A program made the translations under genes and the position numbers. Below the pieces are notes generated by a model. The model worked only from the letters and a program-made list of their open reading frames with translations, had not been told where the DNA came from and ran no database searches. Below are positions 1 through 64,000 of a stretch of DNA of 64,000 nucleotides, piece by piece (position 1 is the stretch's first letter; every line of letters starts with the position of its first letter). This stretch comes from Fistulifera solaris (lineage: Eukaryota; Bacillariophyta; Bacillariophyceae; Naviculales; Stauroneidaceae), in NCBI GenBank assembly GCA_030295235.1, contig AP026125.1, forward strand, positions 1,364,001-1,428,000. Reading direction: 5' to 3'.

Positions 1-1281
1 TAGTAAAGACACAATATCATCGTAGCCCTTCGCATAGGAAAGCCGCCGCATTAGTCGATCAAATCAGCACATAGCGACACGCAATTGCAGTCTTACCTTA
101 TGAGCCGCGAACGTGAGCGCACTCCAACCTGCTTCGCTGCATAAGCTTGGATTTGCACCATGTCTAAGTAACGCTTCAACAGCTGCACGGTGCCCATTAT
201 TAGCAGCTATCAAGAGTGGAGTTTCTTTCCACTTATTGCAAGCATTTCCATCCGCACCTTCCTCTAGCAAGAGATTGAGCACTTCCATCGAACCATTACT
301 ACTCCCCGACGAACAAGCCGTATGGAGCGGAGTGTAAAGGTCATCTTTGAACTTGCAATTCACGGAAGCTCCGTGCTCTAAGCAAAGCTTCACTGCTTCT
401 ACGTCCCCTTCTTCTACTGCACATTTCAAGTAGAGTTCAGCGTCCTCTTCATCTACACTCACTGATGATGACTTCACCGTTACCGATGCCCTGACGATCA
501 ACGAATCATCTGCAACGAAACCTTCTTGTTGAATCCGATCCGCTGTGATGAACTGCGACCAGCCCCAATCAATAGCTTTAGGGCACAATTTGAACGTCTT
601 ATCAGGATTTCTCTTTGCATAGCATAATGTCGGTCCTTTCGGATGCTCTAGTGTCAGAACATAACTCACGGCCTTTTTCCAGCCGAACGGTAAGTCTTCC
701 GCATCTGCTACCTGCAGAAACAAACTCAAGTGATGATTGCTTGCCCTTCCGTTACCGTTAACGTAGACGATCAACCGCCATCGATTACCGTACTCATCGA
801 CCGTTGTAGGTGAATATTCGGCTTTCTTACAACCGGATTCTCTCTTTGATGCATAATCTCTAATGGTGTATGTGAATTCACAGGTAGAATGAGCATTTTG
901 AGGCAGCCATGGTATAGGTGGATCTTCCGCATGGTCTCCGCCGTCGTCGTCTTCCACTAGATCGCTCTCTGTGGACGCACTCCTTTGATTGTTGTCGTCG
1001 TCAAAATTCCCTGAAACACTATCCGGTAAGTCATTTGAATCATTGCCAATTTCGTACTTTTTCTCTTCTTCATGCGATAACGGCGATTGCAACTGATCAT
1101 CTCGATCATGGTGTAAATGATGATGGGGATCATCGACGGACGAAGACGTGGCCGTTAGAATGTCTGGGTCGTCCGTCTCCAGGTTCGACGCGAGTAGCAT
1201 CCTATTTTGTAATGTAGTTTCGTGAGTCGCCTTATCGTTTGAGTCTGCCGAAGAGCTCTTTTCTACTCCCCAGCGGAGCAT
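1..1281 (-). CDS. MATH-domain/ankyrin-repeat protein (3' end beyond window)
   Basis: The ATG is at 1281. Exon 1 runs to 97, a 69-nt intron occupies 96-28 (GTAAGA donor, CTAAT branch-like site, AAG acceptor), and coding resumes at 27 and leaves the window. Splicing joins AAHK to GYDDIVSLL, which completes an ankyrin helix pair and confirms the junction. Residues 1-125 are acidic, His/Ser/Asp-rich and probably disordered. Residues about 133-270 look like a MATH/TRAF-like fold (CEFTYTI...WRLIVYVNG...LSLFLQV). From about 281 there are at least three ankyrin repeats (TPLHTAC, ETPLLIAA, SALTFAAHK). MATH domains bind substrates or receptors in adaptor proteins, and ankyrin repeats bind proteins; a scaffold or ubiquitin-ligase adaptor role is inference. 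No targeting signal is seen. The gene family is clear; the partner and the C terminus are unknown. Confidence 0.8.
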
Positions 1282-1446
1282 TCTTCTTCACCTCTATCGT
1301 CGTTGGTAAATACGGGCTCTGTAAAAGCAGTATTCGAAACCGCACGAGGGGCGACACAAAGAACGGAAAGTCACAATGTGTGAGAGGCACTATTAATTCT
1401 GGCAGTATTTTACAGGCTTCAAAGCAAAAACGCAAAGGATTTCATT

Positions 1447-2034
1447 TTACTTCATATTTGACCGTTGTTTTTGAAAAGAACAGGTTCTGGAAGTGACAGG
1501 ACTGCGTACTAAATATTCGTAGCTCGCTACGTGCTCAGAATCCAGGAACATGGAACTGGAGCCGTTTCTTTGCATCGACAAAAACTCCCGCCATTGTTCA
1601 TTCGTAGCGTTTGCAGCCGCGAAACACGGCACCTTGGTTCTTTTTAAGTTACATAATTTGAAAAGCAAAACAGCATAGAGCCTTACCTGATGCAGAAGTT
1701 TCATATAAGTCGAGTTCAATTTTAATGGATGCGGAACAGGGTAAAAAATTGCACTTCTCGTCGTCTCCTTGCGTGGAGGGGTTTGATCGCCGTTCGTCTG
1801 ACATCGCTCGAGGTGGCGGAAAATGGGTCCCACAAAAGTACTCGCACCTCTACAGCTGTCGGCATAGTCATGAATTCCTTCGTCGGTCTTGGTTCGTCTT
1901 CTCCTCCAACCGGGACTGAAGTGGACGAATGACCGCGTGACTCTTTGAAAACGCATGACTGACAATCGGAAGACCGAGGTTGAAAAAGTCTCCCCGACCC
2001 CAACCGACGCGACGACGAGCCGAAGAAAGATCAA
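1447..2034 (-). CDS. possible hypothetical protein
   Basis: An open frame of 195 codons starts with ATG at 2034, divergent from the syntaxin gene with 192 bp between the two starts. It contains a good in-frame donor-like site (CAG|GTAAGG at 1687/1686) and an AAG acceptor 54 nt later, so the product could be 195 residues or about 177 if spliced. No family is recognised. The part after 1632 (FAAANATNEQWREFLSMQ) looks more protein-like than the start. It could equally be a chance reading frame in the syntaxin promoter region, so confidence is low. Confidence 0.25.
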   Translation of the reverse strand: MIFLRLVVASVGVGETFSTSVFRLSVMRFQRVTRSFVHFSPGWRRRRTKTDEGIHDYADSCRGASTFVGPIFRHLERCQTNGDQTPPRKETTRSAIFYPVPHPLKLNSTYMKLLHQVRLYAVLLFKLCNLKRTKVPCFAAANATNEQWREFLSMQRNGSSSMFLDSEHVASYEYLVRSPVTSRTCSFQKQRSNMK

Positions 2035-2226
2035 TGATCATCAAACAAACGCTTTGATCAGCACGTGTACTTCTACAGTCTAACAGAGATTTTTAGAATC
2101 ATTGTGAATAAGCTGGAAAGGTCGTGTTAGAGTGGCGGGCTAACGAAAGCAATAAGAAATAGGACTGACTCGCTATCACTACATTTTCCTAAGACCGTCT
2201 ATTGATTACTCCGTACTTTTTTCACC

Positions 2227-3206
2227 ATGAATGACCGATTAGGTGATCTTCCCACATGGGCAGCCGACAGTGACGATGAAGATGAGCCGACAAAGGGTGA
2301 TATTGAAATGGGAGAAACTTCGAAACAAGCAAAACATATGGATCATTTCTTCCGAGAAGTAGAATCGATCAAAAAAGACATTGAAGCAATTACAAAGGCC
2401 ACCAAATCGATCGGCAACATCAATGACAGAGCCTTGCAAGCCACAACTACAGAAGAGGAGAACGAATTGAGTAGGAAGCTTCGCCCGCTCGTAGATCAAA
2501 CCAACAAACAGGCAAAACGGACTAAAACTTTGTTAGGTCTCTTGAAAGAAGAGACACAGAAGCTTCAGGAAAACAAACAAATCAAGCAAAGCGATCTTCG
2601 GTGAGTTCACGCTGTGCGGAGTGCCTCTTGCATCATTAATGCTTTCATCTCAATAAGTCACCTCCACTCCATTTCAGCGTCCGTGAGAATCTGTGTAACA
2701 CACTCACTCGTAAGTTCATTGACGAAATGAAGGCCTACCAGGCAGCGCAACAAAAGTATAAGACAGATATTAAGAAGAAAGTAGCCAGGCAAGTACAGAT
2801 AGTAAAACCCGACGCCACGGACGAGGATATTGATGCAGTGATGCGAAGCGAGGGTGGTCGAGATGCACTTTATCGGGAGCAAATATTGGCAGGCGGAGTG
2901 AACGACCAGGTAAAAACAACCTATGAGAAGGTGGCCGGAAAGTATCAGGATGTTTTGGCTTTGGAGCAAAGTGTTGCGGAACTACACCAGATGTTCTTGG
3001 ATTTTGCCTTACTGACAGAGCAACAAGGAGAATTGTTGGATCAAATTGAGTTCCAAGTGAAACAGGCCGGAGATTACGTGGAAGAGGCGAACGTGGACGT
3101 GTATGAAGCCATTGAATATCAACGAAAAATTCGAAAGAAGCAGTGCTGGATTTTACTCATCGTCGTGGTGGTCATGGTCGTCATTGTGGTATTTGTCCTC
3201 GGTTAG
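2227..3206 (+). CDS. Syntaxin, Qa-SNARE
   Basis: Two exons, 2227-2600 and 2678-3206, with a 77-nt intron (GTGAGT...TTTCAG); the join reads SDLR-VRENL and the product has 300 residues. The N-terminal half is helical and charged (Habc-type region). The SNARE motif lies in the last third (LHQMFLDFALLTEQQGELLDQIE) and carries the central-layer Gln of Qa SNAREs. A C-terminal anchor of about 22 residues (CWILLIVVVVMVVIVVFVLG) ends the protein. Plasma-membrane type syntaxins form a four-helix bundle with Qbc and R SNAREs to drive vesicle fusion, and this one is probably on the secretory or plasma membrane. The start is the first ATG after stops and lies in a good context (CACCATGA). Length and layout fit the family. 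Confidence 0.93.
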
Positions 3207-3306
3207 CACATGAGAATAACGTGCAGTGAAGAGACGAGCAAAAAACTTAACGCCATGCTAAAGAATACGACCTTTTGCAACTAATAAATTATTCATTTGC
3301 TTTTTA

Positions 3307-4347
3307 CTAAGAAACCTGCGCAATATTGAAATGATTCGCAAGAATATTTCCATCTTCCGCCTTGTGCTGCGCAAACGATATCCTGCCTTCTTCGTCCCCG
3401 GTTTCCTCTGCTCGTCCCCAATAATCAGCCGCATCCAGAGCTACCAAACAACTTTCACGAACCGCATCAATATCACTTTCGTCGTTGGCAAATCGCTGTA
3501 GAATTTGCTCAACTTCTTCCCATCGTCCATCGATCGCCCCCAAAGCTTCCGCACTTTCGTGTCGCACCATGACGTGCTCGTCGCGTCGTTTCAGTGCTTC
3601 CTCGAGCGCTTCCACCGAAGCGGGATGTTGCATTTGTCCCAAAACGTAAGCGACTTCGTGTCGCAACAGAGGCGAACTGTTGTCTTGGGTGAGTGCGCGG
3701 CACAACTGCAGTACCGATGCTTCTCCTCCGCGATTCCGCAGCGAAAACATGGCCCGATAGCGCTCAAAGAGAGGCAATGTGGCGTCGCAAAGAATATCTC
3801 CCAATTCCTCGAATGATTTATTTTGATGTGCCGGATGCGGTGGTGCAGGATCGACCGTGGAATAGGGATTCAACATGCAGGCACAGACGGCCGGCACATT
3901 CTCCGGATCTTCACCTTCGGCCCGCCATTCCATGATATTGAGTGCGAGCTGACACGTATCCGACAATTCGGGAAGATCGTGATTGGCTTCTTTGACGGCT
4001 CTTAAAATGGGTTCAGATCGGGCTGCTCCGATTGCGCCGAGAGCTTCGGCCGCTTCGTGCCGAACCATCACACAGTCGTTCGCATCCTGTAAGACTTTTT
4101 CCAAGCAATCGCAGCATCGTTCATCGCGCAGTTGTCCCATGACGTACGCAAATTCATGACGCATGAGTGATCCGTGTTGCATCTCATGTAGGCCCTTGGC
4201 GAGGACTCTTACAACATCGTTCTGGAGTTCGACCTCGTTGGTGTGGAGTTGCCGCAAATAGTAAGCAGCTCGCATACGCATGCCGATGGGATTTTGGGGA
4301 TATTCGAGCGACTTTTCAAGGTCGGGGAAAGATGGTATTTCCCACAT
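3307..4347 (-). CDS. DOHH: Deoxyhypusine hydroxylase
   Basis: A single exon encodes 346 residues, close to the normal family length. The protein is built of HEAT-like repeats in two halves. Four His-Glu pairs can be read: RHEFAYVMGQ, RHEAAEALGA, RHEVAYVLGQ and RHESAEALGA. In this family these ligate the di-iron centre. The enzyme hydroxylates deoxyhypusine on eIF5A, the last step of hypusine synthesis, in the cytosol. The spermidine synthase gene at 57.6-58.6 kb supplies the polyamine for the preceding step, although the genes are not linked as a unit. No presequence or intron is seen. The gene diverges from the mPGES-2-like gene across 341 bp. Confidence 0.95.
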   Translation of the reverse strand: MWEIPSFPDLEKSLEYPQNPIGMRMRAAYYLRQLHTNEVELQNDVVRVLAKGLHEMQHGSLMRHEFAYVMGQLRDERCCDCLEKVLQDANDCVMVRHEAAEALGAIGAARSEPILRAVKEANHDLPELSDTCQLALNIMEWRAEGEDPENVPAVCACMLNPYSTVDPAPPHPAHQNKSFEELGDILCDATLPLFERYRAMFSLRNRGGEASVLQLCRALTQDNSSPLLRHEVAYVLGQMQHPASVEALEEALKRRDEHVMVRHESAEALGAIDGRWEEVEQILQRFANDESDIDAVRESCLVALDAADYWGRAEETGDEEGRISFAQHKAEDGNILANHFNIAQVS

Positions 4348-4688
4348 GTTTATAAATTTTAAGAAATAAATGAATTGTTTTCTTGTTATCTGTTCTTGCT
4401 AATAAAATGAAAGTGGCAAAATTCGAATGCGAGACGGATGGTCGCCGCACATGATGGACCGTCGCGTCGCATCGCCACTCAAACATAATTTCTCTATTTA
4501 TCGTATAGTTAGTCGTCTGTATAGCTGATTTTAGAATAAATCTGACGTCACTTCAAACTGACTGGTCGCCTTCCATTTTTTCGTCCACCTTTTTTCTCGT
4601 CGCGTTCTTTCTGCTTCATTCGATATTCATTCGATCATGACCATCACCATCTATCATTCCACCACGAAAATTTATTACTACCTGCAGC
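4348..4688. promoter_or_regulatory. divergent intergenic region
   Basis: This 341-bp spacer lies between two outward-facing starts (DOHH and the mPGES-2-like gene) and must hold both 5' regions. It is AT-rich close to both starts. No repeat, RNA gene or convincing TATA box was recognised. Confidence 0.4.
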
Positions 4689-5670
4689 ATGTTTGCATCA
4701 ACTATCACTAAGCGCGTTGCCATTGCTCAATCTACATTTTCTGGTCAGAATAGTACGTTACTGGCACGACGATACCTCTCCGCCGAACCCCACAACATAG
4801 AACTGTACAAATATGCGATCTGCCCTTTCTGCAACCGTGTGAAAGCATTTCTAGATTATGCTGGGTTGGAATTTTCACATATAGAAGTGAACCCTCTCAC
4901 AAAAAAGGAAATCAAATGGTGAGTCCATCACCCACCCTCTCGCCACAGACGTCGTTGGTCGAGTGCTCATCGACTTCATCGTTCCACAGGTCCAAAGATT
5001 ACAAAAAGGTACCTATCGTTAAATTAGATGAAAAGCTACTCCTGGGATCTGATGCCATCGTTGAAGCTCTGTTGCAACAAGCATTTGTTCAGGAAAATCT
5101 GGAAAGGAAATGGAAAGGATCCAACATGAACATGGAAGAATTTGCAACGTCGGAGTTGAGTCAAAGATGGACGAAATTCGCTACCGATGAACTCGCATCC
5201 TTACTCTATCCGAATATTTGTCGTACGCTCAGCGACTCCTATCGCGCATTTGCGTATGTTGAAACAACGGACAGCTTCCGTACCTTGGAAAAATTATTAA
5301 TTCGTGGCTTGGGGTCTCTGGCCATGTACATGGCAGCCAGTCGTGTGAAAAGTGAGTCTTCATGAGTTGACTTTCATGCGTTGTGCGTTTGTTCTTGTAA
5401 CTAATGTCATCTCTTTCAGAAAAACGAAACATTACAGATGAACGTGCTGCGCTTCATCAAGCCCTGGTCCAATTGGAACAGGATGGTCTGCAGGATTACG
5501 ATTTCGTGTCGGGTGACGACAAGCCCAATTTGGGTGATATAACACTTTTTGGTACGTTGCGTTCCATCGAAGGCTTACCCGCTCACAAGGAGGTTATAGA
5601 AACACGCGATGGACCGCTCCGGGCGTGGTATGAACGAATGAGTGCCGAAGTAGTTCCCTTAAAGAAGTAA
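4689..5670 (+). CDS. Prostaglandin E synthase 2-like thioredoxin/GST-fold protein
   Basis: Three exons, 4689-4918, 4990-5351 and 5420-5670, are joined by two introns (71 and 68 nt) with consistent phases and give 280 residues. After a short, basic N terminus that resembles a mitochondrial or organellar presequence comes a glutaredoxin-like domain with a CPFC motif (YKYAICPFCNRVKAFLDYAGL) and the cis-Pro region KKVPIVKL. An all-helical GST-C-like domain follows and ends in PNLGDITLFGTLRSIEG. This is the layout of mPGES-2 and related GST-fold proteins. In animals mPGES-2 isomerises PGH2 or binds haem and glutathione. The diatom substrate is unknown, so the prostaglandin name is by family only. 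Confidence 0.85.
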
Positions 5671-5745
5671 TAATAATCATAGTCTAGCTATGTCGCAACC
5701 AAATACAATGCCATGTAGATAATTTTATCAAGCATTTAAATCAAT

Positions 5746-6477
5746 TCAAAGCGCCCCACCTTCACCAAATTCGGCAATTAATTCATTGAGTCGATGTTGC
5801 ACCTTGCTTCGTCCCTCTTCGTCCAGTCGATCAATGTACACGGTTCCATCCAAATGATCGTATTCGTGTTGGAAAATTCTGGCCTCCCAATCGGTGAATT
5901 TCCGTTTAAACTTTTTGCCTTTCATATTCATGGCTTCTACTTTGATCCACTTGGATCGCTCCACTGGCCCATCCATTCCAGGAAAACTAAGACACCCTTC
6001 GGTCTCCACGTTGCGCGCTTCACTGAATTCCACAATGGTCGGATTCACCATAATAACTTCATCGAGCCACTTTTTCGGGTCTCCCGACTGATTGTATACC
6101 ATTAAGCGCTTATTGACGCCAACTTGGGGCGCTGCCAAACCCACTCCGGCCGCCGCGTACATGACCATGAACATTTCTTTCGCAAGCTTGGCAATCGATC
6201 CATCTTTCAACTCTTCGACTGTAACTAATTCATTCGGTTTGCGTAATGCGGGATGCGGGTATTTAACAATTCGCAATTCCGTTCCTTCTACAATTCCTGG
6301 GTCGACTTCTTCTTGCAATGAGGCGAGCAGGGAGGGAGAAGGTTCGACTCTTTGAAATGCGGTTCGGCTCAATCGTGTCAAGTAGCCCGCCCTTTGAAAC
6401 GCCATCGTTGAATCAGTAAGAACAAGAAAGGCAAAAATCAATAAGAAATATGGTTTAACGAATGAAGGCGTTGCCAT
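5746..6477 (-). CDS. PDF: Peptide deformylase, plastid-targeted
   Basis: A single exon encodes 243 residues. The start at 6477 is chosen because it begins a clean signal peptide (MATPSFVKPYFLLIFAFLVL) followed by STMAFQRAG, which fits a diatom plastid presequence. The frame stays open upstream into the repeat array, but that part is not protein-like. All three deformylase motifs are present: GVGLAAPQVG, EGCLSFPG and QHEYDHLDG, whose Cys and two His residues bind the catalytic metal. The enzyme removes N-formyl groups from nascent plastid-encoded proteins. The 433-bp repeat array begins only about 100 bp upstream of the start, so the promoter is either very short or partly repeat-derived. Confidence 0.95.
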   Translation of the reverse strand: MATPSFVKPYFLLIFAFLVLTDSTMAFQRAGYLTRLSRTAFQRVEPSPSLLASLQEEVDPGIVEGTELRIVKYPHPALRKPNELVTVEELKDGSIAKLAKEMFMVMYAAAGVGLAAPQVGVNKRLMVYNQSGDPKKWLDEVIMVNPTIVEFSEARNVETEGCLSFPGMDGPVERSKWIKVEAMNMKGKKFKRKFTDWEARIFQHEYDHLDGTVYIDRLDEEGRSKVQHRLNELIAEFGEGGAL

Positions 6478-6579
6478 GGTAGAAACACAACATTGGTAGT
6501 CGTATGAAATGCAAAGAAAATATGTCATGTGCCTCGTCGAACGCCACAAAAAACGACAATAAGCGCTTGGGCAAAACGA

Positions 6580-8811
6580 TTGGGAAATGCACGTACGTTC
6601 CACGTAGGCCCCCGTAGGGAAATTTATCGACAGAGGGGGCACCCGGATATTCGGTAATCATTATGCCACTACTTATTCTCGGGTCAATTTTGCACCACTG
6701 TCTCGTTTACTTTTTCCAAAATGCGTTATGCAAGCGATAGATCATAATCGGCACCAATACTTTGAACTCATTGCGCAATGAGGATGAAAGATGCAATGCT
6801 TCGAATGTCTACTTCATTCTCACGTAGCCGCCGTAAGAAATTTATCTCTGCAGGGAGACCCGGAAGTGCTGAATTCCTTTCACACCATTTTCCGGGTCAA
6901 TTGTACAACAATGTCTGGTTTACTTTCACCAACATGCATTAGTCATGTCAAGTAAACACAGTCGACGACAACTGGAAACAAGAACACAGTAGAAGGATGA
7001 AAGACGCAACGCTTGGGAAATGCACGTAGATTCCACGTAGGCCCCCGTAGGGAAAATTTATCGACAGAGGGGGCACCCGGATATTCGGTAATCATTATGC
7101 CACTACTTATTCTCGGGTCAATTTTGCACCACTGTCTCGTTTACTTTTTCCAAAATGCGTTATGCAAGCGATCGATCAATAATCGATGACAATACTTGAA
7201 ATCATTGCAAAAGAGGATGAAAGATGCAACGCTCCGAATCTCTACGTCATTCTCACGTAGCCGCCGTAAGAAATTTATCTCTGCAGGGGAGACCCGGAAG
7301 TGCTGAATTCCTTTCACACCATTTTCCGGGTCAATTGTACAACAATGTCTGGCTTACTTTCACCAACATGCATTAATCATGTCAAGTAAACACAGTCGAC
7401 GACAACTGGAAACAAGAACACAGTAGAAGGATGAAAGACGCAACGCTTGGGAAATGCACGTAGATTCCACGTAGGCCCCCGTAGGGAAATTTATCGACAG
7501 AGGGGGCACCCGGATATTCGGTAATCATTATGCCACTACTTATTCTCGGGTCAATTTTGCACCACTGTCTCGTTTACTTTTTCCAAAATGCGTTATGCAA
7601 GCGATAGATCAATAATCGGCACCAATACTTTGAACTCATTGCGCAATGAGGATGAAAGATGCAATGCTTCGAATGTCTACTTCATTCTCACGTAGCCGCC
7701 GTAAGAAATTTATCTCTGCAGGGAGACCCGGAAGTGCTGAATTCCTTTCACACCATTTTCCGGGTCAATTGTACAACAATGTCTGGTTTACTTTCACCAA
7801 CATGCATTAGGCATGTCAAGTAAATACAGTCGACGACAATTGAAACAAGAACAGAGTAGAAGGATGAAAGACGCAACGCTTGGGAAATGCACGTAGGTTC
7901 CACGTAGGCCCCCGTAGGGAAATTTATCGACAGAGGGGGCACCCGGATATTCGGTAATCATTATGCCACTACTTATTCTCGGGTCAATTTTGCACCACTG
8001 TCTCGTTTACTTTTTCCAAAATGCGTTATGCAAGCGATCGATCAATAATCGATGACAATACTTGAAATCATTGCAAAAGAGGATGAAAGATGCAACGCTC
8101 CGAATCTCTACGTCATTCTCACGTAGCCGCCGTAAGAAATTTATCTCTGCAGGGAGACCCGGAAGTGCTGAATTCCTTTCACACCATTTTCCGGGTCAAT
8201 TGTACAACAATGTCTGGCTTACTTTCACCAACATGCATTAATCATGTCAAGTAAACACAGTCGACGACAACTGGAAACAAGAACACAGTAGAAGGATGAA
8301 AGACGCAACGCTTGGGAAATGCACGTAGATTCCACGTAGGCCCCCGTAGGGAAATTTATCGACAGAGGGGGCACCCGGATATTCGGTAATCATTATGCCA
8401 CTACTTATTCTCGGGTCAATTTTGCACCACTGTCTCGTTTACTTTTTCCAAAATGCGTTATGCAAGCGATCGATCAATAATCGATGACAATACTTGAAAT
8501 CATTGCAAAAGAGGATGAAAGATGCAACGCTCCGAATCTCTACGTCATTCTCACGTAGCCGCCGTAGGAAATTTATCTCTGCAGGGAGACCCGGAAGTGC
8601 TGAATTCCTTTCACACCATTTTCCGGGTCAATTGTACAACAATGTCTGGCTTACTTTCACCAACATGCATTAATCATGTCAAGTAAACACAGTCGACGAC
8701 AACTTGAAACAAGAACACAGTAGAAGGATGAAAGACGCAACGCTTCGGAAATGCACGTAGGTTCCACGTAGGCCCCCGTAAGGAAATTTATCAACAGAGG
8801 GGGCACCCGGA
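6580..8811 (-). repeat. tandem array of 433-bp unit made of alternating A and B monomers
   Basis: About 5.2 units lie head to tail. The landmark GCACCCGG recurs at 6639, 7073, 7506, 7939, 8371 and 8803 (steps 434, 433, 433, 432, 432). Each unit holds two related halves about 217 bp apart. Read on the minus strand, the A core is CTGTCGATAAATTTCCCTAC and the B core is CTGCAGAGATAAATTTCYTACG, each preceded by CCGGGT and followed by CTACGTG. Units 1 and 3 share one variant of the linker (GGCACCAATACTTTGAACTC), while units 2, 4 and 5 share another (GATGACAATACTTGAAATC), which suggests duplication in 866-bp steps. There is no coding potential beyond chance frames. The same A and B monomers occur at 19.1, 46.4-46.9 and 60.3-60.8 kb. 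Confidence 0.95.
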
Positions 8812-8918
8812 GATTGCTCAAGAATGGCCACACTGTTGGCACTTTGATCTTTGATGCCTTGCAATATTTCATTGGCAACAAAAGCGTTTTGTTCTCCACG
8901 CCGATCCATTTTTAACAT
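8812..8918 (-). pseudogene. possible 5' gene remnant cut by the repeat array
   Basis: ATG at 8918 opens a frame reading MLKMDRRGEQNAFVANEILQ and about 15 further residues before it runs into repeat sequence at 8811. Past that point the frame is just repeat and stops at 8679. The non-repeat part looks protein-like but matches no family I know. It diverges from the methyltransferase (46 bp between starts). It may be the truncated start of a lost gene or a chance frame. Confidence 0.25.
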
Positions 8919-8963
8919 CCCTCACCACTTGTAAATTAGAAAGGCCGGCAAACTCGGCAGACA

Positions 8964-9767
8964 ATGACGAAACGGGACGTCCAAGCGAAATCGCATTATG
9001 AAGGTCACAGCTCTACTTCATACGAAAACGCCTTTTTCTACGAACCCGGTGTGTATCAAGAGTATTTGCGAGACAGGGTCCGAGCCAGTCTTCGTCTTAC
9101 TTCCGAGTCGAAGCATATATTAATTGATATAGGTGGTGGAACGGGAAATTTCACTAGGGCTATCATTGATGGGACCCAAGTGACAGCTATTGTGGTTGAC
9201 CCGTTCTTGGAGGATTCGTCGGACGACAGCAACTCGCAGTCGGTGCAATTTGTCAAAGCCGCAGCAGAAGCTTACAAACAACCACCCGGTACAGATAGAT
9301 GGAGAAATGGATACAGTCAAGTATTATTAAAAGAAGTAATTCATCACATTGCAACAACGGACAGGGTTGCCGTTCTTCGCGGCATCCGGGAAGGGATGTC
9401 GAGCAGTTCTGAGATAAAGCCGGCTATTCTCATCATCACCCGTCCACAACGTGATATTGATTATCCGCTCTGGAGCGATGCAAGAGAAGTATGGGCTCAA
9501 AATCAGCCATCATTGGGAGAATTGGTCGACGATTTGAAGAAAGCTGGTTTTCGAAATGTTGAGCATACCGTCGAGGCGTACAAGTGCCAAATCCCAATTG
9601 CACGGTGGAAAGATATGGTGAAAGCTCGTTTCTGGAGTACTTTTTCGAGCTTCTCCGACAGTGAGCTGGAAAAGGCGTGTGACGTGATCGAGCAAAATGA
9701 AGCAGGGCGCACGGTGAATGGTGTTATTTCCTTTGAGGATAGATTGCTCTTCATCAAAGCCGACTAG
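8964..9767 (+). CDS. Class I SAM-dependent methyltransferase
   Basis: A single exon encodes 267 residues. The Rossmann motif I is clear (ILIDIGGGTGNFTRAI, about residues 52-67), with an acidic motif II position (IVVDPF) and later strand-like segments (QVLLKEVIHHI, PAILIITRP). This fits a small-molecule or lipid methyltransferase of the Methyltransf_11/25 type. The substrate cannot be told. There is no targeting signal, so it is probably cytosolic. It sits just right of the 433-bp array. Its stop codon overlaps the stop of the convergent glycosyltransferase-like gene (4 nt shared, 9764-9767). Confidence 0.8.
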   Translation: MTKRDVQAKSHYEGHSSTSYENAFFYEPGVYQEYLRDRVRASLRLTSESKHILIDIGGGTGNFTRAIIDGTQVTAIVVDPFLEDSSDDSNSQSVQFVKAAAEAYKQPPGTDRWRNGYSQVLLKEVIHHIATTDRVAVLRGIREGMSSSSEIKPAILIITRPQRDIDYPLWSDAREVWAQNQPSLGELVDDLKKAGFRNVEHTVEAYKCQIPIARWKDMVKARFWSTFSSFSDSELEKACDVIEQNEAGRTVNGVISFEDRLLFIKAD

Positions 9768-11644
9768 GCCCTTTCGATGTTGCTGGCATTCTCGCGACGT
9801 GCGATACAATCGAATGACTTATCCCAGCTACAGCATGTTCGGAAGTGAGGGTTTGCGTGAGATTGGAGGCACTGGAAAACGTGGTCGTGGTAAGCACCAC
9901 AACCTTCGGACAGGATATCTTTCAGCATGAGATGGAAACTAGAACAGCAGTTGCCCAACGTGAATCGCGGATAGAGTTGTAACCTCAAGGATGCCATTGC
10001 GGATAAAATAGCTTTATCTGTACCGTTGTCGTATGTGTTTTCGTTTGGGAAAGGCTTGAAGTATCCAGTATCCTGTGTGACATCAAGATGGTTGACCACG
10101 AGTGCTGACACAAATTCTGTAGCGTTTGTCCGCTTGAGTAATTGCATTTCGTCTTTGATCTTCTGGGACTCTGTAGTAACAATAATAAAGGGTTGCTGGC
10201 TCTGAGGATGGTGAAACGTTTGCCAAGATTCTTGCGCTGCATCTAAATGATTCGCAAATGACATGCACTCCATCTCAACATTGCATTTATCAGACGCTTT
10301 CGACAATTAGTAGCGAATCAGAATGATAATGTTTAATGACAATTGGCAAACTTCACAAGAAACTTACCTCGAATGGGGAGCCCGATACTATTGCCTGAAT
10401 CAAAAGAGGGCGGAAGCACCGCCGTCACAATTTCATTCATCCGACGCAACGCGCGTGGATTTGGTCGCAAAGCATACAGCAGTAGTCCATGGAACAGTGG
10501 TGAGTCCATCCCGTAATAAGTGAAGGACTCATTTTTGGTATCGTGTCATCCTTTCGGAGTTGATCGGTTGCTTGCAACAACGTCTGTTGGAGTTCAGGAT
10601 CGTTCGTCATACGGTGAATCAAAGGCAAAATGTCTGTGTAAATTTTGTCTCTCAAATTTGGCGGAACGCGCTGCGCTCGGAACGGAAGCTGCAAGAGTAG
10701 CACACGGTCATCCTGTCGATTGTCTGGAAGAGTTCCCGTCCGAAACAATTGACGCCTTTCGTTCTTTTGCAAGGAATACGCCTCTTCTATTTCATGATGC
10801 GTCAAAACACACGGACTCGACGGCAAAAGAAACACTGAGCATCGCGACGTTCACAGGTGACTTGCGACCACGGCTGTTGCAAAAACGGTGGACCCACCGG
10901 AGCCTGATTGAGGAACAGCACCACGCGGTCCGTGGCGAGACCCGCCATCAAAGCGGGGACCGCCGCATACCTCATGTTGGCTCCAATGCCGTTGTTGTAG
11001 AATCGCACGACCAGGAATTTGGCGTTCGCACATTCAAAATCAAAGGGTCCGATACCAGCTTCGTGGCGTTCGCGTATACACTGCGAATCCAGGTTCTGTA
11101 CTTCGGTAAACGCGTGTCGGTGCTGATGATAATGAACAAACAGGTAAACGAGCCGAACGACCCAAAGCCGCAATTCCGATTCGTTGGTAGGCTGCACAAA
11201 TTTCGAGTTCGGCTCGCAAATGCTATGCTGTAAAAGTAAAGGTAGATTGTCGTTGCTCCAGTGCACGGAGGATAGGATCAAGCTTTTCCCCAACGAATCG
11301 TCCATTCCAAACGAATGATTGGCATTGCCGAGGCGAGGACCACGTAGCCAAGCATCCGAGTTGAAACGCAAGCAACTTTTGCGGGGAGTAGCCGCAGCGG
11401 AACCATCATTGGGAATAGATTTGCCCTGCCGAGGTGAATCCTTTGGGGCGAAGGATGCCCTTGCGAAGACAGTAGCAATGATCTCATTGCGATCATTCTC
11501 GCGATGATGATTCAGCGCCCATGCGTTGGATATCGCCAGCCAAATCGAGTACAAGATGGGTATTAAGATAGTTAGAATACGAACTTTTTGTAAAAGAAAG
11601 ATCTTCTCTTTTCTCTTTTCCTTCACTATCGTCGTCATTGTCAT
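9764..11644 (-). CDS. Putative type II membrane glycosyltransferase (fucosyltransferase-like motif), two frame breaks
   Basis: Exon 1 is 11644-10368 and exon 2 is 10296-9764, with a 71-nt intron (GTAAGT...GAAAG). Reading through needs one extra base in the A4 run at 10825-10828 and one in the T5 run at 10532-10536. With those, splice phase is kept and the product is about 603 residues. A basic N terminus and one membrane segment (ILTILIPILYSIWLAISNAW) suggest Golgi type II topology. A Cys-rich luminal domain follows. The join creates LPIRASDKCNVEMEC, which resembles the basic R-x-S/T-D-K donor-site motif of fucosyltransferases; later TQDTGYF and LGNCCSSFHLML are conserved-looking. Fucosyl transfer is a guess. 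Both breaks are in homopolymers, so this is probably an intact gene with sequence errors. Confidence 0.6.
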
Positions 11645-11693
11645 TTTTTTGGAATAAAAGGAGACGCGAGGACGACAAAAATCGTTTCTGCCC

Positions 11694-11716
11694 CGTGACT
11701 GAAATATGCAGTCGTG
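11694..11716. repeat. short hairpin motif, copy 1
   Basis: GACTG and CAGTC arms are separated by a short AT-rich loop, inside the frame GTGACTGAAATATGCAGTCG. A close relative lies 216 bp downstream and another at 33.66 kb. All three are just upstream of gene starts or between divergent genes. The function is unknown; a protein-binding site or transposon relic are both possible. Confidence 0.4.
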
Positions 11717-11909
11717 AAAAAAGTAATATACATTATGAGTGCATAGTAAATAACGGAGAATGATTTACTTCGCATTTCAACTTAATGAATCGACTCCGCA
11801 TTGCAATTACCATTCAAGGTTGCTAATTTTGCAAGTTAGGACATTTTAACTTACAAACTTGCAGAACTTACGGGCTTTCGGTAGCAGCGTGGCTCGAAAA
11901 CAATTAATT

Positions 11910-11933
11910 CATGACTGAACTCATGCAGTCGTG
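11910..11933. repeat. short hairpin motif, copy 2
   Basis: The sequence CATGACTGAACTCATGCAGT continues with CGTG and then GGCTAAAT. It shares TTCATGACTGAA, ATGCAGTCGTGGCTAA with the 33.66-kb copy apart from a 3-nt insertion. It lies between the divergent glycosyltransferase-like gene and the lipase-like gene. Confidence 0.4.
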
Positions 11934-12151
11934 GCTAAATTCCCTCTGTACACTTTACCATAGACTGAAGACGGAGTCCCGCTTGAGATAGTTCCAGAAT
12001 GAATAATACGTCATCAATGGCGAACATCGTTTTTCCGTGCACCGCCGTGCACACGACAATGATGATGACGACAATGAGAATAAGCCTGCCAGAGTACAAC
12101 AGTTTTAAGGCGAACGCGGATCTCAAACGGTGAAAAGATTACTTTCATTCG

Positions 12152-13234
12152 ATGAGAACATCTGTATATTTTATCAGCTTGGCGACTGTGTTTCCCGCCA
12201 TCATCGGTTTCTCTCCCCTTGTCAAGACTGATCGATCGCAGCATCATGGCCATCGTACCGTTGTAGCTGCTACTAGCGAGCCCACTATTACCGCAACTGT
12301 TACGCCCCTCGGTTCCAATGTTGATTCTACGCTTCAATCCGATGATCTGACAAAACAACGTCGTCGTGTTTCCGTTCTCCTTTGTCCAGCCCAATTTTGC
12401 GTTCCCGATGATTATTCCGACTTTTTCGATCGCTTGTCACTCTTATCGCAGACGGATCCTTCCATGGCCGAAATCGGAACCTGTCGTGTAGCACCATTAC
12501 CGCGGACCGAATGGATCAAGGTGGCCAAGCAGTTACCGACAACCGAGTTCTTTGAGGCGCGGCTCAATGTACCCAAAACGTTGGATTGGTACTTTCAAGC
12601 GATTGAAAAAGGATTGGCGGAAATTTTTGCCCAAGAGGGACCGGATGCGAATATTTGCTTTGTCGGGCATTCCATCGGAGGCTGGGTGGCCCGTGCGTAT
12701 TTGGGAGGAATGAGTGAATCGTCCTCGTCCGTGACCCGTCTGGTGCAGCAGCGGTGCACGTCCTTGATCACCTTGGGAACACCGCACGTGGCCCCCGAAA
12801 CAGCACTGGTGGATCAAACTCGCGGTTTGATTCGATCCATTGATAGTCGACCAGAATGTAGTTCGCCAGCACTGGCCGATCGAGGGATTGCTGTGACATG
12901 TGTCTGTTCGTCCAGCATGAAGGCAAACTTTTTCTCGGTGGACGTGGAAGATATTGTGGCGGCGTCATCGTATCTGCCATTGTTGGGTCGCTTGGATGAG
13001 TCGGTTCGAGGAGATGGGATTGTTCCTTTGGATTTGGCGTTCCTGGAAGAACCAGCTCGACGAGTGATTATTGACCAGTGTCCTTTGACGAACGAGAAAG
13101 TACGACATTCCCATGTCGTTCCCACGCCGTGGAACCTTTGGGATGGTTATGCTTCTTCGATACAATTACCTTCATCGTTTCCATCCTACACATCAGATGG
13201 AGTCGTGTCAATGTGGGCTAAATATATAATATAA
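12152..13234 (+). CDS. Plastid-targeted alpha/beta hydrolase, lipase-like (PGAP1-like nucleophile region)
   Basis: A single exon encodes 360 residues. The first 20 residues form a signal peptide that ends in IIGFSP, a diatom plastid-import motif, followed by a Ser/Thr-rich transit region. The mature part starts at VSVLLCPAQFCVP. It has the nucleophile elbow FVGHSIGGWVARAYL (Ser about residue 175) and LITLGTPHVAP, typical of triacylglycerol and PGAP1-like lipases. An Asp in GDGIVP and a His in RHSHVVPTPW can complete the triad. A role in plastid lipid hydrolysis or remodelling is likely; the exact substrate is unknown. The start is the first ATG of the frame. It converges on coronin. Confidence 0.85.
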   Translation: MRTSVYFISLATVFPAIIGFSPLVKTDRSQHHGHRTVVAATSEPTITATVTPLGSNVDSTLQSDDLTKQRRRVSVLLCPAQFCVPDDYSDFFDRLSLLSQTDPSMAEIGTCRVAPLPRTEWIKVAKQLPTTEFFEARLNVPKTLDWYFQAIEKGLAEIFAQEGPDANICFVGHSIGGWVARAYLGGMSESSSSVTRLVQQRCTSLITLGTPHVAPETALVDQTRGLIRSIDSRPECSSPALADRGIAVTCVCSSSMKANFFSVDVEDIVAASSYLPLLGRLDESVRGDGIVPLDLAFLEEPARRVIIDQCPLTNEKVRHSHVVPTPWNLWDGYASSIQLPSSFPSYTSDGVVSMWAKYII

Positions 13235-13365
13235 GCTCCCGAAATCGAATTGACTCGGTTCCAAACTACGTGTGGTTCGTTGCGTTTTCGTGTTTGGCAT
13301 TATGTTGTACTCGGCATATCTCAGAAATCGGATGGATGGAAAACATATGTTAATAGTTTAGATGA

Positions 13366-14866
13366 TCAATATTCAATGCCAGCTTCCTTTAGTTTCTCTT
13401 CCAAATACTGAATTCGTTCATTTGCTTCGGCCAAACTCTTTTGAGTCTTATCCAGATCTTCCTGAGCTGTCTCCAGACTCTTGGTCTTTTCATCCAAATC
13501 TTTTTGTGCCCCTTCCAATTCTTTCTGTACGGCCGCCGCCGGTTTGAATGTTTTGGTGGGCTTGGAGACGGCGGCCGCGGTCTTGCCTCCATCCTTGGGG
13601 TCCAGCGACATTTTGACCGGCTCCTTGGACGATCCCTCCAGCCACTCCGCGAATGAATGTGATGGCACCGCGGCGGCCGTATCGGGGAAGATATCGTCTT
13701 GGAAGGCGTCCGACTTGCGCGGGACGGTGAAGCTGAGCGGATGCACACCGGTGCTATTCGTTACCTTCAAAATACGCGTTGTTTCACAGTTCATGATTTT
13801 CAATCCACGTTTCGGCACCATGCAATATCCCTTACCCGGAATGTTGGAGCGGAATCCATCGTTTAGCTTGAAAATGAAAGGACTCTTGTCTTCGTATTCA
13901 TACAGACGAACGATACCATCTCCCTTACCGCAAAGGTACAGAACGTTGGTGTCTCCGTCCCAGAGAGGAATCATGGCACCCGCGGCCGTGTCCACAGGTT
14001 CCGTGTGAATCGGCTTGTCAAAGTTTCGGATATCAAAGACTTTGATCTCTCGTGTAGATTGTTTCGACGCACCAAACGAGAAAAGTTTTCCCGAGTCGTT
14101 CGCATACACCACTTTGACACTTTTCGCTCCGTCATGCCCCAACGTCTCGGCGGCCGTTTCCGCCGATCGTGGATCGACGAGTCGAATTTGCTTGTCTTTG
14201 CACGTGACCGCAAACATGTCACCCGTGTAATCCCACACAATGTCGTGAATGATATTGTCACACCCGGAATACTTGCGTGCTTCCGCGCCGGTCTCAACGT
14301 CCCAAATGCGGACCGTGTAGTCGCCACTGCTGCTCATGAGTGAGTTGGCCGCCGTGGGATGGAATCGCAGCAACGTGACCTTTTTTCGGTGGCCGACAAG
14401 ATCGACGACGCTTTCACTGAGTCCTTGTCCGGCTTTCTGTACACCATTCTCGTCGGTGGGTTCCCAAGTCTCCGGAATTTGCCAAATTTTAATTTTGGTG
14501 TCTTCACTGCCGGTGGCCATCATGCTGTCATCAAAGGGATTCCAATCAAAGTCATTGACCGCACCTTCGTGTCCGTGAACATAGGGACCATCGGCGACAT
14601 CGAAACGACCGGGACGGTCGAGTCGATTGACGTAGACAGGGCCACCTCCGCCGGCCATGCCGACGGCAAAGTATTTGGCGGACGCCTTGATATACTGTTG
14701 ATCACCCGTGACGGTCGAGAGACGGAACTCTGTGAATGTTTCCTATAAAGAGTGTGTCAGCGATCGTTCGATAACAAGAAAAAGCTCCATTTCCAGGTGT
14801 ACTCACTTCTACTTTCGGCTGATCGCAGAAAACATGACGATATTTGGACGTGCGGATTTTAAACAT
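13366..14866 (-). CDS. Coronin, actin-binding WD40 protein
   Basis: The true first exon is 14866-14807 (20 codons). A 64-nt intron (GTGAGT...TTATAG) joins it to 14742-13366, giving 478 residues. The short exon supplies RTSKYRHVF, the conserved basic N-terminal signature of coronins. WD40 repeats form the propeller (GHEGAVNDFDWNPFDDSMMA, GHRKKVTLLRFHP, YTVRIWDVE), followed by the coronin C-terminal extension (DGIVRLYEYED, GFRSNIPGKGYCMVPKRGL). A linker and a terminal coiled coil of about 60 residues (KELEGAQKDLDEKTKSLETA) serve for oligomerisation. Coronins bind F-actin and Arp2/3 and act in actin turnover and vesicle traffic. Length and domain order are normal. Confidence 0.95.
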
Positions 14867-15473
14867 GATGTGAAGATGGGTAAATCAATGAGACACAAGA
14901 AGTTTCTACGTTGTATTCTTCCTTGAATGAATGAATTGCCGAAGTGACTTGTGACTTCGAATGACACGAAACAAGATGGATACTCTGTATCATGAATGTC
15001 TTGTCTCGTTTAGTTCAAAGGACAGCCAAATGGGACGAGATGCCGTTTTTGGAGGGAGTCGGTCATTGTCATGTTGACGAAAATGACCCGTTGGCGTTAC
15101 CTACACTGTTGGATGGAGAGTGAAGCCAAATAAGTATCATCTGTCCGCCGTACGTTCTTTGTTTTAGAACGGACAACGGACTGTCGAATGAGCCGTTGAG
15201 CGAGGCGAGTGCCGTCTTCTTACCTGATCGTATGTCAGAACGGTATTCGATGTACGATGTGGCAATTATGACGTCTGCAAAGAGCGGACGCACAAAACAA
15301 CAGCACAACGACAACAACAAAATTTCGTCCATCACCATCGTCGATTGAGAGGATGATGAAGGCATTTGTTTTCCGACCGTCATCGTATTGTCACCAAATC
15401 TATTTACGTCGTACTCATTGAACGTTAAAACAAAAAGGAGAAAGAGTATTGTTTTCTACCTTCTTTGACAGCA
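14867..15473. other. divergent intergenic region
   Basis: This 607-bp spacer lies between outward-facing coronin and LPA acyltransferase starts. It holds only short open frames on both strands (a 43-codon frame starts at 14992; a 104-codon minus frame covers 15383-15069), neither of which is recognisable. No repeat or RNA gene is seen. Confidence 0.4.
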
Positions 15474-16536
15474 ATGAGGCTACAGCTGATAGTATGTGCG
15501 GCCCTGGCTGCGTTCTTTTCGGTCGATGCACTCTCGACGACACATCGTCCGCAAAGACTTTCGACCCAACAAACCTTTCATACGCGCCAATCTCCTCTGT
15601 TTTCGGCAGCCGCGGCGGTAGGATCGGAGGATGTTTCAATCAAAGAAAGCAAATGGGACCGCGTCCGAAGGGAAGGAGGAATCTTTTCGATCCACACCAA
15701 ATACGGTGGTTTGAATCCGTTCGGACTCTGGTACGGTGTCGTGGCGGTCACCCTCGGTATCCCGTGGTACATTGCCATGACAATCTGTCAAATCTTTACA
15801 AATTGACCGGAGAGCGCTTCGATCGACTGCGACGCATTCCAATTTTTATTACACAAATTTGGGGGACGTTGTTGTTGCGATTGACCCATTGTTATCCGAA
15901 GATGGAAGGTTTGGATATTTTACGAAAATTCTACAAAGAGTACGTATTTTTGCTTATAACCTTGCTAGACTGGAGCGAGCGTCTCATGGTGTCTTTCTCA
16001 GGGGTCGTTGTGCCATGTTTGTGGCGAATCACAGCTCATGGATGGACATTCCCTATCTGGGGGCGACCATCGGTTGGAGAAATTACAAGCTCATTAGCAA
16101 AAAGGAACTACAACGCGTCCCCATTCTCGGTAAGGCCATCAAGGTGGGTGGTAATATTCTAGTAGATCGACAGGATCGCAAGTCACAGCTCCTGACGTTG
16201 AAGAAGGGCATTCAATACTTACAAGACGGTGTCCATTTGTGCACGTATCCCGAGGGAACACGCACGCGTACGGGACGACTCATGCCCTTTAAGAATGGTG
16301 CTTTCAAAATGGCACACAAGGCGGGTGCACCGGTCATTCCCATTTCCATTGTTGGTGCCGACAAATCCATGCCCATTCACTGGATGTTCCCTTACCGACC
16401 CGGTCACCCCGTATCACGTGTGGTCGTTCATGAACCCATTGAATCCAAAGGAAAGACGGAAGAGGAGCTGGCGGAGGCGGTTCGTAGTGCTATGATTAGT
16501 GGATTGGACGATTACCAAAAACCACTTGACAAGTAA
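15474..16536 (+). CDS. 1-acyl-sn-glycerol-3-phosphate acyltransferase (LPAAT), one frame break
   Basis: The ATG is at 15474. Exons are 15474-15939 and 16002-16536 with a 62-nt intron (GTACGT...CTCAG). The frame is broken once, in the A3 run at 15800-15802; one added A turns QIFTN-stop into QIFTKLTGERFDRL and leaves splice phase correct (333 residues). A signal-peptide-like start (MRLQLIVCAALAAFFSVDA) and a Ser/Thr-rich stretch suggest plastid or ER targeting. PlsC motifs are present: NHSSWMD (NHx4D catalytic), EGTRTRTGRLMPFKNGAF and PVIPISIVGAD. The enzyme makes phosphatidic acid from lyso-PA in membrane lipid and triacylglycerol synthesis. Plastid versus ER location is unsettled because the cleavage site lacks a clear Phe. 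Confidence 0.88.
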
Positions 16537-16696
16537 GACGCATCATTGTCATTCAAGGAGTCTATGAGCAACAACATAATATCGTAGAATTCGCTAAGTC
16601 CTAAAAATAACAGCAGTAGGTTACATAAGAACAATAGTATGGTGCTAGAATGGATTCGTGTGAGCCCGGTTGATTTCTCAAAAACTTCATTGCTAT

Positions 16697-18288
16697 TCAA
16701 GACAAACCACCGTTCACGATATTTGTAATCGAAACGATTACGGTGTATGCCACTGAACCAAAAAGAATACATAAAAAGACGGTACCAATTATGGCACTTC
16801 CGGAATAGGGCATTTTAGATAGCTCTTCGAGCTCTTTTCGTCCATGAGGAAGCAACCCGACAAACAAAATGGGTGAAATTTGAATCAGCGTTGTGAGAAT
16901 TGTGAGATTAAACATGCCATTCAGGTCTCCTTCCTCCAGACGATCTTTGCTAACGTCCCAAATTCCGAGAAGTGAAGAAGAGAGAGCGGGAGCTATCATT
17001 TGCGCGACATTGAATACAGTCCTAAAGCAAGGAATCGCCGGAATCCGTGTGAGGGAACATCAAAGGTTGAAACCAATAAAGAAGCAAGCTTTACAAATAC
17101 GCACGTAAACATGGCATAACTTGCTCCCTCAGAACCCGTAGGACAGAGACTGACCATGACGATCATGGTCGGAAGAAATTGAATTCCCACGATGAATTCG
17201 GCAAAAGCATCATCGCCTAGAGAAAACCAGTAGGGAGGAATACCAAACGTCTTTTGACGGATCAGTAATAATTGCAAACTGCTCAATATGCAGTTGATAC
17301 CAATCGAAACTTGATACAGGCGTCGCCAACTCAAGTGCAAGAAACAGCATTTGTAAGTCAGCGATCCAATGTATAAAAATATGTACGACACAACCAAAAG
17401 AACGTTGAGTTGCGAGGCTCCGAACGACAATCTCGTCGAAAGAAACTGACGCCACGCCGCGTTTGACACCTGAAATAGATTGAATATGTAAATGAATGCC
17501 ATCGGCTGCCAAACGGATCTCCGACAGACCGTTCTCCAGATTTCATTGCATTGTTCTCGGATATGTGGCTGGACCGAAGTGTCTTCGTCCATCAGAGCGA
17601 TCAGCGGAAGCAATAATAGAGGGACCACCATGAGAATTCTCAAAATAGACGCAGGACCGTATGCATTGTACATATAGGTGGAAGTAGTTGCCGCGACCAT
17701 GAGTCCAAAGAAACGGATGACATAGCACGTGGATTGTAATCTTCCGCGCTGCTCCTCCGATTCTATCTTTGCTTTTTGTACAACGACCGAGTCGACCATA
17801 ACATCAGCGCACCACAATCCGGCGCCATAAAGAACAAAAGTAACTCCCAAAAAAGTAAGTGGCGGTTTGTCCTTTTCCGTAGGAGACTGATTTAGGTGAT
17901 AATCGCCCGTTAGATGATAGTCATGAAGAAGCCGAGCCACTACATAAGAGCAAAGTAACCAGCCGAGCACCATGTAAGGTTTCCTTCGAAAACCTGCAAT
18001 CGGAACGTTATCACTCCAAAATCCAAAGACAATTTTGCAGGCTGCCGGCAGCGTCGCGATCTGAGCCAAAGTCGTCTGCTGAGCTTCGGTAGCACCCAAG
18101 TCGAGCGGCCATACGTTCATTAAAGGACGTAACATTCCCTGTAATATCCCCACCACCAAGTAACTTGCAGGGATTGCAATATTCTCGTAGCGGAACAGTT
18201 GTAGGGCTCGAGGAGTATTCAGTGGGAACCAGTAATTTCGCCAGTAGAACAGGAAAACAGGGACGAAACCCTTGGAGGTGGGCGACAT
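16697..18288 (-). CDS. Folate-biopterin transporter family (MFS)
   Basis: Exon 1 ends at 17105, an 83-nt intron (17104-17022, GTGCGT...TTTAG) follows, and exon 2 is 17021-16697. The join reads YAMFTTVFNVAQMIAPAL and continues to SSSLLGIWDVSK, a hallmark of the BT1/FBT family. There are about 12 membrane segments. Other family marks are KIVFGFWSDNVPIAGFRRKPY (the MFS-like loop) and CPTGSEGASYAMF. The family carries folates, pterins or related solutes in parasites, cyanobacteria and plant plastids. The first in-frame ATG is 18288 (502 residues). The frame stays open to 18438, while a better-placed ATG at 18442 is in a different frame and reads MVDFGNKNEG. The true N terminus is therefore uncertain. 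Confidence 0.85.
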
Positions 18289-18876
18289 CTCACCCTTTTC
18301 ATAACAATCGAAATCCGCTCCATGAGTAACGGGATTTTTCTCTAGTTCGCTGCTATATGTTGAAGAACGTTGAAAGTCCTGTGTTTCCTTTGTCAGATGA
18401 AGAGGCTGTAACTCCCTCGTTCTTGTTTCCAAAGTCAACCATCATTATTTGATTGCAGAATCTTTGGCGGCCTGTTCGGTTCTTTTATGATGGGTTTCTT
18501 ATCCGTCCTCGGTCTCGCGACTTCAGAACAAATTAAATGATAAGGTAATAGGATGATTGTTGGCACATAAAAATGGTGATGGGTTTACAAGCAGGAGGAG
18601 AGGTAACGTCGAATGAAGTAAATGCGATCGAGTGTCTTCACGGCAACGCATCGAAATAAAGCTTCCTCGGCCACTATAGCCTCAAAGTGTTGGTTCACGG
18701 AGACCACGACTGGACTTTAGTCACGATCAAAATAATAATAGCAGAGGGCAACGCGGATATCGCTTGAATCTTTTACACCATTCATTTTTGTGTATAGGAG
18801 TCCTTTTCTTGAGCCCACTTACTACTTTCTTATCTCAAATTTGAAATGCGGCATCGTTTTCAGCGAACGTTTTGCT

Positions 18877-18985
18877 TAGCTGCCATCTCACCCAGCTGGC
18901 ATCTGACGTAGCTGCCATCTCACCCAGCTGGCATCTGACGTAGCTGCCATCTCACGCAGCTGCCATCTGACGAAGCTGCCATAGC
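18877..18985. repeat. 32-bp tandem repeat, about 3.4 copies
   Basis: The start TAGCTGCC recurs at about 18877, 18909, 18941 and 18973. Each unit is two similar 16-bp halves (AGCTGCCATCTCACCC and AGCTGGCATCTGACGT). AGCT and TGACGT recur. No gene overlaps. Confidence 0.8.
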
Positions 18986-19059
18986 TCGTAACCGCCCTCC
19001 TTCAAACCACCGATAATGGAGTATATTTTTTGAAAATAAAAAAAACAGTCTATGTTCGA

Positions 19060-19140
19060 CTGTCTTTGAAAAGATCAGTGATACAACGCTTCCCATGTCT
19101 ACGCGAATTCACGTAGGCCCCGTAGGAATTTTTTCGATAG
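19060..19140 (-). repeat. degenerate single monomer of the A/B repeat family
   Basis: The minus strand reads ATCGAAAAAATTCCTACGGG, then GCCTACGTGAATTCGCGTAG, ACATGGGAAGCGTTGTATC. It matches the core and downstream flank of the 433-bp array monomers but lacks a clear CCGGGT lead-in. Confidence 0.65.
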
Positions 19141-19397
19141 GCAAGTAAGCGCACAGTATAGCCAAAGAGTGGTGTGGGTTGTCTTACAGAGACCCAAATG
19201 ACGGATGGATGAACAGACAACGCTGCAATGATTTTTTGCATCACCGATCACCGCAGCCACCACCGACGAGAGGACGACGGAGCGCTTCCGATCACTATGA
19301 TCATTCATTTATCGAGTAATCCATCATTGAAGTCATTTCTCTTCTAAAACAACTACTTCTTTACTGAAAAGCTCATTGTTGTAAGATCTGTGAGAGC

Positions 19398-22300
19398 ATG
19401 ACATCCATCCAAAGCCAGTTCGCGGCGCAGTTGGCGGACTTTTGGAAAGATGACTTTGCTCCCCTGGAAGCGGCCGGCAAAGCCGTTTTGAATTGTCTTC
19501 GTGAAGACGAAGCTGCTCCGGATGCCGATTTGTATCGTCGTATCTCCAACTCTTCTACCGGCGCTCATGCGTACTTTGACGACGATTCTTCGAAAATTGC
19601 GCTGCAGTGGAAACACGTGCAATCCGATCCGCTGCCCGCATTGCTGTCGCAGCAACTGTCGACGGTACAAAGTCACTCGTTGATGGGATTGTTGGCTCCG
19701 GCATCACTGGCGTGGATGAGTGTTGATCACAAACTGTATTTGTGGTCGTTTCAGAGAAATTTGCAAAACGAGTCGTTGCTGTGCTTTGAAATCCCGAGTC
19801 AACAGTGTGTGGTTAGTGTCGGTTTGGTGAAACCCAAAAAAGGTGCGTACGCGAAATCGAATGAATCATTGAAATCTATCGAAGCGATTAGGCGCTCATG
19901 TTCTATTTGCAACCAAAGGTGTCTTTAAGGATGATGTGAAATGGGGAGTCGTAGTCACAACACCCGAAGAGATTTTCTTTTGTGCATTAGTTCAGTGTGA
20001 CGCATCGAACCCCGACGGCGTGGCGTGGCGATTGGTCCCCACCAGCTTTACTTTGCCGACGGATGGAGTGCGCATCTTATCCATTGCGGGTACAGCGTCG
20101 GGTCGCATCTTTTTGGGGGGAGATGATGGGTGTGTGTACGAAATGTCCTATGAAGGGCGGATTCCCGACAAAAACCAATCCAGTGCTCGTGATCTCGAAA
20201 TTTATCTAAATCAGTTTTATGAAAATGGCGAGAAATTACCCAATGTAATTATTACAGACGCGGACGACAGGGTGATTCAAGAGAATGAGGCGAAGCCGCT
20301 CGCTTTTGGGAAACGCGCTTGGAGTGCGATATCCGGTGAAGATGAAGCTTATGAGGAGCAACCACGAAAGGTCCGAAAACTCAATCGCACGTCCGATTCC
20401 TTTCTGCGAGCTATACTTCCTGATTTTATCAGTAATCAAGCGGCGGCTTTGTTCGGCGGGAAGAATGCTACGGGTGGTGGAGGCATTGTGCAGATTGCGG
20501 TGGATGAGGAGCGACAAACGCTCTACACTTTGGGGGTCAAGGGATGGATTTGTGCTTTTGATCTACGATCTCAGTCTTCCAGTGGCGACATTCGGTTGGC
20601 TTCGGTAATGGACACCGTAAAAACGTCTCGATTATATTTGGAAGCGGTGTCACGGGGGCAAGTCGTCCCACCGAATACGTTACATTCTTCTGTGCTGGGG
20701 GCGTTGGTTTTCCCCGGGGGTAGCCAAGCAGCACAAAGCGGTGTAGGAGGTATGGACGGAGCGCGCAATATTTTGAAAATCGCTAATTCTCCAGTGGATA
20801 GGTCCAGTGCAAGTTCATTTGTTGGTGAGAATGTTTTGAAGCCTGTATCCATACAAGTGGTTGCACCATCCGAAAGCTGTCGTGTTACTCTTGTCGCTAT
20901 CACACAAGGGGGCTTGCGACTCTACATATCTTCGTTAGCCCCCAGTGTGTTTAATCACGGAACTGCGTCTGCTTTACAAAGTAATGGAACTGGCAGGACT
21001 ATGTCGAACATACTAGCGCCTCACAGCCGGTTGACTGTTTGCCACATGCGGGCACCGCCTTTGAAAAGCTCCGAAAAAGGAGTTTTGGATACATCTAGTC
21101 CAGTAGAAGGAGCTATTCTGCCACGTTATTCATCGCCTCTCAAAATCAACGCTGCTTGGTATGAAAAGGGAAACTTTGTCGCTGCTGTGGAAGAAAACTA
21201 CTCGGCTTTGAACGGCCAAACGGACCAAAACCCATCGAACAAGCCACAAAGAGGCGACATTATTGTTGCGACTTCTCCTGATGCTTCACGCCATCTCGCT
21301 GCGTCGTCCCGTTTATCCGGTGAGAATGGCACCAAGGAGAATATCGACGATAAAGAGCGTTTTTTAGGCGTCGGCGGAATTAGCGAGGCTGTTTCGTTTC
21401 CGATGTCCATGGCTTTCGGAATTCGAGATAGGGATTCAGTGACACCCGGGGGAGCAATATGGCAAATTGCTTCACTACACGAAGGGCGCTCACCATTATT
21501 CGACTTGCTGCTTCATTCCATGACACCCTCCGAATCGGAGCTTGGTGTAGGACCGCCCCCGCTTTCTATCCGTCTGCAAGGACGGGCAAAACAGGGAACG
21601 ACCCAAATCAGTCTAGTCAGAACTCTTCGACTGATCTTATTGATTCAAAACTTTCGACAACAGCCCTTTCTGTTGTTGGTAGCGTTCTGGCTAAGCTACT
21701 ACTTGCGAGGCCAATTTCGATGAACGGCATGCCAGCCCAAATTGCGTCTACTTCGACCGGCGAAAATGGCATCTCACGAAGAAAACAAAAATGCTATAGA
21801 ATCTCCTCGCATGATGCTTCTAATGGCTTCAGTTCAACTGCAGAAGAAAAATCTGGTGCTGTGAGCAACATTGCAAAGACTGCAGGTAGCCAGTCTCCTC
21901 TTAAATCAGCTAGGTTGCGACCGGGTTTACTTAAACCTCCTCCAGCGGCCTTAAACTTATTCTCGACGCAACATCTGGATTATCGTCCAAGGGAAATTGT
22001 CGCTGTCAATGCTGGCGGACTGCATTACTTTCAATTAGAGGGACATCTACACCAACTTGCCAATGCTATTCTATCTGCTAGAGAGCGAGTGAGGGATGAT
22101 GCTACCGTTTCGAGATTCTTTTCAGGGTTTGGCTACAAGGAAGGTTGTGCCATGTGTATCACCTTGGCGATTGGATGTGTTGAAGTGAGTAATGCGGATT
22201 TAAGGCGTCTTGCGATGGATGCTGCTTTCGCAAGGGCGTTGGCGCCGAGACTCATTCCATCAGAGGAGTTCAATACAAGTAATGGTTCCAGCCGAAGTGT

Positions 22301-24965
22301 TGTTTCAACGGGAACATCCGATCCCATGGTTCCTAAAGGCTTCGAATTTAAACCATCTGCCCTTTGCGAGTCACTGTATTCAACGCTTTCCCGTCTTGTT
22401 CGTCCAGTTTGGAACAAGCCAGTCGTTGTAGTAACGGAGGGGCCTTTAATCAAACGTCAATGGTCGAAGGTGGCTTTGCAGGCTCCGGCTAAAGTCGAAA
22501 TACTGCTCAATGAAACAACACTTGACGAAATCAGTCGTCCTCTTCGAAATTTTCAGTCTGAAGTGCGATCCAGGCTGTCTCGGGCTGTGTCCTCTGTTCC
22601 TGGAAGCGCCCAGCCAAATTCAATGGAAATCGATGCGATGGACGGGTGGTCGGATGACAGCCAATTTTTAACAAGGGCATTACAATACCAGAACCAGTCC
22701 CGCACCATTCAAAATGGGACGGTAACGAACCTTTCTATCGAAGAAGCTGAGAGTATTGCACGGCTAATTGAAGAGAAGAATATCCATTCGTTGTACCGAT
22801 TACTTTCTCGCGTGGTTCAGTTATTAAATCTTCTCAATCTGCTTCGCCGTGCTCAGGTATCGGCTGAACTTCATGAAGTCGATTGGGGTATGCTGCATGG
22901 ATTGACTTTCTGGCAACTTGTTGGCACGTTGGAAGGCCAAGATCGTCTGGAATCTTTGCTCAATGCACTTGTAACTCACTCCGCAGCGGATGATTCAGGC
23001 ACGAAGAGCTTAACTGCTAAAGCTGATGATTTGGTTGATAAGCTAGGATATCAATGCTATCTTTTCTTTTCACCTGGATCGCGATTTGCATACTCTGGGC
23101 TCAGAAAGGCAGCTCAAGCTCTCAACTGCCACCCCGAGTCCGCACTTCGTCGCGAGCTCAAGCAAGCTGCAAAACTCAAATTAAAGCAGGCTGCTCAACA
23201 TTGGCGAAGTGCAACCCTCGTCACAGGTCACGCAATTCATACGAAAGAGAAAGAGAGCTACAAAGAGATTGCCCAACGTGCTATACAGTACGGCAGTCCT
23301 CTTGCTATGGCCGTTGCCAAACTTATACAATTGGATGATGTCGACACAGCCGTCGATGTGTGTCTTAGTGTTGCTTCGAATTTTCGTAGAATGAGTGGAG
23401 GCAGAGATACGACTGGTTTTGAACTTCATTCACAAACGACTGATCAACTTGGTTGGGAACACAATCTTTACCATAAGCGACCTGATCAAGTCGAGAGCGG
23501 CGTGGGCCAAAGCACTAGCTTTAAAGGAGCTCGTCATACCGCTGCTTATGGAACAGATGTCAGCTCTGAAGATGTTGTGGCGACGTGCTATGCCTTAATT
23601 TTCTACCACCTATCATTTCTTTTGAAATCGCCGCAACAGCTGCTGTCTCGTTCAATGCTTGAGGTGTGCTCCTCGTCTACAGATAGCAATTTTTTGGAGG
23701 CTTTCTACTCATACATGTTGGAAAGTGGCAATGAAGATACTCTGCTAAGAATTATTAGCCCGCATCTGGAAGAGTGGCTTAGAAAGAAGGAGGATCAGGA
23801 TTTGCTCTGGCGCTACTTCAGTATCCAAGGGCGGCAACTTGAGGCAGGTCAAGAATTATTCTTAAGAGGATGCGCTAAAGACACGAAAATTCCCTTGAGC
23901 ACCAGGATCGAGTATCTATCAAAAGCCTTAAGTGCGTTACGCATAGCGATGAAGGACGCCCATGGAGTGGGCGAGATTGGTCACAAGGTAGATGAAGTCG
24001 ACGAATCTCTTCAAGTCGCACGCATTCAGAGTCAAATCTTACAGGCCATCGAGTCGAATACGAGTGATTGGCGTTCCGAGATATCAGAGGAGAAAATTGA
24101 CGCGCTAAAATTCAGCCTGGTAAATGTCTCAGATCTTTACAATGACTACGCGGTAGCGTTGGAGCTCTATGAAAGCTGTTTGCAGATCCGTCACATTTGC
24201 CGACACGATGACCCCGACGCTACTCGCTTTTTGTGGAAGCACATTATATGTAAAGAGTTTCTCCCGTGTGCCACGCGTAGTGACGACAACTGTCAATTCC
24301 TCAAGGGCTGGGTGGCGGAAATCGGGCGAGATGCTGAGGTTGTCCCTCTCTCAATTGTGAATAACGGCGGCGGGACCAGCTTTTGTGTATTTGAAAATGG
24401 TGATTGGATCAAGTCAGTCGAAGACAAAGTTGTTGCCTTAGGACAACAGCTATACGGAAAAGGAAGAGACTATGTCGCTCCGCCGAAATTACTCTTGTCG
24501 TACTTGGATGGTAGGTAATATTCATCTTCCTTCATATCGCTTTTCCAAACAACTGGCACTCACTTTCTCTCCGAAACAGAACTGTGCGGTGCGTTACCCG
24601 GTATTCTTCGTCCGGAATGGCCCCTAATTATTTTGGCTCGAATTGGAGTCCCTTATCTAAGTATCTTGGACACCTTCGAAACATTGAACCGTTATGAAAT
24701 TCACGGTTTTGTAAGGGAGCAGGATGACGAGAGATGGAAAAGAGAAATGCACGCTATCATCGAGCTTTTGCGACATTGGGTTGCTTCCGCGCGTTCATCA
24801 GCGAGAGACAGCAAAGCTTGGCAAGAACTTTCCCGTTCCGTGACCTCTGGGAAGCTCATGCCCAAAATTGACGACCTCCGGGTCCAACTTGAAACCCATT
24901 CCAACACAGCCGCTCTGCAAGAAAGTATCCGTGTTATTATGCACGAAATCCAAAGTATAGCGTAA
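19398..24965 (+). CDS. NUP155: Nucleoporin Nup155/Nup170 family, one frame break
   Basis: Three exons, 19398-19842, 19919-24510 and 24580-24965, with introns of 76 and 69 nt. One base is missing in the A4 run at 21588-21591. Adding it joins LQGRAK to TGNDPNQSSQ and all phases agree, giving about 1,807 residues, larger than the 1,391 of the human protein because of Ser/Gly-rich inserts. The N-terminal beta-propeller shows the family pattern (GVVVTTPEEIFFCALV, GRIFLGGDDGCVYEM, IVQIAVDEERQTLYTLGVKG, VTLVAITQGGLRLY). The C-terminal half is an alpha-solenoid with many paired helices. The protein is an inner-ring scaffold of the nuclear pore and anchors it to the membrane. The name rests on pattern recognition over the whole propeller. 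Confidence 0.9.
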
Positions 24966-25000
24966 AAGTTTGACGACTAGCCTTATGCTTTTTTCTCTTC

Positions 25001-25432
25001 TTAGTTTTGTGGATATTTGTCGAGTGCATCGAAGTTCCTTTGCTTCTTCCTCTTCGCACAACAAGAGGCACGCCTTACAACGAATAGTGTCTTGTCATGT
25101 AAGAAAAACCAAACACTTATACGAAGCTCTTATCTTTTCATTACCTGGTACATCATGTAGTTGCCGTGACTGCTGGATCGGTCGATGAGTTGATTGACTT
25201 CAATTGAAACTCGAGTAAACGCATGCGAAAACGTGGATGAAAAGGGCCTCAAGGTTTCGACTAGTCCGTCCTTGGGCCACAAAACGGGATGGAATGCAGC
25301 ATAGTCGTCGTAGGTTGGAAATGCAAGTAGTCTCGTAAAGTCGGGTTGAGGTCCGAGTTTAGGTGTGATGCTAGCTTGCGCTCGTGCGCCAAATGCGCTC
25401 TTAAGCAAGCAGCATCGGTAGCGCATCTCCAT
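25001..25432 (-). CDS. hypothetical small protein
   Basis: ATG at 25432 opens a 96-codon frame that reaches CAG|GTAATG at 25145/25144. A 54-nt intron ending CAAG at 25091 would join it to a 30-codon exon ending TAA at 25001 (125 residues). Without splicing it stops after MYQVMKR. The text SAFGARAQASITPKLGPQPD, then RLLAFPTYDDYAAFHPVLWP looks coding, but no family is recognised. The basic, Ala/Ser-containing start could be mitochondrial. It converges on Nup155 with 35 bp between ends. Confidence 0.35.
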
Positions 25433-25789
25433 TAGTCAGCCTCGTCGTGAACAATTCGTTTCAAATACCGGATTTCGCCAAGCGTCTGAATTTCACAATA
25501 GTGGGTGCCGCGGCACAATTGGAACAACTTCCCCCGTTTTGATACGTTCCGTGGCTCTCTGGGACCTCGTGGACGGAGTTAATGACGGATGGAAAAGATC
25601 GCATCATCGGCAGCAGTGCAAATCCATTTCAAGAATCGATGAACGACAATATCCAGAAATTCATTGAAATCTTATCACAATACTCAAATGGTAACTGTCG
25701 CTATTAGCATAGAACAGGCTTGTTATATTATAGCGGGAGAGAAAACACATCCCATGGTCAACGACGTTTGCTGTATTCTAAAACGACGA

Positions 25790-26370
25790 TCACAGAATTT
25801 CTGTATGATCTGGACCAAACGCACAGAATTTCGGTATGCGATTGCAAACACAAATGGTCCAGAATTTCTGGACCAAACACACAGCATTTCTGTATGATCG
25901 CAAACACGTCCAGAATTTATGGACCAAACACACAGAATTTCTGTATGATTGCGAACACCAATGGTCCAGAATTTCAGGACGAAACACACAGAATTTCGAT
26001 ATGACTGCAAACACCAATGGTCCAGAATTTCTGGAACAAACACACACGGAATTTCTGTATCTTCGCAAACACGAGTGGTCCAGAATTTCTGGAACAAACA
26101 CACCGAATTTCTGTATGACGGCAAGCACCAATGGTCCAAACACACAGAACTTCTGTATGATTGCAAACACCAATGGTCCTGAATTTCTGGACCAAACACA
26201 CCGAATTTCTGTATGATCGCAAACACCAATGGTCCAAGAATTTCTGGACCAAACACACGGAATTTCTGTACCAGTACCAGTTATGCTTGATCGCAAACAC
26301 CAGAAATTCTGGAACGACAACAACAGAATTTCTGTGTGATCGCAAACACCGATGACTTCCAGAAAATAAT
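25790..26370. repeat. degenerate tandem array of about 56 bp containing perfect palindromes
   Basis: About ten units, some shortened to about 50 bp, with the consensus CAGAATTTCTGTATGATCGC, AAACACCAATGGTCCAGAAT, TTCTGGACCAAACACA. Each full unit holds a 21-bp palindrome around one central base (TGGTCCAGAA-T-TTCTGGACCA) and a second of 11 bp (CAGAA-T-TTCTG). Several frames on both strands stay open through it, which explains apparent ORFs of 94-211 codons; these follow the repeat period and are not genes. The array ends about 150 bp before the start of the desulfurase-TtcA gene. Confidence 0.92.
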
Positions 26371-26521
26371 TTTTTGTTGGTGGGACGGAAAGACGAAGCC
26401 GAGAACCAAGAGCCAAGAGAACCAAGAAGAGGAAACGGAGTTTTCGTGACGACGATGATGAATAATAAGTAGTAGGTGTTCCTCATTCCTCACCCGATTG
26501 TGAATTACACAAATAAAGACA

Positions 26522-29500
26522 ATGAAGATTGAAGAAGACTGTGTTAATAATCAAAGCACAGAAACCGACAACCTCATTCTTGAATGCGGAACGAGTTTCG
26601 CGGAGCGCGAACACCGTGCGGAGAGCGAAAGTGGCAAAAACGACCGCAGTTCGTTCGAGTCGATTGAGGAACTCCGCGCTCATGTTGCAAATGATGTCGT
26701 AACTTCCCAACAGCGGTACACGACCTTTGCTTCTCCGTTTGAAGTGGTTCGGGATCCTGCAGCGCCGGAGAGCCGCAGATTCTTGGAAGTCCCTCTCGTG
26801 TACGCCGATCAGACCGCTTCCAATCGTCCTCTGCAAAGCATCGAGAATTACATCCAACAAACTTGCCTACCACTTTACGGAAACACACATACAAACACAA
26901 GCATCACTGGAAGTCAAAGTACTGCTTTTGTCGCAGAAGCTCGCCAAATTGTTGCCGAAGAAACGAACGCCAAGGTGACAGGAAAAGCGAGTCTCGATGT
27001 TGTTCTTTTCGCGTAAGTGCAGTCGGTTTTGTCTCGCCGTCCGTTCCGATCCGTGTATCTTATATTCAGTTGAATCTTATACAGAGGGAACGGAGCAACT
27101 GCAACCGTCGAATTATTAATTGACTGTTTGGGCCTTCGGCATGCTTGTCAGGAACAGTCCACGCGTCCTGTCGTTTTTATTGGCCCGTACGAGCATCATT
27201 CAAATCTTGTTCCGTGGCGTGAAACTGGATGCGAAATTGTCATGGTTCCGGAGTGCTCGGATGCTACTGATATCGACTTTGATGCTCTCGACCGTCTACT
27301 CGCTAGACCGGAATACAATGGACGCTTCAAAATGGGAACCTTTTCCGCGGCGTCGAACATAACCGGTAAGATCAGCGATGTTGACCGCATTGCCGCTACG
27401 CTTCACAAACACGGGGCATTGGCGTTCTTTGACTACGCCACGGGTGCTTCCTATATGAAGATGGACATGAATCCACCGCCATCGGAAAAATACCCACTAC
27501 CTGGCTCTACTGCCAAAGACGCGATTTTTATTAGTCCACACAAAATGATAGGAGGAATCGGTACTCCAGGTGTTTTGATCATTAAGAAGCACCTTGTCAA
27601 CCAAAGTAATGCACCGCATAGGTCAGGAGGTGGAACGGTTTTCTATGTCACTAGCGAGCATCACCGCTTCCTTGGCAACAGAATTGAGCGTTATGAAGGC
27701 GGTACTCCAAACGTATCTGGAATCATTCGGACAGGACTCACTTTTTGACGAAACGAAAGATTGAGAAGGAGTACGAACGTTTGGTTTCGCAAAATGTCAA
27801 TTTACCCCGTACAGTTGAAGACCTCGACTGTGCTGAATACGAACGCATTTCGACGTTTTTAGCCCAGAAGGCGCCGAATCTTGTGTTGTTGGGGAAAGGC
27901 ACCGGTTCGCGACATCTCCCTATCTTCTCGTTTCTTATTCGCTTCCAAGGTAGATTTCTGCACTTCAATTATGTCTGTGCGATATTGAATGACGTTTTTG
28001 GAATTCAGACCAGAGGTGGATGCATGTGTTCGGGACCTTTCGCACAAAGTTTGCTTGGTTTGACTTACAAGAATGCAGACGGAGTCGATTCTCCCAACGA
28101 ATTCAACAAAGAGATTGAAGATGCGTTGATCAAGCATAAAGAACGTGCCGAACTTCTTCGTCCCGGTTTCACTCGACTGAGCCTTCCATTCAAAGGACTC
28201 CTCGATTTTGAAGTTGAATACATCTTGCATGCTTTGGTTTGGGTGGCTAAACATGGTTGGGCGTTGATGTGCCAGTATCGGTGCAACCACCGCACAGGAG
28301 AGGTACGATTTACTCATCTTGACGTTCTGACTCCTCGTTTCTATTTACTCACAAACAAATGATGGTTTGTAGTGGCGTCACTCTAATCGTCAGGGGAAAC
28401 CACTTGGACGAGAAGAAAGAAAATGGTTGAGTCATTTCGACTTAAAAGGCGACAAAGAAGTTCGTTCGATTAAAGATAACACGGAAGAGTATACCACTTT
28501 GTTGAGATCTACGTTGGCAAATGCCAACACCTTGCTCGATGTTGCAATGACAGATCAGCGGAGCATATCGCAGGCATTGAAAATGATGGATTCCGAAATT
28601 ATGGGGAAGGACGATAACATGAAGCTAGAGAGTCTGCGATGGTACGCTTATCCTAAGGAATGCGCAATGCTTCTATCATCTCACAGATATGACGAAGCCG
28701 TCCAACTGGAAATGCCTTTGCTGGGTGCCATGAAGCCAAATTACATGAACAAACGGAGGCTGTCGGCAAAGCGAGATATTGAGGCTAGTTTTGATCCTGT
28801 GAGCGACTCTACCTCTGATCCTGATTTAAGCGCTAAGAAGCAAAAAGTAGTAAATATTCCAGATCCTTCTGCTACGGAAGTAAACAATGCGAAAGCCAAA
28901 GTGAAGAAAGCCCCGAGAGATTGTTCCACATGGGGCAAAGGAGAAGTGGTACCTGTCCTCGCAAACTCACAAGAACAGACATGTACTTCTACGTCTCTGT
29001 GTATTGGCAAAGAGTCATCCGTTGGGAACAAAAGTTTCAGCACATCAAACCTCCTGCCAAGATGATGCGGCTGATTAATCAAGCGATTGTTCAATGGGAC
29101 ATGATAAAAGAAGGAGACAAGCTTCTTCTCGGTTTATCGGGAGGAAAGGATTCGCTCAGTCTCTTACACGCATTACTTGAAGTCAGGAGAAAGCACCCGG
29201 TGAAGTTTGAACTTGAAGTTTGCACTATCGATCCAATGACTCCCTCTTTCGATCCATCGTCGCTCATTCCGTATGTTGAGTCCCTAGGGCTGAAGTACCA
29301 TTATATTCGCGACGACATCGTCTCCAGGGCTGGCTCGTCTGGAAAGGACGGCAAGATGGTATGTATTGCTTCATGCTGAATGCTTAACTCGTCTACAATT
29401 GCTTTGCTTATGTTCGTTATTTAGGTATCTTCGCTATGCGCATACTGTGCAAGGATGAAAAGGGGCAATCTCTACTCGTGTGCTCGAAAGAACAATTGCA

Positions 29501-30138
29501 ACAAGCTGGTTTTAGCCCAGCACCTCGATGATTGTGCTGAGTCATTTATGATGAGTGTAATGCACAATGGTTTTTTGAGAACAATGAAAGCAAATTACAA
29601 AATCAACTCTGGGGATCTTTCGGTTATACGTCCTATGGTCTACTGTCGTGAGAGTCTAATGACAGAATTTGCGAAATCCGTTAATCTCCCCGTCATCAAC
29701 GAGAATTGTCCAGCTTGCTTTGAAGAACCAAAAGAGCGGGCGCGCATTAAGAAGTTGCTGAGCCGAGAGGAAAATCTTTATCCTAATTTTTATGACAACA
29801 TACGGCGGTCCCTCCTTCCCTTGATGCATGATGACGCAACGTCTATACTGCGGTGTTATACTGATGAAGTTGTTTCGAAAAGTCGGAAGAATGCTAAGGT
29901 TTCTACCCGCGTTGTAGACAATGAAGATACAAAAATTTCAACTGACTCTTTAACGAAAATATCAGAAGACGAGCTCATCAAAGAGCTGGCAAGGAGGAAA
30001 GCTGATCGTTTCCGGCTTTCTGGTTCAATGAAACGAGCTGACGACAGCGACATGTCGGGAATTCCTGATCCAACTGGTCAGATGTGTTCTTTAAATGGAG
30101 GGAACGGCACCATTCCATGCACAGAGCTCATGGAGTAA
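26522..30138 (+). CDS. Fusion: NifS-like cysteine desulfurase + TtcA-like tRNA 2-thiocytidine synthetase, two frame breaks
   Basis: Four exons, 26522-27012, 27085-28302, 28373-29358 and 29425-30138; introns are 66-72 nt. One base is missing in the T5 run at 27742-27746 and one in the A4 run at 29030-29033. With both restored all phases agree and one protein of 1,136 residues results. Residues about 90-560 form a class V aminotransferase/NifS domain: PLP Lys in SPHKMIGG (about 317) and a catalytic-loop-like Cys pair in TRGGCMCSGPF (477, 479). After a charged linker of about 220 residues comes a TtcA domain: PP-loop LGLSGGKDS (about 823-831), CAYC (904, 907), QHLDDCAES and ENCPACFE (994, 997), the Fe-S-binding Cys pattern. 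NifS enzymes release sulfur from cysteine; TtcA thiolates cytidine 32 of tRNA in bacteria. No presequence is seen, so it is probably cytosolic. The linked function is inference. Confidence 0.85.
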
Positions 30139-30156
30139 CTCATGTAACGCGAATAT

Positions 30157-33100
30157 TTAGTCAAATCTATCCACTTCACCTCGTCTTGCAAGAGACTCCA
30201 CCTCTTCATCTAAATGTTCCGTTTCCCGAGCGGCTTCGAGTAGTTTTTGAGTCTGAGAGCGCGATTCCATCAGTTTTTCCCGCTGCCTTTGCGCCCATTC
30301 GTCGGCATCTCTACTCATTAACGCTATCCTTTCTTCGGGGAGTAGATCTTTCATATCCCGGCTTAGTTGAAGTAGCTTGTTTGTCATGTCTCCAAGGACG
30401 TTAGCCCCAGCAAAATTACCCCGTACGCTATCACCAAGAGATCCGACGATGTTGTCGACAACCTGTACGAACGGCCGAACGTCCAGTGAAGGCATCACAT
30501 CAATCAACTGCTTTAGAAGTAGTCTCCTCTCCACAGCGGTTTCCATCCGTAAAACATACCCTATGTGGTCAATGTACCTGTTTATACCTCGGGCCAATTC
30601 AGCATAAACACCTTGCTGCACAATTTTCAGCACAAACAACCACTGATTGTGCTCGGGATCATCGAGAAGTCCAGCGCGAGCAAGTTTTGCTTCCTCTTCG
30701 GCAACTGCGTATTTCAAATACGCGACAAACGAATCATCAAACAACGGTCTCATTTCTCTCACACCGTCAGTCAAAGCTTGTGCTGTCTCTTCTTCTGTGT
30801 CGTGTTTGGGGTCCATAGCTATCTTGCATATCGATCTAATGACTTCCAATTGTTGTGTCTCTAACTGCGCCCCAAGAGCCCGTGCTTCTTTTAGAAGAAG
30901 CTGAGCAGCAACAACTAATCCTCCAAGAAGCTGACGCTCTCGCGAACTAGTTTTTTCGGTGGCATCGTCGCCTCGGCGCATAGCTTCCAGGTCACGATCA
31001 GCCATCATGGTGAGTCTCTCTTTCACAAGTGTCACAAAATTGTCAGAGAGCAACAAATCTTTGTAGTTGGAAGTAATTTCAGTATGCCTCTCCTCCGGTT
31101 GATCCCATAGCTCATCTATAAGCATCTGTAGTTGCGAAGATTCTTTCATCTTTATCAAAGGATTGTCAATGAGTCCGATATCCACTGCTTCAACCATAAG
31201 CGTTCGCATATTTTGCACTTGCTTGTCAGTTAATTGCCGATTCCCAACAAAATAAGTCGTCACGCTGTTCCCGTCAAGCGATTCCTCTTTGACTTCTTTC
31301 ATTTTCTGGAGTACTTCCGATGCGAATTGCGCTTGTCTCAAAGCTTCGTCTAATTCCTTTGGCAGCCTTATCGTGCCTGTTCCTGGTGAGGCCCCAGGCC
31401 AGTTCACTGCGGTCTCGGGATCCACATTCGGATTGTAGACTTCTGGGCCGGAGAAAATGTCAAAGAGCGGTGCCTTCGCAGGGCCATCCAATTCTTCATC
31501 GGGAGACTTGTTGATGCGAACCTCAAGTTCCGCTAACTCGTCATCTAATATACGGGCATGACTTGATATCGAGTTTTCTAGTGCAATGAGATTATCCACC
31601 TCGTTCTTATTTTCCATCATCTCTTCCTCGCTATAAGCCCCGGACGTTTCAATTTTACTAAGACGACCGTCTGCAATGTTTTCTCCAGCCTCAAACATGC
31701 GCCGAAGCTCTTCTTCAATTGTCATTGTCTTAATATTTATTGTTTCAGCAGTTCTCGTCCTCACCTCTGCGGCAGCTTTATCGGCCACATCGTACATGAG
31801 ACGATCTTCGCGCCTCTGGCGTTGTTCCCGAAGTAGATCTTTTGCCTTCTCGAAAGCCCCACTAACAAATCCAGCGCCTACTGTACTTTCATTGTCCTGC
31901 ACCTCGCCAAATTTCATCACCTGATTTAACAATTCCTCTGGTGTGAGTTCTTCGCCTTGTTCTGACATCTCCAACAACGCGTCCTGAGCTGCTTTGATCA
32001 TTTCCCTTTGCTTCGGATCGGTAATATCACTTGGGTCATTTACCAGGTCCCGATCGGAAAGAACAGCATCACCGCCCGCATCCTGGCGAATATTCAGATT
32101 GATGTTTCGTGCTATCGGTGGATTGGGTATTACTGACGACGTTGCCTGATCCTTTAAATAGTCGGCCGGCCTTGAAATCGTTTGCATGAATGCTCGCGGC
32201 TTTCCAGTTGCAGAGCGATCTAAACTTGCAGGTCTACAAGACAACATATCCATCCTTATTGGCGAAGCCTTGTCGCCGTCAAGTCTTTCTGATTGGTTGT
32301 CCTCCTCCTCCGGAATTCGAGTGACTTTTGTATTCCCGGGTAAGCTCGTACTTCTGACGTTCTTTTTCCGCATTTTCTCAGCAGCTCTTTTGGCTGCATC
32401 CACTGCGAAATTCCCACTAGTAGTTCGTTTGGCATTACGCTCAGCGGCCAACTTGGCTTGCTGTACAGCGAAATCGAGTCCAGGCGGATTCGCTCGATTG
32501 TTTGTGGATGACGAAGACGACGCCGTACTTTTCTTCACTTCAAAAGTCCGTTGAGCGTTAGCTTCTTCTCGTGACAATTCAGAAGTAGATTGCCGTTTCG
32601 AAACAATTTCAGCGTCTGTAAAGCCTGGTTTGGGAGTCGACTCTTGTTGTAATTGGTCATCATCATTGCCCAGTATTTCCGCTAGAATCGATTCCCGACC
32701 TTCCAAGTACGAGTTCGACTTTGTTGCTCCAAATGATATCTTTCCCGACATGTATTTTTCTAACCCACGATCCAGAGCTTTCAAAATCTGTTTCTCCGAG
32801 TCTTCAAAGAGGTTCCGTAAGAACGGAGGTAACGACTTTCCCGTTTGTGGTCGCTTCCCGACAACGACCATGGCCAAGTTGGTAGTCGTTGATTGATCTT
32901 CCGGAAAGACAGCGACTACTTGAACTTCCAAACACGTCTGATCCGATGACGGCGAAAGGGACGAGTCCCACTGAACAACACTTTTTGAGTCTTTAATCGT
33001 CTTCGCCTCGTATACCATGGGAAGCCGAGGAGGAAGTTGAAAATGATCTTGTAGGTATTCGACCAGCGTACTCAGAAAAAGATGCGAACTGATGTTTGAA

Positions 33101-33315
33101 GGTGCTCTGACAATCTTCTGATACATCACAGACAAGTCTTCCGTTCTGTACGTTCCATCCGAGGCTTGGTATTGGAGGGCGATTGATCTATCAGAATGAA
33201 ACGAAGGAAGAGTCACAGAACGCAACACTACGCTTCTCCCCGTTGACGACGGAACAAAGCCACAGCTCCGAGTTATAAACAGAAGTGTAGTAAATATGAA
33301 TTTAGATGACATCAT
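30157..33315 (-). CDS. Large plastid-targeted protein of unknown function
   Basis: A single exon encodes about 1,052 residues from the ATG at 33315 (a second ATG follows at 33312). The start is a signal peptide ending in a plastid motif (MMSSKFIFTTLLFITRSCGF, then VPSSTG). The rest is soluble. Residues about 40-250 may be a folded domain (YQKIVRAPSNISSHLFLSTL, EVQVVAVFPEDQST). The middle is rich in Ser, Lys and Glu with likely coiled coils. The last 350 residues are mostly helical (LLGGLVVAAQLLLKEARALG, VYAELARGINRYIDHIGYVL). I do not recognise a family. It ends 18 bp from the end of the convergent desulfurase-TtcA gene. The long uninterrupted frame with a presequence makes it a real gene. 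Confidence 0.8.
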   Translation of the reverse strand: MMSSKFIFTTLLFITRSCGFVPSSTGRSVVLRSVTLPSFHSDRSIALQYQASDGTYRTEDLSVMYQKIVRAPSNISSHLFLSTLVEYLQDHFQLPPRLPMVYEAKTIKDSKSVVQWDSSLSPSSDQTCLEVQVVAVFPEDQSTTTNLAMVVVGKRPQTGKSLPPFLRNLFEDSEKQILKALDRGLEKYMSGKISFGATKSNSYLEGRESILAEILGNDDDQLQQESTPKPGFTDAEIVSKRQSTSELSREEANAQRTFEVKKSTASSSSSTNNRANPPGLDFAVQQAKLAAERNAKRTTSGNFAVDAAKRAAEKMRKKNVRSTSLPGNTKVTRIPEEEDNQSERLDGDKASPIRMDMLSCRPASLDRSATGKPRAFMQTISRPADYLKDQATSSVIPNPPIARNINLNIRQDAGGDAVLSDRDLVNDPSDITDPKQREMIKAAQDALLEMSEQGEELTPEELLNQVMKFGEVQDNESTVGAGFVSGAFEKAKDLLREQRQRREDRLMYDVADKAAAEVRTRTAETINIKTMTIEEELRRMFEAGENIADGRLSKIETSGAYSEEEMMENKNEVDNLIALENSISSHARILDDELAELEVRINKSPDEELDGPAKAPLFDIFSGPEVYNPNVDPETAVNWPGASPGTGTIRLPKELDEALRQAQFASEVLQKMKEVKEESLDGNSVTTYFVGNRQLTDKQVQNMRTLMVEAVDIGLIDNPLIKMKESSQLQMLIDELWDQPEERHTEITSNYKDLLLSDNFVTLVKERLTMMADRDLEAMRRGDDATEKTSSRERQLLGGLVVAAQLLLKEARALGAQLETQQLEVIRSICKIAMDPKHDTEEETAQALTDGVREMRPLFDDSFVAYLKYAVAEEEAKLARAGLLDDPEHNQWLFVLKIVQQGVYAELARGINRYIDHIGYVLRMETAVERRLLLKQLIDVMPSLDVRPFVQVVDNIVGSLGDSVRGNFAGANVLGDMTNKLLQLSRDMKDLLPEERIALMSRDADEWAQRQREKLMESRSQTQKLLEAARETEHLDEEVESLARRGEVDRFD

Positions 33316-33974
33316 GAAAATTTGTTGAAAGGTATGGAGTGGTTTTGACAATGATGTTTTTGAGTTTCGACGAAGAATAAGAACGAAAACAAAAATGCGA
33401 CCTTAGTCGCAAGCGAAGGTTCGATGGTGTAGGTTATGACGACGGTTGATGACAAGACGGATAGTCCTAACCTTACGACATCCTGTTCATAATCCATCAT
33501 TTTCGCCTCTCTAGTTTGCTATAACAAATAATTAATGCCTTCAATAGCAATGATAAAAGAATTGCGAAGTGTTTTGTCTGTTTCAGCGTGCAATGTTTAC
33601 AACACAGGCGGAAGTTGGCGAGCATCGACGACTCCTCAAACGGCTTAAGAAATGAATTCATGACTGAAATGCAGTCGTGGCTAAGTTGAAAAACAATTTA
33701 GGCTGTAGTGGTAGGTCTTGTAGAACCGTTCCGCTTTGAGGATGTTTTGTGAATAGAAACGGGGGGAGCTTTGTTTTTCTCGTTGTTTTGTGCGTGTTCG
33801 GTAACGGCTGATGGCAAAGATGCCTTCCAACATACCACCACAAGAGAGAACAAAGGGAGAACACCAATTATTTTCTCACAATGAGAAGTATTGCAGAGGA
33901 TAAAAGGGATCTTAGGCGGCTTGCTGAAGAGCGGAAAAATCCCCCCTGTACGATTAGTAACATCGTCTGGTTCC
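33316..33974. other. divergent intergenic region
   Basis: This region lies between the unknown plastid protein and the SulP gene. It contains the hairpin motif copy 3 and an ATG at 33881 that opens a 39-codon frame (MRSIAEDKRDLRRLAEERKN) out of phase with the SulP frame. No other structure is seen. Confidence 0.4.
33659..33680. repeat. short hairpin motif, copy 3
   Basis: CATGACTGAAATGCAGTCGT continues GGCTAAGTT. The arms GACTG/CAGTC are perfect and extend with one wobble. The flanks ATTCATG and GTGGCTAA match copy 2 at 11.9 kb. Confidence 0.4.
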
Positions 33975-35859
33975 ATGACTTTACGAAGGCGGAGATCTGA
34001 CAATGATGTCAAATCATGTTGGGAGGTAGAGGCGACAACTCCAATGACTTCAAGACCGCATTTCTCGTCACCGCGCAGTAGCTCACCTCGGTATGAGCAT
34101 TCTGGGCTGAAAAAGCCGAGGGCTGTTTCATTGGGGTCAGCCCTGGAACAAGAACGCCTCCTTGACACGACAACATTTTCAGGATACTTGAGCGTCCCAT
34201 CTTATTCCCAATACCAGTCTAGAGCAGACCGAGCAGAAGAGGAGACGGCAACGGAAGTTCCTCAGATTCTGCGTTTCCCGGAAAGAACATATTCTCAACT
34301 AATTATCGAAACGTCAGAGGAGAGCCCATTTCTGGCCGTTGACGATGAGTACACTGAAGAGTTTAAGTGCAATTCGCTTGCGGATGCGACGAACTGGTTC
34401 GAAAACTTCGGTATTAACGTACTGTACGGCATGATCAACGCCACAATTGTTCTACCGGTTCTCCTTTCGTTCGCATCTATCATTTACCAGGACGCTTTCT
34501 TTTCGCCCTTTATGCCTGTCCTCGTCAAACTCACTCTGTCATCTGGTATCATTCATCAAATCTGCTTTTCATCATTCTCTTCACTTCCCTTTGCTGTGGG
34601 CCAGGTTCAAGATGCCGGGCTGATCTTTCTACACTCAATGGCGTCTTACATCGTTATTTATTGCCGGCAGAACGTCCCAAATTGCGATGATGAAACGCTC
34701 TTGACTACAGTGACAATTCTGCTTGCTTTATGTACGGCATCCTTGGGTTGCGGCTTGATTTTGATAGGGCGATGGAAACTCGCACAATACGTCCAAATGC
34801 TACCGACGGCTGTGATGGGAGGATATTTGGCGTTCATTGGATATTTCTGCGGTCTAGCCGGATTAAAATTAATGGCAGGATCGCCGCCTGAGTTCACGCT
34901 TCAAACCATTCTGGACAAATGGCCCTTTTACTTCCCGGAGTTGTAGGAGGCTTATTCATCTACGTCTCGGTTCGGAGACTGAGACACATGGCCGTTCTAC
35001 CGTCTTGCATTCTTCTCTTGCTGTGCCTTTTCTACACCGCGTTAATAATCAGTGGCACGACAGTTGAAGAGGCAACTAGAATGGGATGGATTCGATCGAT
35101 GGAACGTCCACCTTCCTGGTACCACACATGGGATTATTTCCGGTTCGACAAGGTTGTCTGGTCTGTGTTTCCTAGACTCTTTCCGACGCTATTGGGAATG
35201 ATCTTCGTTGTAGCGCTGTCAAGTTCTCTGGATGTCGCAGCAATCGAGCTAGAGCTGAAGCGTCCGCTGGATTACAATAAAGAGCTTCGAATGGTTGGGA
35301 TCAGCAACTTAGTTTCTGGCCTAACAGGTATGTCGAAATGCTGCTAAATGCTGTTTTTTATTTACTATGCCTCACCTTGCTACCGCTATCGCCAACACAA
35401 AAAGGTGGATACACAGGAAGTTACATTTTTAGTCAAACGATTTTCTCCCTCCGCGCTGGCATTCGGTCGCCGATAGCTGGATTTGCACTAGCAGCGTTTC
35501 AGGGAGTTGTTTTCACCTTACCTTTTCCTGTCCTGTCTTACATCCCGAACTTCTTCTTTGGCTCTTTGCTGGTCATGATATGTGTCGATCTCATGAATGA
35601 ATGGCTTTGGGAAGTTCGGAATCGCGTAAAGCCCGCCGAATATTACGTTTGTATATTCACCTTTGTGTGTTGCCTATTTCTGGCCGTGGAGACGGGCATT
35701 TGTTGTGGGGTCGCTGTGTTCATTGGATGCAAGAGATTTGGTGTTGACGTCGGAGAAAATCAGGAGCACGCTGACGGGCACTCGATTAAAGAAACGGGTC
35801 ACTCAAATGCAGTTGAACATGTAATTACGAAGCCCTCCGAAAACGGTTCTCGACTATAA
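33975..35859 (+). CDS. SulP/SLC26-family anion transporter, YGR125W-like, one frame break
   Basis: Exon 1 runs to 35327, the intron is 35328-35404 (GTATGT...AAAAG), and exon 2 ends at 35859. One base is missing in the T4 run at 34926-34929; adding T gives DKWPFLLPGVVGGLFIYV. The first in-frame ATG is 33975 (602 residues), but the frame is open from 33891 and an out-of-phase ATG lies at 33881, so the start is unsure. A Ser/Arg-rich cytosolic region of about 130 residues precedes about 10-12 membrane segments. Family marks are NVLYGMINATIVLPVLLSFA, FAVGQVQDAGLIFL, SSSLDVAAIELE and GYTGSYIFSQTIF. A typical C-terminal STAS domain is absent; only about 45 residues follow the last segment. Sulfate or another anion is the expected substrate. 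Confidence 0.82.
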
Positions 35860-36296
35860 TCCGGGCTCGTGAAGGATCACAACCGTGTTAAAACATAAAA
35901 GAAATATAGATCAACTAGAATAAAGCTTAACAAGCAATCGACCAGGGAACGGAAAGGTTTTATAATTTGGAACGTCTCTGAAACAAATAGCGACCTTTTA
36001 TGAAGCGAATAGACGAATATCAGAACATCCGATGGGTGGAGGGGCAGTTATATAGCTTGTGGTCTTGTGCAAGACTCAGGAAATCAGTCGTGAGGTCTAC
36101 GTCGTACAGACTGTACGACGTCCGTACCACAATCGACCATCGCCGCATAAAAAAATCTTGTTGTTGCTCTTGTTCTTGTTAGACTTTCTACCTGGTATCG
36201 CATTTTGTCGATAACCATCTTTCAAGAAGGGAATTCAGGTTACATTGCACACGTAGCTTGACACGATTTCAAGAAAAATCACCGTAGCATTCCATA
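35860..36296. other. intergenic region
   Basis: 437 bp between the SulP gene and MCTS1, both on the plus strand. It holds the 3' end of one gene and the promoter of the other. A 60-codon frame at 36000 has no protein-like features. Confidence 0.35.
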
Positions 36297-37013
36297 ATGT
36301 TCAAAAAGTTTGATCCGACTACGGATGTTTCGACGAGCACGCAAGTGAAAGCTTCCGTACAGCGCGCGCTGAAGAGTCAATTACTCGACAAACACCCGTT
36401 GCTAACAGAAGACATTCTCGATGCTTTCATTCCGAAAAAGTCTCCTCTTGTTCAGTACAAAATTGGTCCTCATCTCATGCTGTACTGTCGCAAGATAGAT
36501 CATGTGAACAAAAGTCCGACGCAAGAACCAATCCTCTTTCAACACAGGGACGGACCCATCATGCCGACCCTTCGTCTCGTTCACCAATATCCCACGCTAG
36601 AGTTCACAAAAGTAACCGTAGACAAAGGAGCTATTCCGTTTCTTCTAGGTGGAGCGAACGTAATGTGCCCTGGTCTAACGAACCCGGGGGGTGAAATGCC
36701 ACCAGACGGAGCCGAACAGGATGCGAACGGATTTGACAAACCTGGTTTAGAAAAAGGTGACGGCGTTGTCATCTACGCTGAAGGCAAGGAATTTGCTTTG
36801 GCAATTGGTGTCATGTTGATGAGCAGTGCGGATGTGTAAGTTTGTTTCTCTTTCACCAAAACCATTTTTGATGAGTTTGTTGTGTCCATATTCTAATTCA
36901 TCTGTGATTCTCTATCTTGACATCTTAATTAAAGTCGATCGAAAAACAAGGGTATCGCAATTGAGCTATTACATTATTTGGGTGATGGTTTGTTTCAATC
37001 GGATGAAATATAG
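36297..37013 (+). CDS. MCTS1: MCTS1/MCT-1 family translation factor (PUA domain)
   Basis: Exon 1 is 36297-36835, the intron 36836-36934 (GTAAGT...TAAAG, 99 nt) and exon 2 36935-37013; 205 residues, the usual size is about 180. The unspliced frame stops four bases after the donor. The short last exon restores NKGIAIELLHYLGDGLFQSD, the conserved MCTS1 tail. An N-terminal DUF1947-like domain (KSQLLDKHPLLTEDILDAFI) precedes the PUA domain (VTVDKGAIPFLLGGANVMCP GL, then KGDGVVIYAEGKEFALAIG). The protein works with DENR in re-initiation and tRNA removal from 40S subunits. The residue count includes a small Gly/Asp-rich insert in the PUA domain. Confidence 0.93.
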
Positions 37014-37054
37014 CCAGAGAGAACAAAAACAAGCTTGTTTTAGCCCCGCGTATC

Positions 37055-37396
37055 TTATTTCTTTTTTGTCTTTTGTCGATCAAGATATTGTGATAAGTAA
37101 TACAGCGTACTAGCTCGGCCTTTGCTGTCCTCCTTGTCATTACGATCGTAGCAATCTTCCAAGTCTTTCACATATTTCCAAAGGGGTCGGATATCGTAGT
37201 CGGCTGCTTCCATAGCGTTTGTGATTCGCTCTATTTCCGTGTAGCAGGGATTCACTTTTTTCGAAGCGCTCTTAAAGCGGAAAATGGAGGGTAAGAAACG
37301 GGCGTTTTGCGTTAGAAAGCATGAGGTTTGTGAGCAACTTACCCTGGCTGCCATTCGGAGTTGATCAAGCGTAATTCTGTATTTGATTGGAGGCAT
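37055..37396 (-). CDS. small conserved-looking hypothetical protein
   Basis: Exon 1 is 37396-37343 and exon 2 is 37270-37055. The 72-nt intron (GTAAGT...TTTAAG) is a multiple of three and open, so retention would also keep frame. Spliced length is 89 residues. The sequence is charged and helical (YTEIERITNAMEAADYDIRP, LWKYVKDLEDCYDRNDKEDS), ending in Lys-rich residues. No family is recognised. It converges on MCTS1 with 41 bp between stops. Confidence 0.6.
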   Translation of the reverse strand: MPPIKYRITLDQLRMAARVSCSQTSCFLTQNARFLPSIFRFKSASKKVNPCYTEIERITNAMEAADYDIRPLWKYVKDLEDCYDRNDKEDSKGRASTLYYLSQYLDRQKTKKK

Positions 37397-38189
37397 GGCA
37401 AGAACTCTGATTCGTGCTGAGTGACGAACGGAAATCAGGCAGTATGAGAAGAGTTGTTATAGTGCTTACTTCAGACGAAAAAAGGGACCGCAGAGAAGAG
37501 CAGAGACAGCAATCACCATGGTGTATTTGCGGTTATTTTTCATTTCATTCTTTATTATTATCGTCCTCGTCTTCTTACTACGCTACGTACCTGCTGGCGA
37601 TGTACAGACGAAATAAAAATGTGGCGTTTGTTGTTCTGTTCATGACTACTGTACAATCCAGTCTTGGCTGGCGTAAACCTACACTCCGTTCTATAGTGGA
37701 AAATCAAGGTGTCGAACCTCGGATTTTCGACGTGAAAATAAAAGAAACTCTTCACACATAATTCAGAATCATCATTGATGCAACTTGACTTACCATAATT
37801 ATAACCGGATGCGAGAGGCGCAAAACGGAGGTGTCGATCCTCGGATTTTCGACGTGAAAATGAAAGAAACTCTTCACAAGTAGTTCAGAAAATCATTGTT
37901 GCATTTTGGGTTACCGTAATTATAACGGATGCGAGAGACGCAGAACGGAACCCTTTGTTTTTCGGTTCATGACTAGTGTACGATCCAGTCTTGGCTGGCG
38001 TAAACCAACACTCCGTGTCATAGTGAAATTTCAAGGCTTCACGAAAAATAGCTCGCACGCTTTTTGTGGTTTACCAGTAGCGTCATCATAATTTTTGCGC
38101 AAGACGATGACGGGGAAATGCCAATGAATTATTCATCATTATTTACGGTATCCGTTCTTTCTTTTATCTTAAAGTAGACCGATCAAGAG
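37397..38189. repeat. intergenic region with a Y-X-X'-Y' duplication
   Basis: Segment X (about 121 bp, 37710-37830, CCTCGGATTTTCGACGTGAA) is repeated directly as X' at 37831-37950. Both are flanked by copies of Y (GTTCATGACTACTGTACAAT, CCAGTCTTGGCTGGCGTAAA) at about 37637 and 37968. Identity is about 85-90 percent by eye. A 115-codon frame from 37414 covers Y and X, but its end is set by the repeat and it is not protein-like beyond that. Confidence 0.7.
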
Positions 38190-38615
38190 ATGAATGCTTT
38201 ATATATTTTTTTGCTAATCATGCTTTCGGCGGCACTAGCTGATCTGAGTTGTGCGTTCGTAGCAGCACCAGCACATCCGCAGCTCACCCGCAATGCTGAC
38301 CGCCGCCTTGCGATCTTGTCACAATGTGGTTATTGGTTATTATTTCACGTGTCCCGAAAATGTGGGCGTGTGGTTTTTCACGTCTCCAGAAAATGTGGGG
38401 GTGTGGTTATTTCACTTGCCCAGAAAATGTGGGCGTGTGGTTATTTCACGTGCCCAGAAAATGTGGGAGTGTGGTTATTTCACGTGTCCCGAAAATGTGG
38501 GCATGTGGTTATTTCACGTATGTCCCGAAAATGTGGGCGTGTGGTAATTTCACGTCTCCAGAAAATGTGGGCGTGTGGTAATTTCACGTGTCCAGAAAAT
38601 ATGGAAGTGTGGTAA
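38190..38615 (+). pseudogene. plastid presequence running into a repeat array
   Basis: ATG at 38190 starts a clean signal peptide (MNALYIFLLIMLSAALADLS) followed by CAFVAAPAHP, a textbook diatom plastid-import motif. A short basic transit-like stretch (LTRNADRRLAILSQC) then enters a 34-bp tandem repeat and the frame stops at 38615. No mature domain is left. It is either the 5' end of a gene broken by repeat expansion, or a first exon with its continuation lost. A splice exit before the array was not found. Confidence 0.45.
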
Positions 38616-38620
38616 TATTT
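38341..38620. repeat. 34-bp tandem repeat, about 8 copies
   Basis: Consensus ATTTCACGTGTCCCGAAAAT, GTGGGCGTGTGGTT. The landmark AAAATGTGG (once AAAATATGG) begins at about 38356, 38389, 38423, 38457, 38491, 38527, 38561 and 38595 (steps 33-36). All three plus-strand frames are open through most of it. TTTCACGTG (an E-box-like CACGTG) occurs in several units. Confidence 0.92.
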
Positions 38621-38827
38621 CACTGGGGAGTGTCGTATTTTTCGACCTCACATGAGAAAATGAGGATGAGTGCATTGCAGTGATAGGATAAAAAACATCA
38701 AAATAGCAGAACGAACGGAATTCAACAGTATAGTCTCTAGCGAGTAAAATCATTTGAGCGGAAAGGAACGCGGAGGAGCAAAAGATTGATTATTGATTAC
38801 GGAGTATGTATTTTTCTTGGAGCGGCC

Positions 38828-40057
38828 ATGAAAGACTCTAAGAAGCAAAAAGCGGTTTATTTGTTAGGCCGGACGAGACTAATAATAGCTGGTATTTTGC
38901 TTGCACTGGCAATTGACCATGCGAAAGCAATTAGCTCAGCGTCGTTTACCAGGTCTGACTTGATACAGAACCTACAAACATGCCACACCGCTGAAGACCT
39001 TCTCGAGCGCGTCGGCGAGCACCTTACTAAACAGGTCGATCCTGACGGGAGTATTGCTAGCCCCGTTTTAGTACGCATGGGAAAAATCCTCATGAACAAG
39101 GATAACGAAAGGAGGGAGCAACAGCTGGAAATGCCTCTACTTCGCAACCGTCACCAAAATGCATTGTTGTCCGTGGTGAACTGTCTTTGCAGCATCAACG
39201 AACGCACTGATATAGAGTCCTCAGTCGAAGGAACGAAAGCATGTGCCTCGATTTCGCGTATAGCCAATAAGGAACTCTCGGGTGGCGTGATTGCTGCCAT
39301 GAATGATTTTTGGACTGTGAACAGCGACAATTTACTGTTTGATTCAAAACTAGAAGCACATCATCTTTCTGGGTTATTGTGGTCTTTTGAAACGTACGAC
39401 TATGTAAAGAGTCGATGCGCGGGCGAAATAGTGCTTCCCCTGAACTTGAAACGAGCATATGACGACTTGAAACTACCATTCCGCATATTACCGGGGCTTT
39501 GCGATCACGTTGAGGAGCTTTCCGTTCCAGATCTGGCGTCCCAAGTTAATTTTCGAATCGACAGCGTGTATACATCATCACAGGAGATAGTCAAAGAACG
39601 TCGCCAAACGGCTTGGGAAGGAGACGAAGGGGTCGAGTCATTCAAATATTCCGGCAAGTCTATGCCGAGAGATGCATTCTCCCCTACCGTTAAAAGAGTC
39701 CGAGATTTGCTCGACGAACGGATGGATCAATATTTTGACTGTTGTCTTTTGAACTTGTACCCAGACGGCAAAAGTGCTATGCGATATCACATTGACCCCG
39801 ATCAAGGCTCGTTATGGGACTTCGACACGGTCGTTGTTAGTGTGGGTGCCTCGCGAAGATTTAGCTTTCGACGCAACAACGCTGAAAGCGAAAGGCCTCA
39901 TACCTTTGTTGTCATGCACGGCGATGTAACGCACATGTACGGTGACTGCCAAGATACTTTTCAGCATGCAGTGAAGAAGGCTGACATAAAATCGGAGCAA
40001 TGTGCTCGAGCTAGCTTGGTGTTCAAGCGCAGTTGGGGGTTGAACCAAAAAAATTGA
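38828..40057 (+). CDS. AlkB-like 2-oxoglutarate/Fe(II) dioxygenase
   Basis: A single exon encodes 409 residues from ATG 38828; the frame is open slightly upstream, but that ATG starts the more convincing N terminus. A basic start and a hydrophobic segment (LIIAGILLALAIDHAKA) suggest a signal peptide or anchor. The C-terminal 180 residues are the dioxygenase: CCLLNLYPDGKSAMRYHIDP (His-x-Asp iron ligands), VVVSVGASRRFSFRR, MHGDVTHMYGDCQDTFQHAV (distal His). The order fits ALKBH2/3-type enzymes that undo alkylation of DNA or RNA. The N-terminal half is not recognised. A signal-like start is odd for a DNA repair enzyme; organelle targeting is possible. Confidence 0.85.
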   Translation: MKDSKKQKAVYLLGRTRLIIAGILLALAIDHAKAISSASFTRSDLIQNLQTCHTAEDLLERVGEHLTKQVDPDGSIASPVLVRMGKILMNKDNERREQQLEMPLLRNRHQNALLSVVNCLCSINERTDIESSVEGTKACASISRIANKELSGGVIAAMNDFWTVNSDNLLFDSKLEAHHLSGLLWSFETYDYVKSRCAGEIVLPLNLKRAYDDLKLPFRILPGLCDHVEELSVPDLASQVNFRIDSVYTSSQEIVKERRQTAWEGDEGVESFKYSGKSMPRDAFSPTVKRVRDLLDERMDQYFDCCLLNLYPDGKSAMRYHIDPDQGSLWDFDTVVVSVGASRRFSFRRNNAESERPHTFVVMHGDVTHMYGDCQDTFQHAVKKADIKSEQCARASLVFKRSWGLNQKN

Positions 40058-42137
40058 TAAGACACTGCTGGTCGTCAACGTCAAGAGAGGCCGTCTGACG
40101 AGTTTAATTAATCTCAGCACTTCGCAGTCAACGTGATATTTGTGCTGAGAAACACGTTCTTCATAGCAATCATTCGGACGATTCCTCCTAATGCAGTTGC
40201 AACGAATCCGTGCATGAACCATTTTATGCATATTTTTTGTAGACAATACAATACCACTGCCATTCCCGAAATAATGCAACGTATGGGTGGCGCGTTGCGC
40301 ATTGAAAATGTCTACAATCTCAACAAAGTCAACCCCGATTCGTGGCCACGAGTCATGAAGCGTCTATACAACTAGCTCCCTTCAGAAACGTGAAGGTCGT
40401 CTCTTGAATAATGTTTGCTTCTTTTGCCTATTGGCGAGACCGACTAGAAGAGAACTTAAACGGAGCAAAGATGTTGAACACGATAGATAGAAGAGCCTTG
40501 AGAACTTCGAAAGATTTGGCTTTACTTTCTTTGTATGTACTCCCCTAATAAGCGGTCCTATTGCTTTAAAGGTACAGTACTAGACAGGAATCGTCAATCG
40601 AAACCAGCATCTTGCACGTATCTCATTCTATGATTATTGTATAATCTGTTTTTACGTTCTATCAAACGAAATAGCTCATCGATCACTCACGTTGCAATCA
40701 TTTTTTTGTCTCATACATGGTAGCGTATTCTCCCGTTTTTGAGTGTTGGTGAGCATATTGGTCCTCAGTACATGCTTCCGAGGTTAAAAGTGAATCTTTC
40801 ATTGCTGATGCAATTTGTGTTCATGGGTCGTCATGTTTCATGTTGTATCAGTTTACCGACTGATAACTGATAACCCAATCATATCTAATCATGACTTTGC
40901 AAGAAAAACGGATCGTTGCGCATTTCTTCGTTTAGCGCATAATCCTGACGCGTACCTACGGCCTCATCTTTTCCAGACGGAATACGGCAAAGCGAAACAC
41001 CATGCGAATCCAGATCGAAGAAGTCTCAGCTATGAGAACATAGCCTAATGCGAAACCTACATTTGTGATTCATCAAACTCCATTTGTCATTGCAGAGAAA
41101 TAAAAGATCCCGTAGTGCGATATGCGGTTGAAGTCTGGAGTGCATTGGGACGAGAATCCAAGACCTCGTCATCGCCGCCATCGATGCGTCAAGAAGACAT
41201 AATTCAGTAACATGGTAGTAAACAAGGGATACTTCGACATGCTCCCACATGACCAAGGAGTCCTTCAGCATTGTGAATTGGAAATGCGAGCGGTTGATTA
41301 TTGTAAAATGTGCCATGACCTAACAGATCAGTCAATGAGAATAGTCGACGCCTCGTCACAAAAATAGGAAGAAACGGGGGCGCCGAACGACCTGTGCGTC
41401 ATTTTCCGTGCCCTCCATGTGTCTCATACTATGGTTAATAGATAGGCATCCATAATTCGCCATAAAATTGGAAAGGTATCAAATCAAAGATCATCGAATG
41501 AGTGAAAGAGGCAAAGAAATGAGCCAACAGTTTTTCATAGGCTACCCATCAGCATTTTTTGGCCTAAAAGCACGGTTTGAACACAGTAGGGATACAAAGT
41601 AGAGGGTAAGACAGAGTGGGCTCGTCAAGTAGAGGTGACTTCGGAGCGGTACTCATGTTTTTGGTGATGTCGCAGTGTGTTTATAAAATGTCGCTGAGGG
41701 TGCACGGACAGACTGGACCCTCTTAAAGGATTCGTGACTAAATATTCAGATCTTAGCTTTCATGACTCACGTATAATTAGTACGTTTTCTACGTTGCGTC
41801 GCATAGGCTTTATTGTCTGCTCTTTCGAATTAAGAAAAACGTCTTCTACTTTCACAATAAAAAAATAAGTAGATTACCTTTTTGCGTGAATAGAGAACAA
41901 GTAGACCCTTTTAGACTACTTGTACTAGAGTCTAAGCTTACAATTTTTCCAAGAAATTCCGATCTCACGTGTTTTTGCCAGCGCAACATGACACACATGC
42001 GCCAAGCACACATTCGCAATGCGCATGATGTAATGAACGCTCTGATGATGCTCACTAGTTCTACAACAAGTTGCAGTTTTTCACAATAAGAAGTCAGTTA
42101 AAGACAGTTGAGCGTCCTCGAAAGGATTCCAAAAAGG
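40058..42137. other. 2.1-kb region without a supported gene
   Basis: Only short frames are present (80 codons at 40133, 77 at 40815, 96 on the minus strand at 41316). None has family features or sensible splice extensions. No tandem repeat or RNA gene was recognised. The region is AT-richer than its neighbours and may hold long UTRs, an unrecognised ncRNA or old mobile DNA. Confidence 0.4.
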
Positions 42138-42603
42138 ATGTTACAGGCATGGTCAAGGTTCACTCGTGAACAACGAAGGCCGTGGAATTTTGTTCTTGGT
42201 GCGTTGGCAGTAGGCACTGTAGTCAAGGTGAGAGTGATCAACGTGGCTTTCCACTGATTTATACCTCCAAAAATACTCATACGGCTCAAATCAAGGTCGC
42301 GTACTTTACGGTGTCGCGAAGATGATGGTCCGCGATGCGGAGCGAATTCACAAGGAAGGGATGGAACATTTGCGCGAAGCTCGTGAATTCGCTGAATGGA
42401 GCCAGAAAGACCGAGACGCGCGTTTGCCAAAGTTGACCGAAGAGCAGCATCGGCAAATGCAAGAGTACTTGCAACTGGTTGGAAAACACGGACTGAGCAA
42501 AACGCTGACAGAAGATGGAGCTAAGGAATGTCTTGACTGCCCAATTATGACACGGGTGAAGCAAGTTGTCGGTGGACCTTTCAGTGCTGCTGCCGGGCGA
42601 TGA
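42138..42603 (+). CDS. small membrane-anchored protein, unknown, one probable frame break
   Basis: Exon 1 is 42138-42227 and exon 2 probably 42296-42603 after a 68-nt intron (GTGAGA...TCAAG). This acceptor leaves the frame one base short; adding T to the T3 run at 42305-42307 gives VVKVAYFYGVAKMMVRDAER and 132 residues. Otherwise an acceptor at 42321 would skip eight codons without any edit. A basic start and one membrane segment (WNFVLGALAVGTVVK) precede a charged helical region (MEHLREAREFAEWSQKDRDA). The layout resembles small mitochondrial inner-membrane proteins, but no family is named. Confidence 0.6.
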
Positions 42604-43193
42604 GTTTCCCTTGCTTGGTAGAGCGCACTTGGGTGATATTGTTCATATTGTATCATAAAATAAAGACTTTCATTCTTGCAAAGAGTTGCCGTCTTACCGC
42701 GGCCACAGTCTTTTGGATATTCTACAAACAATTTCCTTTCCTAATTAAGCATAAAAACGGCAAGGACTTCGTCCCTTGCTCTTACGAACTAGCAAGATTG
42801 GTTGTAAGGCAAGTCGGCGTGCGATCGGCGACCGACTTTGTTTGGCAATGTTTGGGTATATGCAGGAATAAATCCTTTTCAACAGTAGGTTTGTGCAACG
42901 AGCACGAAAAATGCTCTTTGGGTTTGTCTATTGTGACGAGATGCAATGGAGGTCCAGGTGTAGAGCCTCTCTAGACTATAAAGAGCATTGTTTTACCACG
43001 ACCGATTTTAGTCATGAGTTAGGCATTTCGCATTATTTTTGTTTATTATCGTCGCGATTCTAAGTCCATTGTTTGATCGTTGTCCTTCCGACCTTGGCAA
43101 CAACAAGTCTAACATCTAGTTTAATGACCTTTGTCGTTGACGTGATACTGCAGAGATATCCGATACAAAAGGCTGACGAGAATTCCGTCCAGA
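42604..43193. other. intergenic region
   Basis: 590 bp. A 124-codon frame starts at 42600, overlapping the stop of the preceding gene, but has no recognisable features; it is taken as chance. The rest includes the sensor kinase promoter. Confidence 0.35.
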
Positions 43194-44997
43194 ATGAAGC
43201 CACAACTCGCTTTCTCAAAAATCCTCCACATTGCTTTTATCGTCCAATCGATGGAAGTCTATTCGTTTCTTCCGACAGGAATAAAAGTACCATCATGGGA
43301 GACAAGGCCACAATTCGACCCCTCGTCTCTTTGGTCGGCGGCAAAGGCGGAATTCGAAAGCAATCGACCATTTCCGATGATGCCATCGCAACTCTTTCAA
43401 CAATTAACGCTCTCCCAGTTGGAATTTCTAGCTAGCTCACTTACAACGACAGAAGGGAAACAAAAGATTAAATCAATGGCATTGTATCTTCCACAAGAAA
43501 ATCCACGATCCGGACAACTCGAATTCATGCCAGCTGTTATCTTTCCTCATCCTAGCAGCGATCGCATTTTCATCGCCAATCAGGCTGAGTCGGGGGTCGC
43601 CCCAAGACTTCCAACAACCTTGACGACATTACCCGGGTTCGCACACGCTACTTCCTTGCTTCCCGACTACCCAATGGTCGCAGGTTCGACCGATGTAGGA
43701 ATCGGTGTCGTTGAAGAAGTCTTATGTGACGTCGGAGGAGGTGGAGCGGCGCTATCGGTTCCACTCTTTGCAGGTTCGCAGACCGTCGGTGTGTTGCTGG
43801 TGTCACCCGCTGTTCGACCGATACCGGGTAGCAATAGCGTGTGGACATCCCATGACCGCGAACAAGTCTCCCGGGCAGCTCAGAGCCTTTCTATAGCGCT
43901 CTCTATGGACGCGGAAAAGTCTGTTCTCCAAATGAAAAACAAAGAGGTACAAAAAGCTTTATCGGATAGCTTGCATCAAGTGAAAAACCCGCTACAGGCG
44001 CTACGAACATTCGGAAAGCTGTTGCAGCAACGGATCGCTGAAAGCGAATCCGTAGGACAAACTTCAGGCCCGCAACTTCTGGAGCTTGTCGACCTATTAA
44101 TGGTTCAAAGCGATCGACTGATCGATCGCTTGAAACCGGTGGATGGCATTGTAGACACCATGGCGGGCGAACCTTTGCTGCTCCCGTTCGCCAGCACTCC
44201 TTCACCTTCTGGTGCGCTCGTACCTTTCAAGATTCCTCTTGTGACAGACCAGAAAGATGAAGTGATTGAAATTGACAAGAGCGTACTGGAATTCGGGACA
44301 AGTAGAGCCCGGCGAAATGGTTTCGGTCGAGCATCGACTATAAGTTACGCCGAGGATGACAGGGATGGCAACGCTCTCTTTTCCCATTGACTTACCCGAG
44401 TTCCAGTAACAACGAAATGATTGCTGAGGGCAGAGATAGCGTTGAAACACTCACCTTCAAAACGAGAATAGAGCTCGAGATGGCCTTTATTGACGATGTC
44501 CTCGAACCTGTACTTAGCGCCTTTTCTGTACTTGCCACAGAAAATAGCATCGATTTTCATGTTGATAGCTCCGATGATTTGCCTGGAACACTCGTTGCCC
44601 CTGACGCTTTACAGGAAGCCGTTACCAATCTGCTTGATAATGCGTTCAAGTATGTTCTGATCCCAAAGAAAGATGCGGATGAAAAGATGAACCCTTCTCC
44701 CAAAGTACGAGTTCGGTTACTTTCGAATCGAGATGCTTTCAAACAAGGTGTGACGATACTCATTGAGGACAACGGTCCCGGTATTCCAGAAGAAGAGCGG
44801 GATTCCATTTTGACCGAGGCGTACGCGGGCAAGTAACGAAGCGAATAGAGGGCTCTGGCATCGGCCTGAGCATCGCTAGAACACTTATACAGCAAATGGG
44901 TGGTACACTGGAAGTCGCCGACAAAGGGAACTACAGGGGAGCACTAGACGGCACTGTGATGGAAATACAAGTTTTTCGAAACCCCGTGATTGGTTAG
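43194..44997 (+). CDS. Chloroplast sensor kinase (CSK)-like histidine kinase, two frame breaks
   Basis: A single exon. One base is missing in the T4 run at 44379-44382 (restored: NALFFPLTYPSSS) and one near 44827-44832 (G3 or A2 run; restored: AYAGQVTKRIEGSG). The product has 601 residues. The N terminus is a signal peptide with a plastid motif (FSKILHIAFIVQSMEVYSFL, then PTG). A GAF-like domain spans about 90-235 (ALSVPLFAGSQTVGVLLVSP). The phospho-acceptor box SDSLHQVKNPLQALRT has an intact His (261). The ATPase carries the N box (EAVTNLLDNAFKY), G1 (EDNGPGIP) and G2 (GSGIGLSIARTL). In plants and algae CSK senses plastoquinone redox state and controls plastid transcription. The assignment to CSK rests on domain order and targeting. 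Confidence 0.85.
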
Positions 44998-45005
44998 CAT
45001 CTTAT

Positions 45006-46298
45006 CTATCCGCTTTTGGGTTTTTGCACATGGCCAGCTGCGGTATTTGATCGCAGTGAAATGGGAAAGATTACTTCCTTCCAGTTTTCAATGAAGCCAC
45101 GATTGTAAATATTTTTGGGCTCAGGACCGGGATGCTCAACTACGTTCGCTGATTTAGTTGTTTCTCTATCACCTTTGTCATCTGTCTCCAAATCTGGAAC
45201 GGATGAAGCCGACGTGCAGGTAACATCCTTCTCGCGAAGTTGTGGCTTTGCCTGATGCCGTGAGTCGGACACCGGGCGACCTTGTTTGACGGCTTCATTG
45301 TATTGATTGAGCTCAAAGTTATACCACTTTCGAACATCGTCCCATTTATACGATTCGTTTGTTGTCATCCCTCGACTGGTGAGCCAAATGTGGTACCCGA
45401 GGAACAATCCCAAAGCTATTGACATGACGCCCATAAGAATCGCCACAGCACATTGTAGAGTAAATCGATCAAACAGGTACTGAAACAATAGATACTTTGT
45501 CGCCTGTATTTCTTGGCCGGTGAAACGATCGACAAAGACGGCTTGTAAGAGATTCCTTTGTAACAAATGTCCATAAAAAAGCGCTGTTATGATCGCAGCC
45601 CCGTAGCCACACGCCACCGCATGCATCAAAAGGAAGAGAAGAAAGAAACGATAATTTTCTTCTCCAATGGTATTGTACACCCATCCACAGAAGTGATCGA
45701 ACCGGGGGACGTTGCCATTGTATCGGTGTCGGTCGAACTTGCTGCGGGCAGGTCGAAGGATCGACGTCGTTTTACATGTTTGCGGCACAAACAACACGTT
45801 GTCGTAAGGAAAATGATTGTAGCGGTGTATATTGCTGGCAGTGATGATGCCCGGACTGGTCGAGGAGGCGTAGCGCCAAGAAATCATGCATGCTGCAAAG
45901 AAAAACATGCCAATCGCCTTGTGATACGAACCCACGTAATCTTGTTGATCGACCATGGGATAAACGAAGAACCATACGACACTCCATCCTCCATAGAACA
46001 ATGCCAGATAGAACATCATGAGAAATCGATCAACAAAGAATTGTATAGTATACAACACATTTTGTGGTAATAGTCGATCTAACAGTCCCCAAGTTTTCTG
46101 CGGAAGCGTTTCCGTGACAAAGAAGGCCAACTTGGATTTATTCGGATCCGCAAAGAAGAAGACGTAAATAAAGAGGACCAGACAGAATGCGTAGATGCCT
46201 ACAACTGCGGTAAATGCAGCTGTTGAAAGGGAAAATGCCATGGTAAATAAATGCGTATGCGATAAAGCAGATATGATGATTGAAACTTCGCCCGCCAT
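45006..46298 (-). CDS. DHHC-family palmitoyltransferase-like protein with degenerate zinc domain (DHFC)
   Basis: A single exon from the first ATG of the frame (46298, Kozak-like GACCATGG); a second good ATG is at 46241. About 430 residues. Four membrane segments are arranged as in DHHC enzymes: two before the core (VVGIYAFCLVLFIYVFFF, MMFYLALFYGGWSVVWFFVY) with a further one near IGMFFFAAC, and two after (FFLLFLLMHAVACGYGAAII, AILMGVMSIALGLFLGYHIW). The core reads FDHFCGWVYNTIGEENYRFF, keeping the catalytic Cys and the GEEN-YRFF region, but the second His is Phe and most zinc-binding Cys/His of the usual CRD are missing (CKTTSILRPARSKFDRHRYN). It converges on the sensor kinase with 8 bp between ends. 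Protein S-acylation is the family role; activity here is uncertain. Confidence 0.82.
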   Translation of the reverse strand: MAGEVSIIISALSHTHLFTMAFSLSTAAFTAVVGIYAFCLVLFIYVFFFADPNKSKLAFFVTETLPQKTWGLLDRLLPQNVLYTIQFFVDRFLMMFYLALFYGGWSVVWFFVYPMVDQQDYVGSYHKAIGMFFFAACMISWRYASSTSPGIITASNIHRYNHFPYDNVLFVPQTCKTTSILRPARSKFDRHRYNGNVPRFDHFCGWVYNTIGEENYRFFLLFLLMHAVACGYGAAIITALFYGHLLQRNLLQAVFVDRFTGQEIQATKYLLFQYLFDRFTLQCAVAILMGVMSIALGLFLGYHIWLTSRGMTTNESYKWDDVRKWYNFELNQYNEAVKQGRPVSDSRHQAKPQLREKDVTCTSASSVPDLETDDKGDRETTKSANVVEHPGPEPKNIYNRGFIENWKEVIFPISLRSNTAAGHVQKPKSG

Positions 46299-46429
46299 GG
46301 TCAATGGGATGGTCGAATGTCGACTGAATCTATCTTGAGACAAACAGAGTCAGAATTTCCGTCTGACGACTAACTCAAAGTAACAACAACTGCATCTACT
46401 ATAGCCAAAAGTGTTGATGGCGAATTGTT

Positions 46430-46925
46430 CAATATCCGGGTACCCCTGCAGAGATAAATTTCCTACGACGGCTACGTGAAATTCGCGTATACACTGGAAG
46501 CGTTGTTTCTTTTTGTTATCATGTTTCAGTGATATATCAAAGTTGATTATTGCTTAATGACATGCATTAGCGATGATGGACATAGTATCGTTGACATTGG
46601 TGTCCGAAAGACGCGAATAATGGTGCGATCGAAGTTACGCAATATCCGGGTTGTCCTCTGTCGATAAATTTCCCTACGAGAGCTACGTGAAATTACGTAA
46701 TTATTCGAAGCGCTGCGCCAATCGTTCCATGAACGTTTTAATTTCAAGTCGATGGCGATTATTGCTTACCGATACGAATACAATACATTGCGCATGAAAA
46801 ACGTTGATATCTGGGCACTGTAAATATGAGAATTCGATGATGGCGAGATGTTCAATATCCGGGTACCCCTGCAGAGATAAATTTCCTACGACGGCTACGT
46901 GAAATTCGCGTAGACACTGAAAAGA
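46430..46925 (+). repeat. B-A-B triplet of the A/B repeat family
   Basis: CCGGG landmarks lie at 46436, 46646 and 46859 (steps 210 and 213). Cores 1 and 3 read CCCCTGCAGAGATAAATTTC followed by CTACGACGGCTACGTG (B type). Core 2 reads CCTCTGTCGATAAATTTCCC followed by TACGAGAGCTACGTG (A type). Homology extends between cores, for example GTTGATATCTGGGCAC, matched by GTTGACATCTGGGCAC at 60.66 kb. The triplet points toward the two-pore channel gene 250 bp downstream. Confidence 0.9.
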
Positions 46926-47171
46926 GTTTTAAAAATATCCTGATCCTTGCGAGCTCCATGAGGAATAAAAAAGAGAAGAACTTTCGCGCCTGCTCGAGCG
47001 CGCCCATCTCGCATTCATTTTTTCGTCCATCATCATCGTCGCCTTTTTCTCATCTTTCAACAAGAACTTGAACAAGAGTGGAAGGTTCTGCGAAACGAGA
47101 ACATAAACTGGTTCATCCAAGATCTAAACCTTGAGAAGAATTCTGAGAACGCTGCGTAGCACTGAATTGAA

Positions 47172-50006
47172 ATGAATAATCGCGGAGAACAGCGACCCTT
47201 ACTAGCACATCGAGAGGTGAATGATGAATCTGAATCTTCTGGATGGGAATCACTCCATCATGAATCACAATGCTCTTCTGCAATAATACACAGCCTGAGA
47301 GGATCATGGAATAAGCCTCATGTAAGGGCTCGTATAGGGCCTGCCGCTCATCTGGTACGTGATGCGGCGATGGACTTGGATGCCGAGAATCCATCGGAAG
47401 GAGCTTACGATCCGTACCATGCTCGACACAAAAATGATACATGGCGCAACGTTGTGTCCCTGCTATGTCATCGAGTGTGTGCATATCCGCCTGTTGTCAA
47501 ACTATTTAATTTGGTAGCGTGGGCCATGCTTTTTCTGACATTCATTGAACCTCCCTATTGGTGTCTGGCGAATGATGATTATCCAGAGAGATCATGCGCC
47601 AGACTATTGTCAGCACGAGGGATACCCGCGGGTGCCGAGGAAGACGAGTTTGTGAGTGAGGTAGAATACTATCCGAATGCACACGCTATGCTTCTAGATG
47701 AAGCCATGTCTCGCAAAATCGAATCCGTTTTTGTTGCCATTCTTTTCGGTGTGGTACTTTTACGGATTGGTCGCGATGGGCTCAGCTTGAAACGATACTT
47801 ACGCAAAGGCCCAGCTCGATGGAACCGCATAGCACAGTTGGTGTCTTTAAGTTTCATTGCCTATGGACTTTGGACGGATCACTCCAGTTACTGTCCCTAT
47901 GCGCGCTTGGCAATAGTCATGTCACTGGATAATTTTAATTTTCAGCGCGAACTGCGGGATCTAGTGGAAGTACTTCCGCGTGTTTTTCAGATTTTGGCAT
48001 TGCTCAGCTTGCTAATACTCTTTTATGGTTGGTTTGGTACTCTCCTCTTTGCGAACACAATTGAAGGGAAGACTTCGTTCTCCAACATAGTCGAAGCCAT
48101 TGTAAGAAACTTGCGATCTGCGCTTCTAAACGTAAAGAATTATCAAATTGCTCATCTTTGCTCTTTTTTGCAGTGGACGCTATGGATGTGTGTCACAACA
48201 GGTATGTGTTTCGCGGTGATTTACAGTTTCCATCAAAGGTCACTAAACGCTGTAAAACCTTTCGTTTAAAGTCAATTATCCGGACGTCATGATGCCAGCG
48301 TATAATAAGAATCGCTGGGTGGCATTATATTTCATTTCCTTCATGGCGATTGCTTTTTTCTTTTTAATGAACCTTATTTTGGCCGTGATTGTCAATCAGT
48401 ACAACGAAGCCGCTACGCAGCGATCGAAAGAGCACCGTGTGCTAGCAAAGGATTGCTTAACAAAAGCTTACAAACTTCTTGATCCACATGAAGTCGGCTG
48501 GATCGATCGGAGAACCGTCATGGAACTATTTCGCATTTTAAAAGAAGACTTTCCAGAATTTCGACATCTCTCGGAGGAACAAGGGAACATTATTTTCGGC
48601 TTGCTGGCGAGAAGCCATCCGTCCAAGGTTTCAAAAGACGAGTTCATGAAGCTATCCAACCTTTTGCTTCTTGAATTCGTTCGCGAAAGTGACTACTCGA
48701 CCTGGGTTGAGCGCCGCTACCCAGAGTACTTTCAAAGTAGCCAACATCAAGAATTTTGTAACCTTGTCAAATCGGATTACTTCGAGTATGCCATCGATCT
48801 GGTTTTGCTGATGAACGCTATGGTAGCCGCCATGCAATCGTATCCTGAATTGTCAGGAAGCGCCGCCTCAGGTGAGTTCCTCTCAATTAGTTTTACATCC
48901 TCCTACGCTGCCTGAAATTTTTTCCTGCTCGTCTAGACCCTCTGTATATTGGTGGTCCTATCGACACCACTGAAGAGATTGTTGGTACATTCTTTACCGC
49001 CCTTTATGCGGTGGAAGTCTTTACCAAGATAGCTGTGTATGGTCGGAAATCATATTTTGAGGATCAAAGAAATGTCTTTGATTTCACGATGACAATGCTG
49101 GCTTTCGTACGGGTCGCGCTGATGTTTTCTCCAGAAAGCGTACTTTTCGATATTCAATTGATTCGTCTGATTGTGATGCTCCGTGTGCTTCGTATAATCC
49201 GCTTTCTTCCTGGAATCAACGTACTCCAGTTGCTTTTTCGCAAGGAAGCGAAAATATTGAAGTACGCAGTCAGCATTCTGCTGCTGCTGTTCTTTGTTTT
49301 CTTTCTGTTCAGCTCGGTAAGCCTGGTCACAATTGAACAAATCTTGTTTATCGAAGCCTAACAACCGTTTTATGAATGCGCCGTCCACTCGATCAGTTCG
49401 GTGTTTATCACTACGGTGGACTAATTTCACGAGATCCATCCAATCGAGTTTCCGACCTCGTTCTGAACACTGTCTTTTCTGAGAGCGATTACTGGGCCAA
49501 CAACTTCAATGACATGATCAGTGGCATGAATGTAAGTAACGCATTATCCTTTCGTGCGATATTCCTTACTAACGAATCACACTATTGCAAAGGTCCTGTT
49601 CAACTTGCTCGTTACAAATAATTGGGATGAATGCGAGATAGGGTTCGAAGCAGTTACTGAAGCGAAGTGGGTCAGATGGTTCTTCCTTTTCTTCCACTTG
49701 ACAGCTGTGGTTTTGGTCAACAATCTTGTTGTGGCATTTGTCATTGAAGCGTTTCTTGAGCAGCTATACTTATCAAATAACCAACAAAAGGAAGAAGCCG
49801 AAAGGTACGGGGAAACTATTTTGAATGGCGGACACGTAGTTCTGAAGACCGCCATTTTTGGGAGCAAGGAAGCCACCTTCACTGGGCCTTACCGCGTGCG
49901 GCTACGTTATGCGGGCGGCGACATTACAGGCAGTAAAAGAGATCATCAAGATCTCGAAGAAAATCTGACAAAGTTGTTGTCCCTGCCTGTGAGCCCCTAT
50001 TTGTGA
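47172..50006 (+). CDS. Two-pore channel family voltage-gated cation channel
   Basis: Six exons: 47172-48101, 48174-48201 (28 nt), 48272-48871, 48937-49316, 49397-49531 and 49593-50006. Introns are 61-80 nt, all phases agree, and the product is 828 residues with no frame break. Two six-segment channel domains are seen. Pore 1 reads EAIWTLWMCVTTVNYPDVMM across three exons; pore 2 reads ANNFNDMISGMNVLFNLLVT followed by NNWDE. S4 of domain II has regularly spaced Arg (LIRLIVMLRVLRIIRFLPGI). The linker has an EF-hand-like segment (KLLDPHEVGWIDRRTVMELF). TPCs are Ca/Na channels of vacuolar or endosomal membranes. The N terminus has LL-type acidic residues (EQRPLLAH) that could sort it there. Confidence 0.9.
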
Positions 50007-50249
50007 ATGAGACTGGTAGATTACTCCCCGTTTCATCCACCAACGATACCCCTCAACAAGCCCCATTTGAAAGAATAAGATTCTAAAAGATTCAGACGCC
50101 CGACCGGTCAGCTGTTATGCGTTCTTGGTCAAGACTGTAACCCGCTTCCGTACTAAGTGCAGGCGCATCAGATGAACTTCTTTCATGGAACTGAAATATC
50201 CTTGCTGCATAGAATGAAGTAATGGTGAAGTGTTTTTCTCGAGGCGATT

Positions 50250-51823
50250 CTAAGTACGACTGCTATCGCCCCACAATTTCCCGCCAGCTATATGCTCTCG
50301 CAAAGATTCTTCCCCGGTGACTCCTTTCTTCTTGCGGCTGGCTCGTTTCCTTTTTCCTGCACGGTACTCCAGAGACTCTGAACCATTGTCATCGTCTTCC
50401 GTAACTTTCTCCAGATCCTGATCATTCAACTGCCCACTCTGCATAATGCCCCTGGCAATTGGCAGTTGCCACCCATACGCTAGAACTGTAGTTGTACCTT
50501 TGCGACCTGCTCGAGCCGTACGTCCTACACGTCGAATATATTCCGCAGGATCCTTCGGAAAGTCGAATATGACCACATGATCGACAGGCGAAGCAGCAAA
50601 ATCCACGCCACGGGCAGCGCGATCGGTGCATATCAATACAGAATCAATATCCTGTTCTTGCCGGACAAACTCCGCTAGGTTTTCGCGTCGTACTTCGGGA
50701 GTCATAGCGCCATGATAAGTGTAAATCTTATTGACGCGTTCGCTTCTATCTTTTCTTTTCAACAAGTTTTCCACCTGTCGACAGCTTTCTACTGTATTGC
50801 AAAGATGAGTGTGCGTCGGCACCGGTTCTTACGAAGCGCCGTCATTAGTTCTTTCGCCTTGACCTCAAAGCAATATTTAGCATCCCGATTATACTGAGGT
50901 GGCACTGACACATCAACCAAACGTTCCTCTACAGTCATTGCGACGCGGTGTAGGCCTGGTCCTTTCACAACTTGCACATCTGGGAACTCTCTTTGCACAG
51001 TTTTGATAACGGAATTGGGCAAAGTCGCCGCAACAAACACGAACTGCGGACTGGTCTGCAAAGCTGCACCCAGTGTCCGAAGCTGAGGTCCAAACGTTTC
51101 ATCCACTAGCAGAATATCCACTTCGTCCAGCACGACAGCCTGTACGCGACTTAAGTCGAGTCCTGCTTGTCGTGTCCTTAAAATAGTTGCTATACGTCCA
51201 GGAGTCGAAATCAGCACATCATAGCTTTTCTTCTGCTGCAGCATTCGAATCTGATCCCGAATATTTGTTGCATACTGACCCGTTGCCGTTAAAACTGCCG
51301 ACGATACCGTCAGCTTGTCACACACTGCCTTAATTTGATCCGCTAGTTCGGCCGTCGGGGCGAGAACAATGATAGCCGGTGATGCTTTGCTTTTGAAGGA
51401 TCGGTTCAGTAACGGCAAAAGGTATGCTAACGTTTTTCCACTGCCTGTTTGATCGGCGATAATCGCATTCTTCCCCTGAAACAAAATGGGCCAAGCGAGA
51501 TTCTGTATTTTGGATGGTCGCGTAATTCCAGCGTCGCGACACAGTTTTCGAAATAGCGGTTTATCTGCTGCGAAGGACGCCAAAGAATTGCGACTGAAAA
51601 AGTGCGATGGAGCGTCGTGCGTGTATCCATTGTCACCCTTATCAAATGCCTGTTCTGTTGGAGACTTGTTGTAGAATATATCATCATCGTCTGTATCTTG
51701 AAATGACTGATGGATTGCTGTCGGACGAGTCAGGCGCGACGAACATTCTGTTTCGATGTTCGTCTGAAAGGCCTTCACGAACGGAAGCAGCCACAAGCAA
51801 CAGATACTCAAAGACGACTTCAT
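50250..51823 (-). CDS. Plastid-targeted DEAD-box RNA helicase, one frame break
   Basis: Start at ATG 51823, which begins a signal peptide with a plastid motif ([20 protein letters not shown]). One base is missing in the run at 50802-50804; adding it gives [20 protein letters not shown] and a 524-residue protein. Helicase motifs in order: Q motif ([11 protein letters not shown]-like region), [10 protein letters not shown], Ia APTAEL, Ib [15 protein letters not shown] (DEVD instead of DEAD), [39 protein letters not shown]. The tail is basic ([10 protein letters not shown]). It probably remodels plastid rRNA or mRNA. The DEVD and AATL variants occur in some members and need not abolish ATPase activity. 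Confidence 0.92.
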
Positions 51824-52289
51824 ATTGCGCAATAATACAGGCAGCAAAAGTTTCGGCAATTCAGGATGAAAATATGGATAATTATAATGGGTCAAAGGTT
51901 AATGTGGTCGTTATTCAAGTTTCGAGTCAGTGAATGGTGTGTGTGAATGATGCAAAAACTTAAGACCAAAGTCGTACAGGTACTACGGTACTACTATACT
52001 CTATTACAAGACGAGTATAAGTCAACTGTTGGTGGGTATACTGGATAATAGTGTAAAGAAAAGAGTATTTGTAATACAGACGCGCGCAAAAACTCGTCCG
52101 CGCGGCATAGCCAACGAAATTCAAAGTCGGAAGACGAATGCAAAGATCACGAAACAAAACATGAGAACGTTATCACTTATCACCAACATCTGTCCCTCAT
52201 TCACGCTACTAGCTTCGTCGTTACACATTTCCTACCTCTTTCCTGAAATACTAAAAGAGGAAAGCACTCGGAAGCCGCAAAGAAAGAGA
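51824..52289. other. divergent intergenic region
   Basis: 466 bp between the helicase and TFIIB starts. The TFIIB frame stays open upstream to 52029 without features of a real N terminus. No repeat or RNA gene is seen. Confidence 0.35.
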
Positions 52290-54025
52290 ATGGCGACGAC
52301 TGTAATTTTAAATAACACAAACATGGAACCGCAGTGTCGTGCTTGTCATTCGACGGCTCTCTATACCGACTGGTCGCAAGGCGACCGTATCTGTACATCA
52401 TGCGGGGTCGTTGACGAAGAACATATTATGGATAGAGGACCCGAATGGCGAGACTATCAAGACGACCCGGACTCGACCGCACAACGGAGCGGTATGGTCC
52501 CCGTCAACGAGGATTTATATTTAGGAGGCTTACAACCAACACTCGTGTCAAGTTATACGTTCGGTGATCGCAATCCATCCATACGGAACCGATTGGCGTC
52601 AGCAAATCATAAGATTGATTATTTGATGCAAAAACAGCACGCCAAAGCGTTGTCGTCGGCGCATTTGTCGCATAAGATCAAGAGAAAACACAACACCGAA
52701 TTGTCGCACCAAGACGTGCGACCCGAACTGGAGCAGCTCATTGTAAAAGAAGAAGACGATGGCAACCGATTGCGTACTGCCATGTACGCTGAAAAGTGGT
52801 CACTGCAACGTGCTATTCGATGGCACGAAGGACACGAGGATGAACAAGCGGATAAAGTTCTACAGAAGGCTGCTCACGATCTTTATGCAGCGTACTCGAT
52901 GCTTTTGGAAAGCGCGGAGGCCTTGGATCTAAACGAAAGAGTGAAACAAGAGGCATCAAATTTGTTATGTAAATATGCTACTCTGCGGGACGGCTTGCTG
53001 GTGCGTGGAATAGCCATTGCGAGACGGAAAAGTGCTACGGAGCTTGTCCACGAACCGAATGCTCTTAAGAAATGGCGGCTGGTACCAGCGCAACGGCAAC
53101 GTGTATTAGAACAGGCAGCAAAAGATTCACTCAATGACTACAACAAAGTGAAACAACATGGAGCTCTTTGTGCCGCAATTCTCTTTTGACGGCCCGAAAT
53201 TTGAAACAACCTCGGTCGCTCGCAGATGTCTGTAACAGCATACAACCACCAAAAACGATGGCCGACACAAACTCGTATTTGTTAAATGAAGATACATTCA
53301 TCAAGAAAAGACACTGCTCTCGGGCTTTTAACGAGATCAAAGAGACGTTTCCTGAATTTGCACAAGCGGCGTCATCAGCAGACGGTATCACAACAATGGA
53401 AGATCCGACTGGTGAAGATGCTATTCATAACCTGATAGAGCATACGCTTCGCAAGCTGCACCTACCTCCTGTGGCTGAGACATGTGTGCAATTTTTGATG
53501 CAATTGTTAGACGGATCGAAGGAGGCGAAGATTAACATTGCTGCTATCACACTCTTTGTGTGTCATGCTGGCAGCACGATGCAGCGTCTCGCACAGCAGT
53601 CACGGCAACAAAGCCGCAGCTTACCGTTTAGTAAGAAACGGACGTTTAGCCATACCGAAAAAACGACCGATGAAGCGGAAAGTGGTCTTGATTTCAATCA
53701 ACTGGAAGAAGAACAACGAACGTACCTGATGCAACGGATGTGGGACGCATGGAACGAACAGACGGAGTGGGCGCGTAGTCTCATCGAAATTGAGAATTGC
53801 TGCGGGGTGTCCAGCAAGCTTATTTCGGAATTCTACCAGACGAATCTCTATCCGAAGAGACATGAGCTGCTGCTGTCGCTTCAGGATGCAGTAAAGATAG
53901 ATGGACAGAGCGATTTCGTCTTTGGTGGCACACCGCAACGCCTTACCGAAACGCCTCAATCCTCAATTCTTTTGACGCGTTTGACCGCAGCAAGCCCACT
54001 CATGAAACCCTCGTCAAAGTTGTAA
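52290..54025 (+). CDS. Transcription factor IIB-like protein, one frame break
   Basis: A single exon from ATG 52290; one base is missing in the T4 run at 53184-53187. Adding it gives AAILFLTARNLKQPRSLADV, a standard TFIIB cyclin-repeat signature, and a 578-residue protein, longer than the usual 310-350. The zinc ribbon reads CRACHSTALYTDWSQGDRIC and ends TSCGVV. A B-reader-like segment (GPEWRDYQDD) follows. Cyclin repeat 1 ends near KQPRSLADVC; repeat 2 includes AAITLFVCHAGS. The extra length is an insert of about 150 residues between ribbon and core plus a C-terminal extension. It should place RNA polymerase II at promoters with TBP; a BRF-type role is less likely but not excluded. Confidence 0.85.
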
Positions 54026-54966
54026 CATAGTGTAACGGCGAGTTTGACCACTCTTCTCAGGGTCAATCTCGGCGCCCGAAGAGGCACTTCCGTTGCTAGA
54101 TTGCACTAGGCTGCTTTCCGTGTCGTTGGCAGATCGACGTCAAATTTTGTGACGCAGAGAATGATCATGGTGCGTAAGCATAACCCCATTCGTCAACCAC
54201 GATTGAATGCGATTGATGATTGATCGTAGTGCTTGGTGCTTGATCTTGAATCTTGTTTTTGCTGGTGCCGTTTAGGGCCTTAATTCAAGTCTCAAATTAA
54301 CAAAATTTTATTAATAAACGACAAACGACAAACGACCACTTCTTGGCCTTCTTTGGTGACCTGCCGCGACCTAGTGAAATTAAGAATTATTTTAGATTGA
54401 CTCCGTTTCTCGTTTCCAAGCCCGTTTCTCGGTCCTTTCCCCTTAGTTTTTATTCTCCCGTAACCGCCCCATATGACCCGTGACGCATAAGTTATTGTCC
54501 ATGACTAGCTAGTCCAATAGTGTTTTGTATATATCTATTAAACCTATGACCTGTGGTACATTCGAGTATCGAAATAGCTAAACTAGGTCTACTCTAGGCA
54601 TATATACAATCTGTCAAAGTTTTGTCCGTGCATCATGAACGGCCAATCAGGTCGATCTATTTCCCTTTCCGTGTTTACCGGAAGTACTTGTTGTATCTTT
54701 GATATTTGTAAATGTCTTTGACGTCAAACGCTTTTCGGAAGTTCGAAAAACCAATTGCCCATCGCAATAGCCTACAGCGAACTCAGTACATAATCTACGT
54801 GGGGGAAAGAATAATTTCATTCTCGCTCACACGGTCAAATTCGGAGATGAGATCTTGCCGAATTTCAGACGAAAACACCTTCTCACCTCGAACAAAAGAA
54901 CCCAACGCAGCGTCGATCGTCGATACAATATTCTATTCATAGTGCGCTGAGAAACGAATAGCAAGG
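54026..54966. other. intergenic region
   Basis: About 940 bp without a supported gene. A 76-codon frame at 54712 shows no recognisable features. AT-rich, no tandem repeat noticed. Confidence 0.35.
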
Positions 54967-55218
54967 ATGTCGTCGTCTAACATTAATTGCGCACGCGCGA
55001 GGTCGCTTCCTGACCGCCAGCCTTTACATGCCATTCTTCGACGTGCGTCTCCGGCGTTGCAGCCATTCTCCCGGTCCGACTACGTTCATCAGGATCGTCA
55101 TACCGCGAACAATGACTTTCTGCGCTCCATTCTCGAGCAAGCTCTTGCTATTACAGCATCCATTCCAATGGAAGACTGGGAATCTGGCAAGTCGTCCCCT
55201 GAAAAGAGACCGCAGTGA
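54967..55218 (+). CDS. possible small hypothetical protein
   Basis: ATG 54967 opens an 83-residue frame (MSSSNINCARARSLPDRQPL) with an acidic helical C-terminal part (NNDFLRSILEQALAITASIP). It is unknown and without splice evidence. It could be a short real gene or a chance frame, since an overlapping frame of 74 codons also exists. Confidence 0.25.
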   Translation: MSSSNINCARARSLPDRQPLHAILRRASPALQPFSRSDYVHQDRHTANNDFLRSILEQALAITASIPMEDWESGKSSPEKRPQ

Positions 55219-55450
55219 TTGCATCCGCACCAGAATTGCAGGAGATTGCTGACATTTGAGTTGAATTATCTTCGAAGAAGATCGACGGATACAGGAAAAG
55301 GCGATATATCAACAATTTTATATACTTTTTCATTTTAGTAGGAAAATTTTATACCCTAGCTTCCTCCCTCGTGTGCACGCCATAAGCATTCCGTCATGTA
55401 ATGATAAGTAGTGTTGTGCTCTCCATCCGCAGCTACGTCGGGCTATGAAC

Positions 55451-56860
55451 TTAAAGAGGAATCAAATTCGGAAAGTCTGCATAGAGATCTTCATTGGTGA
55501 TACGGTCTCCAGGCACTTCGGGTGACCAGAGGACCTCTCCTGACAGTAAGCATAAGCCCACCTGACTATCAGCCGCGATCTGTGACAGCGCACGAAGCAG
55601 ATCTTCACGAGAGCGTACTTCCGTTGACGCCAAAGATTTGCCTTCAATAGACAAATTAATCGAAACAACAGCCATAGTGGGATCGGAATCTTCCTCCGAC
55701 AGGTTGCTCGCTGGGGTCTCATCAATAAGCAGCTTGTCGCCAAACTTGTTTACTATCAACGATGAGGTAAACAGGCCAAGAATAAGACACAAGTATGGTG
55801 TTTTCGTGAAGCTGACAGTGCGTTCAAAAGAAAAGACTTACCAACTTCGCTGTCAAACTTGCTCCTGCTTCGAACGGACTGTGAGCGAAATTGCCGCTCG
55901 GCAAACTCTGGATTGTGGAAATGCTTTGCCTTTGCGGAAGCCGATATAATACTTTTTCCTGGCGAAGTAACTCAAGCGACACTGATGGAGAAAGTTTAGC
56001 AAATATTTTGAGGCCGTCACACTCTCATACAGAAGCTTACCTTCGGAAATGAGATCTTGTACACCTTTTCGATTCGAAGTATCCGCAGCTAAGGAAAGCT
56101 TCCGTAATCGTTTCATGATCGAATTAGGATCTCTTCGGTCGGGGACATTCATTGCTATTGTAAGTGTAACCATTGTCGCGCCAGCACCCAAGGGACCGGT
56201 CATCATTTCTCGTTTGCTGTTATTTATAACGCCTTGAATCAGAATCGCAATTACCGTCACCAGAACTGTCATTTCCGCTATCGTCGTAGTTCTGCGAGCC
56301 GCAACAGCACCGGCTGAACCGTAATGCCAACCTGTTGCGCCATGCACGATAAAGCGAGGACTGCCGAGAAGTGTGCCGTGGGGTTGCCGGCTATAGTTCC
56401 AAGTCCCCGACGATCGACAAGGTGTCGATATCGAGGTTCGGTGAGAGGCTGACTTGAACGACCCTCCCGCCCGACCACTACTTGGTGCAGCCCCAGCCAT
56501 TTGAAGAGGAGCGAACATGATGGCGAGTGCGAGACACGCCGCAAATAACTTTTTCCAAATCGGAGTCAAACTTTCTTTCACTTTTCGAAACATCGACGTC
56601 AACTTCGGTTGAATAATATTCAGTGTTTGTTGGAAGTCGAAAGGGCGCAAGTAACGTCTAGAGGCAGAATATTTCGAATCATATAACAAGTAACGCGGAT
56701 GCGAAGCAGGGAGCTTTACAAAAGCAATTTTGAACTTGTTTCTTTCGAATGAAGACAGTAAGGGACTCGGAAGTGAGCGCCTTTGAGCCCCTTGAAAGGC
56801 TTCACTAGTCGCCAATAAAACAAATAGCAGCGCCACACATCGTTTTCCCGATTTCTCCAT
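55451..56860 (-). CDS. DUF1517 family thylakoid-associated protein, one frame break
   Basis: Three exons, 56860-56041, 55981-55842 and 55752-55451, with introns of 59 and 89 nt. One base is missing in the T5 run at 55953-55957 (minus A5). Restoring it gives LELLRQEKSIISASAKAKHF and continues to ERQFRSQSVRSRSKFDSEV, the DUF1517 core; 420 residues. The N terminus is a plastid presequence (CVALLFVLLATSEAFQGAQR), followed by a second hydrophobic segment (LFAACLALAIMFAPLQMAGA) that could be a thylakoid signal. A Gly/Ser-rich stretch and another membrane segment (VLVTVIAILIQGVI) come next. The last exon carries GEVLWSPEVPGDRITNEDLY ending PNLIPL, a strong family mark. The function of the family is not established. 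Confidence 0.88.
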
Positions 56861-57328
56861 TTGTGTCGGTGTGATTGTTTGAATAATAAAAGGACAGTTA
56901 TCAATGTTTTGTATTCGAAGAATATTGAGAAGCAATAACACATCATTCAAAAATATTGCTGACGGTGAAGATGAATGGCATAATCTCGTTCAAACATTGC
57001 TATAGCGTTATTGTGTACTTCTACGACACGAGATACGAATGAATTCTGAGTGAGACGCGGATGGTTTTACTATGGGACAGAAGAGTAGTAGATTGTGATT
57101 GAAGAGTCGACATCATCAAGATGACTTGTTGCGCTGCAACAGAGATCGTAAGATTCAGAGTTTGTGATGAGAGTTAGTTAGGATTGATATTGTTATTCGA
57201 TATTGATCTAGTTGTTGCGGATATTGCTGGATATTCGCGTGAGAATCTCGTTTATTATCGCTCTGACAAAAATAAAATAATAAGTTTTGTTTGGTTCTTG
57301 TATGTACGAAATCTTCTGCAGCTGTATG
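56861..57328. other. intergenic region
   Basis: 468 bp between the DUF1517 gene start and the tRNA. No gene is recognised. Confidence 0.35.
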
Positions 57329-57401
57329 TCTCCCATAGTGTAGTGGTTTAGCACCCCACACTTTGAATGTGGTAACCTGAGTTCGACTCTCAGTGGGAGA
57401 A
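57329..57401 (+). tRNA. tRNA-Gln (anticodon TTG)
   Basis: A complete cloverleaf can be folded. The acceptor stem is TCTCCCA with TGGGAGA. The D arm contains TAGTGGTTTAGCA. The anticodon stem-loop is CCACA-CTTTGAA-TGTGG, giving anticodon TTG (reads CAA, Gln). The T arm is CTGAG-TTCGACT-CTCAG. The A box (TAGTGGTTTAG) and B box (GTTCGACTC) are intact, and a T-run (ATTTTTAG) ends transcription. No intron. A TTAGGGTTAGGG stretch lies 12 bp downstream. Confidence 0.95.
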
Positions 57402-57563
57402 ATTTTTAGATTAGGGTTAGGGATAATTCCTTTTTTCCGATATTTTTGCGCCTCCATAGTCTAGATTAGATTGGTTTACTCGATGCTCAATCACCAATCA
57501 ACTTTTTATTTTATCTTTAGAAAGATCTATAAGAAGAGTTGAAATCGGATTCTATTAAAAGGA

Positions 57564-58571
57564 CTACTCAAAGATAGCACGCTGGGCAAACGCCGGCAAA
57601 ACGAACGACGCCGAATGCATATCCGCCGAGTAGTATTGCAGTGCTTTTTGGGTTTCTTCGCCCGGTTGGCGAGCAGCTGTCTTGCAAGAACCACGGTCTT
57701 TCGTAGCTAGAATCAAACCAATCTGTCCCGACGGGTAAGAAGGAATACATGTATACGCAAATTCTACCGAGCTGTACTTTTCTTTGATGGAGTTGACCAA
57801 TGGTTTGATCACATCCAACAACAACCAGACGCATTCTCCTTGCGTACAAACAATACCTCCTTTGCGAAGACTACTGTACATGGAATTGTAGAAGGGAGTT
57901 TCGAAAAGGACCGAGTTCGGTCCAATTGGATCGGATGAATCGGTAATGATCACGTCGAAACTCTCTTGATTCTCCTCCATGAATTTGGAGCCATCTCGGA
58001 TATGGACCGTGACACGGGGATCGTCGTAGCCCTTCGCTAGACCAGGTAAGTACTTTTTGGAAACTTCAATGACATCCTTATCAATCTCACAAATGGAAAT
58101 CTCTTCCACTCCCGGGTGTCGTGCCACTTCACGAAGGACACCACCATCTCCGCCTCCAATGACTAAAACCTTTTTCGGATCGGGATGCGCATACAACGGC
58201 AGGTGAGCAATCATTTCTTGATAAGCAAATTCGTCTCGTTCTGTCACTTGAATGATGCCATCGAGGACCAAGACATTTCCGAAAGATTCCGATTTGAACA
58301 CCAAGATGTCTTGGTATTCGGAACGCTGATTGTAAAGAATTTCCTCCACTTTGAGCGAAAACGCTTGACCGGGCCACAAAGTACCACGCTCATGAAACCA
58401 TCCGTCAATGATAAGATCTTCGCATCTGTGTTGTAAAGTAATTAAGCAACATTATTGTGCATTTGTCAATGAATGTTTTGCGGATGATTTTCGAAAAACG
58501 GCTTCGACTTACTTGATCGGCGCAGGATCGCTCTCGTCCGTCTTGGGCTTTTTGTTTTCTGGTTCGGACAT
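57564..58571 (-). CDS. Spermidine synthase
   Basis: Exon 1 is 58571-58513 (20 codons, polar: MSEPENKKPKTDESDPAPIK), the intron 58512-58426 (87 nt, GTAAGT...CACAG), exon 2 58425-57564; 306 residues. Family motifs: WPGQAFSLKVEEILYNQRSE, VLVLDGIIQVTERDEFAYQE, the SAM-like binding loop VLVIGGGDGGVLREV, and the catalytic region DVIITDSSDPIGP. The enzyme transfers an aminopropyl group from decarboxylated SAM to putrescine. Length and N terminus match eukaryotic enzymes; spermine synthase activity cannot be excluded. It is cytosolic by absence of a presequence. The product feeds hypusine synthesis (see DOHH). Confidence 0.94.
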
Positions 58572-58967
58572 GGTGATATGATAAAAATGCTCTGTATATC
58601 TAAAAAGCGTGAAGTTATAAGCTTTATGATGTGTATCGGAATGCGAATGGATGTCGATCGGGCGATGGGTCGATTGGATAATAATGAATGGATGTTGTGA
58701 GTTGTGGGTTATCCCGTCTACTTTTCAGTCCTTAGTCAACGATCGAATCTTTTTTCGATAACCTTACTCTTTCCTTGCTCTTTCAGTGACTCTTCGTACT
58801 CGCTACGACATCTTTCGCGCCACATCACAAGAGCTTATTATTTCCCTCCAAGAAAAGCCGCGCACGATGACGATGACAAAACGACAAAAACAGATTTTGC
58901 GGGCGCGTTCATTATTATAATATTCACTGACAACGAGAACCCACACAAGACACAAGTCATTATCGTG

Positions 58968-60032
58968 ATGCGAAGATTAGCTTTCATTCCGACTCTTTCC
59001 ATCCTTTTTGTTATACGCAGTTATGCTTTTGTGGCGACAACACCGTTTGTAAGCGCCTTACCGTCGTTCAAATCATTATGCCTGTCACAGCAACAAGTCG
59101 CCGACGTCGAGACAGCGCATTTTGATTTATCGACTGGAGTGTCGATGCTAATTGAATCCTCGAAACCAAAGAAATGGACGAATAAACCGCCTATTCTCTT
59201 TTTGCACGGTTCCTTTCATGGAAGCTGGTGTTGGTCGGAACGTTTCTTTCCGTTTTTCGTCGAACGAGGCTTTCCAGTGGTTGCACTCAATTGGCGAGGG
59301 ACGGGAGGAACCAAAGCCGGCGACGGCGTCACAAAAGTGAAAATCACGGAACATGTGGCGGATTTGAATTCGTTTTTAGAAGACGTTCTCCCTCAACTGG
59401 GTTACGCCGACGTCAAACCCACTGTCGTGTGTCACTCATTTGGTGGACTTGCTGTAATGAAGTACTTGGAACAAAACCCAGCATCCAAGTTCAGTGGTAT
59501 CGTCATGATGTGTTCTGTTCCACCCAGTGGGAACGGTAAAATGACCATGCGTTACCTGAAACGATCACTCATAGATAGCTGGAAAATTACGGCGGGCTTT
59601 GCCATGAAGCGCGTTCTGACAAATGATGTTTTGTGTCGAGAGCTATTTTTTGGGGGTATGATAAAAGCACGAGAAGATGGATCCGTTGAAGATTATGGCA
59701 TCCCCGATGCTGACGTTCATCGCTATCAAGCTTATTTCGCTCGAGATTCAGCTGCTACCATTGATCTTCTTGATTTAGCCAAGCAGCTACCTTCTTCGGC
59801 TACTACCTCCGATGGCAGAGCATCGTTCGTCGCGCAACTGCCTCCATGTCTGGTCATGGGTGCGACAGATGATATGGTGGTAGATCGAGAAGGCATTGAC
59901 GAAACGGCCAAATACTTTGGGCTAGATGACTACAAAATGATCGATTCTCCTCATGATGTCATGCTTGGGGCGAAATGGCAGAATGCAGCCACAGCTTTAC
60001 ACCAATGGATTGAGGACAAAGTACTGTTATAG
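58968..60032 (+). CDS. Plastid-targeted alpha/beta hydrolase
   Basis: A single exon encodes 354 residues from ATG 58968, chosen because it begins a signal peptide with a plastid motif (RLAFIPTLSILFVIRSYAFV). The hydrolase fold starts at PPILFLHGSFHGSWCW (oxyanion HGS). The nucleophile elbow is VVCHSFGGLAVMKYL. A lid region follows, and late strands carry CLVMGATDDMVV (acid) and DSPHDVML (His). It resembles esterase/hydrolases of the AB_hydrolase_1/6 group, some of which act on chlorophyll breakdown products or lipids. The substrate is unknown. The frame is open upstream to 58704, but without an ATG or sensible sequence. Confidence 0.87.
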   Translation: MRRLAFIPTLSILFVIRSYAFVATTPFVSALPSFKSLCLSQQQVADVETAHFDLSTGVSMLIESSKPKKWTNKPPILFLHGSFHGSWCWSERFFPFFVERGFPVVALNWRGTGGTKAGDGVTKVKITEHVADLNSFLEDVLPQLGYADVKPTVVCHSFGGLAVMKYLEQNPASKFSGIVMMCSVPPSGNGKMTMRYLKRSLIDSWKITAGFAMKRVLTNDVLCRELFFGGMIKAREDGSVEDYGIPDADVHRYQAYFARDSAATIDLLDLAKQLPSSATTSDGRASFVAQLPPCLVMGATDDMVVDREGIDETAKYFGLDDYKMIDSPHDVMLGAKWQNAATALHQWIEDKVLL

Positions 60033-60970
60033 CACCGTTCAAGGGCATGCTTGACTATCATAGACTGCTACAATTTGGGGGCATATTCAAGTTCACGAGA
60101 TTGGCAACAGGGAATAGCTTCATAACACTAGGCTAGGTAAAAGATACGAGTAGTAGAATCGATATAAAGGGTATTTTAGAGCGTGTGTAGTGGAAGACCA
60201 CTAAGAGGTAAATCGCCATGAGAACACTTTTGCTAAGAATCAGGGAGCCTTCAAATGAGGGAAAGCCACAGAAGGTTGACATCTCCGGGTCCCCCTGCAG
60301 AGATAAATTCCCTACCAGGTACGGCCGCTACGTAGATTACGCGTAGACATTGGAAGCGTCGTATCTTTCTACTGTTTCATGTTTCACTGTCAATCCAATG
60401 TCGATTCTTGTTTCATGGCTTGCATAAGCGATGTTGGTCATTGTTTTGTACATTGGTGTTCAAATGACGCGAAAAATGGTGTGTTCGAAATGGGACAATA
60501 TCCGGGTTGTCCTCTGTCGATAAATTTCCCTACGAGAGCTACGTGATATCACGTAGACATTCGAAGCGCTGCATCATTCGTTCCATCGACATTTTGTTTT
60601 CGAATCAATGGCGGTTGTTGCTTTTACATACAAACCCGACACGGTAAACAAGGAAATGTTGACATCTGGGCACTTATAATCCAAGAATTGAATGACGACG
60701 AAAAAACCAAATCCGGGTTCCTCTGCAGAGATAAATTTCCTACGGCGGCTACGTAGATTACGCGTAGACAAAGGGAAGCGTTCATATATAATTTTTGTCA
60801 GACAGACGGAATTTCTGTATCTTTGTTGTTTACGGAGTACTCCGTATAGTTTTGTTGTTGGTTGCATTCAAAAATACTTTCGGTGCATTCTGTTTATTAT
60901 ATTTAAGTGTTTTTTTCTTAAAACTTCGCACATTACATCGCTATCAAGACGCTTCCTCGGCAAATTTAAC
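60033..60970 (+). repeat. intergenic region with a B-A-B triplet of the A/B repeat family
   Basis: CCGGG landmarks lie at 60285, 60503 and 60713 (steps 218 and 210). Core 1 (CCCCTGCAGAGATAAATTCC) and core 3 (CTCTGCAGAGATAAATTTCC) are B type; core 2 (CCTCTGTCGATAAATTTCCC) is A type. Each is followed by CTACGTRRATYACGYGTAG-like hairpins and GAAGCG. Order and spacing equal the 46.4-46.9 kb triplet. The last core ends about 190 bp before the TRAPPC12 start. 60033-60270 holds nothing recognised. Confidence 0.9.
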
Positions 60971-62635
60971 ATGGCCTCAAGAGATGACCAAAACCAGCAG
61001 AGAGAGACCGGCGGCCTCGGAAGCCCACTCGTCAAGCTTCCGGCCGCACCTGTCATTACAGGCGCTCGTCCGGTAGCAATGCAACAGAGCTTAGCGCCCC
61101 CACCGTCTGCTAAATCAATTATTGATCATCCACTGGCCGATATTCGTGCGGGTACGGTCGTGTCGGTGCCTCCCAGTACTGCCCCGTCACCTCGATCTTC
61201 GACGACACCGGCTGCTGCAGACATCTCACGCACAGGGCTTGCATTAACGCAAAAGCAGACAACACCGCCCGTACAAACAATGGTTGCACCGTCGCATTAC
61301 ATATCTATGAATCTTGATGAAATGGCGGATAGTTTCTTGTCGGTTGCTTCTCCTCGAACGGAGAAGGGATTGCAGCCGCTGTTGCAGCCAGAGCCTCTGC
61401 CGACGGATTTGTCCGATTTGGAACGCTTAAAGTGCTTCGTAAAAAGAAGGTCATGGGGTGATGCGTCTCTTTTGACGGAAAAGCTACTCAGGGGCCAGAG
61501 CAGTCATTACTCTCCCATTTACAATGCACTGATCACAAACTCATTCGACCAGAAGCTGCCCATCTTAGATTCTCAGCAAGACGAAATGGTACAGATCATG
61601 ATGATCCAATGCGAGGCGTGGATTAAACTGAGTCGATACGCAGAGTTAGGTCTAGAGATCGAGCGTTGGTCGTTTTGTCATCACAACGACAATACCGCCC
61701 CTTCGTGGATTCCTTGGCGGCTTCACATCATGGCTGCGTCCAGTCTTCTTTACACGTCCGACGATCCCAGTGGAAAAGAGGCAATAGATGCACTTTGGAA
61801 AATACGTCAAGATATTCCAGCTGAAAATTTCCTTTCCCAGCTTCAAGTCGAACATGCACTATCAAATTCATTCTTACGGTTAAAAGATTGGCGTATGGCA
61901 CTTTCCTGTCAAGAACGAATGCTTGACTTACTTCCTAATGCGTGTCAACAACAAGTCCAACTATCCGCGGAAACGACGAATCCTTTGGCGGAGAAAGCTG
62001 CTGCTGCTTTGCAGGGCGCTTATCGATGCGAAATCCTTTCTCAGCAAGGGAGAGTATTCTTACAGTTAGGTGCCACAAATGAGGCACGACAAATATTTGA
62101 CATGGCAAGAGACGCGGCGACTCATGGCTCTGTTGCGGAAGAGACCATGCAAGTAATGCGGCACTCTCTTGTTCCGTTCGTCCCAGCGCATATGTCTCTT
62201 AATGATGGCTTGCTAAAATTCTCCGAAGGTCAATACAACGAAGCCCTGGAATGCTTTCGGCATTGTGTCGACTTGATAAGGCAAAGGATTGAAATGAAGT
62301 CGGCGGTTGCGTCTTCCAACAGTTTTGATATGAAAGCCTTGATACCCATGCCCACAGGAGCAGCGCCGGAAGATGCTCTTTATAGTGAGGCAATCAATAA
62401 CATGTCTTTGTGTGCGCTATACACGTGTAACTTGCATGAAGCCATTTTATTGATGGAATCTTTGATTCGAGAAGACCCCATTAAATTTTTGACCGAGCGC
62501 GTTTGTCTCAACCTTTGCATATTGTACGAGCTGAGTAATGAGACATCCATGGCTGCCAAGAAGAAAAAGGTTTTGCAATTGATTGCGAAACGTTTCATGC
62601 TTCATGATATCGGGCCATCTAGCTTTCGACTCTAG
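60971..62635 (+). CDS. TRAPPC12-like tetratricopeptide protein
   Basis: A single exon encodes 554 residues from ATG 60971. The first 150 residues are Pro/Ser/Thr-rich and likely disordered. Then DLERLKCFVKRRSWGDASLL begins a TPR superhelix: QCEAWIKLSRYAELGLEIER, SFLRLKDWRMALSCQERMLD, GRVFLQLGATNEARQIFDMA, GLLKFSEGQYNEALECFRHC and NNMSLCALYTCNLHEAILLM. This order fits TRAPPC12, a TRAPPIII subunit that tethers ER-derived vesicles. The identification is by TPR pattern and overall layout; another TPR protein is possible. No frame break. Confidence 0.8.
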   Translation: MASRDDQNQQRETGGLGSPLVKLPAAPVITGARPVAMQQSLAPPPSAKSIIDHPLADIRAGTVVSVPPSTAPSPRSSTTPAAADISRTGLALTQKQTTPPVQTMVAPSHYISMNLDEMADSFLSVASPRTEKGLQPLLQPEPLPTDLSDLERLKCFVKRRSWGDASLLTEKLLRGQSSHYSPIYNALITNSFDQKLPILDSQQDEMVQIMMIQCEAWIKLSRYAELGLEIERWSFCHHNDNTAPSWIPWRLHIMAASSLLYTSDDPSGKEAIDALWKIRQDIPAENFLSQLQVEHALSNSFLRLKDWRMALSCQERMLDLLPNACQQQVQLSAETTNPLAEKAAAALQGAYRCEILSQQGRVFLQLGATNEARQIFDMARDAATHGSVAEETMQVMRHSLVPFVPAHMSLNDGLLKFSEGQYNEALECFRHCVDLIRQRIEMKSAVASSNSFDMKALIPMPTGAAPEDALYSEAINNMSLCALYTCNLHEAILLMESLIREDPIKFLTERVCLNLCILYELSNETSMAAKKKKVLQLIAKRFMLHDIGPSSFRL

Positions 62636-62737
62636 GTTTTCATCTTAATTACATAGTGATATTGACACAGGTAAACAATTATTAAAATGATCTGAGCAAT
62701 TAGTCTAACTTCCCCACAGCGATGATTCAACTACAAT

Positions 62738-63554
62738 TTATTGCACGTGGCAAGCAGCCAACGCGAGATCCGCATCCGATGCACACATCTTCATATTCGT
62801 TCCATGTGAAGGCATTACCGCATCACCATGATCCAAAGCATGCTTTCGCTTTATCACTGCCTTCCACATATCCGCAGGATCGGGTCGCAAGGGACCTCCT
62901 TTGTTACCCGGCTGGTCACAGGCATGCGTCCATTCAAAGACCGGGGCAGCCTCGTGGTGCCCATAGCATACAATGCCTGGCATCACAATTCCATTCGGGT
63001 ACGCGCCGGCTTCGACTAAATCGCTCACTCCCGCTTCTTCCGGAGACATGATTTTCAAGTGCTCCAGGACAACGTCGTCAATCAAGTAATTCGCCAATGC
63101 ATTGGAGCTATCGCCCACGACTTCCGAGAAACCGCATTCTTTCGTCAGGCCCCACTGTTCATCGGCTTTCTTAGCGCCAGCCTCGCCTTCGCTGGTCCAC
63201 GCAATCAACAAGCATTTCTCGTCTTCTTTTTGTTGTGCTTTGAGGAAGCTTCCGAGGCGTTGAAGATAGTATTTGTCGTACTTACACCAAGAACCACGGA
63301 AGAGGACTAAACAAAGAATATCCGGCTCGGTGGCTTTTTCAATGATCCACTGTAATTTATAGTTCGGGCGACGAATGAAAAGAGCAGCGTTAGATGATGA
63401 AATAAATAAAAATAAAGTTTCGGTAATTCTTCAGTCGTTTACGGAAAATCAACTGTGCTCTGAGCAACGGGAAACGAAGAATATCTCGAAGGGTGACGAA
63501 AAACATTAAGTTCCTTACCTTTTCCGGGTCGGATACAAACGTAGCTTCAGACAT
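62738..63554 (-). CDS. Redoxin-fold (AhpC/TSA-like) protein
   Basis: Exon 1 is 63554-63519 (12 codons, MSEATFVSDPEK), the intron 63518-63350 (169 nt, the longest here, GTAAGG...TTACAG) and exon 2 63349-62738; 215 residues. The thioredoxin-like core starts at LCLVLFRGSWCKYDKYYLQR, with one Cys where peroxiredoxin-like proteins have CxxC or TxxC. The later part (EHHEAAPVFEW-like, read GYGHHEAAPVFEWTHACDQP) ends in LALAACHVQ. It is probably a peroxide or thiol oxidoreductase, or a non-catalytic relative. No presequence is seen. Confidence 0.7.
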
Positions 63555-64000
63555 GTTTTACGCGTGATTTGCAATGACAAAGCTGTCTTTCTTGTTGATT
63601 CAATTGTGTTGATTGCGTTGCAATTGCACAGCAAGGTGGCCATTAAAATCAAAGGCGGTGCGTTTTGCGGGGCTTCGATCTTTTTTATAGCATCGAGCGC
63701 GGTGATATCCGCGAGAGAAGGCCGAAATAAGCCGCAAGCCGCAAAGGACTGTGTCTTTAATGTAGTTGTTTTCTGATACAAAAAGTAAGGAGAAACGTGT
63801 TACACGGATCTTGAAAGGAAACGAAAGAATTTAAGCGATACACAGTATCCGAGCGCGACTCACCGTCGTCGGCCGGACGAGTGATGAAATCAAACACAAA
63901 AACACACGTGAACGTCTTCTTGAATGCTATTCATTCGAATTCAATGTCTCTTTAGTGAGCGTTTCTTATTAGTTTTTTAATCAATAAAAATGAAAGCATA
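63555..64000. other. right-edge region
   Basis: 446 bp upstream of the redoxin-fold gene. Only short frames on both strands overlap each other (70 and 88 codons). No gene, repeat or RNA is recognised. Confidence 0.35.

Follow-up and report, generated by a model that had tools for sequence, protein, structure and literature searches.

A diatom nuclear gene predicted to encode a cysteine desulfurase-like module and a TtcA-like tRNA thiolase module in one chain

According to the abstract of PMC11705076, the Uba4-Urm1-Ncs2/Ncs6 pathway, which thiolates the tRNA wobble uridine U34, is conserved all the way from yeast to humans. For the thiolase TtcA, PMC5372745 describes a cluster role for Cys122, 125 and 222. 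Sulfur-relay parts joined to thiolases are also on record: PMC10219651 describes a SufE-like domain ahead of MnmA in apicomplexans and an engineered MnmA-YrvO fusion that works in the Plasmodium apicoplast. An earlier note on the DNA studied here proposed that one gene joins a cysteine desulfurase to a TtcA-type thiolase, and its author knew of no such enzyme in earlier work. Full-text literature searches on tRNA thiolation or desulfurases likewise listed no paper that describes one.

The gene lies in a 64,000-nucleotide stretch of Fistulifera solaris DNA (contig AP026125.1, positions 1,364,001 to 1,428,000; hereafter the window), where it occupies 26522-30138 of the + strand, from a start ATG at 26522-26524 to a stop TAA at 30136-30138, both read from the sequence. 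The locus is best explained by a single nuclear gene, predicted to encode a protein with two modules and about 1,105 residues in all. The spliced halves matched the Pfam families Aminotran_5 (E 8.9e-29) and ATP_bind_3, a PP-loop family (E 7.7e-14). All five motifs previously named (SPHKMIGG, GGCMCSG, SGGKDS, CAYC and ENCPACFE) were present when their coordinates were checked. The consistent splice phase across four exons that had been claimed did not hold: as assembled, the sequence has a frame break in exon 2 and one intron had been missed, and the likely gene model has five exons rather than four. The features are as follows.

26522-27012, + strand: exon 1, N-terminus and first part of the class-V aminotransferase domain (ORF 26504-27016, first ATG 26522)
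27013, + strand: exon 1 splice donor GTAAGT, read from the sequence
27085-28302, + strand: exon 2, remaining class-V aminotransferase domain, with the PLP-lysine motif and the CxC loop
27533-27556, + strand: SPHKMIGG, PLP-binding lysine (residue 317); Lys in 86/86 bacterial relatives
27742-27746, + strand: run of five T where the reading frame shifts by -1; run common to both copies
28015-28035, + strand: GGCMCSG, CxC cysteine loop (residues 477 and 479); both Cys in 86/86 bacterial relatives
28373-28948, + strand: exon 3, aminotransferase-module C-terminal extension, which bears the ESLRWY motif, plus a variable linker
28949-29040, + strand: probable fourth intron of 92 nt (GTACCT..TTTCAG), which puts the frame right; its GT and AG are kept in the C6 copy
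29041-29358, + strand: exon 4, opening part of the PP-loop domain with SGGKDS (29137-29154); TtcA model E 1.2e-22 (29041-29379)
29425-30138, + strand: exon 5, remainder of the PP-loop domain plus C-terminal tail; TtcA model E 3.1e-31
29437-29448, + strand: CAYC, in exon 5
29701-29724, + strand: ENCPACFE, in exon 5

The genome holds a second copy on contig C6, which has the same domain order, introns and frame break as the window copy on C5, so that the fusion is kept in both. The copies share 92.6% DNA identity across 4,733 aligned columns that include the gene, and in the domain exons they differ mainly at third codon positions. Values of dN/dS against the C6 copy were 0.16 for exon 1, 0.08 before and 0.06 after the break in exon 2, 0.56 for the linker exon 3, 0.04 for exon 4 and 0.07 for exon 5. 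The last 26 residues of the C-terminal tail, two Cys among them, are identical between the copies. Because the C6 copy shares order, introns and break, with changes mostly at third positions, the fusion layout is more than chance, and the domain exons, before as well as after the break, have dN/dS of 0.04-0.16, which indicates a gene in use. The proposed single-gene fusion of both domains is thus real, with both halves under purifying selection in two copies.

Bacterial class-V enzymes that stand alone share 36-42% identity with the first half. Relatives were sought in bacterial genome contigs (the best 80 of at least 581), plasmids (212 records matched, 6 fetched) and viral contigs (1). In the alignment the PLP lysine and both CxC cysteines were invariant, and the L, R and W of ESLRWY were common to 81, 79 and 81 of the 86 bacterial proteins, respectively. 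The best solved relatives of this half are cysteine desulfurases, and the SufS subfamily model TIGR01979 gave 103 bits (E 1.6e-29), below its cut-off of 475.1 bits. The second Cys of the GGCMCSG loop is, we presume from the motif, the SufS catalytic Cys. The aminotransferase half belongs to a distinct bacterial SufS-like class-V subfamily with a CxC loop and a C-terminal extension; with the PLP lysine and loop Cys of cysteine desulfurases present, desulfurase activity is predicted. The solved relatives and record annotations included no member of this bacterial subfamily with a tested activity or solved structure. An origin of the fusion in a bacterial operon or fusion was considered and rejected: tblastn with the PP-loop half and the genome's TtcA (E 1e-3) found no PP-loop gene beside the bacterial, plasmid or viral relatives in 87 loci, with flanks of up to 6 kb (8 kb for the viral locus), many shorter where contigs end, and the best E with the limit raised to 10 was 0.96. 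Seven of the 80 bacterial stop-to-stop ORFs exceeded 700 residues; their extra length was always N-terminal of the aminotransferase domain, and 163-203 residues followed the CxC loop.

The PP-loop half scored 193.2 bits (E 6e-57) against the NCBI TtcA model NF007972, below the cut-off of 272 bits. The genome also encodes a separate TtcA, whose C3 copy scored 317.1 bits, above that cut-off, and a C. difficile protein named TtcA in its record, at 220.8 bits, also fell under it. With the NcsA model NF047749 the PP-loop half reached 35.9 bits, far under the cut-off of 500. Its identity is 30-34% to TtcA proteins and 21-22% to two NcsA/TtuA-type fragments, and its best solved relatives are a [4Fe-4S] U34 tRNA thiolase (6scy) and TtuA PH0300. 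The half has the SGGKDS motif of TtcA, and its three Cys (CxxC and a later Cys) fall at the positions of the corresponding Cys in TtcA and TtuA/6scy. The third TtcA motif, PCNLCGSQ, which we took as TtcA-defining from our own alignment, is absent and reads ENCPACFEE; Firmicutes TtcA-like rows also lack PCNLCGSQ. The ENCPACF segment resembles the CP motif seen in the NcsA/TtuA fragments and in two Firmicutes relatives more closely than it does PCNLCGSQ. CTU1 has zinc-finger pairs, and none were seen by eye in the PP-loop half. Relatives of this half occur in phages (12 records) and plasmids (49), with 25.9-35.7% identity among the 40 matches listed, whose records name TtcA, a C32 thiolase or an ATP-binding protein or carry no annotation; two scans of viral contigs found none. 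In a tree of 12 PP-loop rows, the fused half sat on a long branch, with TtcA on one side and a group made up of TtuA/6scy and Firmicutes/Fusobacteria relatives on the other; this placement is given little weight because of the small sampling and because two of the rows are fragments. The description "TtcA-type" fits only loosely: the half is a TtcA-like PP-loop domain with the Cys expected for a cluster, but at 193.2 bits it is best described as a divergent TtcA relative, under the family cut-off.

The genome was searched for other tRNA-thiolation genes with family models and single queries. PF01171 gave nine matches, made up of two TilS pairs (identity checked in one member per pair), one TtcA pair and the fusion gene pair. 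There are two MnmA pairs; of the three copies inspected by eye, those on C28 and C29 have N-termini that look plastid-directed and that on C16 has one that looks mitochondrial. A SufE domain is part of the plastid-type MnmA encoded on C28. The TtcA N-terminus looks signal-like by eye, and no organelle presequence was seen by eye at the fusion N-terminus; by this inspection every thiolase candidate but the fusion has an organelle-like N-terminus. ThiI was not found in the genome. As to CTU1, the NcsA model matched only the TtcA pair; TIGR00269, which we take to be the C-terminal part of CTU1/NcsA/TtuA-type proteins, had no match in the genome; and a yeast Ncs6 query matched the TtcA pair, one place at chance level and, weakly, the fusion gene. 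Neither CTU2 nor URM1 turned up in searches of the genome that had no eukaryotic positive control (of these searches one matched nowhere, controls included, one matched only in the control Sulfolobus, and a further one lacked a control); the same approach did recover ATG8, a ubiquitin-like family of similar size. ELP3 occurs in both subgenomes. The earlier note had contrasted the fusion with the eukaryotic CTU1/Ncs6 fed by Urm1; that contrast is turned round here, since CTU1, CTU2 and URM1 were not detected.

We consider the protein probably a cytosolic tRNA thiolase with a built-in sulfur supply, desulfurase-like and TtcA-like modules acting in one chain. By homology, the N-terminal PLP-dependent module would draw sulfur from L-cysteine and carry it as a persulfide on the CxC loop. 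The C-terminal PP-loop ATPase, whose three Cys are the expected ligands of a [4Fe-4S] cluster, is predicted to adenylate a pyrimidine in the anticodon loop of the tRNA, and its sulfur would come straight from the enzyme's own desulfurase module. Its role would be to thiolate cytosolic tRNAs in a cell where CTU1, CTU2 and URM1 were not detected. Since those genes were not detected, U34 of the Lys, Glu and Gln tRNAs is a serious target and our tentative first choice. As searches of this genome did not find the genes that eukaryotes normally use, the fusion may replace the whole cytosolic pathway. In that scenario, which we regard as possible but somewhat doubtful, a single chimera replaced the Nfs1-Tum1-Uba4-Urm1-Ctu1/Ctu2 relay, draws its sulfur from cytosolic cysteine and itself thiolates U34 alongside Elongator, URM1, CTU1 and CTU2 having been lost.

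The earlier view, in which the product of the fused enzyme would be 2-thiocytidine at tRNA position 32 in the cytosol, draws on the PP-loop half's top profile score being TtcA (193.2 bits, against 35.9 for NcsA) and on its greater identity to TtcA proteins. Against this, the fusion misses the TtcA cut-off, its third-Cys motif is nearer NcsA/TtuA than TtcA, and a canonical TtcA above the curated cut-off is separately encoded. Given the missed cut-off and the separate TtcA, s2C32 is no obvious product, and we place C32 second, slightly behind U34, as a rather unlikely target. It is improbable that the PP-loop half puts sulfur into a substrate other than tRNA. PP-loop sulfur insertases for other substrates do exist, LarE among them, but all families matching this half are tRNA enzymes, as are all named solved relatives at E <0.001.

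In the linker there is a second frame change, between 28837 and 29065. The conserved 92-nt GT..AG intron at 28949-29040 restores it; one missing base in the A-run near 29031 would do so as well. Read in frame, 28949-29040 has 10 differences between the copies that fall 6, 2 and 2 by codon position, unlike the domain exons. Could the locus instead be two adjacent genes, the first stopping at TGA 29063-29065 and the second beginning at the overlapping ATG ATG of 29062-29067? In both copies the unspliced frame does reach a stop there, and this stop coincides with the pair of Met codons in the PP-loop half. Yet the frame-restoring intron lies just upstream in a stretch that evolves unlike the domain exons, intergenic space is absent, and HIKPPAK before the Met codons aligns without gaps with the N-terminal part of TtcA proteins, which makes two genes decidedly improbable.

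Exon 2 holds the other frame change, one of -1 at T27742-27746, and the C6 copy has the same break. The part before the break (27086-27745) alone matched Aminotran_5 with E 6.6e-23, and the joined frames align with the bacterial homologues with no gap at the break point. An intron was tested as the cause with GT..AG pairs of fitting length kept in both copies (donors 27560-27747, acceptors up to 27959). Fifty-two pairs fit, each removing 47-389 bases; the stretch any of them would remove is conserved in the bacterial relatives and evolves as coding sequence. The intron was rejected because every pair excises conserved coding sequence around the break. A homopolymer undercall is most likely, because the assembly has other one-base gaps in genes: one in ATG8 on contig C2, where five C became four; three, two of them in T runs, in the copy of the window gene 13369-14742; and a split Aminotran_5 gene on contig C26, the partner copy being whole in each case. 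A programmed -1 ribosomal frameshift, with the full-length enzyme as a minority product, would account for a T5 run and frame change identical in two copies otherwise diverged, and a one-base slip of the TTT codon before TGA yields exactly the homologous protein; it is nevertheless highly improbable, given these other gaps and the lack, by eye, of a standard slippery heptamer in frame. A decaying pseudogene pair, for which the break in both copies might be cited, is barely conceivable at the low dN/dS on either side of it.

In sum, what is new here is a genome in which CTU1, CTU2 and URM1 were undetected, ELP3 is present, and the fusion is, judged by eye, the sole thiolase candidate without an organelle-like N-terminus. 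Such a genome, with a one-chain desulfurase-thiolase, offers a test of whether the relay is replaceable, and the one-chain enzyme a direct test of persulfide channelling inside one protein. If the target were C32, this would be the first cytosolic eukaryotic 2-thiocytidine enzyme known to us.

Compared with known systems, the PP-loop half resembles TtcA in having SGGKDS, CxxC and the third Cys at the cluster-ligand positions; it differs in its sub-threshold score, in lacking PCNLCGSQ and in being joined to a desulfurase-like module, with canonical TtcA encoded elsewhere. With NcsA/CTU1 (Ncs6) it shares the PP-loop superfamily, the CxxC site and the CP motif at the third Cys, 6scy being a best solved relative, but identity to the 6scy fragment is about 22% and the NcsA cut-off is far off; eukaryotic CTU1 is supplied with sulfur by Urm1, whereas here a desulfurase-like module is fused. 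The first half is like SufS/CsdA in its class-V family, PLP lysine, EHHSN motif and Cys in a conserved loop, but sits in a distinct bacterial subfamily far under the SufS cut-off. The SufE-MnmA proteins of apicomplexan plastids (PMC10219651), like the C28 gene, are also natural fusions of a sulfur-relay part and a tRNA thiolase, but with the acceptor SufE instead of a desulfurase, MnmA as the thiolase, and the plastid rather than the cytosol as location. MnmA-YrvO of Bacillus subtilis (PMC10219651) likewise pairs a thiolase with a dedicated desulfurase and functions as one chain, but that fusion is artificial, the natural genes adjoining 31 bp apart, and the thiolase family is another. Finally, the Nfs1-Tum1-Uba4-Urm1-Ncs2/Ncs6 relay of other eukaryotes also delivers cysteine sulfur to cytosolic tRNA, through many proteins in series where the diatom gene would use a single polypeptide.

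The fusion gene runs on the forward strand from an ATG at 26522 to a stop codon ending at 30138, and every motif named for it in the earlier note was found. That note had also described four exons in consistent splice phase; the sequence instead points to five exons, as the linker needs a fourth intron, and exon 2 shifts frame by -1 at a run of five T. The parts are:

26522-27012, + strand, exon 1
27085-28302, + strand, exon 2, containing the -1 frame change at 27742-27746
28373-28948, + strand, exon 3 (linker)
28949-29040, + strand, probable intron between exons 3 and 4 (92 nt), beginning GTACCT, ending AG and needed to enter the PP-loop frame
29041-29358, + strand, exon 4
29425-30138, + strand, exon 5

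The introns begin, in order, GTAAGT, GTACGA, GTACCT and GTATGT, and all end in AG. Left unspliced, the linker frame reaches a stop at 29063-29065. When 28949-29040 was taken as coding, the 10 differences between the window copy (contig C5) and its partner copy (contig C6) were split 6, 2 and 2 over the codon positions. This spread favours an intron, being unlike the third-position-rich differences of the domain exons (28/46 in exon 1, 34/44 and 28/36 in the two parts of exon 2, 14/15 in exon 4 and 29/40 in exon 5); in the linker exon, 26 of 58 differences were at third positions. The loss of one base from an A-run near 29031 could equally account for the frame change; with either the intron or the lost base, the aminotransferase and PP-loop halves are joined.

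The frame break at T27742-27746 is probably not genuine, i.e., an undercall. With the -1 shift applied, the protein aligns without gaps to bacterial homologues at the break, through GGTPNVSGIIRTGLTF/LTKRK. The C6 copy shares the exon layout, the run of five T and the frame change. An identical undercall in both copies is plausible because the surrounding sequence is nearly identical; programmed slippage at the five T is an unlikely rival explanation. Comparable breaks were seen elsewhere in genes whose partner copy is whole: on C2, ATG8 has a run of four C in place of the five in the intact C1 copy; single-base gaps occur at three places, two in T-runs, in the C6 copy of the window gene at 13369-14742; and an Aminotran_5 gene is split on C26 and whole on C25. 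As one-base gaps, several of them in homopolymers, interrupt the frame of one copy while the partner is whole, results that depend on reading frames should be treated with caution in this genome. At window 19873-24515 and in its C6 counterpart, long open reading frames overlap in different frames in both copies; this is a second frame change, perhaps common to both copies, due to either an intron or an assembly error.

The genome assembly comprises 51.7 Mb in 61 contigs. The C5 and C6 copies show 92.6% DNA identity over a 4,733-column match that includes the fusion gene. Their dN/dS was 0.16 for exon 1, 0.08 and 0.06 for exon 2 before and after the break, 0.56 for exon 3, 0.04 for exon 4 and 0.07 for exon 5; both halves are therefore maintained by selection, on either side of the frame break. 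In a blastn comparison of 25400-31500 with the C6 copy, the match begins at about 26473, besides one 33-base piece near 26378. Immediately upstream of the gene, at 25809-26270, lies a tandem array whose repeat unit is about 56 bases long (periods of 98 and 212 were also read). Downstream, on the - strand at 30157-33402, a 1,081-residue open frame (1,106 residues in the C6 counterpart) lies tail to tail with the fusion gene and ends 18 bases beyond its stop.

The first half matches class-V aminotransferases (E 8.9e-29), and its best solved relatives are cysteine desulfurases. It falls in a bacterial subfamily of stand-alone proteins, with 36-42% identity among the matches listed, whose C-terminal extension persists in the exon-3 part of the fusion protein as ESLRWY. 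The PLP lysine and both cysteines of the RGGCxC loop were invariant in 86/86 bacterial proteins, namely the best 80 of at least 581 relatives and 6 of 212 plasmid records. The subfamily scores far under the SufS cut-off, so that desulfurase activity is inferred rather than given by family membership. The 87 loci fetched (80 genome, 6 plasmid, 1 viral) were searched for a PP-loop gene, and none was found. Among the six plasmid loci, an Lrp/AsnC regulator adjoins the stand-alone relative in two (L020 and L021), which could reflect regulation by cysteine, and an MBL-fold hydrolase is near the gene in two. A 306-kb contig filed as viral (L102) carries a distant relative of the first half, at 28%.

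For the second half, the best match was TtcA, followed more weakly by TilS, TtuA and NcsA. At 193.2 bits against a TtcA cut-off of 272, the earlier label of TtcA-type is loose. TtcA holds a [4Fe-4S] cluster with three cysteines (PMC5372745); the second half carries a cysteine at each of these positions as well as the PP-loop, but its third motif is ENCPACFEE, not PCNLCGSQ. A separate canonical TtcA, above cut-off, is encoded on C3/C4.

A genome search with PF01171 gave nine matches, some as exon pieces: two TilS pairs (identity checked in one member of each), the TtcA pair and the fusion-gene pair. MnmA was present as two pairs, plus one weak match full of stops; by eye, the N-termini on C28 and C29 look plastid-directed and that on C16 mitochondrial. 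No ThiI was found in the genome (control matches 11/14). For CTU1, the NcsA model matched only the TtcA pair, under its cut-off, and TIGR00269 (control matches 7/14) gave no match in the genome; a yeast Ncs6 query found the TtcA pair at 28-29% identity, gave a weak match to the fusion pair (best E 0.004) and hit one further place at chance level. CTU2 was not found in the genome by a search run without any positive control, nor was URM1, either by profile (control matches in Sulfolobus only) or by a yeast Urm1 query run without a control; the method of the URM1 search did detect the small ubiquitin-like family ATG8. ELP3 is present in both subgenomes. Thus the genes for cytosolic U34 thiolation appear to be missing while ELP3 is kept, as judged by absence from one assembly searched exon by exon, and among the thiolase candidates only the fusion lacks an N-terminus of organelle-like appearance. 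We regard this as the main new point.

In the proposed mechanism, the aminotransferase module would form a persulfide from cysteine and pass it on, within its own chain or to the partner chain, to a PP-loop module, which would adenylate and thiolate an anticodon-loop pyrimidine of cytosolic tRNAs. U34 as the target is favoured by the failure to detect Ctu1, Ctu2 and Urm1 and by the presence of a separate TtcA, whereas the profile scores speak for C32. In agreement with the earlier note, which knew of no described enzyme of this type, we found no description of the fusion or its role in full-text searches that covered a minority of subscription journals; protein databases may already record the architecture among eukaryotic ones.

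Related arrangements are known. In the Plasmodium apicoplast, complementation was achieved with MnmA and YrvO engineered into one chain, and apicomplexan MnmA is reported to be preceded by a SufE-like domain (both PMC10219651). In the same genome as the window, the plastid-type MnmA gene (886-2676 of locus L120 on C28; partner at 823-2676 of L121 on C29) encodes an N-terminal SufE domain (PF02657, E 1.9e-13, above cut-off, in the C28 copy, the one scanned), and is the second case in this genome of a tRNA thiolase naturally fused to part of a sulfur relay. Like SufE-MnmA and MnmA-YrvO, the window gene combines a thiolase and a sulfur part in a single polypeptide, but it goes one step beyond SufE-MnmA in carrying the desulfurase itself.
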